A stretch of DNA of 64,000 nucleotides, taken from NCBI GenBank assembly GCA_933822405.4, contig CAKOGP040001770.1:248001-312000 (forward strand). Direction: 5' to 3'. Positions 1 through 64,000 of the stretch are shown one piece after another. Position numbers and translations under genes: made by a program. Position 1 is the stretch's first letter, and each line of letters starts with the position of its first letter. The notes under the pieces are model-generated. The model was not told where the DNA came from. It worked only from the letters and a program-made list of their open reading frames with translations, and ran no database searches. The DNA comes from Cylindrotheca closterium (lineage: Eukaryota > Bacillariophyta > Bacillariophyceae > Bacillariales > Bacillariaceae).

Positions 1-984
1 AAGCTGTTGCCCATTGTTCAACAGCTCCAAAGCTCCTGCCATGGTCGTTGGGAAAGTTGAGGCTCCGTTATGCAACAATCGAGCGTTGGTAGCTTGCGCG
101 ATCAAGTTGCCATATCGCTTCTTGTCAGCGCCCATGAGAAATGCCATTGCCATTTCTCGCTCCATCACCTTTGCTTCGAGTTTCTTCATTTCATCAAGGG
201 TGCTGTTGACTTTTGCTTCTCTGCATGCGTCCTCCAATGCGGCAATCGATGCTCCCAGTGCTCCCTTGCAGTACTTGACCACGTTCACATGATGCATGAA
301 GCGCGAATAGTACTCGGCGTTCGTCATCTTGCTGCCCTGGATACAACTGTAAAATCTCTGCTGGGCCTGGTACTTCGACATAGCCGGATCGACGTTGGTG
401 GCTCCTCCTGTGGCTGTGAGATGTTGGAAGATTCGAAGCAACCCCATGGTGTCCATGTTGGATTGAACCTTATTCCATTCATGGTGCTCTTGGGCGGCGT
501 TTTGAAACTGTTCAGTGCATTGACGCATCAATAAACCGAAGAAGGCTCCTTCGTTGGCCTCTCTATCCTTTTGCTTCCTTTTGAAGTCCTTGTATTCCCC
601 TTCCCATTTGGCGAAGAGGACCCTGTTGTCTGGGTCGCTTGGGTCCGCAGGTTCCGTGATGGATGGGAGTGCGAATTCTCCTGTCAGGCCCACGATCACA
701 TATTCAGTTGCGCTTGATCTTTCCCCGGCAAAGTACTCTGTCACAGCCTTCACAACGTCTAGGAACGGGGGCTGCTGCCAGTCTTGGCCCTGGAAATCAA
801 AGTAGTGGGATTTCAATGCTGCATTGGGAGGTGGCTCGGACTTGGTGCTTTGCGACCGATTGTTTCTCTTCCCCCTCTGTCTTCTACGTCGTTCACTTCC
901 ACCTCCATTATTACCACCTTGAGGTGAGTTGCTGGTGGTGAAGTCGGGGGGCGACGCATTTCTGCCATCGCTCTCAGATGGCAT
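1..984 (-). CDS. Copia-type retrotransposon Gag, partial (runs off the left edge)
   Basis: An uninterrupted frame of 328 codons starts at the ATG at 984 and is still open at base 1, so the C-terminus and any pol lie outside the window. The N-terminus is Ser/Gly/Arg-rich. The rest matches the diatom copia Gag pattern: a helical region with Y-x-A-x-R-like and FxGADKKRYGN motifs, followed by a T-M-x-x-A-x-E-L-L-N-N stretch near the window edge. Gag would form the particle that packages element RNA. No CCHC zinc knuckle is visible in this part. A putative LTR and primer-binding site lie immediately upstream. Family identity is inferred from motif pattern. The intact frame suggests a fairly young copy. 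Confidence 0.75.
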   Translation of the reverse strand, partial: MPSESDGRNASPPDFTTSNSPQGGNNGGGSERRRRQRGKRNNRSQSTKSEPPPNAALKSHYFDFQGQDWQQPPFLDVVKAVTEYFAGERSSATEYVIVGLTGEFALPSITEPADPSDPDNRVLFAKWEGEYKDFKRKQKDREANEGAFFGLLMRQCTEQFQNAAQEHHEWNKVQSNMDTMGLLRIFQHLTATGGATNVDPAMSKYQAQQRFYSCIQGSKMTNAEYYSRFMHHVNVVKYCKGALGASIAALEDACREAKVNSTLDEMKKLEAKVMEREMAMAFLMGADKKRYGNLIAQATNARLLHNGASTFPTTMAGALELLNNGQQL

Positions 985-1044
985 TTTTGTCTTCCGAAAA
1001 TGTTGGAACAACGCCTTGGATGCCGATCGGTAGCACCAGTCAAG

Positions 1045-1334
1045 TGACTACCCTGTCTAGTCTAAGAACAGATAAGATCAAGCACCGTAGGTGTGCTATA
1101 AATTACTTTCGTCTTTATTAATTTTCGGAAGACAATGAGAATTGCATGTACTGCAGATCTTCTCGTCTTCCGAGCTTACTACTATTTCTTAGACTTTCCA
1201 TTCGTACATTTGTACTTGGGAATATACTGTCGTATATTCCTCGTTAATCCAGTATATTACATTCTCCATTCCACCTGATGAATCAGCGGTCGTATCCATT
1301 GCAGTCATGATTTCAACTCGTGACTGATGAGTCA
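1045..1334 (-). mobile_element. Putative 5' LTR of the copia-type element
   Basis: The block is bounded by TGACT on one side and AGTCA on the other, as LTR ends are (TG...CA). Read on the minus strand it contains an AATAAA signal and a 9-bp inverted repeat (GGAATATAC/GTATATTCC around 1222-1243). Six bases beyond its inner end, the minus strand reads TGGTGCTACCG, complementary to a tRNA 3' end ...CGGTAGCACCA, as expected for a primer-binding site (1028-1038). A 13-nt inverted repeat (GTCTTCCGAAAAT) links the gag leader with the LTR interior. The partner LTR is outside the window, so the boundaries are provisional. The outer end overlaps the first base of the next gene's ATG. Confidence 0.5.
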
Positions 1335-2188
1335 TGAGGTGTGATCATCATGCTCCAACGCTGGGCCATTTGGTGGAATTGGCTGCTGATCACACCAATA
1401 CTGACAGAGACAGTGAAGGAACGAGGGCGAGTACGGCTAGGTCCATTGCCGACGTTGGCACTGACCATGGCTTGCTGGCAATGAGCTTTGCACTTTCAGG
1501 AAGATATGACAGAGTATTGGGAGTCGATGTTTCAGAACAGGCACTATACAACGGGGCACTTTCGTTGCTGGAGACAGCCCAAGAAATTTATGAGCAACAG
1601 CTTGATGACGACAGCAATGGTGATGGCACTGAAGGAGAAGAGACAAGAATACCAATCACTTTTCGAGTGAGTGATGGGCTTGACAACATAGATCCAGGTG
1701 AAGCTGACACAGTGTGTATTGCTGGTATGGGGGTCAACACGATGATTAAGATCTTGTCGATGCCAAGTGATACTGCCGATATCACCCACCTGGATCGAAT
1801 ACAATGTCAGCAATTGTTGCTCCAACCCACGAATTCTCGGCCAAGTCACCTGATTCTGCTTTACGATCATTTGCAAAAGTCAGGCTGGCGACTGGTTGAC
1901 GAACGCATCGAAGAACTGTCGAAGAGATGGTATGTGTCAACTTGCTTTCAGCGAAAAAGTAAGGACGAAGAAGACAATGTGGATCCAAATATCAATACTC
2001 ATACGCCAATGGAGTTGCCAACCTCCAAGCTGATTCAGCTGAAAGACGACAATCCCATGTTTTCACCATTCCAAAAGTACGTCGCCCATCATTGTCAGTG
2101 GATCGAAATGGATGCTGGAGCACGAGGAGCACTCAAGGAAGCAGACGAGCGATGGCTAAAAGCCTTCCAGCAATTACCACGGGACTAG
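1334..2188 (+). CDS. TrmK-like tRNA (adenine-N1)-methyltransferase
   Basis: The 284-aa product resembles the TrmK family (bacterial tRNA A22 N1-methyltransferase, SAM-dependent). Motif I is IADVGTDHGLLAM near residues 38-50. An acidic GVDVSE follows near residue 63, then the family signature CIAGMG near residue 128 and LLLQPTNSRP near residue 161. Bacterial TrmK is about 230 aa; the extra length is a Glu/Asp-rich insert near residues 90-105 and a C-terminal helical tail. ATG 1334 is the only start after an in-frame TGA at 1328. It touches the LTR end, so an original N-terminus or transit peptide may have been lost. A damaged copy of the last 46 codons lies at 4823. Substrate in a eukaryote is inferred; it could act in plastid or mitochondrion. 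Confidence 0.7.
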   Translation: MRCDHHAPTLGHLVELAADHTNTDRDSEGTRASTARSIADVGTDHGLLAMSFALSGRYDRVLGVDVSEQALYNGALSLLETAQEIYEQQLDDDSNGDGTEGEETRIPITFRVSDGLDNIDPGEADTVCIAGMGVNTMIKILSMPSDTADITHLDRIQCQQLLLQPTNSRPSHLILLYDHLQKSGWRLVDERIEELSKRWYVSTCFQRKSKDEEDNVDPNINTHTPMELPTSKLIQLKDDNPMFSPFQKYVAHHCQWIEMDAGARGALKEADERWLKAFQQLPRD

Positions 2189-2215
2189 TGAAGACAAGAG
2201 ACAGATGAATGAAAG

Positions 2216-2340
2216 AATCAGGACTGACTGGTGTACAGACATAGTTCAGATGCCCTAACCACAAATAACCACCGTGCCAAAATATCCCCATTGTTGGCTG
2301 GCTGCATCTAAACTGTATCTGTACGACAGTTAGTCCTGAC
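2216..2340. mobile_element. 125-bp MITE-like element with inverted ends
   Basis: The ends are imperfect inverted repeats: TCAGGACTGACTGG-TGTACAGA on the left and, reverse-complemented, TCAGGACTAACTGTCGTACAGA on the right. TGAAAG occurs directly before (2210-2215) and after (2341-2346), a probable 6-bp target-site duplication. The duplicated locus at 4978-4990 has the same flanks with a single TGAAAG and no insert, i.e. an empty site. No coding capacity is seen. The superfamily cannot be assigned from these ends alone. Confidence 0.7.
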
Positions 2341-2378
2341 TGAAAGTGTGCATTATTTTTCTCATATAATGCTCCCAT

Positions 2379-2872
2379 CAAAGATCCTAGCAAAAGGGTA
2401 CTCGAAGGGCTTAGACTCAGCATCCACCAGCAGCGGCGTCCTCGCCACTGCTCTTGAGGACAGGAAGTGAGACAATCTCTTCTTAGCGCTTCACGGAAGC
2501 CTATCTTTGGTTACTTAGTATGGTTTATGCAATGTGTTCTATTGGAGTTTTAGGATTCATTGGTGTGGTGAATACCAACCGTTTCGGTAAGTTCCTTTTG
2601 AAAAAGGTCACCCCATTCTTTATGGCCACTCCATATCCTTGTATCACTTGGGTCCCAAGTATGTAGTGAACACCAAGGACCTTTTCATTTTCAGTCTTGT
2701 CAACCACCGCCTTGGTAGAGGCATTTCAGTAAAGCTATTGCTTCTCCGAGATGGACCATACTCCAGTGGAGTGAATTCTTGGTGACAGAGCGACTTCAAC
2801 ATGTTGATTGTTTTTTATTACTACTCCTCGCATATATCCGCGAACTAAGCTTTTCGTTGGCATCGTCTTCCG
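2379..2872 (-). pseudogene. Degenerate copy of the thioredoxin reductase 3' end
   Basis: Read on the minus strand this matches the last exon and proximal 3' UTR of the thioredoxin reductase at 5268-7363. A recognisable stretch is VDKTENEKVLGVHY near 2690. The C-terminal codons TGC TGA GTC TAA are still visible near 2410-2420. Small indels break the frame at several points, and about 42 bp of AT-rich sequence is inserted near 2808-2850. The roughly 215-bp part of the 3' UTR that holds the SECIS candidate in the intact gene is deleted here. The copy lies downstream of the intact TrmK gene, as half of a local duplication. Confidence 0.85.
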
Positions 2873-3023
2873 GCTGAGCGACATGAAAATGATAACTAAA
2901 TAAATAGCATAATTTCTGACACCCGAACACCAATCCAGCCATATATCAGTTTTCACGTGCACACCAACAAAGTACTGAACTAAGCAAAAAGATGCGCCCC
3001 ATGAGAAACCACTTTGCAGAAAA

Positions 3024-4557
3024 ATGTTGGATGACTCTCTGTGGGATACATTTCTTTGGGATGATTACTTTCTGACTGACGAGGATGTTTCTGACACCAA
3101 CATTAAGCCAGATGAGGATGAGAGCAAGAGTGCAGAAATATTTTCAGTACCAGTTCCACAAAATGCCTCTGATCCCGAAAGTGCCGCCTCCTTGATTGCG
3201 TCTCAAATGGCAAAGCTATCAGTCGCTGATCGAGAAAAGGCATACAATGACGTCCATGCGATACCAGACGACTTTGTAAAGGAAACTCCAGAACTAATTC
3301 ACAATAGTTTATGGGGACTACAAGGCGAGATCGATATCCTACCTGACAAGAAAGCGTACAGCATTGCTGAACAACTGAATCCAACATATACACAGGATAG
3401 AGACTTTCGACTTGCGTTTCTTCGATGCGAGAAGTTTGATTGTAAAAAAGCAGCGCTTCGATTTGTCCGTCATTTTCAAATGAAATTGGACTTGTTTGGT
3501 CAGGATAAGCTTGTAAGAGACATTACTCAAGATGATTTGGATGCGGATGAAATGGAAATTCTCCATCTTTCAAATGGAAGATTCTTGAACGCGCATGATA
3601 AGGCTGGAAGACGCATGAATATGATTGTTATGGTGAATAAAACGTACAGGACCGACTCATGTGTAAGTTCAGAAGTCTAGAAATCTAGCTTCATCGATAT
3701 GCTACGGTACTTTGTCTCAATTCAACCAATTGTAGCTTCGGAAATCCTTTTATATCACAATGGCAGTATGCCGTGAAATAGAGATACAACGACGTGGGCT
3801 TGTAAATGTAAGTATCCAGTTTGGAAATGAAGTCAAGGGCACGAGTGCCGATAATCTTGATCTTGTCTGGAAGTTGCCAAAGCAAAATCAAGCAATTCCC
3901 TTGTGGCACTCGGCTATCCATCTATGCTGCACTAAGGGAGCATGGGAATCTCACTATGCGATGGTTAAGACTGCACTCGACAAGCAGAGCCAAGTTAGAT
4001 GTCGGGTGCATTGTTGTGGTACGTGATTGGGTTCCCTATCTGTACGAGCCTAGTAGAGACCGACTTGATTCGAATCCTGGCTCACTTGGCCTTTTTTCAT
4101 AGATACGATCCTCGAATGCTTAGAAGAACTACGCGGATATGGAATCGACCCATCTTGTATACCTGTGAACAATAAAGGCGAGATCACTGACCGTATCAAA
4201 GATCATAAAAGACTAGAACAACAACGGCGGCAGGAGCGCTTGAGATATCCAACTCCTAACATGATTGGTGTTCCATTTTGCGAGGATGTTTTGTTGGGCA
4301 AGGGCACCCCATTTCAGATCCACCGTGGCAACAAAAAGCTACAACAGTTTGTAGCAGATCGGTACAAGAAGTACGAAAGAGCGCAAAAAGGGGCAAAGAA
4401 GGCTGTTGCTCAAGAAATCATCAATGTCGTTAGGGGCAATGGGGGCCTCTTTCTAAAGCAAGATGGCAACAAGTGGGTTCCAGTCACCGATGATGTGGCG
4501 CTGTTGAAAGTTGCCGCTCTATTTCGATATTTGCGGTTGAAGAATGGAAAAAAGTAG
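3024..4557 (+). CDS. CRAL-TRIO-like / DUF6824 fusion protein
   Basis: Three exons are proposed: 3024-3662, 3736-4018 and 4103-4557 (458 aa), with introns GTAAGT...TTGTAG and GTACGT...TCATAG that keep the frame. Residues about 50-270 match a diatom family related to Sec14/CRAL-TRIO lipid-binding proteins: DRDFRLAFLRCEKFDCKKAA, then FYITM and QRRGLV across the first intron, and ILECLEELRGYGI across the second. The C-terminal part is a DUF6824 domain (DVLLGKGTPFQIHRGNKKL, later GNGGLFLKQDGNKWV). DUF6824 is abundant in diatoms and of unknown role. The gene lies between the two arms of the 2.05/4.82 kb duplication. Function inferred from domains only. Confidence 0.75.
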
Positions 4558-4822
4558 TGCAGTGACTATTGCGCCGAATTCCGTACACTACTACTCGGCA
4601 ATTCGACATTTTTTCATCCGCCGCTGCATATTGCCGTTGAAACAGCTTTACATACTCGAAGCAAAAGATGGCGTGCTACAGTAACGGCATCGTCGAACGG
4701 GAACGCACGGTAGTTGCCAAATTGGCTCCTGTTTCATGTTGGGCATTTTTGAAAACCGCCGTATTCTTCATACCGCCTCTACCTGTCGGCAACTTTCCTC
4801 ATGATGATGGAGGGCAGACCAT

Positions 4823-4960
4823 AATCCCATGTTTCCAGCATTCCAAAAGTACGTCGCCAATCATTGTCAGTGGATCGAAATGGATGCGGAAGCGCGAGGG
4901 ACACTAGAGGAAGCAGACGAACCATGGCTAAGAGCCTTCCAGCATGTAGCACGAGACTAG
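4823..4960 (+). pseudogene. Duplicated 3' fragment of the TrmK-like gene
   Basis: This stretch repeats the last 46 codons of the TrmK-like gene (2051-2188) including the TAG stop. The residual peptide is FQKYVANHCQWIEMDAEARG and onward, with no start codon or methyltransferase core. The similarity continues through the 3' flank to about 5020. It forms the left part of the second duplication arm, whose right part is the intact thioredoxin reductase 3' end. Confidence 0.85.
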
Positions 4961-5071
4961 TGAAGATAAGCGTTAGATGAATGAAAGTGTGCATTATTTT
5001 TGTTATTATATAATGCTCCCATGAGATGAAATTCATCTGTACACATGTAAATTTAGACCATTGACGAATAC

Positions 5072-5185
5072 TGCATTGTTTTTCAAAAAAAGTTTCTCAG
5101 GCATTGATACAAAGAGGACCTTGCATTCCTCCTTGTCTCGAGCCGTCATTCACGCCTTAAAAAGACGTTTGTTGAAAACAATACA
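5072..5185 (-). promoter_or_regulatory. Candidate SECIS element in the thioredoxin reductase 3' UTR
   Basis: Read on the minus strand, the fold has a basal helix of 14 pairs (TGTATTGTTTTCAA with TTGAAAAACAATGCA, one bulge). The quartet ATGA is at 5149-5146 and the opposing GA at 5098-5097. Above it GGC pairs with GCC and GAGAC with GTATC, then come an unpaired AA eleven bases after ATGA, a 6-bp upper helix (GGAGGA/TCCTCT) and an 8-nt loop. ATGA - AA - GA in this order and spacing fits a form II eukaryotic SECIS. It starts about 125 nt after the in-frame TGA. Folded by eye only; the middle of helix I is irregular. Confidence 0.6.
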
Positions 5186-5267
5186 TTGTCAAGAGCTCTA
5201 TTCAAGTCACGCTGGATCTCTCCAACGCAGCCCTTCAAAGACCCTAACAAAAGGGTCCTCGAAGGGC

Positions 5268-7363
5268 TTAGCCTCAGCATCCACCAGCAGCGGCGTCCTC
5301 GCCACTGCTCTTGGTGATGGAAAGTGAGACGATCTCTTCCGAACTGGTTGGGTGAATACCAACCGTTTCGGTGAGTTCCTTGAAGGTCACTCCCTTCTTC
5401 ATGGCCACTCCATATCCTTGCATAACTTCACCAGCATTGGGTCCCAAGTAGTGAATACCAAGGACCTTTTCATTTTCCGTCTTGTCCACCACCACCTTGG
5501 TAAAGGCATTTCCGTAAAGCTGTCGCTTCTCCGAAATGGACCACTCCAAGGGAGTGAATTCTCGGTGATAGACTTCAACATTGTCCAAACCAAGCTTTTC
5601 GTTGGCATCGTCTTCCGATAATCCCACGCAGGAGTATTCCAATGGTGTAAATACAGTGGTACAAATGTTCACATAGTCCATTGGTTCTTGGGAATTTCCA
5701 AACAAGCGACGAGCAAGGGCAACACCAGCTTGAATGGCGACTGGTGTCAACTCGGGGCATCCCTGCAAACAAATGAAAAAAAGAGAAAAGAGTAAGGTTA
5801 GAACGGAACAAGTGTCGACAGAACTGTGCATGCCAGACTTCTAGACTCACCTCCATGACATCACCGACAGCGTAAATGTTGGGGGTTTCCGTTTGCTCAA
5901 ATTTAGTATAAATCTTCTTATTCTTTGGGTTAGTCTTGACTCCAACATTTTCCAATCCCAGCTTGTCCGTATCCGCATGACGTCCAATGGCACCCAAGAC
6001 AGTGTCATAGGTATCCGAGGAACCATCCGAGAAGGTAACCTTGATTTGATCATTCTCCACCTTTTCCAACTTGGTGGGAGTCACCTTGGTAATGAACTTG
6101 ACCCCATGGCTCATCATGTTTTCCCCAATCTTGTCGGCACATTCGCGATCAAACCCACGCAGCAGGATACTTCGGACCGCAACGGTAGTATCAAATCCCA
6201 TGGCGGCAATGAATCCAGCGCACTCCAAACTAATGTAAGAAGCGCCAACGCACAAGGTCTTTCCAGGACCATTTTCCAAAAAGAAAACATCATCGGAGGA
6301 AATGGCAAGTTCACCGCCCTCACAATCCAAGGGGGCAGGACGACCACCAACAGCCACCAAGACACGCGACGTCGTGATGTCGCTCTTATTTCCCTTCTTG
6401 TCGGCAACTTCAATGGTGTGAGCATCCTTGAGAGTGGCAAGTTTGTTCAAGTATTGGACCGATTTTTCACGAAGACGGACGCGGTACTTGAAATTCAAAC
6501 TGCGAATGTAATTCTGAATGTTCATGCGAGCGGTCTTCCAGTGGGACACCGTCTCGACTCCAGGAAGTTCGTCCATGACATCTGGCTTGACATCAGCACC
6601 GACCGCGATACCAAAGTGTCTAGCATCCGCTTCCATGCTCTCTTTTACTCCAGCACCAATGTGATACAATTTCTTGGGAATGCAACCGACATTGACACAG
6701 GTTCCTCCCAAACCCCATTTGGTTCCCATGGGCGATGGTTTGACAAAATCACAGAGGGCAACCTTGGCTCCAAGCTCCGCAGCCTCCTTGGCCGCCGCCA
6801 TACCACCAGATCCTCCTCCAATCACTACCAAATCGTAATCGTATCCGTGATCGGCCTTATGTCCATCGTCTTGCATCAAAATGGGAGACTTTTGAATGTC
6901 AGAAGGTGTCATGAACCCACGAGCCCACTCCATGGCAGCATCGTGACCACCCAAGTACTTTTCAATATCTGCTGGATCCGGATCTCCATCTTTTGAGGTC
7001 TTGGAGAACCAAACAACGGGACTGCTGACGTGCTTCTTGCCAGCTTCCGTCCCAAAGTTGTTCCGAAAGCCATCATCGACCAACCATTGACGAAAGGCAG
7101 GTTTGTCATCAAATTCGTGCTCGACAACCTTGAGGCGGTTGGGGAAGAGTAGAGAGAGGGAGCCGAGACATCCCGTGATGCGCTTGTAAAAGCCGCCTAA
7201 AAAGACGAACCATGGATTCAATCAATCAATCAATCAATCATTATCGCAAGAGGTGTCGTTGTGAGTGTTTCTGGATGGCAACCTCAAACTTTCATTCCTC
7301 ACACTGAACGAATCACTTACATCCATTCATTCCTGCAACATGCAGGATATGAGGACTTGACAT
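5268..7363 (-). CDS. Thioredoxin reductase, selenoprotein (C-terminal GCUG)
   Basis: Three exons are proposed: 7363-7321, 7196-5851 and 5762-5268, with introns GTAAGT...TTTTAG and GTGAGT...TTGCAG; 627 aa. It is an FAD/NADPH disulfide reductase that reduces thioredoxin. The FAD motif VVIGGGSGGMAAAKEA is at residues 138-153, the redox pair CVNVGC at 181-186 inside WGLGGTCVNVGCIPKK, the NADPH motif GASYISLECAGF is mid-protein, and the His-Glu pair is in GIHPTSSEEI. The last codons are GGA TGC TGA GGC TAA: Gly-Cys-Sec-Gly-stop, as in Sec-type high-molecular-weight TrxR. A plain reading would stop at TGA (5276-5274). Residues 1-110 form a glutaredoxin-like module with CGFY where CPYC is usual. Start ATG 7363 follows an in-frame TAA. 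Glutathione reductase is excluded by the GCUG tail. Confidence 0.9.
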
Positions 7364-7641
7364 GATCCAATACTCGTTTTATAGTTTTATTGTGTGCGGT
7401 GAAATGACAATGGCCTTGTTCTGATTGCCACACCAGGATCGACAAACATGATTGGAGGAAGAATGAATTCGATGGACTGGGAGCTAAACTAGGCTCGTTT
7501 GTGGATTGCAGACAGACGAAAACTGAATAAAGCGCGCGAGAATGAAGAAAAATGAAAAATACTGTAAGATCCAACACCATGATGGCAGGAATACGACATT
7601 TGCATATATGGTGCAAACCAACAACATGTTACTACAAATTC

Positions 7642-10600
7642 CTACTCTTCTCCTTCTGGCACACAATCTCCGGTATCTGAGTCGCAACAATGTGTACAGC
7701 ATTGGCATACTACCTCGGGTGTTGGTTCCACACAATCTGCCGCAAAATATTCCATGGTGACATTGCAAAAGGTCGTCTCCAAACCTCCAGAAAAAGCATT
7801 GCTGTCAAAGTCAGCAGTATGAATATTCGTCAATTGATTCAATTCAAAAGGCACGGTTCCTTCAAGTTCATTATCGGAAAGAGATAGTTGGGTCAATGCG
7901 ACAAGGTTTCCCATTTCCGAGGGGATGGAACCTGTCAATGTTGATGATTGCATATTCAGCAGTTTCAACCCAGTGAGTCTTCCAATTTCACTAGGGATGC
8001 TGCAATAATACAAATATGGACGAGTGAAATTGATATGTGAGCGAGGAATCGAAACATCAATCGAATGAATCAACCAACCATGGATCTTCTTCCATCATCA
8101 AAAGACTTACCTTCCACCGAATAAGTTATTCGAGAGTGTCATGCTTGACATGCTGGTGAGACGACCAATTTCACTCGGCAGCTGACCGCGCAAGACATTG
8201 TCTGGCACTTCAAAGGCCTGTAGTCTCGTGAGATTTCCGATTTCACTGGGTATCGGTCCTTCGAGACTGTTCCCATACATGAATAGCGTGGCAAGGCTCG
8301 TCATTCTTCCGATTTCGGTTGGAATCGTACCTTGAAGAAAGCAGAAGGCAAGGCCCAAGATGGTCAGATCAGAAAGCTGGGTGAGCTCGACAGGAAAAGG
8401 AGACAAAAAAGGAAACCCAAAAGGATTGACCCCTAGGTTCAAGACGCGAAGGCCCGTCACGAGAGCCAATTCTGTTGGTATGGCACCTGCAGAATGGAAT
8501 GGAATGGAATTAATTGAATTGCATGGGCACTATAGATGAGAACAGGCTTTTTGTTTGTACACCAGTAAACAATGGTAAGGCCTTACCTGTCAATTCGTTT
8601 TCGCTCAATGACAATAGCCAGATTCTCGAAAGTTGTCCAATCTCCCTCGGCACTGTACCTGTGGAAATTAGAATGAGCAAGTGACACATGTCAGTTCCAA
8701 TGGATGGCATATTGAATATTGGGTTACAAACAAAAGTCCTGGGCACTTTACCTCTTAGATCATTTTGGGTGAGCGCAAGGGTGGTCATGCTAGTCAATAA
8801 AGCGATCTCGGAAGGGATAGTACCACGCAAGCCTTTATTCTGGGTGATAACTAGTCTTCCGAGGCTTGTAAGGTAGCCAATTTGTGTCGGCAGAGTCCCG
8901 ACCATGTTGTTCTGCAGCATTTGAAAAATAGTGACACTGCCATTTGTACAGCCAATACTTTCCCATTGGCAGTGGGTGACATCCGTCATCCAATTCCTGT
9001 TTCCGTCCCAGTCGTCGCCATTACTCGATAGATAGAAAGTAGCAAGCGCATATCGCTCTCGTAATTCATTGGAGTCCAGCTCCAATCCCAAGCCATCTTC
9101 CAGGGCAATCCATTCTAGGGCCCGAAACTCGGCAGAATCCTGATCCACGGTGTAGATATTGCTGTCTGGTAGAAGGAAGTCACCATAGCTCAACAATTGC
9201 GCCGAAGTTGGAGATGACGATGGAAGTAATGATGGCATGGGTGATGGAGCAAATGATGGGATTTCAGATGAAAGGCTTGGTGCCATGGTAGGTGCTGCTT
9301 TGTTAGAAGTTCCACCACTGCCTGTGGTACTGACTACTGCAATGATGATTGCAGTGATACATGCACCAAGAGCCACCAGCACAAAGCGTCGTGGCATACC
9401 ACAAACCTTCTGTTCCTTGTCATCGTCGTCTTCTTTCTCGAAAGCTTTGCTATTTTGCTCTTCTTCATCAACGACTTCCTCGGCTTGTTCTTCTTCACCA
9501 GAAAGTTCTTCTGCACGAACAATGGATGATTCCCCTACCGTGTTTTGCCGCGAAGACTGATTTCTCGTAATGGCTTCCCTCACGGCCTCGGCCACCAGTT
9601 GCTGGACATCTGGGGCCACTTCAGCTTCCAGCAAGTTCACTGCGTTGTCATCTTCTTGCTGGGGGCCAGTACTGCTTGATGGATCGAGTGATGGATTTCT
9701 CGACGGATTCACCGAAGTATCAACTGATCGAGTAACAGATCGATTTTGGGTAGAATCTGCTGCAGGATCGGTTTCAATTGATCCGCTTGGAGTAGCTGGT
9801 TGGGAAAATCCAATATCGAAAGCAGGTGCTAGTCGAAGCCCGGAAGAATCTCTTGTTGTGGTAGGCCTTCGATCCCTAGAAGGAGATGGTGGAACTGCCG
9901 GCGCCATGTTCAGCTTGTTTGATTTCTCAGCGCCATCATTTTTCACTTCAGAGTCACATTGTTGTTCATAGACTCCTGGAGCTGTTACGCCAGGAACGCT
10001 GGCCATTGCTCGTTTTCCTTTACTTGTGCTGGAAGCCGCGCTTTCTGCAGCTGGTGCCAATCGAATCATCTTACCATTAACAGAGTCTCTCGTTTCTGAA
10101 TATGCTCCAGGTCGTCCTTCCATTGCTAGATCTGCTTTTCCCGAAGCAAGAGCAAGCTTCTTCGTTTTAGACTCAGATATTGCTCCGGAATCACTCTTTA
10201 CGTCAAAAGCTCCAGGGTCTGTTGCAGGTGCAATGCGAATTTTGGTTCCCTTTTCACTGGCTCGAGATTTTGCTTCAGAACCATTCTTCATTTCTGCTCC
10301 TATTGCAGGAGCTTGGCGAAGTCCCTTTGTCCTGGCTGGAGATTTTCCTTCGGACTCTTTCCTGACTTCAAAAGCCCCAGGGCTTGTTGCAGGAGTATTG
10401 CGAATTTTACTTTCTTTTGAACTGGTTCGAGGGGACTCGTCATGTACTGCAGGTGCCAATTGAACCAGCCTAGAATCCGTTGTTGAGTTTCTTGTTGCTG
10501 AAACATCTCTAGATGTTGGATGCGGAGGATCCACCGCTGGTGCCAAATTCACTTTCTTCCGTCCTGAATCATTTTCAACTTCAAAAGCTCCTGGTTTGGA

Positions 10601-10768
10601 ATTAGGGATACGTCCTTCTTTCGATTTGGCCTTATCCCCTTCATCCTGCCGCGAAGGTGCAACGTCTGTCAATACTGGGGCAGTTGGAATGTCAACGTTC
10701 ACAGGTGGCTGGACACTTTCAAGAGACGACGTGGGATCATCCAACTCATTTTGGTTTTGCCTTGTCAT
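7642..10768 (-). CDS. LRR receptor-like type II membrane protein
   Basis: Four exons: 10768-8752, 8658-8587 (72 bp, one LRR), 8486-8111 and 7999-7642; all introns are GT-AG and in phase, giving 940 aa. Residues 1-450 are low-complexity and hold a degenerate repeat in which K/RxRLAPA or PGAFEV recurs about every 35-40 residues. One hydrophobic segment (VLVALGACITAIIIAVV, about 458-480) is followed by a Pro/Ser stalk. Then come a cap region with CxWESIGC and plant-type LRRs (LxxNxLxGxIPxEIGxLTxL) and a Cys-rich C-terminus. The long N-terminal arm is predicted cytoplasmic and the LRRs outside. This architecture is common in diatoms; the ligand is unknown. ATG 10768 is the first in frame. Confidence 0.85.
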
Positions 10769-11053
10769 TTATATGAACAGGAAGCAATATCTTTACATGA
10801 AGATGATGCTTGACGATATAGTGCGTTAATAGATATGTTGAAGTTTGAGCCGGCGTTTGGTATAAAATAAAAATCTGGTTGCGCGGCAGGTGCGTCTCGC
10901 TTCCTTTCGTTTAGCCTCGTAAAACTACGTCTGTACCTCTTTAGATTCTGACGATCTCCATGTGCATGGGCACTACTGTATATCGCAACAGTGGTACGAT
11001 ACAAATAGTATCATCCCGCCCACTTTGTGCCGTTAGTTCCAAGACTTGGGGTG

Positions 11054-12178
11054 ATGAAGCCGCGTACCAAGAAAAATGTCTCAGCAAAGAGCCTCCGGTA
11101 TCAAGTCAGTCTGGTTCACATCGTATTCTGTTTGGTTGGGTTTTGGTTCAGTCTTGTACTTCAATTTTTCATTGGTGTTTCTGGTTGGCCGAGGACTGCT
11201 AGTGCTGATTCTTCAAAGCACAGTTCCCGAGTTGTATCGCCATTGCGACGAAGCAAGAGTCAGTATAATATTGAAATCGCGATTCCGTTTTGTGGAAAAC
11301 CAAACGCACTATTCAGTTTTGCGCAAAGGCTTGGCCTTTCTTTGAAAGATATGTCGTCGGAGTATTCTGTCGAAGTGATGGTCACAAAATGCACCGATGA
11401 TGATGTCATGGAAAACATTCATTTCCTCGCACTATTAGAGGATCAGGCAGGTGTACATTTCCACACAGTGCCCGTCAATGTCACCGCGTCAGAGTTCTCT
11501 AGAGCCAGATCTTGCAATGCTCTGACCGAACGGGCATGCATTTCATCCAACTGCTATTTCACAATGATTGATGTGGACCTGGAGATCGATGTAGATTTCT
11601 TCAAGAACATGGTTTCTTATTTGACTTCCAACAAAGTTATATATTATCCCATCTTGTTTTCTGAATACGACCCCACTGCAGTGAGAGCAGCAGAAACAGT
11701 TTTCGGCAAGCTTGGATCATACGACCACCATCGAGGCATGTGGAGAGAAACTGGATTCGGTATTTATGCTATTTTAGGCACTGCTGTGCGAGAGCTTAGA
11801 ATACAAAAACGAGTTTCGTCAAAATGGGGAGGCGAGGACGTTGAACTGCGGAACCTTGTCGAAGAGAGAGGTTTTAACCTGATTCGGGAGAGAGAACCGG
11901 GTTTAATTCACAAATGGCATGACAAAATATGTACATCTGAGTTTGTTGAGGCCGATTATCTTGCGAGATGCCAATATGCAAGGTACATGGTATCTGGATC
12001 GGAAATCATTCGAGGCATCAGAAGTGAGAATCCTGACTTTTTCGACTATCTCGTATTCCTCCCAGAAGGTCCAAAACGATCGACGAAAGAAGGTCTGGAA
12101 TGGGTTGCCTTTGCAAGAGCAAGCTACGAACAACAGAACGGAAATGGTGTAGTGGAGGAAGACGACAGTTCTGACTAG
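11054..12178 (+). CDS. Chondroitin N-acetylgalactosaminyltransferase-like glycosyltransferase
   Basis: The 374-aa product has a short basic N-terminus and one hydrophobic segment (about residues 20-42, VHIVFCLVGFWFSLVLQFF), typical of a type II Golgi enzyme. The lumenal part resembles the CHGN family: IEIAIPFCGK, FTMIDVDLEID (a DxD-type metal/sugar-nucleotide site near residue 180), YYPILFSEYDP, GMWRETGFG, WGGEDVEL and REPGLIHKWHDKIC near the end. It would transfer a sugar to a glycan in the Golgi; acceptor and donor cannot be told from sequence. The start is ATG 11054 (MKPRTKK), since the frame upstream has no ATG. Divergent from the LRR receptor gene. Confidence 0.75.
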   Translation: MKPRTKKNVSAKSLRYQVSLVHIVFCLVGFWFSLVLQFFIGVSGWPRTASADSSKHSSRVVSPLRRSKSQYNIEIAIPFCGKPNALFSFAQRLGLSLKDMSSEYSVEVMVTKCTDDDVMENIHFLALLEDQAGVHFHTVPVNVTASEFSRARSCNALTERACISSNCYFTMIDVDLEIDVDFFKNMVSYLTSNKVIYYPILFSEYDPTAVRAAETVFGKLGSYDHHRGMWRETGFGIYAILGTAVRELRIQKRVSSKWGGEDVELRNLVEERGFNLIREREPGLIHKWHDKICTSEFVEADYLARCQYARYMVSGSEIIRGIRSENPDFFDYLVFLPEGPKRSTKEGLEWVAFARASYEQQNGNGVVEEDDSSD

Positions 12179-12747
12179 GAATTATCCCCATTGCTGCCCT
12201 TGAGGGGACCCATATCAATTGATCACTTGGTGGTGGTATGTTGTATTGGGTAAGTGAAGTACGTTTATAATGCGTTGAAGGCCATCACACAACAGTCATC
12301 TTGGAGTACATTGACTTAAATGGTTGATCAATATTTCTAGATTGCATTCCGTACCGGTAGCACACTTTTTTGGACCTAGATCATCATAGGCGGAATCCAC
12401 CATCATTGTACGAGTTACATACTTCGATATAGCCAATGACACTAGCTGCGTGACTATTTGAATTTCAAACCTGGAAACAGCATCAAGTTTGGCCTTATTT
12501 TCATCAGTATGATACGCAGTAATGTGAAGGAGTAACAGCTTGAAGTTTTTGTTTGTGGCTGATGCTAAAGTCCTCATTGGTAACCTTGTCTTGCATCGGC
12601 GTGGCAACAAGAGCAGTACCGTAGTTGCAGTGAACATCGGATGGAAATTCATCGAACATACTAGGATAGGACGGATTGGAAACAAGACTCGAGACAGCCG
12701 AGATCGCATTGATTAGAAGTCGTAGGTGGCAGTACTGCAAACCGGTA
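12179..12747. other. Convergent intergenic region, no supported gene
   Basis: The region lies between the ends of the glycosyltransferase (+) and NSRP1 (-) genes. Two overlapping minus-strand frames (12296-12709 and 12504-12923) are open, but neither shows a recognisable domain and the second runs into NSRP1 in another frame. It is best read as 3' UTR and spacer. Confidence 0.5.
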
Positions 12748-13671
12748 TTATTGCTGTACAACTGCCGCAGCTCTTCGTTCCAGATACCGTCGTTTCGCTT
12801 CTGCGACCTTCTTTTCTCGCTTTTCTCTCTGTGAAAATGCAGAAGCCTTTTGTGGTTCTTTATGCCCCCTTGCGACTTCTTGACCCACGCCAATCTGGTT
12901 GGTTGGTTTTGCTGCTTTATCATCGCGCTCGAAACCGTCCATGAAGCCCAATTTTCTTTCTTCCAACTGCTCCAACGTTTGCGAATTCACATCATCGTGC
13001 AAGGTATTGTCTTCTTTTTCCTCTTCGGAATCTGCACCACCACCACCACCACCAATTGAAACATTCCGATTGAAATTACCATAGAAACTAGCAAACGCGG
13101 CACCTGCAACCTTTTTCGTCACATCGTTCTGTTCCTCTTCGTCGTCTTTCTGTTTTTCTTCAAGCTCCCACTGCTTCCGTTCCTCTAGTTTTCGTTTGTA
13201 GGCTCTGGTCACAAATTTTTCTTTCCCCTGATAGTCTGCTTGCAAATCCTCTTCCGCTTGTTCCATGGCAACTTTACGCTCATAAACCACATCACGTTCT
13301 CTTTCGCGTTTCTTCGCTGCCTTTAACAGATCACCTATGTATCTACTCTTCCTCTCGTCGTTTCCCTTGGAAGTTTCTTCTTTTAAAGCTGGTTTGAAAG
13401 AGTCATAAGCACCGTCATAGTCATAAACGCTGGCATCGACCACAGAAGCAGCTGATTGCGCCCTCTTTCGTAGAGCCTCCTGTTCTTTTGCAATTTGTTG
13501 GTTGACTCTTCCCCGATTCGAGGATTGTTGGTCGCCCACCTCTTCATCACTACTGCTACTACCATCGAAAGCGTCGCTGATATTTTCCCCTGATGCACCT
13601 CTCTTGTTTAGTCCATATCCAATCGATCCCTTCTTCGCCTTTTTCTTCGCATCAGCAAGTGAAATGTTCAT
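12748..13671 (-). CDS. NSRP1: Nuclear speckle splicing regulatory protein 1 homolog
   Basis: The 307-aa product matches NSRP1 (CCDC55/DUF2040), a nuclear protein linked to alternative splicing. The N-terminus SIGYGLNKR is followed by an acidic Ser patch, KEQEALRKRAQ, VYDYDGAYD, and the diagnostic coiled-coil block RYIGDLLKAAKKRERERDVV, then YERKVAMEQAEEDLQ and KEKFVTRAYKRKLEE. The tail is charged and includes a run of seven Gly. The start is ATG 13671 (MNISLADAKKKAKKG); an upstream GTG is open but unlikely. It shares a 282-bp divergent promoter with the beta-propeller membrane protein gene. Confidence 0.88.
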   Translation of the reverse strand: MNISLADAKKKAKKGSIGYGLNKRGASGENISDAFDGSSSSDEEVGDQQSSNRGRVNQQIAKEQEALRKRAQSAASVVDASVYDYDGAYDSFKPALKEETSKGNDERKSRYIGDLLKAAKKRERERDVVYERKVAMEQAEEDLQADYQGKEKFVTRAYKRKLEERKQWELEEKQKDDEEEQNDVTKKVAGAAFASFYGNFNRNVSIGGGGGGADSEEEKEDNTLHDDVNSQTLEQLEERKLGFMDGFERDDKAAKPTNQIGVGQEVARGHKEPQKASAFSQREKREKKVAEAKRRYLERRAAAVVQQ

Positions 13672-13953
13672 CGTTACCACTGTAAACTATTCTTGCTGTT
13701 CATGTGCTGTACCAGGTACCCTGGTACAGTACAGTACAATCATGGTCTTATTTAGTGGTTGTGCTTTTGCGACTGCACTTTATCGCGCGATGGGCGCCCT
13801 CCTGTCACGAAATTCGATACAAGAGCGTGTCTGGCATGTCCGACATTTTTGTTGGGCATCCGTTGGATACTATTTCCAATCATTGAAACAGTACCACAGT
13901 TGGAAAATTAAGAAGTGGTGTTCATTCTACAGTTCCAATCACACGAAGGCGCG
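13672..13953. promoter_or_regulatory. Divergent promoter with palindromic GGTACC core
   Basis: This 282-bp spacer separates the starts of NSRP1 (-) and the beta-propeller gene (+). At 13708-13738 it carries ACCAGGTACCCTGGT, almost a perfect palindrome, followed by repeated GTACAGTAC. Similar GTACC/GGTAC clusters occur in other start-proximal spacers in the window (21.8, 25.95, 33.4, 37.2 and 40.7 kb). A promoter role is inferred from position. Confidence 0.4.
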
Positions 13954-16895
13954 ATGAAGATGGATTCCAGACCATCGAAAGTTGTGCTTCTACTCACGTT
14001 GTGGTCGTTGTGGCTATGCACTCATTGTCACGCTCAGCTTTTGTTACCTCAGCCTAGATTTCTATGGTCAATTAACCTGGATGATACAAACCAATCCCAC
14101 TCATTGAGAAAAGGAAATGGTGTCGTTGCCTCGCAAGATGGTGTTCGTATTTTTGCCACGACTTCCAATGGAAATCTACATATTGTCAATCGGGGTAGTC
14201 TCCCTCCTCTGGAGAACACAATCTTTCGACCGCCCATGGCAACTGGCAGCATTTCCGAATGTTCTTCCAAACCAGTGTTGGTGCTCGATGGGACCTCTAA
14301 TGCATACGTCGTCTATTCAGTGGTCAATGGAAACAAAAGTACGGTATTTGCAGTTACTTTCGACGGAAACCTCAAGTGGCAAGTAATAGTGGATGGTCAA
14401 ATCATGGGAACTCCAGCGGTTTCCAACAAAGCTATTTACATTTCACATAATGTTGATTCCACAACTGGATACCTCTCCGTGTTGCTCTTTAACAGCGAGA
14501 ACAATAATGATATGGATGTTCCAGTATTGACAGCTACCCTCGCTCCCACCCAAGGCAATGCTCCTTTGGGTCCCCTATCATTAGATCCTGAAAGTGGACA
14601 AGATGTTGTGGCAGTCGCCGAATGGTGGGACCAAGGATACGGATCTAAAGGAAATCTTTACTTCTTGGTATTCTCCGAAGACTACAACCAATTCGGCGGA
14701 AGAGGAAACGAATCCTACACAATGCAGCACGTCAGTTCCTGGCCTTTTAGTGCTTCTGCCAGACCACTGGTGGTCGACTCATCGGTATGGCTGGGAGCCT
14801 CGGGAGCCAATATTGGAGGATGGCAGCAAAAGGACATCTCCAAAGTCTTGACAGGAGAGCGAGAAAATGTTAATCCCAAATGGGTCTTGCAGCTCGATAC
14901 AAAGACAAGTGACTCTGGACAACGTAGGTTTCCTTCTTCATTCCATGTTTCCAACTTGCCGGTTATCACTCACATTTTTTGTAATGTCCCTCTTTTGTGA
15001 TCGCACTTGCATATGGGTCTAATAATCCATTGATCGGATTCTTCATGTCGTATTTGCATACAGCCTTGTTGACTACTCCTGTCATTTCGGACGATGAGTC
15101 CATGTTGGTGTTGGCAGGGACGAATGGGGAATTATACGGTCTTCAATCGAAAGGCGGCAAACAACAATGGGCCAATATGAATGGTGCAAGCGCCATTCTG
15201 GCTCAGCCCGTCATAGTTGAAGATGCTGTGTATGTAATTGAAAGCCAAAATGGAAATGTTCGTCAACACTCTCTTTGGGGTGGCAACGAAATCTGGCAAC
15301 TTGGCTGCGACTCCGAGAGCCCATTATGCAACGAGGAAGTCGAAGCAGACTTTGGAATTTCGCCAAATGGAGCATTGCTATACTATGGAGATATTTCTGG
15401 GAATATTGTTGCGTTGCAGATTGCCACAGTTGATACAGCCGCACCCACCATGGTACCTACAACATTGCCACCCACCCGAAGTCCTTCATCTACTGCCCCC
15501 CCCACCACAACAGCGCAAGAGTCACCAACAGATGGCACGAGTCAAAACGGTCAAGGGAATGATAGATTGGACACCAGCGAAGATAATGTCACTAATTTGG
15601 CTGGAAGTATGACTGGAATTGACGATTCTGATTCCACTGTTTTTATGATCGCGTCTGCTGTTGGAGGGTTCTTTGTTGTTGTGTTGGCAACGATTGCCTG
15701 TTTTATTCTTTGCAAAAAACGTCGCAATCGGAAGAAGAATTCTGACCACAAGAGTGCCAGCGGCGATTTTGGCTCCCAAAAGCCGAAGTACTCGCAATCT
15801 TCCAATCGAGAGCTGGACTATGGGACTCCGGACAAGACGACTCCTGTCGCGCCTCCGAAAAAAAGGACGCCCGACATATTTGCGTTTGATAGCGACAGTG
15901 AAGTGGGAACAGCAAATAGCCAGCACTTGCCAAGCTCCAACGATTCGACGCGTGATCTAACCGACACATTTTCATTGCTCGCGCCTAGCGAGACAGACGA
16001 TGGCACCCTGACCAACAAAGGTGGCATGCCAAGTGATGCTTCTCATATGTCCGAGGAATCGGATTTGCCGATTCCACCGCCTCCCACTGGACCAATTCCA
16101 AAGCAAGTTGAAACCGAAACAATCTCAATGCTAGATATGGAAGCACAGAAATATGACGAGGCTACAACAGCTGAAAGTGTTTCCTATGCGAACATGTATG
16201 CAGATAATTTGATTGACGACTTAAAGCTCCAAAGTCAGCCCCCCGTTTCACCAACGTCCACAGTTTCGGAGTCATCCGTCTATACGGGGCAGCCACCCAA
16301 CGCTGGGTCGCCTGCAAATTCGGTCGCTAATCTGATGTCCACTTCGCCGAGGAATGTGCCTGTCATTCCAGATGTATTTTCCACCATTTTGGACCGAGAT
16401 GCCCTGCCTTGTGACGAGGAAGGCACGAAGAATAGCCGACAGCAATTCATTTTGTCGCAATCGACAAAGCAACCCGCGTACAATCCGAAACATGACTCGG
16501 GAAACGAGGACAACCCGATCCCGGATGATGAACGTATGAATGCAGGACCCGGTGATCATTACATGTCAGAAGCTACTATGGACAAAAATCTCTACAGCGC
16601 AGTAGCTGTGCGTCGAGACAATTCTATCAACGGCGATGGTGCTAAGTTCGGAGCCCCTCGGCAAGTTGTGTCGAGCCTTTGCATTGGAAACGAACCAGAT
16701 CCGAAAGAGCAAAATACAGAGAAGTGGAGCAGCTTCATGAGTGAGCTAGAAGAGGCTGAAAAAATGTTTTCAGAGCCAAATCTAAAATCCTCAAGGATGC
16801 TAGCAGATGACGAAAGTACAGATGCAGGTAGCAGCTTTATGGGACTAATAAATAGTTCAATGGGAGATATGATGGGATCTGATAAAGGAATATGA
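13954..16895 (+). CDS. Type I membrane protein with quinoprotein-like beta-propeller ectodomain
   Basis: Two exons (13954-14923 and 15064-16895; donor GTAGGT, acceptor ATACAG) give 933 aa. A signal peptide (VVLLLTLWSLWLCTHC, residues 10-25) is followed by repeated PQQ/quinoprotein-like blades, e.g. GNLKWQVIVDGQIMGTPAVS and GGKQQWANMNGASAILAQPV, and later NGNVRQHSLWGGNEIWQL. A Pro/Thr stalk precedes one transmembrane segment (about 514-538), a basic stop-transfer KKRRNRKK, and a roughly 395-residue cytoplasmic tail rich in Ser, Asp and Pro with no recognised domain. The cytoplasmic tail suggests linkage or signalling, but ligand and role are unknown. The start is ATG 13954, directly before the signal peptide. 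Confidence 0.8.
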
Positions 16896-17407
16896 CAGGG
16901 ATGAAGAAAAGTCATCGACTTCTCTGCATTGTATCATCTCATTTTTTAAAAGAAATAGAAATAAAGAATTTTTGGCTGAGCCTTTGAGCAAAAGCGAAGA
17001 ATAGTGTATCGTATCATGAGTGATCGTATGAACAAGGATAGTGTACAGGCAAGAGTGGTACAGGCAGTCAAGACGGATATTAATTCCTCGGGACCGTGGG
17101 TCGTACACGTATTGTCCCTCGGTTCTACAGAGATTTTGTACGTGTTTTTAAAGTACTGTAAGTTTACCGCGTTATTATTATCATTATCATAAAACAGATT
17201 ATTAATTCACGTCATATTTATCAAAATTTCGAGAAATAACGTGCTGAAAACCGAGGAACTATGACTTTCAGCGATTACTATTTTTTTCAACACTGTTAAA
17301 TAAATATCTTTTTGCGATCCATTATCCATCAGGCACCTGCTCAGCTCACTCCAACAAACTTCAGTTGCTTCAGAAATCAGAAATCAGAAATCAGAAAACC
17401 AACTTTG
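16896..17407. other. Intergenic spacer with short tandem repeat
   Basis: AT-rich spacer between two same-strand genes. At 17365-17397 it has three to four tandem copies of CAGAAAT just upstream of the next start codon. No conserved coding frame or RNA gene is visible. Confidence 0.5.
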
Positions 17408-19129
17408 ATGAAGGCTCTTGCACTTCTAGCAATTGCCAGCACAGCTGATGCATCAAAAGTAGATCGCAGTACAATTCAAGAAAGTTTGAACAAAATGGAC
17501 AAAGGCAGTCTTTTGCAAAAGGCTAGAGTGCTTCGGAATCAACAATACTACAACGGATCGAATCAAGGCAGTCATCAATATGCCAGACAAGATTTAAATG
17601 GAATTGAAGTGGATTCTTCGTTGCTGATTGAATTTGAAGAATGTACTTCACTGACGATATTGAACGATGAAGTAATGGCGGGAATGGAAAAGGGAAACAT
17701 ATTCGAGGCATCAACAGATTTTGTGATTTTCAGTGCTACAAACCACAACAAGTACGCAAAGAAGCAGTTTGCCATTGACATTCCTACATTTGTCTCCAGT
17801 ATGGCTGAGACCATTCTCTCAGATAACTACAACTTTTGCCAGGCATGTGCCCAGGCCCAGTACTATTGCGGCTATATGCACGCTGGAAAGAATTCCTATG
17901 CTAGTGATGGGCAACAAAACTCAAATTCCGAGCAACAGAATCCCTATCGTCAGCCCGAAAATTATAACTACCAAAACGAGAACTATTCTGCACAAGATAG
18001 GTATGATATGTATCGTCACTACAACAATGGGGGAGGACAAAGCTATGGCAGTTTCCAATCCAATCAGAAGTCTTACAGACAGCAGTATGGAGATTATCGG
18101 ATGAATGGAGCGAACCGCAATCTACAGCAAGGGCACGTGACGGAATCAGTTGATTGCAAAACTTGTCAGAGCGTTTGCGCAGAGCAAAGCAGCACGTACA
18201 ACCAAGACAGCAACAATTATGACAACAACCAAGGGGAGTACACCAACTATCAGGCTCTTGAATGGTTGAGAGGACTTTCTGAATGTGAACAAGTTAACTA
18301 TGGCAACTACTACAACATGAAAGGCCAGAATGGCAACAGCAACAACCAAAAGCAACAGCAGCAGCAAACATATAGCCAAATATACAACGAGTTGTATGCG
18401 GGGCTCATGTGCAATGCCGATGGCACTGGAATTGAAGTTGGCATCTTCATGGATGAGGAATGTTCTGTTTGGAACCCATCCAAATCTTTCATGAGCATCT
18501 TGGTTGAAGGCACACTACCATACTTTTACTACACCAAAACGAAGAACCTTGTCCAGTTTATTTTCACAAAACAGATTGGCTGTGGCGAGACAGAGTACAC
18601 GGTCCCCTACGACGACGAAGCGTACGACTACGGGAAAAACTACAACAGCTACGAATATGATAAGTATGGTTATTCGCAGGCGAACGATGGCTGCCAGTAC
18701 CTCTTTGAAGGAAATGTCCTCAACATTGGAGGAACATGTGCAAATACAGCCACTGACGACGATGGCAACTACGCATCACAGGGTGCCAACACGCAGGATG
18801 GCAAATATACATATTTCAGTTCTTCTGGATGGTCAACATATCAATATGATATAAGTGACCAGGACAGTGACTATCAAGTATGTACTGCACTTCAGAATCA
18901 AGTGGAGAATGGAGAGACGCATACGACGAGTACTCAGTCCAAGAAAGACAATCTATATACGTACAACACAAGAACAACATCCTTGCTTGAGGACTCCAAC
19001 TTGACTGGCGAAGATTTATTACTCATCATTGTTTGTTCCATTCTGTTGGTTACTATGCTATACTACACCCGCAAGAGATACTTGAGTCAGCAAAACAGTA
19101 GGAAAGAGCCACTCATCAGCCTTGGATAA
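17408..19129 (+). CDS. Tyr/Asn/Gln-rich secreted-domain type I membrane protein, unknown function
   Basis: I do not recognise a named family. The 573-aa product starts at ATG 17408 with a signal peptide (MKALALLAIASTADAS). It ends with one transmembrane segment (about 536-557, LLLIIVCSILLVTMLYY) and a short basic tail with KEPLISLG. The ectodomain has spaced Cys pairs (FCQACAQAQYYC, CKTCQSVC, and others), separated by stretches very rich in Asn, Tyr, Gln and Ser (e.g. YRQPENYNYQNENY). A folded Cys module follows (GLMCNADGTGIEVGIFMDEE). This layout recurs in diatoms as uncharacterised proteins. An upstream open stretch from 17312 lacks the signal peptide at its start and is probably 5' UTR. 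Confidence 0.75.
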   Translation: MKALALLAIASTADASKVDRSTIQESLNKMDKGSLLQKARVLRNQQYYNGSNQGSHQYARQDLNGIEVDSSLLIEFEECTSLTILNDEVMAGMEKGNIFEASTDFVIFSATNHNKYAKKQFAIDIPTFVSSMAETILSDNYNFCQACAQAQYYCGYMHAGKNSYASDGQQNSNSEQQNPYRQPENYNYQNENYSAQDRYDMYRHYNNGGGQSYGSFQSNQKSYRQQYGDYRMNGANRNLQQGHVTESVDCKTCQSVCAEQSSTYNQDSNNYDNNQGEYTNYQALEWLRGLSECEQVNYGNYYNMKGQNGNSNNQKQQQQQTYSQIYNELYAGLMCNADGTGIEVGIFMDEECSVWNPSKSFMSILVEGTLPYFYYTKTKNLVQFIFTKQIGCGETEYTVPYDDEAYDYGKNYNSYEYDKYGYSQANDGCQYLFEGNVLNIGGTCANTATDDDGNYASQGANTQDGKYTYFSSSGWSTYQYDISDQDSDYQVCTALQNQVENGETHTTSTQSKKDNLYTYNTRTTSLLEDSNLTGEDLLLIIVCSILLVTMLYYTRKRYLSQQNSRKEPLISLG

Positions 19130-19305
19130 GATATAATAAAAAAGAAAGAGCAGTATGCGCCAGAATTTTTGGAGTTGAAAAAAAAAAAATCTTCATATTG
19201 AATCCCCTCAATAGTGTAATGCTAGTCTAGCAGTGGCGATAGCCAGCACGACGATACACACGGTATGGCAACGGGAAAAAACCAATGGACCGCGCGTCAT
19301 GCCTT

Positions 19306-21778
19306 CTAGATTTCCACCTTGACCTTGCTTGTCTTCTGGCTCTTTTGGATGTGCTGTTGCCCCCGCAACACAAGATCGCTCTTCTTTCCCGACAACTGTT
19401 CCCCAATTGAGCGCAGGTATTTCTTCAGCTCGGGTAACTTGCATGACTCTAGCGCGCCTTCTTGATATAGTTCAACCCAATTGACACCAGAATCATCCTC
19501 AACTATTTTCCGCTTTCGTCCTGCTACCTTGGGCTTTTCAGCATCATCTGGCAATAATACCTAAAACCGTTCAATTTGCTTTCCAGCTGCTCTCAATACG
19601 TCCTCATCAGGTACTTCGGTATCAAAGTCAGTCCTTGCTTCAAAGAAAGTATCTTCCATCGCTATAGCCTCAATGTAATCGAAAAATTTCTGCAATGCAG
19701 CGTTCTCCAGATCTTCACCAAGTTGTATATCATCGCCGACAGTTCGTTTCTCAATCACATCCATTGCTGCTTGAACCAGTTCTTCTGAGGCAACATAGCC
19801 AGTGGGAGTATTTTCCATCATTTTCGCGCTAGTGGAAAGAGAGGAAGTGAGACCAGGAGCTGCACCCCCGTCTTCCAACTTGGCACCATTTCCCGCCAAA
19901 CCTTCTGCAATTGTCGATTGAAGGCGGAGCTCCTTCATAGCTTCGTCCAACTCTGGCTCCCTAATATCGTTTTCGAAGGGCAATGGAACTACCATAAGTC
20001 CAGGTGGGAGCCGTTGAGTGCCTTCCTCTTTATCAAGCACCTCTTCCAATGGATAAATGACTACGAGTTTGGACGTCCAACCCACGCGAAAGAGCACTTC
20101 TCCGATGGCAAGGACATTCTTGCGGATCATAGCAGCACGTAGATTAATGAATGCATTTCGATTATCTTGCTGCGACTCTCGATCCTGGCCATCAACTTGA
20201 GAGGATAAAGAAGATAAGCAGAATCCATGGCGTGGTAAAATGGAATCGTGTGTGATGGGCGAAAGCCAAGGAGAACAAGGTTACAGCTATCCAATTTTCC
20301 ACTGGCTACATGCTTCAGTTATTTCATTTCCGACTGAGACATAGGAACCAATTCTCCAGCAAAGTCGGCAAAAGTTCGAATGCGATGTAATCCAGGTTGC
20401 ACAGTTTCTGAGGTTGTTTGATCAAAAGTGTTGCCTCGCTTGACTGTTGCGAGCACCTCACCATGGTCGTCAACCAGGTTAGTGACCTTAATTGTCTCCC
20501 TGTAGGATGGGATCACAAGCATGAGGTTAGATAAATCACAACAAAAGCCTATCCCAATGAACCAAAATTTGAGTATCGTACAGTTTCGTTTGCAAATCTA
20601 TTTGGACGGTGCTTGGTTTCTTCGCCAATTGTACAAATTTTAACCAATCGATCATCATCGCAGTGTCCTTTCCCTCGTTGTCTTGCACGTCCTCCTCACC
20701 AAGGATCCGTTGTCTCCAATCTGGCAACCGCATCGGTCCGTAATAGGCTCGCCGTGGTTTTTTGTAATCCTGGCGAAGTTCCTCCAAGGCTTCCTCGAAC
20801 TCTTCCATTGTTGACATGGGACCTGCAAAAGGTGCATCGGAAACGATATCTTGGTAGAATAGTGAGTGGTCAAACGATATATTGTTGTAGTTCTTTGGAT
20901 TATCACCATCACCATCGTCCTCCATTTCACTGTTACCACCGATGGCCATGGGCCACACTATAATCTTGACATTTTGTTGTTTGGCTTCGTCAGCGATAGT
21001 TTTCATCTGCTGCAAGGCTCCAGGATATGGATTATCGTGCGACGTAAAGATCCAGATTGACTTGGAATCAACGACTGAGTTACTGTGGGAGGCCCCATCC
21101 TTGACACACATGGCCTTCTTGAACATGTCCTGGCAAACCTCCAATGCAGTTTGCAATGGCTCCATAATGCCGCCTTGATTTTCCTGAGATTCTTGTTGGA
21201 ATTCCTCTTGCATATTGCGTTCCTTTTCCAAAAACTGATTCAAATCCAGAACATGTGATATTCCGGGCGCGACTAATGACATCAATATATGAACTCCTTG
21301 ACTATGTTTTCCATCATCGTCGTCATAGTCGTCTTCCATTGCATTTTTGGACGATATTTTTCTCTTGGTGTTGAAAAGAACAATCCCAATACCATTGCGT
21401 TTTCCCGTCCGCTGCGAAACCGTGGTGCGAACAGTATCCTGCAAGAGGGTTTTGGCAACTTGCTAACCATTGTCCATTGCAGACTTATCGTCACTGGCTG
21501 CAAAGGTTTGAAACATATCAGCACGACAGTCTAGGAGCTGCCATCTTGTCCCTGAGATTGGAAATCATCGTTGGCCCAATCCGGCTAGATTGGAATTCGT
21601 TGAGGGGTGAATTTACAGCCGCAATTGAAACGATTGAGAAAGATAAATCCATTCCAGTGATCAAGTTGATCAATTGCAAGCGATGCATGCATGCATGTAT
21701 TAATAATTTCTTGTCAACCAAGCCCAGGCTTACCTCCTCTCCAAAGAGATCAGCTCCAAAAAAGCTTTCGTCGTCCAT
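19306..21778 (-). pseudogene. XRCC6: Ku70 (XRCC6) gene, decayed
   Basis: The pieces in order are exon 21778-21734 (MDDESFFGADLFGEE), a vWA domain from 21537 (LLDCRADMFQTF), an intron 20581-20500 (GTACGA...CTACAG, with CTAAC inside), the Ku core (SGKLDSCNLVLLGFRP; later PPGLMVVPLPFENDIREPE) and a C-terminal SAP domain (LPELKKYLRSIGEQLSGKK). Ku70 binds DNA ends with Ku80 in non-homologous end joining. The frame is broken by TAG near 21466 (after SAMDNG), TAA near 20320 (after SEMK), a one-base shift near 20202 (in YP|SQVDG) and TAG near 19561 (after QIERF). No in-phase intron removes the first stop. Splice signals remain good, so decay looks recent. It is divergent from REI1. Confidence 0.8.
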
Positions 21779-22112
21779 TGGTATTAGTACAATAATTATG
21801 CCACGATAGGAAGAACTGATTCCAGGTACCAGGTACTGTGCTATGATACCAGGGACCAGGGTACAATAGTAAAGTATGCGATACCCCAGCTCAAGTTCAA
21901 AGTTGCAAACTCTTTCACGTGTACGTACACTACGTCAACCGTCATTGAAACACGTTTGAGATGATTGTCCATATATAAGACCAGTCGGAAAGAAAGCTGT
22001 ACTGTAGAGTTTTGACACGAACAACGATACTGGTATTTATTCTGCTGCGGTTATTAATACCTGACAATATATTTTTTATAGTTCTATCTCCAACACAAAG
22101 GCAGTTTTGGAA
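21779..22112. promoter_or_regulatory. Divergent Ku70/REI1 spacer with GGTACC cluster
   Basis: This 334-bp spacer lies between two divergent decayed genes. At 21822-21872 it holds CCAGGTACCAGGTACTGTG and then ACCAGGGACCAGGGTAC, and a CACGTG box near 21917. No coding frame is supported. Confidence 0.4.
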
Positions 22113-23345
22113 ATGACATCTATCTTAACTTCCACAACGGCACCTGGAAAGGTCTTCTCATAGCGAGGCGAACTGGCAGAGTATTATAAGAGGGACTGGC
22201 ATTAATATAACTTGAAACGAAGAGAAGCAGGTCTGCCACTGTTAGCAGAGAATGATTTTGTGGCTCGCTGGGAAGCTGCTCTAGCACTAAAGCGCGAGAA
22301 GGATTCGAAGGCAAAGAGCGGGAAGGATCATTTAAAAAATCCTGAGAAGAAGAATAAATAGAAAATTGGAGAAAACAAGACTTCTGTCAATGAAAGCATC
22401 GCTGCCAGCCAAGAAAATCCTGAAATCAATCCCTACCAGAGTCTCTTCGACTCCAAAATCTTTGATTCCTTGCAGGACAATGTTTCCTACATGAACAAGA
22501 ACCATGGATTCTTTATTCCAGATTCAGAACACTTGACTGATCTCGAGGGCCTATTAGGTTACTGTCACGAAAAGGTAAAGCTTGGCCACTTCTGTCTTTA
22601 CTGTGGGCGAGTCTTTCCAACCTGGCAAGGCTGTCAAAATCACATGATTAGCACCCGGCATACAAAGCTACGGTACGAGCAAGGCTTTTGGGAAGAGCTT
22701 GATCCATTTTACGACTTTTCAAGGGAGCATAAAAACTTTATCGGAGAGAGTAATAACGACGAGAAAGGGGACGCCGTTGAATCCAATATCCCCAAAAATA
22801 CTGCTGTGGTAGATGATGACGATGATGACAATGAAGACTGGGAGGATGTTTCGGAACATGGCGATGATGACGACGATTCTGCACGTGACTATAGAGGGTA
22901 CGAGAAGGAAATTGCCAGATTTGGGTTAGATATCACTCCCCTAGGTGAGCTTGTTTTTCCAGACGGTCGTATAGTTGGTCATCGGGCACTTCACAAGTAT
23001 TACAAACAGAGTATTCGATCTACAGCTGCAAGTGACGCAGTTGTTGCTGCAAAAACAGCTGCTGGTGAACGAATGTACGATGGTCGGGTGGTCAACATCA
23101 ACAGTCCTCTGCCCCCTGAAACGAATGGTGGCTCTGGCAAAGGCATTCTGGTTCCGATGAAAGGAGGCCCCGAGGCTTTTAGTGCTTTGTCGCTGTATCG
23201 CTACAGGGCGGCTGTCAGGAAGCAGCGCGTAGACGATGACAAAGGACGGCGATTGAAGTACAGAACCACCCAGAACATGAACCGAATGGACAAGAAGGCA
23301 AATCGTCTGATGAATGGAGTCAGCGTGGCACATGCAGCAAGATAG
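22113..23345 (+). pseudogene. REI1: REI1/ZNF622 60S biogenesis factor gene, decayed N-terminus
   Basis: The frame from ATG 22113 reads through to 23345 (411 codons) but holds TAG (after KVFS), TAA (inside RDWH*YNLKRR) and TAG (after KNK) in its first 90 codons. REI1/ZNF622 recycles export factors from cytoplasmic pre-60S ribosomes. The first C2H2 finger is ruined: the expected Cys-x-x-Cys reads S-T-T-A, and His before YKRDWH reads Tyr. The second finger (CLYCGRVFPTWQGCQNHM...H) and the rest are intact from about 22470, including an acidic run and the GLDITPLGELVFPDG block. Translation from a downstream ATG (22491) could give an N-truncated protein, but loss of the finger argues against function. 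Confidence 0.75.
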
Positions 23346-23457
23346 ATATATTAAGATAGATATATTAAAATAAATATGATGAAATAATATCGTGACAATC
23401 AAGCGACGTTCGGATTATTTTGGGAGAGCTACTGTACTGCGCAACGCAGTTTTCAAA

Positions 23458-25873
23458 TCAAGCCAAGCCACTATGACGAAGAAGCGCATCTGGTGTTGGT
23501 TCCCTCCCTCGGAACTCCTTGAAAGCTTCCATAGGAGGCACACCTCCACCCAAGGACAACACCGTATCGCGGAATTTCCTTCCAACTCTCTGAATTCCTT
23601 CTTCATTATCCAAACCTACATCCTCAAAGGCTCCAAAGGCATCTGCGCTCATAACTTCAGCCCACTTGTAGGAATAGTATCCAGCCGAGTATCCACCAGC
23701 AAAGATGTGCACAAAGGCACAGAGAAAACGATCTTCTTCGAGTGGCATCGAATGTGGAACGTACTTTGCGGCAATCTCTTTCTGCACATCAAAAATGGTC
23801 CTTCCCTCTCCCTTCTGAGCCGCTTTGGAATCGAAAGTTTCAGAATGAAGTTCCATATCCATCTGGCCAAAGTATAGTTGGCGACAAGCCATCATACCAG
23901 CGTTAAATATTTTTTGATCGCATAACTTTTGAAACATCTTTTCCGGCAGAGGCTCGCCTGTTTCCCAGTGTTTGGCAAATCCATAGACCGTTGGGCGATC
24001 ATAGCACCAGTTTTCCATGAATTGCGATGGGAGTTCAACTGCATCCCACTATTGAGAGTCCAGCGATGAGAACAAGAAAATATTGGAATCAGTAGTGAAA
24101 AATACTAGTCAGCATTGAACTTTTCCAAAGCCTTACCTCCACGCCGTTGATCCCGGCAACATCACCAACGGTTGCAGAAGTCAACATGTGCTGAAGTCCG
24201 CGCCCAAATTCGTGAAACAGTGTTTCAACTTCTCTGAATGTCATAAGCGAAGGTGTCTTGCCCACAGGTGGGGAGCCATTGCAGGTCAAGTACGCAACTG
24301 GAATTTCACGATTCGTTGCTTCAGACTTTCCAATGCAATCAGCCATCCACGCACCGCCACGCTTGTTTTCCGGTCGTGAGTATGGGTCCAAGAAGAAACT
24401 CGCAAGGTGCTTCCCCGAGTCCTTATCCAAGATCTTGAAGAATTGAACATCTGGATGCCAAACTTCTGCATCCCCATCCGCAGCTTTGACTTCAATGTTG
24501 AACAATCGATCTACCAACCCAAACATCCCATCCAAAACGGCCGGTTATGCAAAATATGGCCGCAACTCTTCATCCTTCATATCGAATTTGCTTTCCTTGA
24601 GGCGCTCACTCCAAAATGTAGTATCCCATGGCATCAGCTCTTCCACGGTTTTCAACTCGTCTCCGCCTTTTTCACGCGCTAATGCAGTGATTTCCTCTAA
24701 ATCCTTTTTGGCAGCTGAAACCGCTTTGGCAGCCATGAGATTGGTCAATTCCGTTACGGAATCCACACTTGGTGCCATTTTGGATGCCAAGCTGAGCTGG
24801 GCATAGTTTTCAAAACCCAACATTTTGGCCATTTCCTGCTTCAGCTCGAGGATCTCATAGATGAGAGGAATGTTATTCTTCTCATCTTTGTCACTCTTTT
24901 AGGAAGCTCTTTGCAAGTTGGCCATGTAGACCTCTTTTCGCAACTCTCTATCGGGAATGTGCTGAAGAGCAGGAAGGTAGCTGGGCATATCCAGAGTGAT
25001 GCGCCACGGTCCTTTTTGAGGATTCATCTCGGGCAACTCTGCCACTTCTTCGCCTTTTTTTTGTTGCGATTTCAAGAATTGCAGGTGTGAATTGGCCCAT
25101 TGTGCCTTGGCAGAGTCAGGAACGCCCTCCAACTTGTAAGCGTCCTCGGTTTGAACAGACAAGCTGAATGCTTTTGTTGCATCTAGCACATTGTTGGAGA
25201 AGTTGGTGGACAACGCTGCTAGTCGAAGCTTGATTTCATTGAAGCGTTCCTTTTCGGCACCTTCCAACCCAACTCCTCCAAGTCTCATGCCACGCAAGGA
25301 ATTGTCTATGGCTCTCTTCTTTTGTTGCAACACAAACGGCGGATCGGAAGCGACAGCAGTCTTTTTTTCAATCGCTTCCAAAGCATCGTACAAAGCTTTG
25401 GATTACGAGAATTGAGTCATTGCTTGCACGACTTTAGGCTGGTTTTGCTCGTAAGCCTCACGAAGTTCGTCGCCGTTCTTGACGCCATTCAGGTGAGCTG
25501 CGACTCCCCATATGTAACCCAATGGAGCTTGAATACGTTCAACAGCCGGCAAGACTTGATCGTAGTCAAGATTCAACTCGTTGTCAGAACCATCTTTGGT
25601 GAAAGTAGTTTCCAAACTGGCAAAATCTTGTTCAAGCTTTTGAAGCAGTTCCTCCACTGCAGGAGTTAGATGCTTGGGTTCGATACTTTCAAACTTCGGC
25701 AATCCTTCTTGCTCCAAAAGAGGATTGGCGGAGACAGTAGACGACATGAGCAGACGGTTTGAAAGACTGGTTGCAGCGACGCGACGAGAAGCACGAGAGG
25801 AAAACGCTCGCGTGCTATTGGGAGATGGAGCAAGGGATGCGATGAAAAAGACGGCGCTTGCTTTGATCTTCAT
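23458..25873 (-). pseudogene. Oligopeptidase A-like M3 metallopeptidase gene, decayed
   Basis: Exons are 25873-24137 and 24048-23458 (intron GTAAGG...CAATAG). The N-terminus is presequence-like (STRAFSSRASRR). The body matches the M3 thimet/oligopeptidase A family: [66 protein letters not shown] and [11 protein letters not shown]. In-frame TAA interrupts it after MTQFS (25403), after NLQRAS (24899) and after RPYFA (24545). The zinc site HEXXH reads HEFGR, so a metal ligand is lost. With three nonsense codons and a dead active site this is a pseudogene. The terminal TGA (23460-23458) is at the family's usual end. Confidence 0.85.
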
Positions 25874-26312
25874 CTCCTTGTGCTTTCTGTGGCCAGATGA
25901 AAATTGAAAATGCCCCCTTCTTGCATCATAATACGAGTACACGGACACGTACCATACCGTACCTGGTACTCGTAGATGTACCGACGGAGACAACTTCGTA
26001 TGTAACTGACTTGACGAGCCTCATGACTCATGACTCATGACTCACTCACTCCTGTTCGTACATGTACTGTACACGTACGATGGACAGATAGAGCTTGTGT
26101 GCCTCGCTCGTGTCGTTGTGACATTTCCACAAAATAATTTAAGATTCGAATACCTACCTACCGAAGTTTTCAATATTCGCCAATTGTCCAAGATGCGATT
26201 TCCGCGATTTCGAAGATCGCCGATCTCGACATCAAAGGCTTCTCACAAAATCTACCCAATGTCGTTGTAGAACACCGCCACTTCCATACCCGCCGAGCCC
26301 CCCACTCCCAAC
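25874..26312. promoter_or_regulatory. Divergent spacer with three tandem TGACTCA sites and GTACC cluster
   Basis: The 439-bp spacer separates the M3 peptidase pseudogene (-) and the coiled-coil gene (+). TGACTCA is repeated three times head-to-tail at 26024-26030, 26031-26037 and 26038-26044, the first two within perfect ATGACTCAT palindromes, the AP-1/GCN4-type bZIP half-site pair. A GTACC/GGTAC cluster lies at 25947-25982. Binding is inferred. Confidence 0.45.
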
Positions 26313-29018
26313 ATGGACATTTCAACTACCTACATACCGAATTATACCGATGCCGATACACCCAGAGCGAGGAAGAACATGGAGCATGTTACATTTGACT
26401 TTCCGGAACTAGATGATGATACCAGTTCGCCACTCCCACGCCGGAAAGATGAGAATGCCAACAACTTCATCCTCATGTCCTCTCTACTGATGATGCTTGG
26501 TGGAGTTGCAACTCAAGCTGCAAAGGCGACTGGACATAGTGCAGAATACTTGTTGCGCATGTTGGTCACAACATTGAAAGAAGATGGAAACAACCAGAAA
26601 CACATCCTCTCGTTGGACAACAACTCGTCTTTGAATGCCAGAAGCCGATACATGCACCACAAACACCACGACGATGACGATCATACAATTGCGACGGCTA
26701 CTACCACCTCCAGCATGACGACAATCTCAAAAGAAGAACACGATAGAGCTGTCGAGATACTGAGAACAGACCTTGGGTCGCAAGTCAAATTACTTCAAAC
26801 AAAGATTGACTCCCAGGGGCATTACAAAACACAGAACCATATCCTTCAAACAAAGCTCGATACCCAAGCTGAGCTTTTGCAAGATAAGACAATGCAAGCA
26901 AAGCTCCTACAGGAAAAAGTCCGGAACATGCAAGGGAAGACGAAGGATATGCAGCAGACGGAAAGTGAGAAGCACCGTGAGTTGAAGCGTCAACTGCAAG
27001 AGCAACAAGAACGAGCTGCTGCCCTTGAAAAATCCAACAAGCAGTTGGGTAAACAACTTGAGATACAAAATGAAGAGGTTTCAAAACTGGATAAGCAGCT
27101 CGAGATGGAGAAGGCCGAGAAGACCAAAATGATTGTAGCGATGAATTCGGAATTCCAGAATCTTGACTGGGATGATAACGCATCAGTGGCCTCCATGTCA
27201 GTTGCCTCGGTCGCTCTTTCCCAGAAACACAAGCAAGTGCGAGACCTTGAATCTCAAAACAATCACTATCGATTGCGAATGATCAAGAAACAAAAGATCT
27301 GGGAAAAAGAACGAGCTAAGATGACAGAAATGGAGGCAGAAGCGCGAAAATTGAAAAAGTTGGCAGAGTCGGAGAAAGTAAGGGCCATGGATATCGAACA
27401 ACAACGCAAACATGACGTCGAGAGAGCTGAAAGTAAAAGACAAACGGCTGAGGAAGCATTGGCTGCTGCCCAAGGAATGGCAGAGCAACAAAGGCGTGAG
27501 ATTGAGAAGTTGGAGAAAAAGCATCATAAGATCGAAAAACAATTGACAAAGGAGAAGGAAGGAGTCACGGAAGCTCACAAGGCTCTCGAGAAAATGCGAC
27601 GTGCTTACCAACAGACCGAGCGCAAGTTGGAGGGGGCGGAACTTTCTCTCAAGCAAGCCGAAAACTGCTTGCATGAAGAAAGACAAGAGACCACCAACGC
27701 GCGAGGTGCTCTGAAGTCTGCAAAGTCTACGATCCAAGAAATGAAACACGAGGTTGAGCACGAGCGGGATTACAACCGTAAGCTATTGGATGAGAAGGCC
27801 AACCAAGCGCGATCTTTCAACAAGAGATTAGAAACTCAACAGCAAGAACTTGCTCGACAAGAAAGCCAGATCAATCAAATGGAGAAACTGTATAACGAGG
27901 AACAATCCCGGGTGACGAATCTTCGTGCCGAGCAAACCAGCACCAACGACGCTCTTTCCCGAGCCCAACGAGAGGTCGAGGGTCTCCAATTGGAAATTGA
28001 TGAACAAAAGGCGATCATTACAAACCAATCGACTGAAATTCAATACATGCAACGAATGATCGATGACGAAAGCGCTCGTTGCCAGAAGCTTGAAGCTGCC
28101 AAGGCAAAGCTTCACGACGCCTTGGACGAGAATCACACCTACATCAAGTCCTTGGAACTCGAGTCCAAAAGCTTTCAGCAGGTTCTTGCTAGTAAGGACT
28201 TGAAGATCGAGAACCTGGAAATCATGCATGCGGAGCACCAGAAGGTTGCGGACAAACTCATCCAAGATGTGTCTTCATTGGAAAGCACACTTGCTGCAGC
28301 CAACACTACCATCGAGGATTTGGAAATGAAACTTGATATGGATGCTTCCCAGTTGCTACAGCAATCCACTGCTTTGAGCAACCTTGAAAAGGAATGTGAA
28401 GCTGAGCGGGAGAAGAGATCGGTGTTGCAGAAGGAACTCTCCAATTTATCGTACGATCTCAATGAGAAGAAGCAAGAGTTGACTGCTCAAGAAATGAAGG
28501 TTCATCGTCATGAGGACGAGTTGGTGATTTATAAGGGCGAAATCCAAGCAACTGAACGACGCCTAGACAACGAGAAGAAAAGATCAGAAACGCTCGAAAC
28601 AGAGTTGTCGACACTGCAAAGCAGCTTGCAAGCAAAGGAAAACAAATTGATGGCTCTCCTCGAAAAGGTTCAGGGACAAGACGATACGATTGAAGATCAA
28701 AAGAAGCAGATTAAGGAGATAAAGTTCCTCAACTACGAAGAGCAAGAGAAAGCAGCCAAGATTCAAGAGCAACTACCCCAACTTTTCCAACTCATCAAGA
28801 GAGAGGAAACCAAGAGCCTCAATTGCAAACGCGAACTCCACGAGGCTGCTGTAAAATTGGAACGTGAGGAAAAGAAAGTTACCGCCCTCAAGGATGAGAT
28901 TCAGTTGCTTTCAGAAGTTGTCAAGACAAAGCAGTATAAGATTGATTCGCTGGAAGACTCCTTGATGGAAAAGTTTGAAGAGAACCGACGACGAGGACAA
29001 GGCAGCAGAAGATACTAG
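26313..29018 (+). CDS. Long coiled-coil protein
   Basis: One exon, 901 aa, start ATG 26313. Residues about 1-140 are not coiled-coil; they include a hydrophobic stretch (FILMSSLLMMLGGVAT, about 50-65) that could be a membrane anchor. From about residue 145 to the end the protein is nearly continuous heptad-rich coiled coil, dense in Glu, Lys, Gln and Leu, with a break near 280-300 (DWDDNASVASMSVASVALS). This suggests a structural or tethering role, such as a golgin-like or cytoskeletal protein, but no family-specific domain is visible. It shares a divergent promoter with the M3 pseudogene but is itself intact. Confidence 0.8.
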   Translation: MDISTTYIPNYTDADTPRARKNMEHVTFDFPELDDDTSSPLPRRKDENANNFILMSSLLMMLGGVATQAAKATGHSAEYLLRMLVTTLKEDGNNQKHILSLDNNSSLNARSRYMHHKHHDDDDHTIATATTTSSMTTISKEEHDRAVEILRTDLGSQVKLLQTKIDSQGHYKTQNHILQTKLDTQAELLQDKTMQAKLLQEKVRNMQGKTKDMQQTESEKHRELKRQLQEQQERAAALEKSNKQLGKQLEIQNEEVSKLDKQLEMEKAEKTKMIVAMNSEFQNLDWDDNASVASMSVASVALSQKHKQVRDLESQNNHYRLRMIKKQKIWEKERAKMTEMEAEARKLKKLAESEKVRAMDIEQQRKHDVERAESKRQTAEEALAAAQGMAEQQRREIEKLEKKHHKIEKQLTKEKEGVTEAHKALEKMRRAYQQTERKLEGAELSLKQAENCLHEERQETTNARGALKSAKSTIQEMKHEVEHERDYNRKLLDEKANQARSFNKRLETQQQELARQESQINQMEKLYNEEQSRVTNLRAEQTSTNDALSRAQREVEGLQLEIDEQKAIITNQSTEIQYMQRMIDDESARCQKLEAAKAKLHDALDENHTYIKSLELESKSFQQVLASKDLKIENLEIMHAEHQKVADKLIQDVSSLESTLAAANTTIEDLEMKLDMDASQLLQQSTALSNLEKECEAEREKRSVLQKELSNLSYDLNEKKQELTAQEMKVHRHEDELVIYKGEIQATERRLDNEKKRSETLETELSTLQSSLQAKENKLMALLEKVQGQDDTIEDQKKQIKEIKFLNYEEQEKAAKIQEQLPQLFQLIKREETKSLNCKRELHEAAVKLEREEKKVTALKDEIQLLSEVVKTKQYKIDSLEDSLMEKFEENRRRGQGSRRY

Positions 29019-29668
29019 ACTGAAAGCCTCTCTACCCTCCTATACCTTCTTACCACCCTAATAAAAATTGTGTCGTTGGTGTACAGTTGTGACTAATCTA
29101 ATGATAATATGTGTATTTTAAAAAATACTACTCGTATACGTACACGTATACCAATATTAGCTGGCAAACTGGCTTATAGGAAAGTGACTTCCAACAACAA
29201 TTTCCCCACATATACTCTTATCAGACCTCTTCTTTGATATAAATGACTTCCAACTATGTGTTTAGTTCTTTGGTGGCCAAATTTGGCGAGTAGTATTTAG
29301 AGGTTTTAGGTACTATTTTGGAGAAGTCGGTGTAGTCGACTTCACGTACATTTTGTACTGGCTCTACGAATGTATTGATGTCTGACCAGGAAACGGTTAA
29401 AACCATGCCAAAACCTCGCGGGACCGCGTTAAAACCACGCGGGACTGCGTCAAAACCACGCGGGACAGCGCCAAAACCACGCGGGACCGCGCCAAAACAA
29501 CGCGGGGAAAAAAATCACACTTCGGATATCAATACGGCAGCATGCTTGACGATAATTTGATATTGATTGCAACTCAACGGAAGATGATGAGGCTCCGATG
29601 GTTTGGAGCCTGAATATGTTTGAGTGGTTCACCCTCATTTCAATGAGGACTTCTCTTTGCTTGGAACA
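29019..29668. other. Intergenic region holding a 21-bp minisatellite
   Basis: AT-rich 3' flank of the coiled-coil gene, then the promoter side of the LRRC40-like gene. Apart from the tandem repeat at 29410-29507, no feature is supported. A small frame from ATG 29378 to 29560 runs across the repeat and is listed under the repeat only. Confidence 0.5.
29410..29507 (+). repeat. 21-bp tandem repeat, about 4.6 copies
   Basis: The unit is close to AAAACCACGCGGGACCGCG plus two bases, with 1-3 mismatches between copies. It is far richer in GC than its surroundings. In one frame it encodes a seven-residue repeat, KPRGTAx, within a 60-codon open frame (29378-29560), but there is no independent evidence that this is a gene. 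Confidence 0.7.
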
Positions 29669-31541
29669 ATGGATCTGACTTCTTTCGACATGAATCTTCT
29701 GCCGCCTATTCTGCACGAGCTGGACTTGTCGAGCAATCGACTGGAGGATATCAGCTCGTCCGACGAGTCAGCAACAATACAGCTTGAGGTGTTCAACATC
29801 TCACACAACCAGCTAACTCATCTGAATGACTGCCACATTTCATGTCCAGATCTTCGAGTATTTCGGTGTCATCACAACTCCTTTTCACGGCTTCCAACTC
29901 GGCTCCTTGACGCATCGACAAATCAGCTCGAGTCTATTGACGCTTCATACAATATCATTGCCCATACATTTGATCTCTGCCGCCACAAAAGCTTGAAGAA
30001 ACTGAATATGAAAATGAACAGATTAACAACCATGCCATTGATTCCAAATTCCCTACTGGTATTGGACGTGACAGAAAACAGGATAAAGGATATTGGACAA
30101 CTTCACTCAGTATCCGATGCAGCCCCGCTTGCTTTGATCGAGTTGATGCTCAGTGGGAATCAACTATCTGAAATCGATGGCTCCACTTTTGAAAAGTATT
30201 CCAACTTGCAACTCCTCGACATTAGCTGCAATAAACTCAGAAACTTGCCATACCAGTTGGGACTCCTTCCGAACCTTAGAGCTTTCCGAGTCGCCTCCAA
30301 CCCACTTTTTACCTTAAAAAGATCTGACGTTGAGAGCAATCCAGATGAAGTACTTGCAGTTCTACGCCGACGAGCACCAAAACGGGAGGAAGCGTTGCAT
30401 TCGCAACCTTCCTCGATTCTTTCCGCTTTCATCTCCAACGGAAACTCTATTGTGCTCTCTGTATCCCATAATCGAGGGCAATGGGTACGGTCATTCCTTT
30501 TCCCTAGATCCACTTGTGCGATCGCTAAAAGCAAATCCTGTGATTGCCAGCAAGATCACAAACAAACTTGAATTGCATGGATTTGAGTCGATTCCGGGGG
30601 ATCTCATTTCAACTATCCGAGATGTCTCCAATATATCACTTTCGACAAACAAGCTGTCATTGGTTCCGCCGCAATTGGCAGCCTGTCCACGGTTGGTCCA
30701 TCTTGACTTGTCAAAAAATCAGTTTAGTGATCTCTCTCCACTTGTAGGGGATCTTTTATGGGCCGGCACCATTAAGCTGCTTGACCTAGGTGGTAATTGC
30801 TTTACAGAGGTACCCATGGAAGTATTGGCTCAATTGAAGTGTCTGAAGACTCTCAATCTAATGTCCAATAGCATCAAGTCCCTGAAACGTTGTACAACAT
30901 GGCTACCAGTATCTTTGGTTTGTTTGGAGTTGTCGGAGAATCAGATCGAAGACATGGAAGACTTGGTGTGGTCATTGGCCTTGAGTTGTCGCAATATTCA
31001 AGTACTGCGAATTGCCCAGAATAAGTTGAAGAAGATACCCTTGGAATTGGGATTGTTTCTCGAAGGTAAACTAAGCAAGTTAAACCTACAAATGAATCCC
31101 CAGCAAGCAGTGCGGCATGCAGTTTTGGAGAGAGGATGTGCAGATCAACTAGCATACCTCAAAAACAGGATGACAAAGGAAGAAGTACTAGAATCGAGGA
31201 AGCGATTGGTGGCTTTACACGGCGAGCTTCTATCCGAGAAACAATCAGTTTCACATTCCAATTCACTTGGGAAAGATGCAGCCGAGAACAGAGAAATTGC
31301 AGTTTGTTCAAATGCTGACACGACAAACCAAGGAGCTTCCAACCAATCATTGAACTCTCCCGAGCGACTAGCCTCGCTGAGACTGATAGCAGAGTGCAAA
31401 GAAAGGATTGTTGGTGTGCAACATGAGATTGATACAAACTTTGCACTAAGCCAAGCAAAACGTTACGCAATGAAAAAAGAAATTGCAATGGGGCGGTCTT
31501 TCATGATAAAGGAAGAGCGAAAGCTCGGTTTGAGAAAGTGA
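29669..31541 (+). CDS. LRRC40-like leucine-rich repeat protein, frame interrupted
   Basis: Two overlapping frames together give an LRRC40-like protein of about 610 aa. The first (from ATG 29669) has short LRRs ending in RAFRVASNPLFTLKRSDVES and VLAVLRRRAP, the family's mid-protein cap. The second resumes with LVRSLKANP and LELHGFESIP, further LRRs, and the second cap LNLQMNPQQAVRHAVLERG, then a charged helical tail. The shift of one base falls between about 30390 and 30500. No GT-AG pair of reasonable size and correct phase was found there; a weak pair (30350-30476) would delete the conserved cap. It is therefore a frameshifted allele, pseudogene or error. The role of LRRC40 is poorly known. 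Confidence 0.6.
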
Positions 31542-31821
31542 GCATCAAAGCAATGCAATGCGCAGGCTTTTAGCGCCGGTGCATTTTTGGGCCTCGAAGA
31601 TAGATACTCGCGCGAGCCTCGCACTGATGCGCTCGAATAGCTTGTAACGGTTCACACTTCTGGGTCTACAAAACAATGCATGGTTGCAAACAATTCCTGC
31701 TAGAAGGAAAATAGAAGAAGCAGTTATTTAGCGAAACTCGTCAATTACTGTACATTGGTGTCGTTGCACGTCATTGACAGCGCTTAAAATGCGTTGAGCA
31801 GACGGGTGCAACTATGCAAAC

Positions 31822-33171
31822 TCAATGCGTTAGCATGTCAATAGCATCCCCTGCTGACTGTAGAATCTGATTCCCCATTATACCCGTTGATGCCAATCCT
31901 AGCGTTGTCAAAGCTGCTACAGGAAGTTCTTGCTGTGCTCGCTGCTCGCTTTTGAAAGCCATCACTACTGGCAAAACACCGTATAGGAGTGGAGAGCCGA
32001 ACGCTCCCGCAATCCTAAGAGCATCGTTCAAGTTATTCTCGAAGTACATCGCCCCGATCCAAGCGATACAAACAGAAACAGCAACCGAGAGAAATGAAAA
32101 TTTGTCGTTGTCAGTTGATGCGTCATTCGCGTTGTTTCCTGGCGGTTGAAGAAAGCTCTTAACCTCTTCTGCCAGGGACATGATGCACCCAATACTGGAT
32201 CCAGCGAGTGTAGTTAGAAAGAATATGGAAATGACAGGACCCTCAAGACCTGCAGAACTGTTGATACCTCCTCCAAGAACAGCAAAAGTCCAGGCCAAGT
32301 ACATGAGTAACGGAATGATTGATCCAAGTATAATTGGCATAGTGTTCTTCGTTCGATCGTAGTCGTTCAATTTGGTAACTGTAGGGACAATGTTCTGATA
32401 TACCAGGCTCATAAGAATTACTGGTGCCAGCTCTCCTGCACTTGCAATCGAGTTGGATGATATTCCGGGTGTGAAGAGGAGTGTAAATGGATCGTGGGTA
32501 ACATGCGCTAGTCCCGGCAATAGGATCCCAGCAAAGGAAACGAATAGTCCAGTGGCGAGTAAAGATGCCACTCGGGACAAAGAGGAGAAACTTTGGGTTC
32601 CAATGAGAGCAGCGGAACCGGCGACCCATATCAAAGAAACAGTGTCGCTGCTCAATGCACCCTGAAACGCATCGGCACCCATAGCGCCAATCTTCACTGT
32701 ATTGAAAGCCATGACAAGCCCGTTCACAAAAATAGAAATGAGTGAAATTACTGTTGCAGCTAATCTTGAATTCAAATTTACTTGTGCAAAGTCTTTGAAT
32801 GACGACGGAACATCGTTGCCACTATTTGCATGTTGATTGATTGCGACTTCGGCAATTATCAGCCCAGATACCAAGTTGATGAGGAAGCTTACAAGGAAAA
32901 TTGTTGTTGAAATGCCCATACCTGGACCTTCTGCAAGCTCGGGTAGAACAAGCATCCCAGCCCCAACCGTGTTGCCAGTTATTAAGAAGGATGACGACAA
33001 GACTGGGATAAGCGATGCCGGCAGTTGAGCAGCGTTTATTAATCCATGTTCCTTCTCTGTTTCCTTCCAACCATCCAACAGGGAAACTGCAACGAGGTTA
33101 TTATTTCTTCGTGTCTTTGCATCATCTCCCCTTACTGATTTCATCATCAGCGGCGGTATAGGACCGTCCAT
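31822..33171 (-). CDS. Aromatic amino acid permease (HAAAP, Trp/Tyr permease family)
   Basis: The 449-aa product has about 11 hydrophobic segments. The family hallmark is near residue 60 (FLITGNTVGAGMLVLPEL). Bacterial relatives (Mtr, TnaB, TyrP) are proton-coupled importers; plant relatives are often plastid-located. Directly upstream in the same frame is a 36-codon reading from ATG 33285 that looks like a signal or plastid presequence (HVALWLTAATLTPLSFGF), separated from the permease ATG only by TAG CAA. Either translation starts at 33171, losing targeting, or the TAG is a nonsense mutation. No suitable intron was found. Substrate and location are inferred. Confidence 0.8.
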   Translation of the reverse strand: MDGPIPPLMMKSVRGDDAKTRRNNNLVAVSLLDGWKETEKEHGLINAAQLPASLIPVLSSSFLITGNTVGAGMLVLPELAEGPGMGISTTIFLVSFLINLVSGLIIAEVAINQHANSGNDVPSSFKDFAQVNLNSRLAATVISLISIFVNGLVMAFNTVKIGAMGADAFQGALSSDTVSLIWVAGSAALIGTQSFSSLSRVASLLATGLFVSFAGILLPGLAHVTHDPFTLLFTPGISSNSIASAGELAPVILMSLVYQNIVPTVTKLNDYDRTKNTMPIILGSIIPLLMYLAWTFAVLGGGINSSAGLEGPVISIFFLTTLAGSSIGCIMSLAEEVKSFLQPPGNNANDASTDNDKFSFLSVAVSVCIAWIGAMYFENNLNDALRIAGAFGSPLLYGVLPVVMAFKSEQRAQQELPVAALTTLGLASTGIMGNQILQSAGDAIDMLTH

Positions 33172-33619
33172 TTGCTATAGTGGTGGCGAAAGTCGGAAAC
33201 GGAAGCAAGAATTGGAAAACCCAAAGCTCAAAGGAGTAAGCGTCGCTGCAGTTAACCACAGAGCAACATGCCTTGGCGCTACCATACTGATTTCAAGAGC
33301 TGCTCGAGTGCTGTTGGTGTATCTGAACTTGGTTTTTCTGCAAAGGAATTTCCGGAAGGACACGAAAAGTGTCAGATGGGAAGTTGGTGGCGGGTGCGGT
33401 ACCGGTTCCTACACAGGGCAGACTTACTGAAGGATATCATAGCATATATATAATACAGTAGAACCATACAGTCATTGGAAACATTGGGTTTATTCTGAAT
33501 GTATTGTTTTTAAGAATGAAGATTATTTTATGTGACTATCGTTCCAAACGCGCTGTTCGGTTGGTCATTATTTCAGAGGCTTGTTCGAGGTTCCTTGTTT
33601 TCACAAATGACTGACTCAC
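33172..33619. other. Upstream region of the permease gene with interrupted presequence
   Basis: It contains the in-frame presequence-like stretch 33285-33175 on the minus strand, a GGTACCGG site near 33396-33410 and AT-rich DNA toward the 3' end of the RBR ligase gene. No other gene is supported. Confidence 0.5.
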
Positions 33620-34777
33620 TCAAACCTTTTCATGACTGCTATCACTTTCGTAATCCTCAGAATCAATATCGTCCTTGCCATTGTCGGCACCAGTTCTTGT
33701 CATCATTGTTATTGTATGTTGTGACGAAGGAATGTGTTGCTCTAGCCCATGTTTCTGAAGCATCGCACTAATTCCACAGTCTGCACCAAAAGTGTCGAGT
33801 AAATCCAATACTGGAAGGAAAACCACCAAAGTTACCCTTGCAGCACCGCGTTTCAAAGAAAAGGATTTGTGCCCTTCTTCATCCAATTCCAGCCCCACAC
33901 ACTGGCAGAAACAGCAGCAAAGAGACACAATAGAAATGCCGGCCATTAATACAACATAGGCAACGACAAATGGAATGAGAAGTGGTAGACTCAAACAAAT
34001 GATCAATCGATACTTCCAAATTCGACGATGGTCGACGTAGGAACGATCGCAGTTTTGGCAAACACGAATTGTGTTTCCAGTCAAATCATGTTTCCCACAC
34101 CGATAGCACATATCATCTCCACAGGAAGGGCAGACAACGTGATCACAACCCGATGCCTTTTCAATTGGAGCCCCACAATGAGAGCAAGGCTTTGTATTCG
34201 TCCTTATAAGCCTTTCTGACTTGCGGTCCAGACAACTGGTCTTTTGCTTGTTGTAAAAGGCACATGATTGGATTGGATGAGCATCCCCATGGATGGAACA
34301 GAATACATGCCTACATGACGGGCATTCTAGAGTGCTAGGACAGGTAATTTCGTCCTTTATGTGTTCGGCTTTTGAAACGATCTCTTGGCACCGAGAGCAG
34401 GGCATCAAGGTCGGATCCTTTGAAAGTTGTTTCAATCGAAGGTAGTCCCTCCATTTTGCGACGCCCCTACGTGAATCGTCGGCTTTCTCGGCAGAAGGGC
34501 GGAGCAAAATATCTCTAACTTGTTCATCAGTGATGGTATTGTCGCAGTTGGTAGGGCTTGCTGGACATTCAATAGGATAGTCTCGGTTGGATAGGGAATA
34601 CGAACATTGATGCAGTAGACAGTTACGGCAAAATAGGTGCTGACAACCTTTCACATTTACACGCATACATCTTGCATCTTCTTCATCGAATTCCGAACAG
34701 TCGCCAAATTCTTCATAGCATATTGCACAACGTGAATCTCCGTCGTCCACTGAAGTGTTCATCACGTTGATATCCAA
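33620..34777 (-). CDS. RBR-type E3 ubiquitin ligase (RNF144-like)
   Basis: 385 aa, one exon. RING1 starts at residue 17 (CAICYEEF...CRNCLLHQC), an IBR follows (CPSTLECPSCRHVFC), then RING2 (CSHCGAPIEKASGCDHVVC). In RBR ligases the Cys after the RING2 Gly (here in ASGC) forms the thioester with ubiquitin before transfer. Two close hydrophobic segments (about 255-290, LIICLSLPLLIPFVVAYVVL and on) place it in a membrane, as in the RNF144 group. The acidic tail has no further domain. All main zinc ligands appear present. Start at ATG 34777. Confidence 0.88.
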   Translation of the reverse strand: MDINVMNTSVDDGDSRCAICYEEFGDCSEFDEEDARCMRVNVKGCQHLFCRNCLLHQCSYSLSNRDYPIECPASPTNCDNTITDEQVRDILLRPSAEKADDSRRGVAKWRDYLRLKQLSKDPTLMPCSRCQEIVSKAEHIKDEITCPSTLECPSCRHVFCSIHGDAHPIQSCAFYNKQKTSCLDRKSERLIRTNTKPCSHCGAPIEKASGCDHVVCPSCGDDMCYRCGKHDLTGNTIRVCQNCDRSYVDHRRIWKYRLIICLSLPLLIPFVVAYVVLMAGISIVSLCCCFCQCVGLELDEEGHKSFSLKRGAARVTLVVFLPVLDLLDTFGADCGISAMLQKHGLEQHIPSSQHTITMMTRTGADNGKDDIDSEDYESDSSHEKV

Positions 34778-35417
34778 TTAGACTTCAGAATTTTGTCTTC
34801 TTTATAGATAATGAAGCTGTGTATATATTCAAAGGATCGCTCTTTCCAACATTGAGGATCACTAAAGAACGTATGTCTTAGTGTTTCATTTTTGGCATCA
34901 TATCACGTGTGTGGATACTGTACCGGTGGGTGGCGCGTGTCATTCATTTCATATCATATCATTTTATTTGGATCAGTATTTGACTCGTTCGACTCATTGA
35001 CATCGGGCGGCTTTGACTCATGCGACTTCTTTGCTACAGTATGGGACGATGAGTGTAGATTCAATAAGAGCACCAAGCAAGATGAGGAGCTACGCGAACG
35101 ATGAAGAAAGCTGCTATTTGTGTTTACCATTCTTCTATGCGCAATATGAATGTTTTCACTGGCATTTGGCAATGTCGCCATCGGCAACAATGTCGGCAAT
35201 TTACCCGCATCCTGAGAGCTTCTTTGCGCAATAAAGCACGAACTGATTATTGGCTCAGGGTGGAAGCAACTGAAAGCCTCTTGATTTCGCCTCCGGCTGC
35301 ATTGCGTTTGTACAAGCGTGTATTTTAAAATGTCCGCACTCGTTGCCATGTGTTTAAAGTGGACGTTGCCACTTGACGCCCGGGTTCCCTCTGGCAAATT
35401 GACGCCTCCCCACAGCC
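34778..35417. other. Intergenic spacer, no supported gene
   Basis: Upstream of the RBR ligase and downstream of the PDZ protein gene (both minus). It contains CACGTG at 34904 and TTGACTCATG near 35010. A minus-strand frame (34954-35439) is open but overlaps the PDZ gene's end and shows only low-complexity Ser, so it is not called. Confidence 0.5.
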
Positions 35418-36953
35418 CTAGTCCGACGGGAAAAAGCACATACGAAATTCCCCATCACAATAGTTTGTTTGCTCCAACTCCCAAAGATAGTACTGTTCAT
35501 ATCCCACCGTTGTGTTGGTTCCGTTCAAAGTCTCAATGATGGGACAGAGTCCATTTTCTGGTGGCACTCCAGTCGGACAAACTTCGCAACCCTCAAACCA
35601 GAACAAATTCACTTCCGAGTTGTAACATATTCCCTTTACTTGCAAGAACCACGAAAGTAGTACCCCAGTTGCCAAGAAGGGAATAATGACAAGTGAGTGT
35701 ATGAGCTTTCCCACCATGGTTCTTGCTTGCCCCTCATAATGAACTGAGATAAAGTGCAATATAACTGCAATGCTCTCCATTCCAACAACAAAGTATGCTT
35801 CTTTTTCATCAGACTGGTAAATCAACATCCATGCAATGATGAATCCAAAGAAAGGATTGATGACGGTCAAAAAATTGATGACAAATATCACAATACCAGG
35901 GTTACTGCCAAAAAATAGCTTGGAAATGCACGATCGATTTGGATCCAATTCTTCTTCTGAAACGGTAGGAGGCCACATGGTGAGTCTCATTGCCCGCAGC
36001 AAAAAGCCCAATTCGGCAACGACCAAAAAGGCAAATGGGAGTGCAGTAGCTAGGGGAATTGCACCACTGTCAATCTTTTCTCCACAGCAGGTTCTCGATT
36101 CTTCAAAAAAAGCCTTGAATGCAAAGGAAGTTGTAACAAGATCAAAAAGCAATTCCACTGCAATCAAAAACCAAATGATAATGACGCCTTTGGGAGGTGT
36201 CTCGATTTTGATATGCCGTTTGCCAAACATGATGGACCGTTGATCCTGTCCCAAGAGGCTGGGACGCAAGGGTTCCTCCACAGCTATATTCAGAGACCTC
36301 GAAGATCTTAATTGCTTGACAGTTTTCTTGTAGTCAGTAGCCGGTTTTCCATTGACGGAACGGAGTATCGACCCGCTTTTGAGATCGGGAAAGCTGCCAT
36401 CTCGCTGACCCCTTGTAACAATTAGTTGATTGGAACCATCGGGATTCTTGAATCTCGAAACGTGCACTGTAAAGCCAAGCTTGTCGGACTTTTTCTTTTT
36501 GGTAACTTCAAAAGTAGTCAACCTGCGGCTGGTGACCTCACCTGCAAAATTTACATGAGTCGACTGCGAGGAGGTGCTGAAGGAAGTGGCGATGCCTTTC
36601 TCTTCGCCTTTTTCTTCATCGTCATATTCGATATCAAAGGAAGATTTGGTAGCGGCTGCCGTAAGCTTGACAGGGCCAGTCATGCTTGCCAACATCCCCA
36701 AAACATTTGGTAGAGTATCCGGGCATGGTTTTCCATTGATGGTGACGAGGACATCTCCCGTCTTGAGTTTTGTGTTGACAAATATCGAATCTTCTCTGAT
36801 TTGGCTAACATAAAAGACTTTCCATCTGTTGGATTTTGTCACACGGATTCCAACCCTACAATTGGGGAAAGGTTTTTCAGCCTCTATTGAGAAGACAGAT
36901 TCCAGATACGGTTTTAATGCCGCCAAAGCGCCAGTCTCCGAACTTCCCTGCAT
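35418..36953 (-). CDS. Tandem-PDZ multi-pass membrane protein
   Basis: 511 aa. Two PDZ-like domains occupy about residues 25-105 (LKTGDVLVTINGKPCPDTLP) and 145-230 (LKSGSILRSVNGKPATDYKK). About five transmembrane segments follow near 256-278, 298-320, 352-379, 386-405 and 418-439. A Cys-containing C-terminal loop (CYNSEV...FEGCEVCPTG...NYCDGEFRMCFF) is probably lumenal or extracellular. PDZ domains normally bind C-terminal peptides. The membrane part resembles no transporter that I recognise. Start ATG 36953 is used; an upstream frame (36877-37080) did not join in phase. Confidence 0.7.
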   Translation of the reverse strand: MQGSSETGALAALKPYLESVFSIEAEKPFPNCRVGIRVTKSNRWKVFYVSQIREDSIFVNTKLKTGDVLVTINGKPCPDTLPNVLGMLASMTGPVKLTAAATKSSFDIEYDDEEKGEEKGIATSFSTSSQSTHVNFAGEVTSRRLTTFEVTKKKKSDKLGFTVHVSRFKNPDGSNQLIVTRGQRDGSFPDLKSGSILRSVNGKPATDYKKTVKQLRSSRSLNIAVEEPLRPSLLGQDQRSIMFGKRHIKIETPPKGVIIIWFLIAVELLFDLVTTSFAFKAFFEESRTCCGEKIDSGAIPLATALPFAFLVVAELGFLLRAMRLTMWPPTVSEEELDPNRSCISKLFFGSNPGIVIFVINFLTVINPFFGFIIAWMLIYQSDEKEAYFVVGMESIAVILHFISVHYEGQARTMVGKLIHSLVIIPFLATGVLLSWFLQVKGICYNSEVNLFWFEGCEVCPTGVPPENGLCPIIETLNGTNTTVGYEQYYLWELEQTNYCDGEFRMCFFPSD

Positions 36954-37444
36954 GGCAATGGAGAACGTTTTGATTGATTCTACTCAGCCTATAACACGAC
37001 AATATTAATAGTATAGAGTAAGAAGCGACGCAGCTAAAAAGACTACCTGTGAAAAACATGCGGGCAAAGGAAGGTTCCATTCGACTAGATAGTCAAGCAG
37101 GAATTTTCTACATTTAAAAAAGTGCACCGGCATGCGTGTGAGCGACTGACTCCTACTATTTTGTCGTGGCACCATTCTGAATTCAACACCACGAACTTCC
37201 CGATCTCAGTACAGTATGCAAACAGTGCCGGTAGTGTACCCTGTACCAGTATGACTAAACAATTACTAGGTACAAGAAGAATCCAGCTTAGTGACAATAT
37301 TTCATTCCCCAACGCCTCACTTTCACGAACTACCTCACTTCGAATAACATCATTCATCCTACGACGATGCTTCTGATAGTACTAGAATACAAATGATGTG
37401 AAGAAGCAAGTCACTATGTATTAAATATTATGCTACCAACAATA
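36954..37444. other. Spacer upstream of the PDZ gene
   Basis: It holds GTGTACCCTGTACCAG near 37228-37246 and a further GGTACAAG near 37268, like the GTACC clusters at other starts. No gene is supported. Confidence 0.45.
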
Positions 37445-40400
37445 TTATTTCATGTATAGTTTGAGTTCATTGTGCGTGGTGTACGAGCGGTCCAAGGTTC
37501 CATAAGCCCAAGGATCCCAGGCACCAGCATTGTAGAGTGAAGCCCCAAAATCCTGAGGTAAAACGCCAAGTAATGGATCCATAAGACCGATGGAATCCAC
37601 ACTCCCGTTACTGGCCTGGTTGCCATTACCGTCACAAATATTTGGTCCACGATCGTCAAGAAAAATTCTCGTAAAATAATCCACAGTCATACCTAGAACC
37701 AGATCGTAGTAGGTCCCAACAAGCGAATCTATGTCAAGTGGTGTTCCACAATTGCTATCAAGCATTGCGGCCTTTGAGATGAAGGATCTCTTGCCATTCT
37801 CATCTTCCGCCCATATGCCATCGGCCATTACATCGCGGAGAGCTCTCCAGTTTGCAGCAGTTGCAACCCCAAAAGCACATGGTGTAACAACTGACTTTTC
37901 CACACGCATTGATTCGTCACTATGATGGACAAACAGAGCATATCCACCTGCTGTTTGGTCACAGTAAACAACAAAAGGAGTTCCAGACTGTCCCGGAGCT
38001 ATGAGATAGTATCCATTTGTACTAAATCCAGCATCCAAGTGAGCTTTGCAGGTATCACGAGATGTGGCTGACTCAAGGTCAGAGGTTGAGCTATACGCAA
38101 CACAAGGAGTTGGTCCAGAAGTCCCGGCAGTGACAGGTGCAGATGTTGGGGGAGGTACTAGCGGTGGAGTTGGGGGAGGAACTGGTGCGGGCGTTGGCAC
38201 CGGCACCGGCGCTGGGGTGGGGCCCAAAGTGGGCAAGGATGTGGGCACAGAAGTTGGCGCCGAGGTTGGAACAGGCGTTGGTTCAAAACTAGGCCCGTAT
38301 GTAGGTTCGAAGGTAGGCTCATAGGTTGGCTCATCGGTGGGCTCAAAAGTGGGCTCGTAGGTAGGTTCATACGTAGGCTCGTAGGTTGGCTCGCAGGTTG
38401 GTTCAAATGTAGGATCAATTGTAGGCTCAGAAGTAGGTCCAAAGGTTGGCTCAAAAGTAGGAGTAAATGTGGGTCCCGAGGTCGGATCAGGCGTCTGTCC
38501 GACTACTGGTGCCCTTGTCGGATTAAATGAAGTACTGGGTTGCGGTGTCGCGACAGTAGGTTCTGGTGTTGGTAGAGACGTCGGTTCTGGTGATGGAGGT
38601 ATGGTTGGACCTGGCGTTGGAGGAGGCGTTGGCCGTCCCGTTGGTCCAGGAGTTGGTGGCGGTGTCGGCCCAGGAGATGGTCTTAGCGATGGTTCTGAAG
38701 TAGGTTCTTGCGTCACTCCAGGCGCTGGAGCAATCGTTGGACAAGGACTTGGCTTTCGGGTAGGCGATCCGGTAACCGACATTGTGCTTGGATTTCCAGA
38801 TGGAACAGAACTTGGTACATCCGATGGTGCAATAACGGGTAATGGCCCATCACCCTCACCAGGTGTTGGTTTGTCTTCATTGATCACTGCTCGGACAATC
38901 ACGCTGATGAATGGAGCTTCCAGGCCTAAAGGGAATACCAGATTTCGCCCAAAGACTGCACTCATCAGACTCACAATAGTCAAGTACTTGGCATCTGGAT
39001 CTCTCATGAATAAGTCAAAGTCGAATGTACCACCAAAGCACATCACGGATTGACATTCTTTGAGATCTTCCAAAGTCTCTGGAGCCCAATTGACATAGCC
39101 ATTGGCCACAATGTATCTTTCTCCTTCCAGAATATCTTCGATCTCTTGTAAGCTTCTTCGATCTTGTTCGTTGTTATCTTCAAAGCAGCCCACAAGCAAG
39201 GGCATCAAGAATCTCTGAATCTCTGCTTCCAAAAAGTTCATCGTCGTTTGTTGGTCACCTATTTTAGCTTCCAACGTCACGTCTAAGATGACACCAAACC
39301 TTCGAGTAACCATATTTTCTTGATCCAATACAGGAAGGCGATTGGCAACCTTTTCGCAATCTTCCTTGGAAGGACGATATCCAGCTGCTGTGGGGCCCAC
39401 AGTGAGACGATCCGTTGCCTCAGTTGGTGGCAAAGTAGGAGGAGCCGTGGGATTAGTGTCCACAACAACAGTGTCCGGTTTAGTAATTGTGGATTCATCA
39501 TCGTTGGATCGGAGCAAGAGAATGGCAATAATGGCTCCGACAATAAGGAGCAAAAAGAGCAAACAACACAAGAGAGCGCCTTTTCTTTTTCGCTTCTTCT
39601 CGTTTTCTTCGTTTTCGTCAGGCTTGTCTTTGGCAGCTGTTACTGCCTCTCCGTGATCACCACCATCCGAACTATCCACATGCGTTTCGGATGCCAAAAC
39701 GTCGCTATCCAAAGCATGTGGACTCTTTTTGGATTTTGACTTTCTTGGAGACTGGAGTTCCAAGTCATCTTCCGGCTGAAGCTTTCTGGAGCTTCTACTG
39801 GACAATCCATCCAGCTTTCTAGAGCTTCTGCTGGAGTGTTCCTTGGATCGACCATCCAGTTTTCGAGAGCTTCTGGTGGCATGCTCCTTGGATATACCCT
39901 CAAGCTTTCTAGAACTTCTGCTGGAGTGTTCCTTGGAGTGACCATCCTGCTTTTTAGAGCTTCTACTATCTTGTTTGGAGGAGTTCTTTTGTTTGTGTTC
40001 GTCCTCGCCACTGGAATCATCAATACTGACGTCGTCATCATTCAAAGGCAGCTCTTCTGGCAGCAAGAGATCACTGCTAGACCTCTTAGAATGAGATTGT
40101 CTGGATCGTTCACTTTCGTCCAAGAGCAATCCTGATGGTGACGAAAAGACATTTCGATCACTTGCCGACCGCTTCGTGTGCGAACGTCGCGAGGAGGATC
40201 GACTTGGAGACTTGGTGGAAATCATCAACTTGGAACTGTTGGATCTTTGGTGGTTCTTGAGCGATTTTCCACTAGAAGGGGTTTTGGGGGACATGGAATA
40301 ATCAGATCTCCTCGAGCTTGGCGTTTTGGGTGATTTCGAGTAATTGGATCTTTTAGAGTGCGAGGTTCGAGAGGATGTGGTGGAGACATTAGAAGAACGT

Positions 40401-40537
40401 TTGGTCCATGTAGTGTGCGATGAATGGTGAGTTGAGGATCGCCTTTTCTTTGGAGTCTCTGGAGGATTCTCCTCTATTGGATCACCTTTTGGTTGATCGT
40501 CGTACGACACTTCAATGATATCACTGCTTTCAGACAT
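37445..40537 (-). CDS. Type II membrane protein with PT-rich stalk and fibrinogen-like domain
   Basis: 1030 aa, start ATG 40537 (MSESSDII). The N-terminal 315 residues are Ser/Lys/Arg-rich and include a repeat of about 17 residues around SRKLDGRSKEHSSRSSR (about 189-259). One transmembrane segment (about 316-340, GALLCCLLFLLLIVGAIIA) is followed by an alpha/beta module. A stalk of about 240 residues is built from short EPTFEPT/GPTPxPT repeats (about 569-806). The C-terminus resembles a fibrinogen-related lectin domain (CKAHLDAGFSTNGYYLIAPG, VVYCDQTAGGYALF). The layout suggests a surface adhesin or glycan receptor; this is inference. The PT stalk is encoded by imperfect DNA repeats, 38.15-38.83 kb. 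Confidence 0.8.
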   Translation of the reverse strand: MSESSDIIEVSYDDQPKGDPIEENPPETPKKRRSSTHHSSHTTWTKRSSNVSTTSSRTSHSKRSNYSKSPKTPSSRRSDYSMSPKTPSSGKSLKNHQRSNSSKLMISTKSPSRSSSRRSHTKRSASDRNVFSSPSGLLLDESERSRQSHSKRSSSDLLLPEELPLNDDDVSIDDSSGEDEHKQKNSSKQDSRSSKKQDGHSKEHSSRSSRKLEGISKEHATRSSRKLDGRSKEHSSRSSRKLDGLSSRSSRKLQPEDDLELQSPRKSKSKKSPHALDSDVLASETHVDSSDGGDHGEAVTAAKDKPDENEENEKKRKRKGALLCCLLFLLLIVGAIIAILLLRSNDDESTITKPDTVVVDTNPTAPPTLPPTEATDRLTVGPTAAGYRPSKEDCEKVANRLPVLDQENMVTRRFGVILDVTLEAKIGDQQTTMNFLEAEIQRFLMPLLVGCFEDNNEQDRRSLQEIEDILEGERYIVANGYVNWAPETLEDLKECQSVMCFGGTFDFDLFMRDPDAKYLTIVSLMSAVFGRNLVFPLGLEAPFISVIVRAVINEDKPTPGEGDGPLPVIAPSDVPSSVPSGNPSTMSVTGSPTRKPSPCPTIAPAPGVTQEPTSEPSLRPSPGPTPPPTPGPTGRPTPPPTPGPTIPPSPEPTSLPTPEPTVATPQPSTSFNPTRAPVVGQTPDPTSGPTFTPTFEPTFGPTSEPTIDPTFEPTCEPTYEPTYEPTYEPTFEPTDEPTYEPTFEPTYGPSFEPTPVPTSAPTSVPTSLPTLGPTPAPVPVPTPAPVPPPTPPLVPPPTSAPVTAGTSGPTPCVAYSSTSDLESATSRDTCKAHLDAGFSTNGYYLIAPGQSGTPFVVYCDQTAGGYALFVHHSDESMRVEKSVVTPCAFGVATAANWRALRDVMADGIWAEDENGKRSFISKAAMLDSNCGTPLDIDSLVGTYYDLVLGMTVDYFTRIFLDDRGPNICDGNGNQASNGSVDSIGLMDPLLGVLPQDFGASLYNAGAWDPWAYGTLDRSYTTHNELKLYMK

Positions 40538-41548
40538 GATGCCTCTTGCTCGATTGATCAAAAATGAAAAGGGTGAACTTCAATCATTTCACAGCTGAAT
40601 TCTATGAGCATCTTTTTTCGCACTACATTGCACGTATGGGCAAGTTACCACGGGAGCCTCCGCCGGTTGCGGACCCCACACAAGTTCTCCCCTACCGGTA
40701 CCTGCTGGTACGGTTGCGGGATATTGAATATGAGAAGAACAACAGATTTTCTCTCGTCCATCATTCGTGATTCAGGCTCAATTATGGTTTGCAAGGTCTG
40801 CCATGTTCTATATTGTAATATAATATGATGTGACAAGCTTTTTGGTATTTCCATATAAGTGATGCTAGCAACGAAAAGAAATTTTGGATCTTTCGTTTTC
40901 GCACCAAGAATAGTTTGAATGCATTCTTCTCCTCTCTTTTTAAAAAAAGATATATAGTTCAGTGCGAGCTCAAAGGGCGGTACCGGAAGCGTAAAAGAAA
41001 AAGTAAAAATCCATCTATCGACACCATACAGTACGTACAATGTGAAATTGGCGTTTGTCAAACTTTCATAACTCATCGACAAGATTGATTCATTCCTTTG
41101 ACAAAACTATCTAAGATAGCCTACTGCCGTCCTCCGTGTGTGTGTTCGTAGTATTTTGTCTTGGTGTGTAGCTGGTGGGTTGTGGTGTGAAGCGGGTCGA
41201 ACTGATCGAGTAATAGACTCGATTCGTTCGACCAATCTCAGAAATCCCGTGTGCGGTATTACTGAGATCTGCTTTCCTACCAGGCACCGCCGATATGGTA
41301 AAATGGAGGCGGTGCCCAACAGGGCGGGTGAGGTTTGGGAGAGAAAAATTGAATTACCACGACACAAGTGGGTGAATTCAATCTCAGTCGATAAACTGGG
41401 CATCATTGCCTCGGCGCATCGACAACAACTTTTGACGGTCGAAGGCCGTTTGGCCTTTGTCCGTCTGTAACACAATGTAGTCAAAGAGATCGAACAGTGT
41501 GCCTGCGGTCTACGTTGGAATATCATACAAACACCAGAATCGAGCGAG
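40538..41548. other. Divergent spacer, hairpin-rich in its right half
   Basis: The left half contains a GGTACC palindrome cluster (CTACCGGTACCTGCTGGTAC, 40692-40711) near the fibrinogen-like gene start. The right half holds the five-hairpin array at 41195-41465. A long minus-strand frame (41107-41835) is open but runs antisense through the pseudogene and has no domain. Confidence 0.5.
41195..41465. repeat. Array of five consecutive inverted repeats
   Basis: In order: GGTCGAAC..ATCGAGT with its complement (41195-41233); ATCTCAG/CTGAGAT (41235-41268); GGCACCGCC/GGCGGTGCC (41283-41316); ATTGAATT-ACC/GGTG-AATTCAAT (41348-41382); GACGG..AAGGCC/GGCCTT..CCGTC (41436-41461). They are non-overlapping and each is separated from the next by fewer than 60 bases. 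Related motifs recur at 43113-43303 on the other side of the degenerate secreted-protein gene. Confidence 0.7.
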
Positions 41549-41551
41549 ATG

Positions 41552-42922
41552 ATGAAAATTGTTGTCCCAACCCTTCTCTTTGTCAGCGCGATAGGTGCCA
41601 GTGCCCAGGAAGCAGTTCTAGAAACACAGCCAATCAGCTTTCCTATGGCCAAGGCTGTGTGGATTATGATCCAGCCGACGGATGGAATGCCGGAATCCGA
41701 TCTGAGTGGGGGCCTACAATTGTATTGCCATGGGCTTTTGGAATTGAATTTACTGACTTTGTATCCACACCAAGAACTGTGATTCACGTCACCTTTGATG
41801 GTCTCGATCCTTTGCTTTCGGTGTTTGAGTACCATGGCCCAGACGGTTATAGTGGCGTCGACTATTTGGATGACAAGACCTTTTGCTTCAATTCAGAGGA
41901 ACCGTACAACCCAAGACCATCAAATGAAGACCTTGTAATGGACCCAAAGGCCCTCCCTTCTGCTTCAAGACGACCCAATCCCTACGTCAGGCCCTACTTC
42001 AAATCCTACTTCTGGCCCAACATCTGGTCCTACATCTGTACCGACAAATGGGCCGACGTCAGGTCCAACATCTGGTCCTACATCTGGCCCTAACATTGCT
42101 CCCTCCACAGGTCACACGAATGAGCCCACTTTCGGACCAACGAGTGGGCCATCATCTGAACCTGCAAATGGGCCAACCAGAGGACCTCTAGAGAAACCCA
42201 GAGACCTTGGATCCAATGGCGATCCACACTTCAAGACATGAAAGAACGAACACTTTGAATATCATGGACAGTGCGACATTGTCCTCGCTAAGGATCCTGA
42301 ATTTGCCAACGGGCTTGTACTCGTTGTCCAGATTCGAGCCAAGATGATCCGTTACTGGAGTTATATCCAGAGTGCTGTGGTTCGAATTGGCCAAAAGGTC
42401 TTGGAGATCCAAGGAAAGCCAGGAAAGCTGGATACCGAGATTCATTATTGGATCAATTACGAGTACCAAGGCGAGCTGACCGAGTTTGCTGGCTTTCCCG
42501 TGACACTGGCCCCTTTCCACACTCGCATCGAGATTAATTTCGACTTTGTCTACTCTGGACAGAAGATTACTCTTTCGGCCTTCAAGGAGCTCGCCAAGGC
42601 CTCATTTGGAAACTCCTCCAAGGAAGCCTTTGGAAACACTGTCGGCATCCTTGGAAACTTCACAACTGGTGAGACCCTTGCTCGAGATGGCTCTACAGTT
42701 CTTACAGACTTTATGGAACTGGGGCATGAATAGCAGGTGCTTCCTTCGGATCATCGATTGTTCCGCGAGGCATCGCATCCTCAGGTCCCAGCCAAGTGTG
42801 TGGATCCAGAAGATTCCGTCGCCGTCGTTTGGCAGAATCTTTGATAACAGCAGAGGAAGAGGCCGAGGCTGCGTGTGATCGTTTGAAGGATGTGCTGGAT
42901 CGTAAGTACTGTCTGAATGAAT
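41552..42922 (+). pseudogene. Degenerate secreted PT-repeat / DPHF-vWFD-like gene
   Basis: The residual order is a signal peptide (MKIVVPTLLFVSAIGASA), a domain ending FNSEEPYNPRPSN, a PTSGPTSGP repeat, a vWF-D-like block (GDPHFKT, NEHFEYHGQCDIVLAKDPEF, VGILGNF) and a conserved tail (RRRRLAESLITAEEE, KDVLDRKYC). At least three one-base shifts separate these parts (about 41640, 41970-42060 and 42805-42830). Two conserved Trp codons are TGA (42239) and TAG (42731). The family is common and multicopy in diatoms and is predicted secreted. This copy cannot make a full protein. Confidence 0.8.
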
Positions 42923-43485
42923 GAAATGACGTCATGATATTATGATGATGTACCGTATGATGAGATACTGGTATAGAGCATGGAAAATACATTTGACTCC
43001 TCCGACTGAAACTTGCATTCTGCTTGTGTGTTCGTCCTGCTGTAATATGTGGGTCTTTCTACGGTTGTGAAGCTGGTGGGTCAATGAACGTACGACCTAC
43101 ATATCAATTCAACCAATGCCGATAAACTACAGTAGTATGCCATCATTGCTTGGTTTTCGACGTGATGAAGGATGATGACTTTAGGAAGGCCGTACGCCAA
43201 TGCCGATAAACTACAGTAATACAAGCCGTCATTGCTTACTGTACTGTAGTTTTTGACGTGAAGAATTGAGAATGATGACTGAGGAAGGCCGTACGGCCTT
43301 CGTCCGTATGGAGAACATTGTGATTCATTCTTCGTATCAAGAGTTTTATATATGTACTATGTAGGTCCGGTAATATTGATAGACTTAATGTTCGTATCGA
43401 ACCATTGGCTCCAGTAACTTGAAACTGTGCGAACTGTACTCCTGCGTTTGATGCAGATGGACAGAACAATTAAAACAATAGCACC
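42923..43485. other. Spacer with two tandem hairpin-bearing repeats
   Basis: Contains the repeat pair described at 43113-43303; otherwise no gene or RNA is visible. It is the promoter side of the RNI-LRR gene. Confidence 0.5.
43113..43303. repeat. Tandem pair of 85-107 bp repeats with palindromes
   Basis: Each copy starts CCAATGCCGATAAACTACAG, passes a CATTGCTT core and ends GGAAGGCCGTACG. The second copy contains an 11-bp inverted repeat (AAACTACAGTA at 43208-43218 and TACTGTAGTTT at 43242-43252) and ends in a perfect 16-bp palindrome AAGGCCGTACGGCCTT (43285-43300). A diverged relative lies at 41385-41465. Confidence 0.7.
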
Positions 43486-44850
43486 ATGGCATCGGTAGAG
43501 TTTTGTGACGAGGAAGACAACAGTCTGATACCGTTACATTCCCACCCCCACCTGCAAGACAATGTTGTTCGAATGACGATATGGGCCGAGTTTGGGGGCG
43601 ACTATGACTGTGATTTCATTTCAACCATGCTGAATAATTTTCCAAAGAAACTTCGCAAGGTCACCATTTACGACATTTACCGATTCTCGCCAGACTATGT
43701 GGCTCTATTTGCACTGATTCTCAACAAGACAGAGCGGTTGGAGCTCTCAGATTCGCTGAGGCGTAACCTGGAAGTTTGTCAAGCCTTTCAACACCACAGC
43801 ATTAAAGAACTCGATTTGTATCAGCTTGGTGCCATTTCAACGAGCCAAGCACGATACATCTTTGATGGAATAGCATATTCGTCATCTCTCCAGAAACTGC
43901 ATCTGGACATTATTTTTGAAGAACACGAAGTGGCCATCCCATTGCTGGTAGATGCTCTGCGACAAAACCGAAGCCTGAAAAGTCTAAGCCTTAATTTGCC
44001 AACCGTGGAAGGGGATAGGTTTTTTTCCAATGCCATTCGAGCGGCAGTGGTCGATATGAAACTCAAGTGCTTATCTATAGGAGATCCGCGGTGTATTGTA
44101 CAACTGCCAATGGATGATTTGATGGAAGCTACATGTCGACCAGATTGCTCGTTGGAACGCTTTAGCATGCGAGGAATCGAGCCATCTCCGGTGATGGAGG
44201 AGTCGGCCATGGACATCGACACCGACGATGGCGATATTTTTATGCACCGAAATACATCAGTGAAAGAACTAATCATTTGGGGAATCACGTTGGATTGTTC
44301 CCGTATCATGGATACTGTTGGTTTGTTCCAGTCACTAGTCTCACTCCAACTTGTGGACACCAACATTTCGAATCTTTCTCCGTTGGACCGTTTGTTGATT
44401 GGCGACAATTTGACACTCCAACATCTATCACTTGGTGGCCATCATATGACCAACCAAGACTTGTTGCAATTTGTTCTCAAACTACCAGAGATGAAATGCC
44501 TCCGACACTTGAAAATTGCGATTGATGCAAAGGTCCAAACCGATTCATGGAAAGACGCCCTTGCGGATGCACTCTTGCGCAACAAGAGCCTGGAGCAAGT
44601 GAACGTAGGAAGATTTACCGAGTTACAATGTGAAAACAAATACAATGTGCAGTTGCATGTCAACCGCGCATGGAAGCCGAGTTCCAAACAAATGCCAAAG
44701 AATCTCTGGCCTCAAGTGCTCCAACGGGCAACGAGATTGCTGTACTATAGGGACAATGATGACTGGGAGAAGCCAAGCTTGGAAGTTCCAAGGAGGGATG
44801 CTACGTTTTGGTTGTTGAAGGAAATGGTTGTGCCTCAATCGTATTGCTGA
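43486..44850 (+). CDS. RNI-type leucine-rich repeat protein
   Basis: 454 aa, start ATG 43486, one exon. LRRs of the ribonuclease-inhibitor type recur through the middle (SIKELDLYQLG, SLQKLHLDI, SLKSLSLNLP, TLQHLSLGGHH, CLRHLKIAI, SLEQVNVG). The C-terminus has the diatom family signature: VQLHVNRAWK, LWPQVLQRATR and a final FWLLKEM. There is no signal peptide or membrane segment, so it is probably an intracellular protein-interaction module. The family is strongly expanded in diatoms and the partners are unknown. The frame after its TGA stays open for 80 codons, but the family normally ends here. Confidence 0.8.
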   Translation: MASVEFCDEEDNSLIPLHSHPHLQDNVVRMTIWAEFGGDYDCDFISTMLNNFPKKLRKVTIYDIYRFSPDYVALFALILNKTERLELSDSLRRNLEVCQAFQHHSIKELDLYQLGAISTSQARYIFDGIAYSSSLQKLHLDIIFEEHEVAIPLLVDALRQNRSLKSLSLNLPTVEGDRFFSNAIRAAVVDMKLKCLSIGDPRCIVQLPMDDLMEATCRPDCSLERFSMRGIEPSPVMEESAMDIDTDDGDIFMHRNTSVKELIIWGITLDCSRIMDTVGLFQSLVSLQLVDTNISNLSPLDRLLIGDNLTLQHLSLGGHHMTNQDLLQFVLKLPEMKCLRHLKIAIDAKVQTDSWKDALADALLRNKSLEQVNVGRFTELQCENKYNVQLHVNRAWKPSSKQMPKNLWPQVLQRATRLLYYRDNDDWEKPSLEVPRRDATFWLLKEMVVPQSYC

Positions 44851-45248
44851 TTGGTTGTCTTCAATTGGCGGCTCATAATCCGTATGACTGTTCCAAACAT
44901 AGTGGCGGTTTTGGGATTCGATGTTGGTCGCCTTTCAGCTCTTGCTGAATACTCAGATTCGCTTCAGCTCGAACATGAAACGATAGATCTATTGAAATGG
45001 GAACCTTCGTTTCATTTTCAAGCGATACCACGTGCCACGAAGGAAGCTAATGCACAAAGTTGCAATTACCAAGCATTGTCAGATGCACCGTAAATTGCCT
45101 ATTGGTTTCTATAAGCTTATAAAAAAGTTTATGCGATGATTTCACAGGCCACGGTGGAACACTGCGGCTATTGTGACTCAAGACAAAAGTGGCCGGCTCG
45201 CCACTTTGAATTCCAAAGATTGCTCTTTCTTTCGTTTTAATGTGACTC
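44851..45248. other. Convergent spacer, no supported gene
   Basis: Lies between the ends of the RNI-LRR gene (+) and the MFS transporter gene (-). An open continuation of the LRR frame to 45093 has no recognisable domain. Confidence 0.45.
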
Positions 45249-46680
45249 CTAACATTTCCCAATTTCTTCCTGATGAGATGATGATTCTTCACGTTTGTTC
45301 TCGGCAGTTGTGTCGATACTCTTGAGGTGCGATTCCGTCAAGACCTCATCCCAATCGGGCATTGCCGATAGAAAAAGGATCGCAATCAATAAGTATGCCA
45401 CCAAATGCAACACGCCATATCGCATGTGGATCCCGCTTTCGTTCATAATGGTGAAGACTAATGGTGGCAGCCAAGATAGGACAATGCCGCAAAAGCTGAA
45501 TAGACCAGACAATTCAGTAGCTTGCTCTTGTGGCATAAGCACCGAAAAGGAAGCAGTCTGGACGGAGTAGTACCAACCCAAACCGAGACCCCAAAACATC
45601 GACATGATGTATGTGATAATCTTGCTGCTTTCATCCTTCATCAACCATGCGCCGATTCCAGTTGCAATAGAGTAGTAGAAAAGATTAATTCTCCACGAAT
45701 TCTTCATGCTCATCTTGGTCGTAACAAATTCAGAAAACTTGGCACCCGGAATGATAGAAACTAAGACAATCAGAAACGCAACACCAGTTTCTGTGCTGTT
45801 CATCTTGATGACTTCGTTCATGTAAGTCACAGCACTGTTGTTTGTGTAAGACTTGGTGTTGCAATGACAGAGGAGAAATAGAGCGCAGAGGAACCTACCA
45901 AACAATAAAAGCATTGACCCCCGCCTCGGCAAAAGTCACGGCCAGCAGATAAGGACGTAAGCTGTTCTTGTATTCCTGGTTAATCAATCTGATAGTATGA
46001 AAAAGTTGTGAGAATCCAGCGGTGTACAATGATTTTCCCTCTGGTAATGGTCTCTTGGCCTTTGCCTTGGGTAGGTACTTGAACCAAGCCAGGCCCAGAA
46101 AGACACTCAAGAAAACAGAGACCAATCCCTGGGATATTTGCGCTGTTACTACAGTACTTGTGTTTAGTGCAATGCTGATTGCCAGCACGATCACAAGGTG
46201 CATGGACTGGAAGAAGAACTGGGACATAATGAACTTTGGCGAGAAATTTTTCATCTTCTCTTCTCCAACCTCTTGCGCGAGCTCCGGCAAATAAGCATAG
46301 GCTGTCATCAAGAACACTTCAAAAATAAAGACGACTGCTGCTTGCAGAATTGCCATGGGAAACCATGTCGAGCTGACAGTATATGATTGAATGGCCTGAA
46401 TCAGAATCATTGCAACGGAGGCCGCACAGCCTAAAGCGTGACGATGATCAGTGAAATCGATAATAGCTCCAACAATTGGATTCAGGAAGGCTGCAAGCAA
46501 TCCAGTAATGACGGCAATGTTGGTCAGCAAGGATGAAGGCCGAAATCCATACACTTTATTATCACAATCAATCGAATTTCCTTCTCCATCTATGCATCCA
46601 ACTTCTTCTGAAGCCAAATAGAGTAGAGATGTTGACATAAACACATTAGTAGCAATGACAAGACCACGACCAATAGTGTT
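45249..46680 (-). CDS. MFS transporter related to the Atg22/UMF1 group (5' end unresolved)
   Basis: Exons 46680-45899 and 45834-45249 join in frame across a 64-bp intron (GTAGGT...CAACAG), giving about 456 aa with 11-12 hydrophobic segments. Features are FRPSSLLTNIAVITGLLAAF, GAIIDFTDHRHALG (an MFS loop-like motif), AYLPELAQEVGEE and PLVFTIMNESGIHMRYG. The order matches diatom MFS proteins near Atg22-like effluxers, which export amino acids from vacuoles in fungi. The first exon is uncertain: ATG 46852 opens a frame (MSEGADKMSEEK) that ends at a TGA near 46755 and no donor in correct phase was found. The frame joining at 46680 has no ATG. Substrate unknown. Confidence 0.65.
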
Positions 46681-47385
46681 CTGTTGGCGAGAGGAGGAGT
46701 GAAATGTTAGAAATCTGGATTGTCGTTTTGTAATCACCTCCCTGGATGTTTGTTCAACTTGCCATAGTGTATCCTTTCGCGACAACGTTGCCTTCAAAGC
46801 CAGAACATGAGCTCTGCTTTTCCTCTGACATTTTGTCTGCTCCTTCTGACATCTTAAGCTGTAGGCACCTATTGTGTGTAACGTTTGCCTTGGTTGCTTG
46901 CAAAAGTGAAATAAGAGCTATTGTATTATAGTTATTGAAGTCCTACGTATGCGAAAGTGATCATCGATCATACGTACGCATTATTGTATTTTATAGCGCC
47001 GGTAGATATAATATTTTTACTCGCTTCTATTTAATAAAAAAATATTGTACACGTGTACAAGTACATGTACACGTGTACCTGTACAAGTGTACCACACATC
47101 ATGAACGAGAACCAGACGATGCGACATGTCAAGAGATATGGCCACGACATCCATAAAATACTTTTGTGTTTTGTGTGGGAGTACACCTTTGGATGGTACA
47201 CTGCCACTGCAAGGGGTACACATAGATTGATGACGGATACCTGAACCGATTATGGTCGTCGGTTCACGGTTTCTAGGGAACATTCTCATTTTATCATTAG
47301 ATATGGCAGACTGAAAAAGATACGATTGAAAGTAATAATGACGATGTAACAGAGGATGGTGGAGGCCAGTGCTCAGTTTACAAGT
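46681..47385. other. MFS upstream region with a GTACACGTGTAC palindrome array
   Basis: Contains the unresolved 5' end of the transporter gene (start candidates at 46852 and 46831) and, at 47047-47093, overlapping palindromes GTACACGTGTAC (twice) and GTACATGTAC, then GTACAAGTGTAC. CACGTG at their centres is a bHLH/bZIP-type box. No RNA gene is seen. Confidence 0.5.
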
Positions 47386-49290
47386 TTAGTTTTCCCAGAG
47401 ACTCCCGTCTTCAATATTGGCCTTGATGGTATCCTTCTTATTCTTACCCCTTTTGTTTAGCTGCCTGCGGGATTTGTATTCTTCGTCTTCAACGTCTTTA
47501 TCCGTTCCATCCAGTGCCATGGTAAAACTATTTAATTTGGTACCCATCATTTTTCGTGCAATAGGCAATTGCCATCCAAAGGCAAATACGGTACTAGCAC
47601 CAGCTCTTCCAGCTCTGGCAGTACGTCCGACTCGGCGCACATACTCTGCAGGGTCCTTGGGGAAATCAAAAATCACCACGTGATCGACAGGGGAAGCGTC
47701 AAAGTCGACGCCTCTGGCAGCCCGATCGGTACAAACTAGCACATAATCCACCTTGTCGTCCTCGTCAGTGGTACCATATCGGCCCTTGGAAAATCGATCC
47801 AAATTCCTGTTTCTCGCTTCTGGAGTCATAGCATTGTGATATGCTCCCACATCAAAGACTTGACCCCGACGATCCTTGCGGTTCAACAAGTTTTCCACAG
47901 AACGACAGGATTCGACGGTATTGCAGAAGATCAAGGTTCTACGGCATCGGTTCAGCCGCAGCGCCTTTAACAACTGTTTGGCCTTGACATCAAAACAAAT
48001 GTCGGCGTCTCTGTTCTGGGCGGATGGTACGGATACATCGACTAGGTTTTCCTTGACGGTTGGTGCCACTCGATGCAATCCAGGTCCTCGGACTTGGACA
48101 ACCCCCTTAAATTCTCGCTCCACCGTTTGGACAATCGAGTCGGGAAGGGTCGCAGTCACAAATACAAACTGAGTTTTTTCCAGAGGTGCTGCGGCTCCAA
48201 CGGTTCGCAGTTGTGGTCCAAAGGTTTCGTCGATCAGCAAAATATCAACTTCGTCCAACACAATGGCTTGAAGCTGTGACAAGTCCAACCCCGAGTTCCG
48301 AGTCCGAAGAATGGTGGAAATTCTACCAGGCGTCGATATCATGACATCAATGGGTTGACGTTGAATGATCCGAATTTGATCCCGAATCGATGTTTTCATC
48401 TTTCCATTGGCAGTCACGACCATGGTCTTGAATGGAACCGTTTGGGCAATCTTGTCGCAGACCACTCGAAGTTGATCGGCCAGTTCGGCGGTAGGTGCTA
48501 GCACGAGAACCTTGGGCGCCCCCAATAGATTCTTGTCCGAAGGTGTTTGCAAGGCTCGTTGTAATAAAGGCAACAAATATCCCAGGGTCTTGCCACTCCC
48601 GGTTTGATCCGCGACAATGGTATGTGCTCCACTCAAAATCTGGGGCCATGCGAGGGACTGTATTCTCGATGGTCGCGTAATTTCAGCACCTCTGCAAAGC
48701 TTCATGAACATTTCTTGATCTACGCCCAACGACGGGTCTGTGAGTGTTTTCTTGCTGTAAAAGTGAGCATTTGTGTCTGTGATGGTTTCTGCTTCTTGTG
48801 GTGGTCGCTGTTGCCGAATCGCGTCCGTCTCTTTTCGCAAGTCTCGTTGGTTTCTGGAACCATCGTCTCTCCCACCACGACGATCATAATTACGATCGAA
48901 GCGACCATTCTTTTGTCCGCGATTGTTACTCTTGTTGTTGCGGTCGCGGCTGATACCTCCTCGGGATGCATCTTTCCTGGAAGAATCATCCCTGCCTCTG
49001 ATGGGCGCATCTCGTGTACCACCAGAAGAATCATAGTCCCCGCGTCGTGACGGTCTATTTTCCGTCCATTCGTCATCATCATCAAAGCCGCGGTCATTTG
49101 AATCAAACGAATTCTTTTGTCTGTATGATCGTCTCGAAGGAGAAGAGTAGGCAAGTCGAGTGATGGAATCCGAACTGCGAGTATTGTGTGGATGACTCAG
49201 GGGGGAGAAGGATTGACAAGAATCCAACTTTAGAAGTATCATCATCACACAAAGTGATGCTGTAAGAATTGCCAATTTTGACGACGACAT
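47386..49290 (-). CDS. Plastid-targeted DEAD-box RNA helicase (DEVD variant)
   Basis: 634 aa, one exon. The N-terminal signal peptide with Phe at the likely cleavage point ([12 protein letters not shown]) fits a diatom plastid presequence. An Arg/Asp/Gly-rich linker precedes the helicase core. Motifs are Q ([14 protein letters not shown]), I (ADQTGSGKT), Ia (APTAELADQ), Ib (STPGR), II as LDEVD rather than DEAD, III as TAT, and VI ([11 protein letters not shown]). The core resembles plant organelle helicases such as RH39, which act in plastid rRNA maturation. The basic C-terminal tail may bind RNA. The target RNA is inferred. Confidence 0.85.
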
Positions 49291-49903
49291 TTTGTGTAGA
49301 TGATTATGCAGTGATGATGTAGGATGAATAACTTGATATCTTGATGTTCAACGAGAATGGCAATGGCTGTCAATGGAACAAGGTGCAACTTTTTTGCTGA
49401 AGAGTTCTTTGTCTGTTTCAGCACACATCAAGTTTTGCGCGTTTGTCGGGTTGGTGGTTAGATCTGGTTATGAGTCACTTTTGAACGGAAAAATATTTTT
49501 ATTCATTCAAAGTACGTGTATATATAATATGAGAGTCAATTTTTTTTATATATCGGTACACAATGTGTTTCTCTTTTCAATGTTCAATGTGTTTCTCTTT
49601 TCAACGTGTTTCTCTTGTCACTTTTACTTAGGGCGTTAGAATACTAAACGACTGTATAAATGTTGGTTCCTATTTATCACCACATTCCTACTTTTTCACT
49701 ACATTTATTCACGCATTTTATCAACGACTTTCTCTGCACATCGAGTTTCCAGAAACTACTTGAATGGATCCGGCATATTGAATATCTCATCGCGGGTTCA
49801 AGTGAGGTTGCAGGAGGCATGAGAGCTTACCTTACACACATTCGCCTTGAAACCACAACAACAACGACCACAAGCGACAAGTACAACAAGAACAACAAAA
49901 GCA
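49291..49903. other. Divergent spacer with a short tandem repeat
   Basis: Lies between the helicase start (-) and the RelA/SpoT-like-TPR start (+). At 49561-49620 the string GTGTTTCTCTTTTCA occurs three times with spacers. A short CAACAACAACGACC tract lies just before the start. No gene supported. Confidence 0.5.
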
Positions 49904-52186
49904 ATGCCAAGACACATCATTGAAAGCAGCGAGGTTTTCTGTTCCGAAGAATTGGGCAATGACAGTCCAACATTTTCTCATCCACAGATCCATCAGATTC
50001 TCAAAACCATTTATCAGAAATCGGCAGATGACATGGAATTACGCCAAGAAAACAAGCAATTCATGGATACCCTCCATCTATTCTTGGAATGCAAGGCGAA
50101 GATGGATGCCAAATGCGATGAAATGGAGGACATTCGACCTCTTCAGGATTGTGATTTGATGGTCGTGGTGGACGACTTTGAACTCGAGACGAATACGTAC
50201 AATACCAAGTATCAGCAACAATCCATGACGGGGATAGCAGTCAAGGACTTTTCCGAGCTCTATGATGCCGCAAAAAAAGCTCGTCCCATCTTTTGCACCC
50301 AACTGGAGGATTTTGTACGAGAGTTTTGTCATTCCGTTGGTGCTAAAGATGGCGAAAGCATTGTTTTGGATATATCTGGCCTAAAAAGTGCAGGCCGTGC
50401 CGTGGAAAAGGCAACAAAGGATTATGAAAGGCACCTCCCTGGACCAGCTGCATCTTGGCTGTATGATGTGGTCCGTGGCAGCATTACTTTTGTCTCCAGC
50501 GATCATTTGCGACAGTTTGTCGAGACAATCGAAAACAACGACTTTTTTATCATTGTCCAATCCAAGAATCGATTTCAAAAACCAGCCTTTACTGGATACC
50601 GTGATTGGTGTCTGCACATTCAAATGGACACAGGGCTAGGGTTTCGGCATATTTGCGAGCTACAGCTTCATTGCCAAGCAGTCAAGGACTTGAGCGTGGA
50701 ACTTGGATCGTATGCCTACTATGAATACTTTAGATGTTATTTTGGTGATACTGACCGCAACTTGGACGACCGAGTAGAAGAGCTAACGATGATTGCCACA
50801 GGGAAAAAGTACAATGTCTCCATTCTGGATTCTTTTATGAGAGATACTGCGAATGTGGACCGTCTCAAGCGTCTTTCCCATTTGTTTCATTGTCGCTTGG
50901 CCGAATACGAGATTGCAGCCAAATTGGAATGCCACATTCTAGTGGGTGCCAAAGTCTGCGAAGTTGCGGACTCTCACCAACGCCTGGGTGAAATTCTCAT
51001 GAAGCAAGGGCTTTTGGAAGAAGCGAAATGGATGCACGAGACGGCATTGCAGATCCGCTCGGAAACGGTGGGGGTGAAGCATAAGCTCGTGGCTTCCTCG
51101 TATAGCCATTTGGGATTAGTGTTTGAAAAGGAAGGCCAGACCTATACTGCGATGTCCATGCACAACAAAGCCCTGCGCATCCGCTTGGAAACTGTGGGCA
51201 AACAGCATGTCCTGGTGGCGTCTTCCTACCACAAGCTCGGAGCAATCTATGAAAATCTTGGACGATTACAAGACGCCAAATCCATGTATCAAAAGGCACT
51301 TGAGACTCGTTTGGATACTTTGGGCGACAAAGACTTGTCCGTGGCCATTTCGCACAGCAACATTGCGGGGGTGCTGGAGCAACAGGGGTCGTATGAGGAA
51401 GCCTTGGTGTCTCACAAGCACGCGCTGCAAATACGACGAGAATTGTTTGGTGACAAACACAGATCCGTGGCCTACTCGTTGAACAAAATTGGGGGAGTCT
51501 TGAAAGAAATGGAACAGTACCAAGAGGCCACATCCATGCACCAACAGGCATTGGATATCCAGCTGGACATCTTTGGAGAAAAAAATCCCTCTGTCGCCAC
51601 TTCGTACAGCAATCTTGGGGCCATTCTGATACGCCAGGCGAAATATGACGAGGCGAAAGTAGTGCATGAGAATGCATTGCGGATCCGATTGGAAACACTG
51701 GGAGATAAGCACATATCGGTCGCCAACTCCTATAGTACTCTGGGGGTCATCTTGGTGAAACAGAGACAATATGAAGAGGGAAGAATAATGCATGATCATG
51801 CACTTCGGATACGCCTAGAAATGCTTGGGGAAAAGCATGTATCGGTTGCCTCGTCTTATCACTGTCTTGGTGTGGTTCTAGAGAAACAAGGAGAGTACAA
51901 AGAAGCCGAAAGAATGCACAAGAAAGCTCTTGATATTCGTTCAGAGATTCTAGGGGAACACCACAGCACCGTTTCAACCTCTTCCAAAAGACTAAACATC
52001 GTTTTGGAGAAACAAGAAGTTGATGAGAATAGGCCCAGTGAGTCGAAGCGTACAGCTTCAATGATTCGGTCAACTGTGACAGCATCATACAACTGCTTTC
52101 GTTCCGTTCTAAAGAAGCCAAAGCAAATGCCAAAAGAGACTAGCGCAATAGCACGCCGAAACGGACGGCGGGTGAGTGCAAAGTAG
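49904..52186 (+). CDS. RelA/SpoT-like nucleotidyltransferase fused to a TPR array
   Basis: 760 aa, start ATG 49904; the frame upstream lacks an ATG. Residues about 60-290 resemble the RelA/SpoT synthetase fold: DVVRGSITF near 187 (the Asp that holds Mg), KNRFQKPAFTGYRDWCLHIQ near 222 and CELQLH near 251 (the catalytic Glu region). Such domains make (p)ppGpp or related alarmones. Residues about 355-695 are eight or nine kinesin-light-chain-type TPRs of 42 residues (SSYSHLGLVFEKEG, with ALRIRLETLG linkers). No HD hydrolase domain and no targeting peptide are seen. Activity is inferred; the domain could instead be a degenerate nucleotidyltransferase used as a scaffold. Confidence 0.7.
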   Translation: MPRHIIESSEVFCSEELGNDSPTFSHPQIHQILKTIYQKSADDMELRQENKQFMDTLHLFLECKAKMDAKCDEMEDIRPLQDCDLMVVVDDFELETNTYNTKYQQQSMTGIAVKDFSELYDAAKKARPIFCTQLEDFVREFCHSVGAKDGESIVLDISGLKSAGRAVEKATKDYERHLPGPAASWLYDVVRGSITFVSSDHLRQFVETIENNDFFIIVQSKNRFQKPAFTGYRDWCLHIQMDTGLGFRHICELQLHCQAVKDLSVELGSYAYYEYFRCYFGDTDRNLDDRVEELTMIATGKKYNVSILDSFMRDTANVDRLKRLSHLFHCRLAEYEIAAKLECHILVGAKVCEVADSHQRLGEILMKQGLLEEAKWMHETALQIRSETVGVKHKLVASSYSHLGLVFEKEGQTYTAMSMHNKALRIRLETVGKQHVLVASSYHKLGAIYENLGRLQDAKSMYQKALETRLDTLGDKDLSVAISHSNIAGVLEQQGSYEEALVSHKHALQIRRELFGDKHRSVAYSLNKIGGVLKEMEQYQEATSMHQQALDIQLDIFGEKNPSVATSYSNLGAILIRQAKYDEAKVVHENALRIRLETLGDKHISVANSYSTLGVILVKQRQYEEGRIMHDHALRIRLEMLGEKHVSVASSYHCLGVVLEKQGEYKEAERMHKKALDIRSEILGEHHSTVSTSSKRLNIVLEKQEVDENRPSESKRTASMIRSTVTASYNCFRSVLKKPKQMPKETSAIARRNGRRVSAK

Positions 52187-52661
52187 ATACATGATAGATA
52201 TAGTAACGAACCATCGGATACTTTTTGTATCATTTCAATTTGATCGTTACGCATACTCTACTCTAGCAATTCAACTCCAACGACTAATTCATAATCGGAA
52301 AAGAAAAATGATGATATGTTGATAGACTCAAATCGACCAGTTGCAATAAAGTGGGCTATCATTGCCTACAAGTAGCATCGAGGGTCAAGGAATGACTGCG
52401 AAGACAGTGTAATGTGATCGATTGCTATATTAGAAAATCATCGTCCCCATCGCAAGCCAAGCAAGAGTATTCCTGCCCCGAGTGTTCGAATGAGTCGCGG
52501 TGGAACATGGTAGTTGGACCGCTCGGATGTATGTACGGACAGTTACGACGCTGTCTATTACAACGACCATAAAAGATACGAATAAGGATGCATTTCAAGT
52601 TAAGATATTCATTCATTCAACAACCAAAAGGGAAGAATAAACACTTGTACAGCATTGAAAG
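52187..52661. other. Spacer, no supported gene
   Basis: AT-rich. A short part (52350-52385, around CTATCATTGCCTAC) recalls the repeat core at 41400 and 43143 but is too diverged to call. Confidence 0.45.
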
Positions 52662-54098
52662 ATGCAGGCGAGTGTAATGTACCGTTTCCAAGGTAATGAG
52701 GGAGAAGAAATACCGCCAAGCGTTCAAGCACTGACCTTCAATCCTGGCATTCAGGAATTGCACAACGAATTGTGCTTCCATCGTGAGTTCTTGAGGGAAG
52801 TATCGTTCCCCGAAGGACTAATCAAGATTGGAAATGAGGTTTTTGCTTACTGCAAGAGCTTGTTGGTGATAAATGTTTGCAGCACAGTGCAATCCATCGG
52901 AGAAAAAGCATTTATTTACTGTGAACTCTTGACGACAGTGGTGTTTGAAGAGTCTTTGTCATCGCCCCATCGGCTAAAGACAATTGACGGTTGGGCTTTC
53001 TATGGCTGTCGTTCGCTGGAACGACTCAAGATTCCATCGTCTGTGAACATGATTGGCGATCGTGCCTTTCAGAACTGCGACGCCTTGGTCGAAGCAATTC
53101 TATCCAATGCTGCCATCACGGAGGTTCCCGATATGGGGTTCGCCAGTTGTTCTTCCTTACAAACTGTGAGCCTGCCAAAGACAATAGAGCGTATCGGTAT
53201 CGGTTCGTTCGGTGACTGCCATTCTTTGGTTACCGTGATGCTTCCCCTGGATTTCCAGCCAATCAAGCTTACAACCAGATCCTTCGGTCGCTGCAAATCT
53301 CTGGTGAACCTTGTGCTTCCGCAAGGGTCCACGGCCGAATCAAAACCGTTTCTGCACTCGTTTCAGAAATGTCCACTATTGCAAGATCGCTTCGGTGAAG
53401 AAGCAGATATTATTGCCGCCGGTTTGGTACGCCGGTTCGAAAGGTTCCCCATGCACAAACTGTGCTATGACCATTCCTCGACCACTGCCCAGATGCTTCG
53501 ACTGGCGTACAGCATGGAGGACCACGGAGCGCTCGTGGATCAATTTGGAATGACTCCCATGCACGTCCTCTTTTCCACAACAATCAATCCAAGTCAAGAT
53601 CTGCTCCAAGCCCTTCTCGAAACGTTCCCAAGCCATATTCTAAACTTGGAAGATGCCAATGACAAACGACCATGGGACTACCTAATGGCCAACTGGAATG
53701 AAACAAATAAATCGCTGCTTCAGATGATTCTTTCAACATGGGTACTAGATCCACTGAATCGTTGGGATACTCCTGCATCTTGGATGGGAGCCATGCAAAG
53801 TAGAATTCAAACGATACTGCTTGCCGAAGCCGACACGGAACAGAGGATAACTTTTTGCACGGAAACGTATGAAATCTTCAAACAGCTGGAAACAATGGAA
53901 GCGACGTCGATATTGGAGATGGCATTATGGAAAGGAAAACTAAAGTCTGGTTGGAGCAGCAATGATGATGATAATGCCACCAAGAGACAGGCTCTAGATC
54001 GAGAAGGGTGCCGAGTTGCCTGTGGGTCTAATTTTGTAATTCCAAAGGTAGTGCAGTTCTTGGACATTTCTTCTGAATATGTTCTCCAAAGAAACTGA
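52662..54098 (+). CDS. BspA-type leucine-rich repeat protein
   Basis: 478 aa, start ATG 52662, one exon. Residues about 20-230 are BspA/LRR_5 repeats (LIKIGNEVFAYCKSL, TIDGWAFYGCRSLERLKIPSS, RIGIGSFGDCHSL). The C-terminal 240 residues match a diatom-specific extension: HKLCYD near 265, ALVDQFGMTPMHVLFSTT (an ankyrin-like turn), RPWDYLMAN and a helical end. No signal peptide or membrane segment. Large families of this kind exist in diatoms; proposed roles are protein binding, and no partner is evident here. Confidence 0.8.
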   Translation: MQASVMYRFQGNEGEEIPPSVQALTFNPGIQELHNELCFHREFLREVSFPEGLIKIGNEVFAYCKSLLVINVCSTVQSIGEKAFIYCELLTTVVFEESLSSPHRLKTIDGWAFYGCRSLERLKIPSSVNMIGDRAFQNCDALVEAILSNAAITEVPDMGFASCSSLQTVSLPKTIERIGIGSFGDCHSLVTVMLPLDFQPIKLTTRSFGRCKSLVNLVLPQGSTAESKPFLHSFQKCPLLQDRFGEEADIIAAGLVRRFERFPMHKLCYDHSSTTAQMLRLAYSMEDHGALVDQFGMTPMHVLFSTTINPSQDLLQALLETFPSHILNLEDANDKRPWDYLMANWNETNKSLLQMILSTWVLDPLNRWDTPASWMGAMQSRIQTILLAEADTEQRITFCTETYEIFKQLETMEATSILEMALWKGKLKSGWSSNDDDNATKRQALDREGCRVACGSNFVIPKVVQFLDISSEYVLQRN

Positions 54099-54182
54099 AG
54101 ACTGGATTGATTTTGCTTTAATTTTTTAAAGGTCTTTCGTCTTTCGTCATTCTCGTACCAGTACTAGTAGCAACTCCCTCTA

Positions 54183-56747
54183 TTATTTCTTGGTCAAGCC
54201 CAATTGATCCAACAAGAAGGAATAATCAATGGATAATTCCTTCAAGTACTTGTATCGGTCACTAGCACTAAAGTGCCCAGCACTCATGTCCATTTTGAGG
54301 CAGACCACATTATTTCCTTCTGGATTGGCATGTCTCAGAGTCGCCGCAAACTTGGTGGGTTCCCAAAATTGAACGCGAGGGTCGTGGAGACCACCCGTCA
54401 ACCAACAACTGGGGTACTGAACACCAGGTTGAACATTCGTCATGGGATTGTAATCCATCATGTACTGAAAGTATTTCTTTTCGTTGGGATTGCCCCATTC
54501 CACCCACTCGGCCGAGGTGAGGGGAATAGAAGCATCAATCATGGTACCAACGACATCGACAAAGGGGACTCCGAGAATGGCACATCGAAACAATTCCGGA
54601 GCTTGATTGATGGACGAACCAATCAACATGCCACCCGCACTGCGACCTTCACAGCTGAGCAATGCTGGAGTGGTCCAATTGTCCACCAAAAAGCGAGCAA
54701 TGTCCACAAAGTCGTTAAACGTATTTTTCTTGCAAAGGAATTTGGCTCCATTGGGTTCTTCGTACCACTGTCGACCCATTTCACCACCTCCACGAATGTG
54801 GGCAATAACATAAATCATGCCTCTCTCCAAGAGTGGCAATCGAGTGGAATCAAAGTCAGCCTCGCAACACGAACCATAACTTCCATATCCATACAAATGA
54901 ATGGGGACCTTTTCTCCAGCCTTGGCTTTTTCCATGACATCTTTGCGGTAAACAATGCTAATTGGGACTTCAGTGGTTCCATCTCTCGAGAGAACAGTGC
55001 GTCGGTCACAGCCATAGACTTCCTTATCGTAGCCTGGGACCTCCTTTTCTTTCAGGACAGTACGATCATCTGCGGGAGCCGCCAAGGAAATTTCCATGGT
55101 TTGGGGTGGAGTCACCAAGGAATCGTATCCAATGGCAATCTTGTCTGTTTCAAACTCGTAATGAGCACCCAATCCGACATCGTGAGCCGGCTCATCAAAT
55201 TCGAGTCGTTGAAGTTGCTTGGCCGATGGATTATAAATCCAAACTCGTGGAATACCCTCTTGACGTCCTTCCACTACTACATGAGAATTGAGAACAGTGA
55301 CCGAGTCCAATGCCTTGTCGTAGCTTCCATCAAAGATGGCTTCACCCTTGTCGTCCAAGACCAACTCCCACTTGTCCGCCGTATTGGCCTTGGCATCGGT
55401 CGTCATGAGCTTCATGTTGGGAGTTCCACCCACATTGGTCCAAACGTACCACTTGCCATGCCCATGTTCAACTTCGTACAAGACCTTGTTGCGTCGTGGA
55501 GCGATACATTGCATTTCTTGGTCCAAGGAATCCGTTGGAAGGAACCATGCCTCGGAGGTTTCCGAACTAGCCGTTTCAAAGAAAAGATATTTTCCATCGA
55601 GAGATTTGCTGGCATGAGACCAGTAAATATCGTCTCTTTCTTCCTTCAAAAGACGTTCCTTGGGCTTTGCATCTTGCCAGTTTTGTCGGAGCCACAACTT
55701 GTCGGGACGGTGTTGATCATCCATGGTCATGTAAAAGAGCGATTTCTCGTCCGCTGCCCACACCACGTTTCCACTAGTAGCCAAGAGTTCCTTGTCTTCC
55801 CCATCGAGTTTGTAGAGTGGAGCATCTTCTCCCGTCTTCAAATCACGAATGTACACTTGGTAAATCTCATCTCCCGTGAAATCCACAGCATAGGCCAAGT
55901 GTGTTTGAGAAGGCGATATGCTAGCGGCACCCAACGAACAATATGGCTTGTCCTTCCCCAGAATGTTTTGGTCTAGGTAGACTTCTTCTCCCTCCAAAAT
56001 GGGAGATTCGGCAGATCCATCCCACTTGATGGACAAGGTAGCATCCTTTGCCTTTGGTGCTCGGCAATATTGCTTGTACGACTTGCCTTGAAAAGTACGA
56101 GTATAATACCAATAATCCCCCCGTGGTCGTGGCGTAGTGTAGTCTGTTTCCTGAATGCTCGACAAGAATTCTTGGTACAATTCCTTTTGTAGTGGCTCCA
56201 AATGTTTGATGCAGGCTTGAGTGTACTCATTTTCCGCCTTCAAATGGTCCAACACTTCTTGATTGTCTCGCTTGTCGGAACGCATCCAACCATACGGATC
56301 AGAAACTGGCATGTTAGGATCCAAGAGCTCTTCGGTGGATTCTTCCGACTGACGGGGCAAGGCTTCGTCCCAATCGTTCGGAGCCACACCCGCCAGAACG
56401 ACACGATCTTCTTCGCGGCGGGGGACGGGTGGTGCCGCATTAGTAGTTGCAGTAGCAGTAGCAGTAGTAGTAGACATGGCCAAACAGTGTCTTGAAAATA
56501 GCTGTTGTTGTTGTTGTTGTTGCTGTTGTTGTCTCAGGGAATGATTGCGATTATTATTCGGTGTGAGTGGTGACAGAGCTTGCGCAAACAGACTTGATGT
56601 GCTACGATGATTGTAATTATTAATAAAAAGACGACGACTTTTGCTAGAAGCCGAGAGAGCAGATTTCCAAATCGTTGTAATGGTGACCAAAAGTAGAATG
56701 GATTTCAAAGGAGATGAGGCAATGAAAGTTGATGAAAGCCGAGGCAT
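54183..56747 (-). CDS. Oligopeptidase B (S9A serine peptidase)
   Basis: 854 aa, start ATG 56747; the extended frame above it uses TTG. The N-terminus has a hydrophobic segment (SILLLVTITTIWKSAL) and a polyGln run near residues 72-82, suggesting organelle or secretory targeting. A seven-bladed propeller region precedes the alpha/beta-hydrolase domain. The catalytic Ser is in EGRSAGGMLIG, Asp in GGLHDPRV and His in SAGHFSASDRYK. Oligopeptidase B cuts small peptides after Arg or Lys. All triad residues are present and the frame is intact. It is divergent from pirin, sharing 370 bp. Confidence 0.9.
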   Translation of the reverse strand: MPRLSSTFIASSPLKSILLLVTITTIWKSALSASSKSRRLFINNYNHRSTSSLFAQALSPLTPNNNRNHSLRQQQQQQQQQQLFSRHCLAMSTTTATATATTNAAPPVPRREEDRVVLAGVAPNDWDEALPRQSEESTEELLDPNMPVSDPYGWMRSDKRDNQEVLDHLKAENEYTQACIKHLEPLQKELYQEFLSSIQETDYTTPRPRGDYWYYTRTFQGKSYKQYCRAPKAKDATLSIKWDGSAESPILEGEEVYLDQNILGKDKPYCSLGAASISPSQTHLAYAVDFTGDEIYQVYIRDLKTGEDAPLYKLDGEDKELLATSGNVVWAADEKSLFYMTMDDQHRPDKLWLRQNWQDAKPKERLLKEERDDIYWSHASKSLDGKYLFFETASSETSEAWFLPTDSLDQEMQCIAPRRNKVLYEVEHGHGKWYVWTNVGGTPNMKLMTTDAKANTADKWELVLDDKGEAIFDGSYDKALDSVTVLNSHVVVEGRQEGIPRVWIYNPSAKQLQRLEFDEPAHDVGLGAHYEFETDKIAIGYDSLVTPPQTMEISLAAPADDRTVLKEKEVPGYDKEVYGCDRRTVLSRDGTTEVPISIVYRKDVMEKAKAGEKVPIHLYGYGSYGSCCEADFDSTRLPLLERGMIYVIAHIRGGGEMGRQWYEEPNGAKFLCKKNTFNDFVDIARFLVDNWTTPALLSCEGRSAGGMLIGSSINQAPELFRCAILGVPFVDVVGTMIDASIPLTSAEWVEWGNPNEKKYFQYMMDYNPMTNVQPGVQYPSCWLTGGLHDPRVQFWEPTKFAATLRHANPEGNNVVCLKMDMSAGHFSASDRYKYLKELSIDYSFLLDQLGLTKK

Positions 56748-57117
56748 ATCCAAACAGATTATTGTGAGTTGTTACAGTATGTCGTCTCTCTTTGTTCGGA
56801 TGAGTTCCTTTGATGTCTGCCCTTGACTCCTTCGACTTCATTGAATTAAAGGTTTGGGGCACCAATTTCGGGGGAATCTTTTTCCTTCTGTTCCAAGATG
56901 TTCGGATGCGGAATTTCAGAAAACCATCCATCAAAACAAGATACAGTATACAGTATATCATCGTGCTTCCCATCAGATACTCACATTTTCACTAACTGCG
57001 ATAGAAAAAGGTAGCGGATTCATTCATTCATCCAAGGGAATAAAGCATTTACTACGGAACAACACAACACAAAACACAACTCACTTCCAACAACAACAAC
57101 AACAACAACATTCACAC
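56748..57117. promoter_or_regulatory. Divergent oligopeptidase B / pirin spacer
   Basis: A 370-bp shared promoter region. It contains ATACAGTATACAGTATATC (56940-56958) and, next to the pirin start, a (CAA)n run at 57089-57110 that would lie in the pirin 5' UTR. Regulation is inferred only from position. Confidence 0.4.
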
Positions 57118-58143
57118 ATGAAATCCATTTCTTCCAAAACCTCACTCATGGGAGTCCGCATGGTCCGCAAACAAGGCATCACTCATCCCTTTGGCGATCA
57201 TCGATCCGTCAATCAAGCCTTTCCAGCCGCCATTCCTTCCAAAGCGAGTGATCCATTTTTAATGTGCGATTACTTTGCCATGATGGAAGGGAATGGTCCC
57301 GTCCAAGATCCTGATGATTTTCCAGTCGGTTGGCATCCTCATCGTGGTTTTGATATTGCGTCGTACCTCAAGAGTGGAACTGGTAGGCATGGGGATTCCT
57401 TGGGGAATCGAGAAACTTTCGAGACACCTGGGATGCAATGGATGAGCACGGGATCGGGGGTCGAACATGCCGAAGGAGGAGCGACGGAAAAGGGAATCTT
57501 TATGCGTGGCTTTCAAATTTGGATCAATGTACCGTCCCAACACAAAATGGACGACCCCAAGTATGGAACGGTCCCCTCGCAAGATTTGCCATTGGTCAAG
57601 CTGACTGCTGATGAAGGTGAAAATGCCACGGCTCGTGTGTTGGCGGGCAATCTGTTGGGGGCCAAGGGACCCTTTGCCACGGTGCAGCCCGTGGAAATGG
57701 TCGACTTTGAATTGTCGCCCAATGCCATTGTGGAATTTGATATTGGATCCAACATGGATACGGCCATGCTGTATGTCTACCAAGGTAGTTTGAAGGATTT
57801 GAATGGCAAGGGCAAAGTCGGAGAAGGGTTTATTTGCCTTTTGGATGCGGATTTGGACATGGACACCAAACGGGCGATCCGGTTGGAAGCAGCACCCGAC
57901 GAGGAAATAGAAGAAAATGGTGACGGCGAGCCAAAGAAAGTGGGAGTCATGCTCTTTGCTGGAAAGAAACTAAATGAAGAAATTGCTTGGCATGGACCCA
58001 TCGTCATGAATACCCAACAAGAGGTGAGAGAGACTTTGATGGAATTGCGAATGGGTCAATTTCCTCCGAATCGAGTACCATGGGACTACAAACGGTTGAG
58101 TGAATTTCCACACGCTGCCGCCGAAGAAAAGAGTGAGTTGTAG
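57118..58143 (+). CDS. Pirin family protein
   Basis: 341 aa, start ATG 57118. It matches pirins, cupin-fold proteins with one metal ion. WHPHRGFDIASYLKSG gives the first His pair; MQWMSTGSGVEHAEGG gives the later His and Glu ligands. Pirins act as transcription cofactors or quercetin 2,3-dioxygenases depending on the organism, so the activity here is open. The length exceeds bacterial pirins (about 230-290 aa) mainly through an acidic insert near EEIEENGDGEPKK. The frame is intact. Confidence 0.9.
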   Translation: MKSISSKTSLMGVRMVRKQGITHPFGDHRSVNQAFPAAIPSKASDPFLMCDYFAMMEGNGPVQDPDDFPVGWHPHRGFDIASYLKSGTGRHGDSLGNRETFETPGMQWMSTGSGVEHAEGGATEKGIFMRGFQIWINVPSQHKMDDPKYGTVPSQDLPLVKLTADEGENATARVLAGNLLGAKGPFATVQPVEMVDFELSPNAIVEFDIGSNMDTAMLYVYQGSLKDLNGKGKVGEGFICLLDADLDMDTKRAIRLEAAPDEEIEENGDGEPKKVGVMLFAGKKLNEEIAWHGPIVMNTQQEVRETLMELRMGQFPPNRVPWDYKRLSEFPHAAAEEKSEL

Positions 58144-58376
58144 TAATCAAGCTACACTGTCGAAGACATTCATTATGGCTGCTGCTTGTTGCTTGCTAGC
58201 TAGGAGTATGTGAGCTAGAGCTAGAGAACCACAGAGACCCCAGCGCAAGTTCCATAGATAACAATGTACTACTAGTATTACTTATTGTATGCAAAGAACC
58301 ATTGTTTCCTATGGAACAGAGTAAATTTCGTCATCTACTGTAGCCCCCATGCAACATCACCAGTCTTTAGTTTACT

Positions 58377-60490
58377 TTACTTGCCGTCAGTATCTGGTCG
58401 TAACAGTGGGAATGCAATAACATCACGAATGGAAGGAGCATTGGTCAAGAGCATGATCAAACGATCGATACCAATACCCAATCCCCCAGTTGGTGGCATT
58501 CCTTGTTCCAAAGCTTGCAAGAATTCTTCGTCGACATCGCAGGCCTCTTCGTCTCCAGCTGCCTTCTTCTCGGCTTGTGCTTCAAATCGGGCTCTTTGGT
58601 CTATTGGGTCGGTCAATTCGCTAAAGGAGTTGGCATGCTCTCGGCCGACAGCAAAGAGTTCAAACCGTTCCACCAGTCCGGGCTTGGTGCGGTGAGGTTT
58701 GGCCAAGGGACTCACTTCGACGGGATAGTCAATCACAAAGGTGGGTTGAATCAACTTTGGCTCGCATAATTCTTCAAAGCAAACGTTCAGGACTTCGCCA
58801 ACAGTCTTGAGGCCTTCGACTCCGGGAACACCAGCAGCACCGGCGGCAGCCTTGGCCTTGACCAAGGATTCGGGATCTTCCAAATCCAAACTAGCAAAGT
58901 CGAAATCAGGGATTTGTTCCTTGACAACATCGTGCATGGTCACTCGTCTCCATGGGCGTTCGAAACTAACAGTGTGCTCTCCGTATGGCAGTTCGAGTCC
59001 ACCACAGACTTCCTCAGCAATGGCTGAAAGAGAGGAAAGAAGAAAAAAAAAGAAAAAAAGTCAGCGAATTATTCTGAACCATCTGCAATCTGTTAGTCTG
59101 CAAGGTCAATACTTACAGCAAACCAAATGTTCAGTCAAGTCCATCATATCATCATAATCGGCATAAGCTTGGTAGAGTTCAATCGAGGTGAATTCTGGAT
59201 TGTGTCGTGTCGAGATACCTTCGTTTCGAAAAATGCGGCCCAATTCGTACACTCGCTCGAATCCACCAATAATGAGACGTTTCAAATGCAATTCAGTAGC
59301 AATACGGAGGGTCAAGTCCATATCCATCGAGTTGTGAAAGGTTTCAAAAGGCTTGGCTTCGGCACCCCCACTTTGGGAATGAAGAACGGGAGTCTCGATT
59401 TCCAAAAAGCCCATGTCGTCAAGCATTCGGCGCATCATGGAAGTAATCTTGGCTCTCTTTTTGAAGGTTTCGCGGACCTCAGGATTCACAATCAAGTCTA
59501 CGTGTCGGGAACGATAACGCTTGGTGATGTCTTGCAGTCCGTGGAATTTATCAGGAAGTGGCAAGATGGACTTGGTCAACATCTTCCACTCCTTGGCATA
59601 AACAGTCAACTCTCCCTTATCAGTACGTCTGACGGTTCCTCGCACACCGATAATATCACCTCCATCCGTAAAGTCTTTGATTCCCTGCAAAAGTTATAGG
59701 AATGACCAAAATCACATTCATCATTTAGCGATTCTTGACAGCACCAACACACTCAATGTCACGGTATTCTGAACGCAAATCTTACCTTGAATGTATCTCC
59801 TAGTCGTGCCTTATCGAACTGAAGCTGGATGGTTCCAGTTTCGTCTTGGAGTGTGAAAAAGGCAAGCTTTCCAAAGACTCGACGTGTCATGATTCTACCA
59901 GCAACGGCAACATCAGATTCTTCATCTTCTTCACCGCCTTCTAGTTTTCCATCGTACTCTGCTACCAGCTGAGCTGCCGATCGAGTCTGATCAAATGTGT
60001 ATTCAAATGGCTCAATATTTGCTTCCCTCATGGCATCGATCTTGGACAGTCGATTCAATCTCAATTCCGACTCGGACATCTCTTCTACCTTCTTTGGAGG
60101 TGCCTTTTTCTGGGGTGGGGCCTTCTTTTGCTTGGGTGGTTTCTTTTCCTTTTTTGGCTTTTCTTGTGCGTCTTCGGGGAGTTGGGCCTTGAGTGCCAAC
60201 AATTCTTGAATGTGAGGTGCAAGATCGGCCTTTTCGATGCCACCTTCCTTGAGCTCACGAATCTCGTTTCCCTTGGCGGTGATCTTTTCATTTAGTGCAT
60301 CCAAGTCTGCAGTACTGCTGAATAATCGCAAATTGTTATTGTTCCTGGAATGCTGGAAAGCAACTCTGGTAGATAAGGGAGCAGAAGCAACAATCTTGGC
60401 TGGTTGAAAGGCGGCAGTGTTGGAGAAGGCACGGGCCTGTTGTCTGGCGACCATCGTCGCCAAGAATAGTCTCATGATATATCTTGCCAT
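58377..60490 (-). CDS. KARS: Lysyl-tRNA synthetase, class II, organellar, with WHEP domain
   Basis: Exons 60490-59786, 59684-59117 and 59023-58377 give 639 aa with GT-AG introns. The presequence (residues 1-59, [10 protein letters not shown]) suggests plastid and/or mitochondrial import. Residues about 63-105 fit a WHEP tRNA-binding motif ([25 protein letters not shown]), followed by a Lys/Pro-rich linker. Then come the OB-fold anticodon domain ([20 protein letters not shown]) and class II catalytic motifs: motif 1 near IETPVL, motif 2 [18 protein letters not shown], motif 3 GLGIGIDRL. It charges tRNA-Lys. It shares a divergent 446-bp spacer with the DnaJ gene. Confidence 0.88.
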
Positions 60491-60936
60491 TCCTTTTTCT
60501 CAGTAGATATAAATGTAGAATAAAGTCACTTTTGTGAAAGAGACGGTGCTGTCTTGTGTTATATTAGACTGTGAACTTGGAGTACAACTGAATTGCACAG
60601 AGTTATTTGATGGATATGATGAGGTTTCTTCGTCACGACGAAGGATTTTCAATTTATTTTTGATGGCTCTGACAACCGTGCGCGTCGGTCGAACGATTCG
60701 ACTGCGTAGACACTGTAAACTTCGTACATTCGACGCTCATCTCATCATCCATCATCTCGTTATTACTGCAACAATAATACAAGTACCAAACATCAAAACG
60801 GATTCCAAGCCGCGCAAGTCAAAGCATTGCTCCAAACTTGATCCTTGCACATCATAAAACCAGTTAGCTACCTCTACTGTACATTTATAGAATCAGCAAC
60901 TCGTGAAACGACAACAATTTACAGAAATAAATCACC
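60491..60936. promoter_or_regulatory. Divergent LysRS / DnaJ spacer
   Basis: A 446-bp shared upstream region. No tRNA, clear box motif or coding frame was found. An open plus-strand frame at 60534-60857 has no domain. Confidence 0.35.
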
Positions 60937-62358
60937 ATGAGCGAACAAGAGGCTGCATCCGACGATTTTTCCGGACTTACTTCATTTTTCTTCTACACAT
61001 TCATCGTGCACCCATGTACAGCATGGATCCTACGCCCTGGAAGATTTGAACGCAAGAAGAGCATTATGTACGCCATTGCTTTTCTTGCAGCTCTCGCGGC
61101 AATCAAGACTGGTGAGTTTTCGATTTGACAAGGAACATTTTGATGGGTCTAAAATCGTACGAAAATGAGCCAATCGCTTCAAATAAAGTCAACAGCAAGC
61201 ACACTTCATGTCGACAGTGGCAATTGCCTCTATCTAGGGCACAAATCAACGACTTGCTAGCATGAAAAACGACAACAAGAGCGGATCCATCAAGCATTAC
61301 CTCCTTCCACGTGTCATCTGATTTTTGCCTGTTGTGGTCTGTCTGTCTGTCTGTCGTGCGATTTCACAAAGTACTCTTTTTGTATCTACTGTACCCCCTT
61401 GGTCCAAAACGACTGATCGACTGACACATATTCTTTTTGTTTTCTGCTTTTGTTAGGTATGGAATTCGCGGAACGTGGTCCCAATCACTACTCCTTGCTC
61501 GGCGTCACCCGTGATTCGAACCCTTTGGAAATCAAACGAGCCTACCGAAAGTTGAGTGTCCAACTGCACCCCGACAAGAATGACAGTCCGGACGCCGCCG
61601 ATCAATTTGACAAGGTGAAACAAGCCTACGACGTCCTCATGGATTTGGAATTGAGAGAAGTTTACAACAAATTTGGGAATGAGGGAATTCAACAAAACAA
61701 ACGATACAGCGAAACCCAATTCTTGATGGAAGCTGGTATCTTTTATGTATCTTGGGGTGTCATGACATTCTTTTTGACAATGGGAAAGAAAAGTGGACAA
61801 GCCCGAGACTGGACGCTTACTGGTTTGATTCTTATGCTTGTTGTGGAAGTGGTAGTGATGACGTCTGTGACGAATCCATTGCCATCGTCAATCTTCCCAA
61901 CCCTCACCGAGGCCGATTTGGTCCGTGTGTTGCACTCCTTGTTTCCTGCCTTTATGAATGGGTGTAGGTCCATGGGAGCATATCTGTACGTCGATTTGGA
62001 CGCCCAGTTACGTCAGTTGTTGTTGGCGCTACAAGAGCAGAACCAAGATATTCTTCTAGTCCTTCGCGACGTCCAAATTGGTGTCCAAACCATTCAAAGC
62101 AGTGGAGGTGGTGGTGGTGGTGGTCCACGATTGGCGACGGGCCCAATCTCTACCAGCAACATTCCTGTTGCGACAGATGGGGGCGCTCTAGGTGTCACTC
62201 CCACTGGAAAGCTTAAAGAATTGCAAGCAAGACTGCACCACTCTAACGGCACTGTTGCACAAGCGGTTCAATCTCTGAAACAGGAGCAAAAATCAAGTGG
62301 CCTTGGTTTTTATGGAATGATTCTCGGATACATTGTCATTTCGTACCTATTCAGTTAA
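60937..62358 (+). CDS. DnaJ-domain multi-pass membrane protein
   Basis: Exons 60937-61111 and 61457-62358 (intron of 345 bp, long for this window) give 358 aa. The first exon encodes a hydrophobic N-terminal region (FFFYTFIVHP; later YAIAFLAALAAI). A J domain follows (residues about 66-130) with the HPD needed to stimulate Hsp70 (VQLHPDKND). Two further transmembrane segments (GIFYVSWGVMTFFLTMG, LTGLILMLVVEVVVMTS), a helical region, a Gly-rich linker and a C-terminal hydrophobic anchor follow. The order resembles Sec63/ERdj-type cochaperones, but no Brl domain is seen, so location (probably ER) is inferred. Confidence 0.82.
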
Positions 62359-62487
62359 GAGAAAAAGAGTAGTGGGTATAGTGCTAGACCACGAACTATA
62401 TTAATCATAACACTAAAGAACAATCTTTGTATACGCAATAGATATCTAAGATGATGGAAACATTATTATATACAGCTGTTCTAACGT

Positions 62488-62982
62488 TTACTTGAGTTGT
62501 TGTGTAATAAAGTTCATCATGGTCTTTTGAGCTTCTGCTCTTCCCTTTCTGGCCTCATCAGAAGCTGACTTCAAACTTGTGCACAGCTCTTTGGAAAGTG
62601 CCTCTGGTCCCAATCCCTTTCCAGCCTCGGTGATGATAATTTCAAGTGTCTTGGGTGGGTTATTGACATCCCTCTTCACTTCGACCTTGTCCGCACTTCC
62701 AGCGGAAATCATTGTCTTGTCCATAGTTTCTGCCAATTGCTTTCGTGCATTCATGGCGATCATGTATTCATCGACGGACATGCCCATTGCCTTTGCCGCT
62801 TGTTCAATTTGAGCAGCCTCTTCTGGATTGTCTTCCTTTGGTCTCCCTTCCCCGGCTCCACCGAACATGTTCATTTGTGTGAGGGATTGTTGTTGTTGTT
62901 GCTGCTGTTGTCTCATCATGGGTGCGAAGGCAGCCGATTGAGAAAGGAATAGAGAGAAGGTGGCGATAATAGAGAGCTTCAT
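62488..62982 (-). CDS. Small plastid-targeted protein, unknown function
   Basis: 164 aa. The N-terminus is a signal peptide ending SQSAAFAP, the classic diatom/secondary-plastid ASAFAP cleavage motif with Phe at +1. A run of eight Gln follows at residues 25-32. The mature part has AKAMGMSVDEYMIAMNARKQ and a lysine/glutamate-rich C-terminus. A faint resemblance to YbaB-type nucleoid proteins (beta strand then amphipathic helix) is too weak to name. It is divergent from the mitochondrial carrier gene. Confidence 0.8.
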   Translation of the reverse strand: MKLSIIATFSLFLSQSAAFAPMMRQQQQQQQQSLTQMNMFGGAGEGRPKEDNPEEAAQIEQAAKAMGMSVDEYMIAMNARKQLAETMDKTMISAGSADKVEVKRDVNNPPKTLEIIITEAGKGLGPEALSKELCTSLKSASDEARKGRAEAQKTMMNFITQQLK

Positions 62983-63438
62983 TTTGATGGATTTGTGTAG
63001 TGTAGACTTTTAGGACAAGATGAGGAAGGATGATTTGAATGGGAGTTTCTCGTCATCACAAATCGATCTCCCAACAAGTTGAAGACTGAGGTTCCAAGTG
63101 TCACTATTGGAGGAATCTGGAATCATTACCGGGACACGTACATTGCGAAAACTCTCATTTGTAAAAGTTCCAGACCCTTCCCGCCGGGCGCACGACAGGC
63201 GAAGGTGGGAGAAGAACGGAAGAAACCAGAAACCAGATGCAAAATACATCATCATATCCTCCGACTTTCTTAATAACATTGAAGGCGCTTAAGTCAGTTA
63301 TCCGACAAGAACACTAGTCACTCCATTCATTCATTCATTCATCGGAGAGATCGATCGCATCGAGGTGCCTCTATCATTGCCTAGCAGACCTGAATCAATC
63401 ATTAGCGCTAGTCGCAACGCGAATGCTAGCTCAAAACC
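62983..63438. promoter_or_regulatory. Divergent spacer between plastid protein and mitochondrial carrier genes
   Basis: A 456-bp upstream region with an ATTCATTCATTCATTC microsatellite near 63327-63342. No gene is supported; short frames on both strands lack domains. Confidence 0.4.
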
Positions 63439-64000
63439 ATGGAACTCAAAACATCAGCTCTAACGGAAGAGCTCATCAAGCTTCCAAAGGAAATTCGAAA
63501 TTTGCTCTCGGGGGGTATTGCCGGCATGGCTGCAAAGAGTGTGGTTGCTCCATTTGACAGAATAAAAATCCTTTATCAGATTTCCTCTGCTGAATTTCAC
63601 ATTTCGAACGTCCCCAAAGTGGCCATGAACATTGTTCGCACCGAAGGCCTCCAGGCTCTGTGGAAAGGAAATACTGCTACGATGATACGGGTGTTTCCAT
63701 ATTCCGGTATACAATTTATGATATTTGATAGATGCAAGACCTTCTTGTTAAGAGAACAAGAAATGACATATGTACAGCAAAAAATTACCGACCCAGAGGC
63801 ACCCAAGCCAACTTGGGGCATGACACCTCTACAGAGTTTAATGTCAGGGATGCTAGCTGGAGCATCATCCGTGTGCGTCACTTATCCACTAGACTTGACG
63901 AGAGCCCAACTAGCTGTATTACGGCGGAGAAGTGATGCTCCGAATCTGAGATTCTATCAAATCATTGCCCAAAATTATACCAATCGGGTATGTCGTCGGC
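63439..64000 (+). CDS. Mitochondrial carrier (SLC25), partial at the right edge
   Basis: Start ATG 63439. The visible 187 codons cover the first repeat and most of the second. Each has the carrier signature: VAPFDRIKILYQ and, in repeat two, YPLDLTRAQL (PxD/ExxK/R). Segment SGGIAGMAAKS opens helix 1. The sequence is closest in pattern to the CoA/adenine nucleotide subgroup (SLC25A42/SLC25A16-like), judged from RIKILYQI and RVFPYSGIQFM. The coding region may end at a donor GTATGT at 63988, so the last four codons could be intron. The third repeat lies outside the window. Confidence 0.85.
   Translation, partial: MELKTSALTEELIKLPKEIRNLLSGGIAGMAAKSVVAPFDRIKILYQISSAEFHISNVPKVAMNIVRTEGLQALWKGNTATMIRVFPYSGIQFMIFDRCKTFLLREQEMTYVQQKITDPEAPKPTWGMTPLQSLMSGMLAGASSVCVTYPLDLTRAQLAVLRRRSDAPNLRFYQIIAQNYTNRVCRR

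Follow-up and report, generated by a model that had tools for sequence, protein, structure and literature searches.

The thioredoxin reductase gene (TrxR) studied here, from the diatom Cylindrotheca closterium, carries a hairpin 5 nt after a penultimate UGA codon, the first base of the hairpin being the A that ends the UAA stop. Judged from its sequence, the gene very probably encodes a selenoprotein of the high-Mr thioredoxin reductase type, with selenocysteine (Sec) at the UGA. By analogy with known selenocysteine redefinition elements (SREs), we give an even chance to the hairpin being such an element, overlapping the TrxR stop codon. The gene is a further diatom Sec-TrxR, a kind of enzyme which is already known, and the hairpin is the part of interest to specialists. 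All coordinates refer to the window, i.e. the whole 64,000 nt stretch of DNA that was analysed (GCA_933822405.4, contig CAKOGP040001770.1, positions 248,001 to 312,000). The assembly searched comprises 47.6 Mb in 572 contigs.

The span of 5268..7363 in the original prediction is correct; its strand, absent from that claim, is minus, and the gene runs from 7363 to 5268. The final codons GGA TGC TGA GGC TAA were read as claimed, at 5282-5268 on the minus strand. The product has 627 residues encoded by three exons, with Sec at residue 626 and the end Gly-Gly-Cys-UGA-Gly-UAA, and both introns have GT-AG ends. The parts of the gene are as follows.

7321..7363, minus strand: exon 1, beginning MSSPHILHVAGMNG..., with the start ATG at 7363
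7197..7320, minus strand: intron 1, GTAAGT...TTTTAG
5851..7196, minus strand: exon 2, with the remainder of the N-terminal glutaredoxin-like domain, the FAD/NADPH domains and the CVNVGC redox site
5763..5850, minus strand: intron 2, GTGAGT...TTGCAG
5268..5762, minus strand: exon 3, with the dimerisation domain, the C-terminus ...AAAGGC-Sec-G and the stop TAA at 5270-5268
5274..5276, minus strand: TGA codon taken as selenocysteine, residue 626

The protein scores 622.7 bits against NCBIfam TIGR01438 (thioredoxin and glutathione reductase), which has a cut-off of 475.85, and contains the Pfam domains Pyr_redox_2 and Pyr_redox_dim. The closest solved structures by sequence are TXNRD2, TXNRD1 and others, followed by TGR, with an E-value of 3.3e-150 for mouse TXNRD2. 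Both the FAD/NADPH disulphide oxidoreductase fold and a TGR/TrxR subfamily score were found in TrxR. The redox pair CVNVGC is located at residue 181 and the C-terminal GGCUG at 623; the FAD/NADPH module with CVNVGC and the C-terminal Gly-Cys-Sec-Gly are common to TrxR, mammalian TXNRD1/2 and Schistosoma TGR. A structure model was available for the homolog P0001, which shares the start MSSPHILHVAG with TrxR (17-row alignment, mean pLDDT 76.7, C-terminal tail below 50). When this predicted structure was used in Foldseek, Schistosoma TGR ranked first, and both TGR and TrxR structures matched.

The reading as a Sec-TrxR, put forward in the original prediction, is supported at the level of sequence by the TIGR01438 match, by the UGA at precisely the place of Sec, by the Sec genes in the genome and by a SECIS-like element downstream. 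Also in agreement with that prediction, by which a standard gene caller would lose two residues, a plain open reading frame finder halts at the TGA and returns an ORF of 185 aa (5274..5831). The same holds for the gene predictions of relatives. A total of 7,766 homologs pass an E-value of 1e-30, among the best of them sequences from Cylindrotheca fusiformis, Nitzschia inconspicua and a member of the Bacillariaceae, and end points were counted for the best 120. Of these 120, 106 have as their last residue the Cys that precedes the UGA (103 with GGC, 2 with AGC and 1 with GSC), one (P0086) ends in C-W-G, as if the TGA had been read as Trp and then Gly followed, and 13 have other ends and are apparently mispredicted. 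This is a further instance of gene callers removing the catalytic residue from thioredoxin reductases of diatoms.

These end points are what would be expected if the UGA were a true stop and the enzyme worked as a Cys-ending truncated reductase. Homologs ending at Cys do not discriminate between the two readings, however, as a gene caller stopping at the UGA yields the same end, and conservation of the UGA among these homologs, which are protein sequences only, is deduced from the shared end point. Termination at the UGA also gains something from the SECIS candidate, which is not a textbook one (see below). Against it stand the order Cys-UGA-Gly-UAA, which is the exact Sec-TrxR signature, the persistence of UGA-codon-UAA even in a decayed copy of the gene, and the presence of Sec machinery and sister selenoproteins in the genome. 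In print since 2007, thioredoxin reductase is named among the T. pseudonana selenoproteins (PMC2375036), and algal TXNRD is described as mainly Sec-containing (PMC7539508), which likewise argues against termination. We consider a true stop highly improbable. As far as the excerpts of these two accounts go, they agree with ours in having a Sec thioredoxin reductase with a SECIS in the 3' UTR; a hairpin at the UGA is not mentioned in those excerpts, with which the comparison was made by description only.

The selenocysteine capacity of the genome was assessed from its tRNA and protein genes. Five tRNA-Sec genes score above the Rfam cut-off, and ARAGORN assigns the anticodon TCA to all five. Four of them form a tandem array of about 550 bp (L009-L012, G000:C168:176390-176933) and the fifth (L013) is found elsewhere. 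Multiple tRNA-Sec genes are noteworthy, and four are given for the diatom Fragilariopsis cylindrus in the part of the report consulted (PMC5330540). The selenophosphate synthetase gene (SelD/SPS2) has a single in-frame TGA in the context LKG-TGA-ACK, and SepSecS was found as two matching stretches, the second containing one TGA. One TGA is present in five of the seven GPx matches, and a TGA also occurs in one of four Rdx matches (SelT) and in one of two SelM-like matches. In these seven GPx, SelT and SelM-like genes the TGA is at the expected Sec position, and in L019 and L022 it is near an exon start. Since tRNA-Sec, SPS2, SepSecS and sister UGA genes are all present, the organism has a working-looking selenoprotein system, and we infer that SBP2 and eEFSec are present as well.

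A loose SECIS scan was carried out over 1,177 nt from the UGA. It gave one good place, about 120 nt past the TrxR stop, with GAATGAC at 5151 and TGAG at 5099-5096.

5096..5151, minus strand: SECIS-like element, GAATGAC ... AA (11 nt after the quartet) ... TGAG

The element is SECIS-like rather than proven, and we regard it as likely to be active as a SECIS. The distances of 11 nt from quartet to AA and of 34 nt from AA to GA are inside the SECISearch limits of 10-13 nt and 15-39 nt, as these are quoted in PMC2375036. By energy the candidate is borderline, the thresholds being -12.6 for the whole element and -3.7 for the upper stem-loop. The upper stem-loop reaches -6.7, within its threshold, and the inner stem with the AA held unpaired reaches -12.1 with the closing TGAG or -13.2 with the next GA, on either side of the whole-element threshold. 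Unconstrained, the inner stem folds at -18.1 kcal/mol, with the AA paired to UU. With flanks included the stretch folds at -20.6, but in that fold some of the quartet region is paired in another way; the flanked stretch is only a little more stable than shuffled sequences (z -1.35, with 16 of 200 shuffles as good). The lower stem is weak, and helix II has three consecutive unpaired nucleotides on its 3' side (ViennaRNA), a feature which a published filter excludes.

We also compared the element with the selenoprotein genes of the same genome. The motif [GT]AATGA[CT] lies no more than 150 nt past the stop in eight of nine such genes and at 387 nt in the ninth; the rate of the motif in the window is 0.37 per kb and strand. 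For this count the stop of L022, which follows an intron, was located by reading the sequence, and L039, a tenth locus, is excluded for want of a placed stop. When the criteria also require a closing GA and one stem that folds at -14 kcal/mol or lower, with 400 nt scanned per gene, five of the nine genes retain a candidate, in each case no more than 150 nt from the stop, and four have no passing fold. The background consisted of 300 nt segments taken from the window and from 12 other loci, with both strands included and the TrxR 3' UTR excluded. Here 3 of 676 segments reach -14 and none of 676 reaches -18, the TrxR value being -18.1. These motif statistics are partly circular, since GAATGAC was recognised after viewing the same UTRs. 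The Rfam SECIS families gave no match in the first 9 kb of the window or in the TrxR 3' UTR, and RF00031 gave none across the genome, with scores computed for 133 of 915 candidates. None of the nine sister selenoprotein loci matched the Rfam SECIS families either, so that this search is insensitive here.

Two groups of sister genes have downstream elements of their own. The GPx-type genes L017, L020 and L022 have TAATGACGGAG (two genes) or GAATGAC (one gene) soon after the stop, followed by a very short stem at most before TGAA; these are either unusual SECIS elements or remnants. The SelM-like paralogs L038 and L039, located on different contigs, have a common downstream element GAATGACAAGGCGAAG...CTTGCCCTT(T/C)GATATGGC, which is perhaps their SECIS, although it failed the fold criterion.

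The hairpin after the UGA had escaped the original prediction. It has a stem of 17 bp (15 Watson-Crick and 2 G-U pairs) and a loop of 6 nt, and a second, smaller hairpin adjoins it.

5229..5268, minus strand: hairpin after the UGA, arms 5268-5252 and 5245-5229, loop 5251-5246
5209..5228, minus strand: second small hairpin, 8 bp, adjoining the first

The 57 nt starting from the UGA fold at -34.8 kcal/mol, compared with a mean of -16.7 for shuffled sequences (z -6.87, none of 200 shuffles as good). Windows of 57 nt were sampled every 10 nt on both strands of the whole 64 kb, and among the 12,790 folds obtained the hairpin is the most stable, the two nearest values belonging to windows that overlap it. 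Pair probabilities within the hairpin are 0.9-1.0 in a context of 421 nt.

An SRE is a stable stem-loop approximately 3-6 nt after a Sec UGA, and the hairpin with its 5 nt spacer fits this description. In the portions of the literature consulted, the redefinition element of SelN is placed 6 nt after the UGA, and stem-loop 1 of SelS, which promotes Sec insertion, is said to start 3 nt into the 3' UTR (PMC3628699). A stem-loop a few nucleotides past the Sec UGA is thus common to SelN, SelS and TrxR, and SelS resembles TrxR further in that its Sec is penultimate and its stem is at the start of the 3' UTR (PMC3628699, PMC8704476, both as excerpted). Comparable stems in SPS genes are discussed, again going by an excerpt, in PMC4561486. 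Unlike the SelN and SelS elements, the putative element described here is in a diatom thioredoxin reductase, and its stem takes in the last base of the stop codon. Among the titles listed by the literature search, none points to a redefinition element in a diatom or in a thioredoxin reductase.

If the hairpin acts as an SRE, a ribosome arriving at the UGA, codon 626 of TrxR, would have the hairpin at its entry channel, which would slow termination and favour Sec insertion. Two RNA signals would then serve the penultimate UGA, a SECIS at a distance and a stem close by, an arrangement also found in mammalian SelS. Nearly as probable, in our estimate a little below even, is that the SECIS inserts Sec alone and that the hairpin serves some other purpose (stabilising the mRNA, protecting it from decay or processing its 3' end) or none. 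The hairpin overlaps the stop and opens the 3' UTR, a place of many kinds of structure, and no comparably strong hairpin follows the UGA in any of the eight other UGA genes checked (-4.6 to -18.4), both of which favour a SECIS acting alone. The 5 nt spacing, resembling those of SelN and SelS, counts against it. As a redefinition element, the hairpin offers an opportunity to test for a further recoding signal at a Sec codon outside animals. If this is true, a SelS-like use of two signals in an unrelated gene and lineage would suggest that stems tend to be recruited where the Sec codon is penultimate.

Two other assignments of the hairpin were dropped. With respect to a bacterial SECIS, the upper stem has no bulged U, though the loop has adjacent G and U (features as given in PMC8704476). 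The miRNA-type matches in Rfam (mir-136, 21.6 bits with a gathering score of 64) are far under the cut-off and merely reflect the shape of a hairpin.

Being an inverted repeat, the hairpin could in principle be what is left of an element, mobile or repeated, whose arms are inverted. Complete pairing of the two arms is seen only in RNA of the mRNA strand: the hairpin stretch folds at -31.9 on this strand and at -23.7 on the opposite one, because both DNA mismatches pair as G-U only on the mRNA strand. A search of the genome with 261 bp, by a method which skips very common words, returned only the query itself and a decayed duplicate. An origin from a mobile element, which we hold to be very unlikely, was therefore rejected. 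The duplicate lies near the gene and is marked by two features.

2374..2872, minus strand: decayed duplicate, covering a portion of TrxR exon 3 and the beginning of the 3' UTR
4816..5022, no strand assigned: partial duplicate of the end of a TrmK-type methyltransferase gene and sequence beyond, marking the same duplication

The TrmK-type gene (1334-2188, plus strand) and TrxR (minus strand) are convergent neighbours, and their facing ends have been duplicated. A DUF6824 gene is located at 4165-4557, between the two duplicated gene ends. The left copy keeps pieces of TrxR exon 3, at 81-97% identity, along with much the greater part of the hairpin arms. At 2425-2411 it reads GGA TGC TGA GTC TAA, so that TGC TGA followed by one codon and TAA is indeed retained, as originally claimed for this damaged copy, with Val and not Gly after the TGA. 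Its hairpin is broken, as three stem positions differ and the 3' arm lacks its final two bases, which are beyond the break, and the region (45 nt) folds at only -6.7. The 208 bp at 5023-5230 of the right copy, where the SECIS candidate is located, have no equivalent on the left, and [GT]AATGA[CT] was not found in the 1,231 nt scanned there. Both RNA elements are kept in the copy with the whole TrxR gene and both are lost in the other, a pattern that fits selection on both elements but comes from one case only. With its RNA elements gone and its codon order kept, the decayed duplicate provides a natural comparison for the intact TrxR.

The N-terminus of TrxR forms a conserved diatom domain with the motif CGFY, covering residues 1-110 (6910-7363, minus strand, in exon 1 and the start of exon 2). 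The glutaredoxins compared from the same genome mostly have CPFC or CPYC, and two have CGFS. Pfam gave no match for this domain of the window protein, and single members of the family give stray matches with a best E-value of 0.036; a PDB sequence search using a profile of the domain gave no match. Using hhalign, 13 diatom N-termini were aligned with 10 glutaredoxins from the same genome, with a probability of 78% and a P-value of 1.8e-5, and both the Cys and the GG-DD motifs were aligned. A beta-alpha-beta order is predicted for the domain. In Foldseek the whole P0001 model is placed onto TGR at an rmsd of about 13, and the VIA rows are mostly within 130-626. TGR carries an N-terminal glutaredoxin domain too; compared with TXNRD1/2 and TGR, the N-terminal domain of TrxR is far diverged. 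By sequence comparison it appears most like a monothiol-type glutaredoxin, and it is not claimed as a new fold. If it is a glutaredoxin, TrxR would be a TGR-like fusion.
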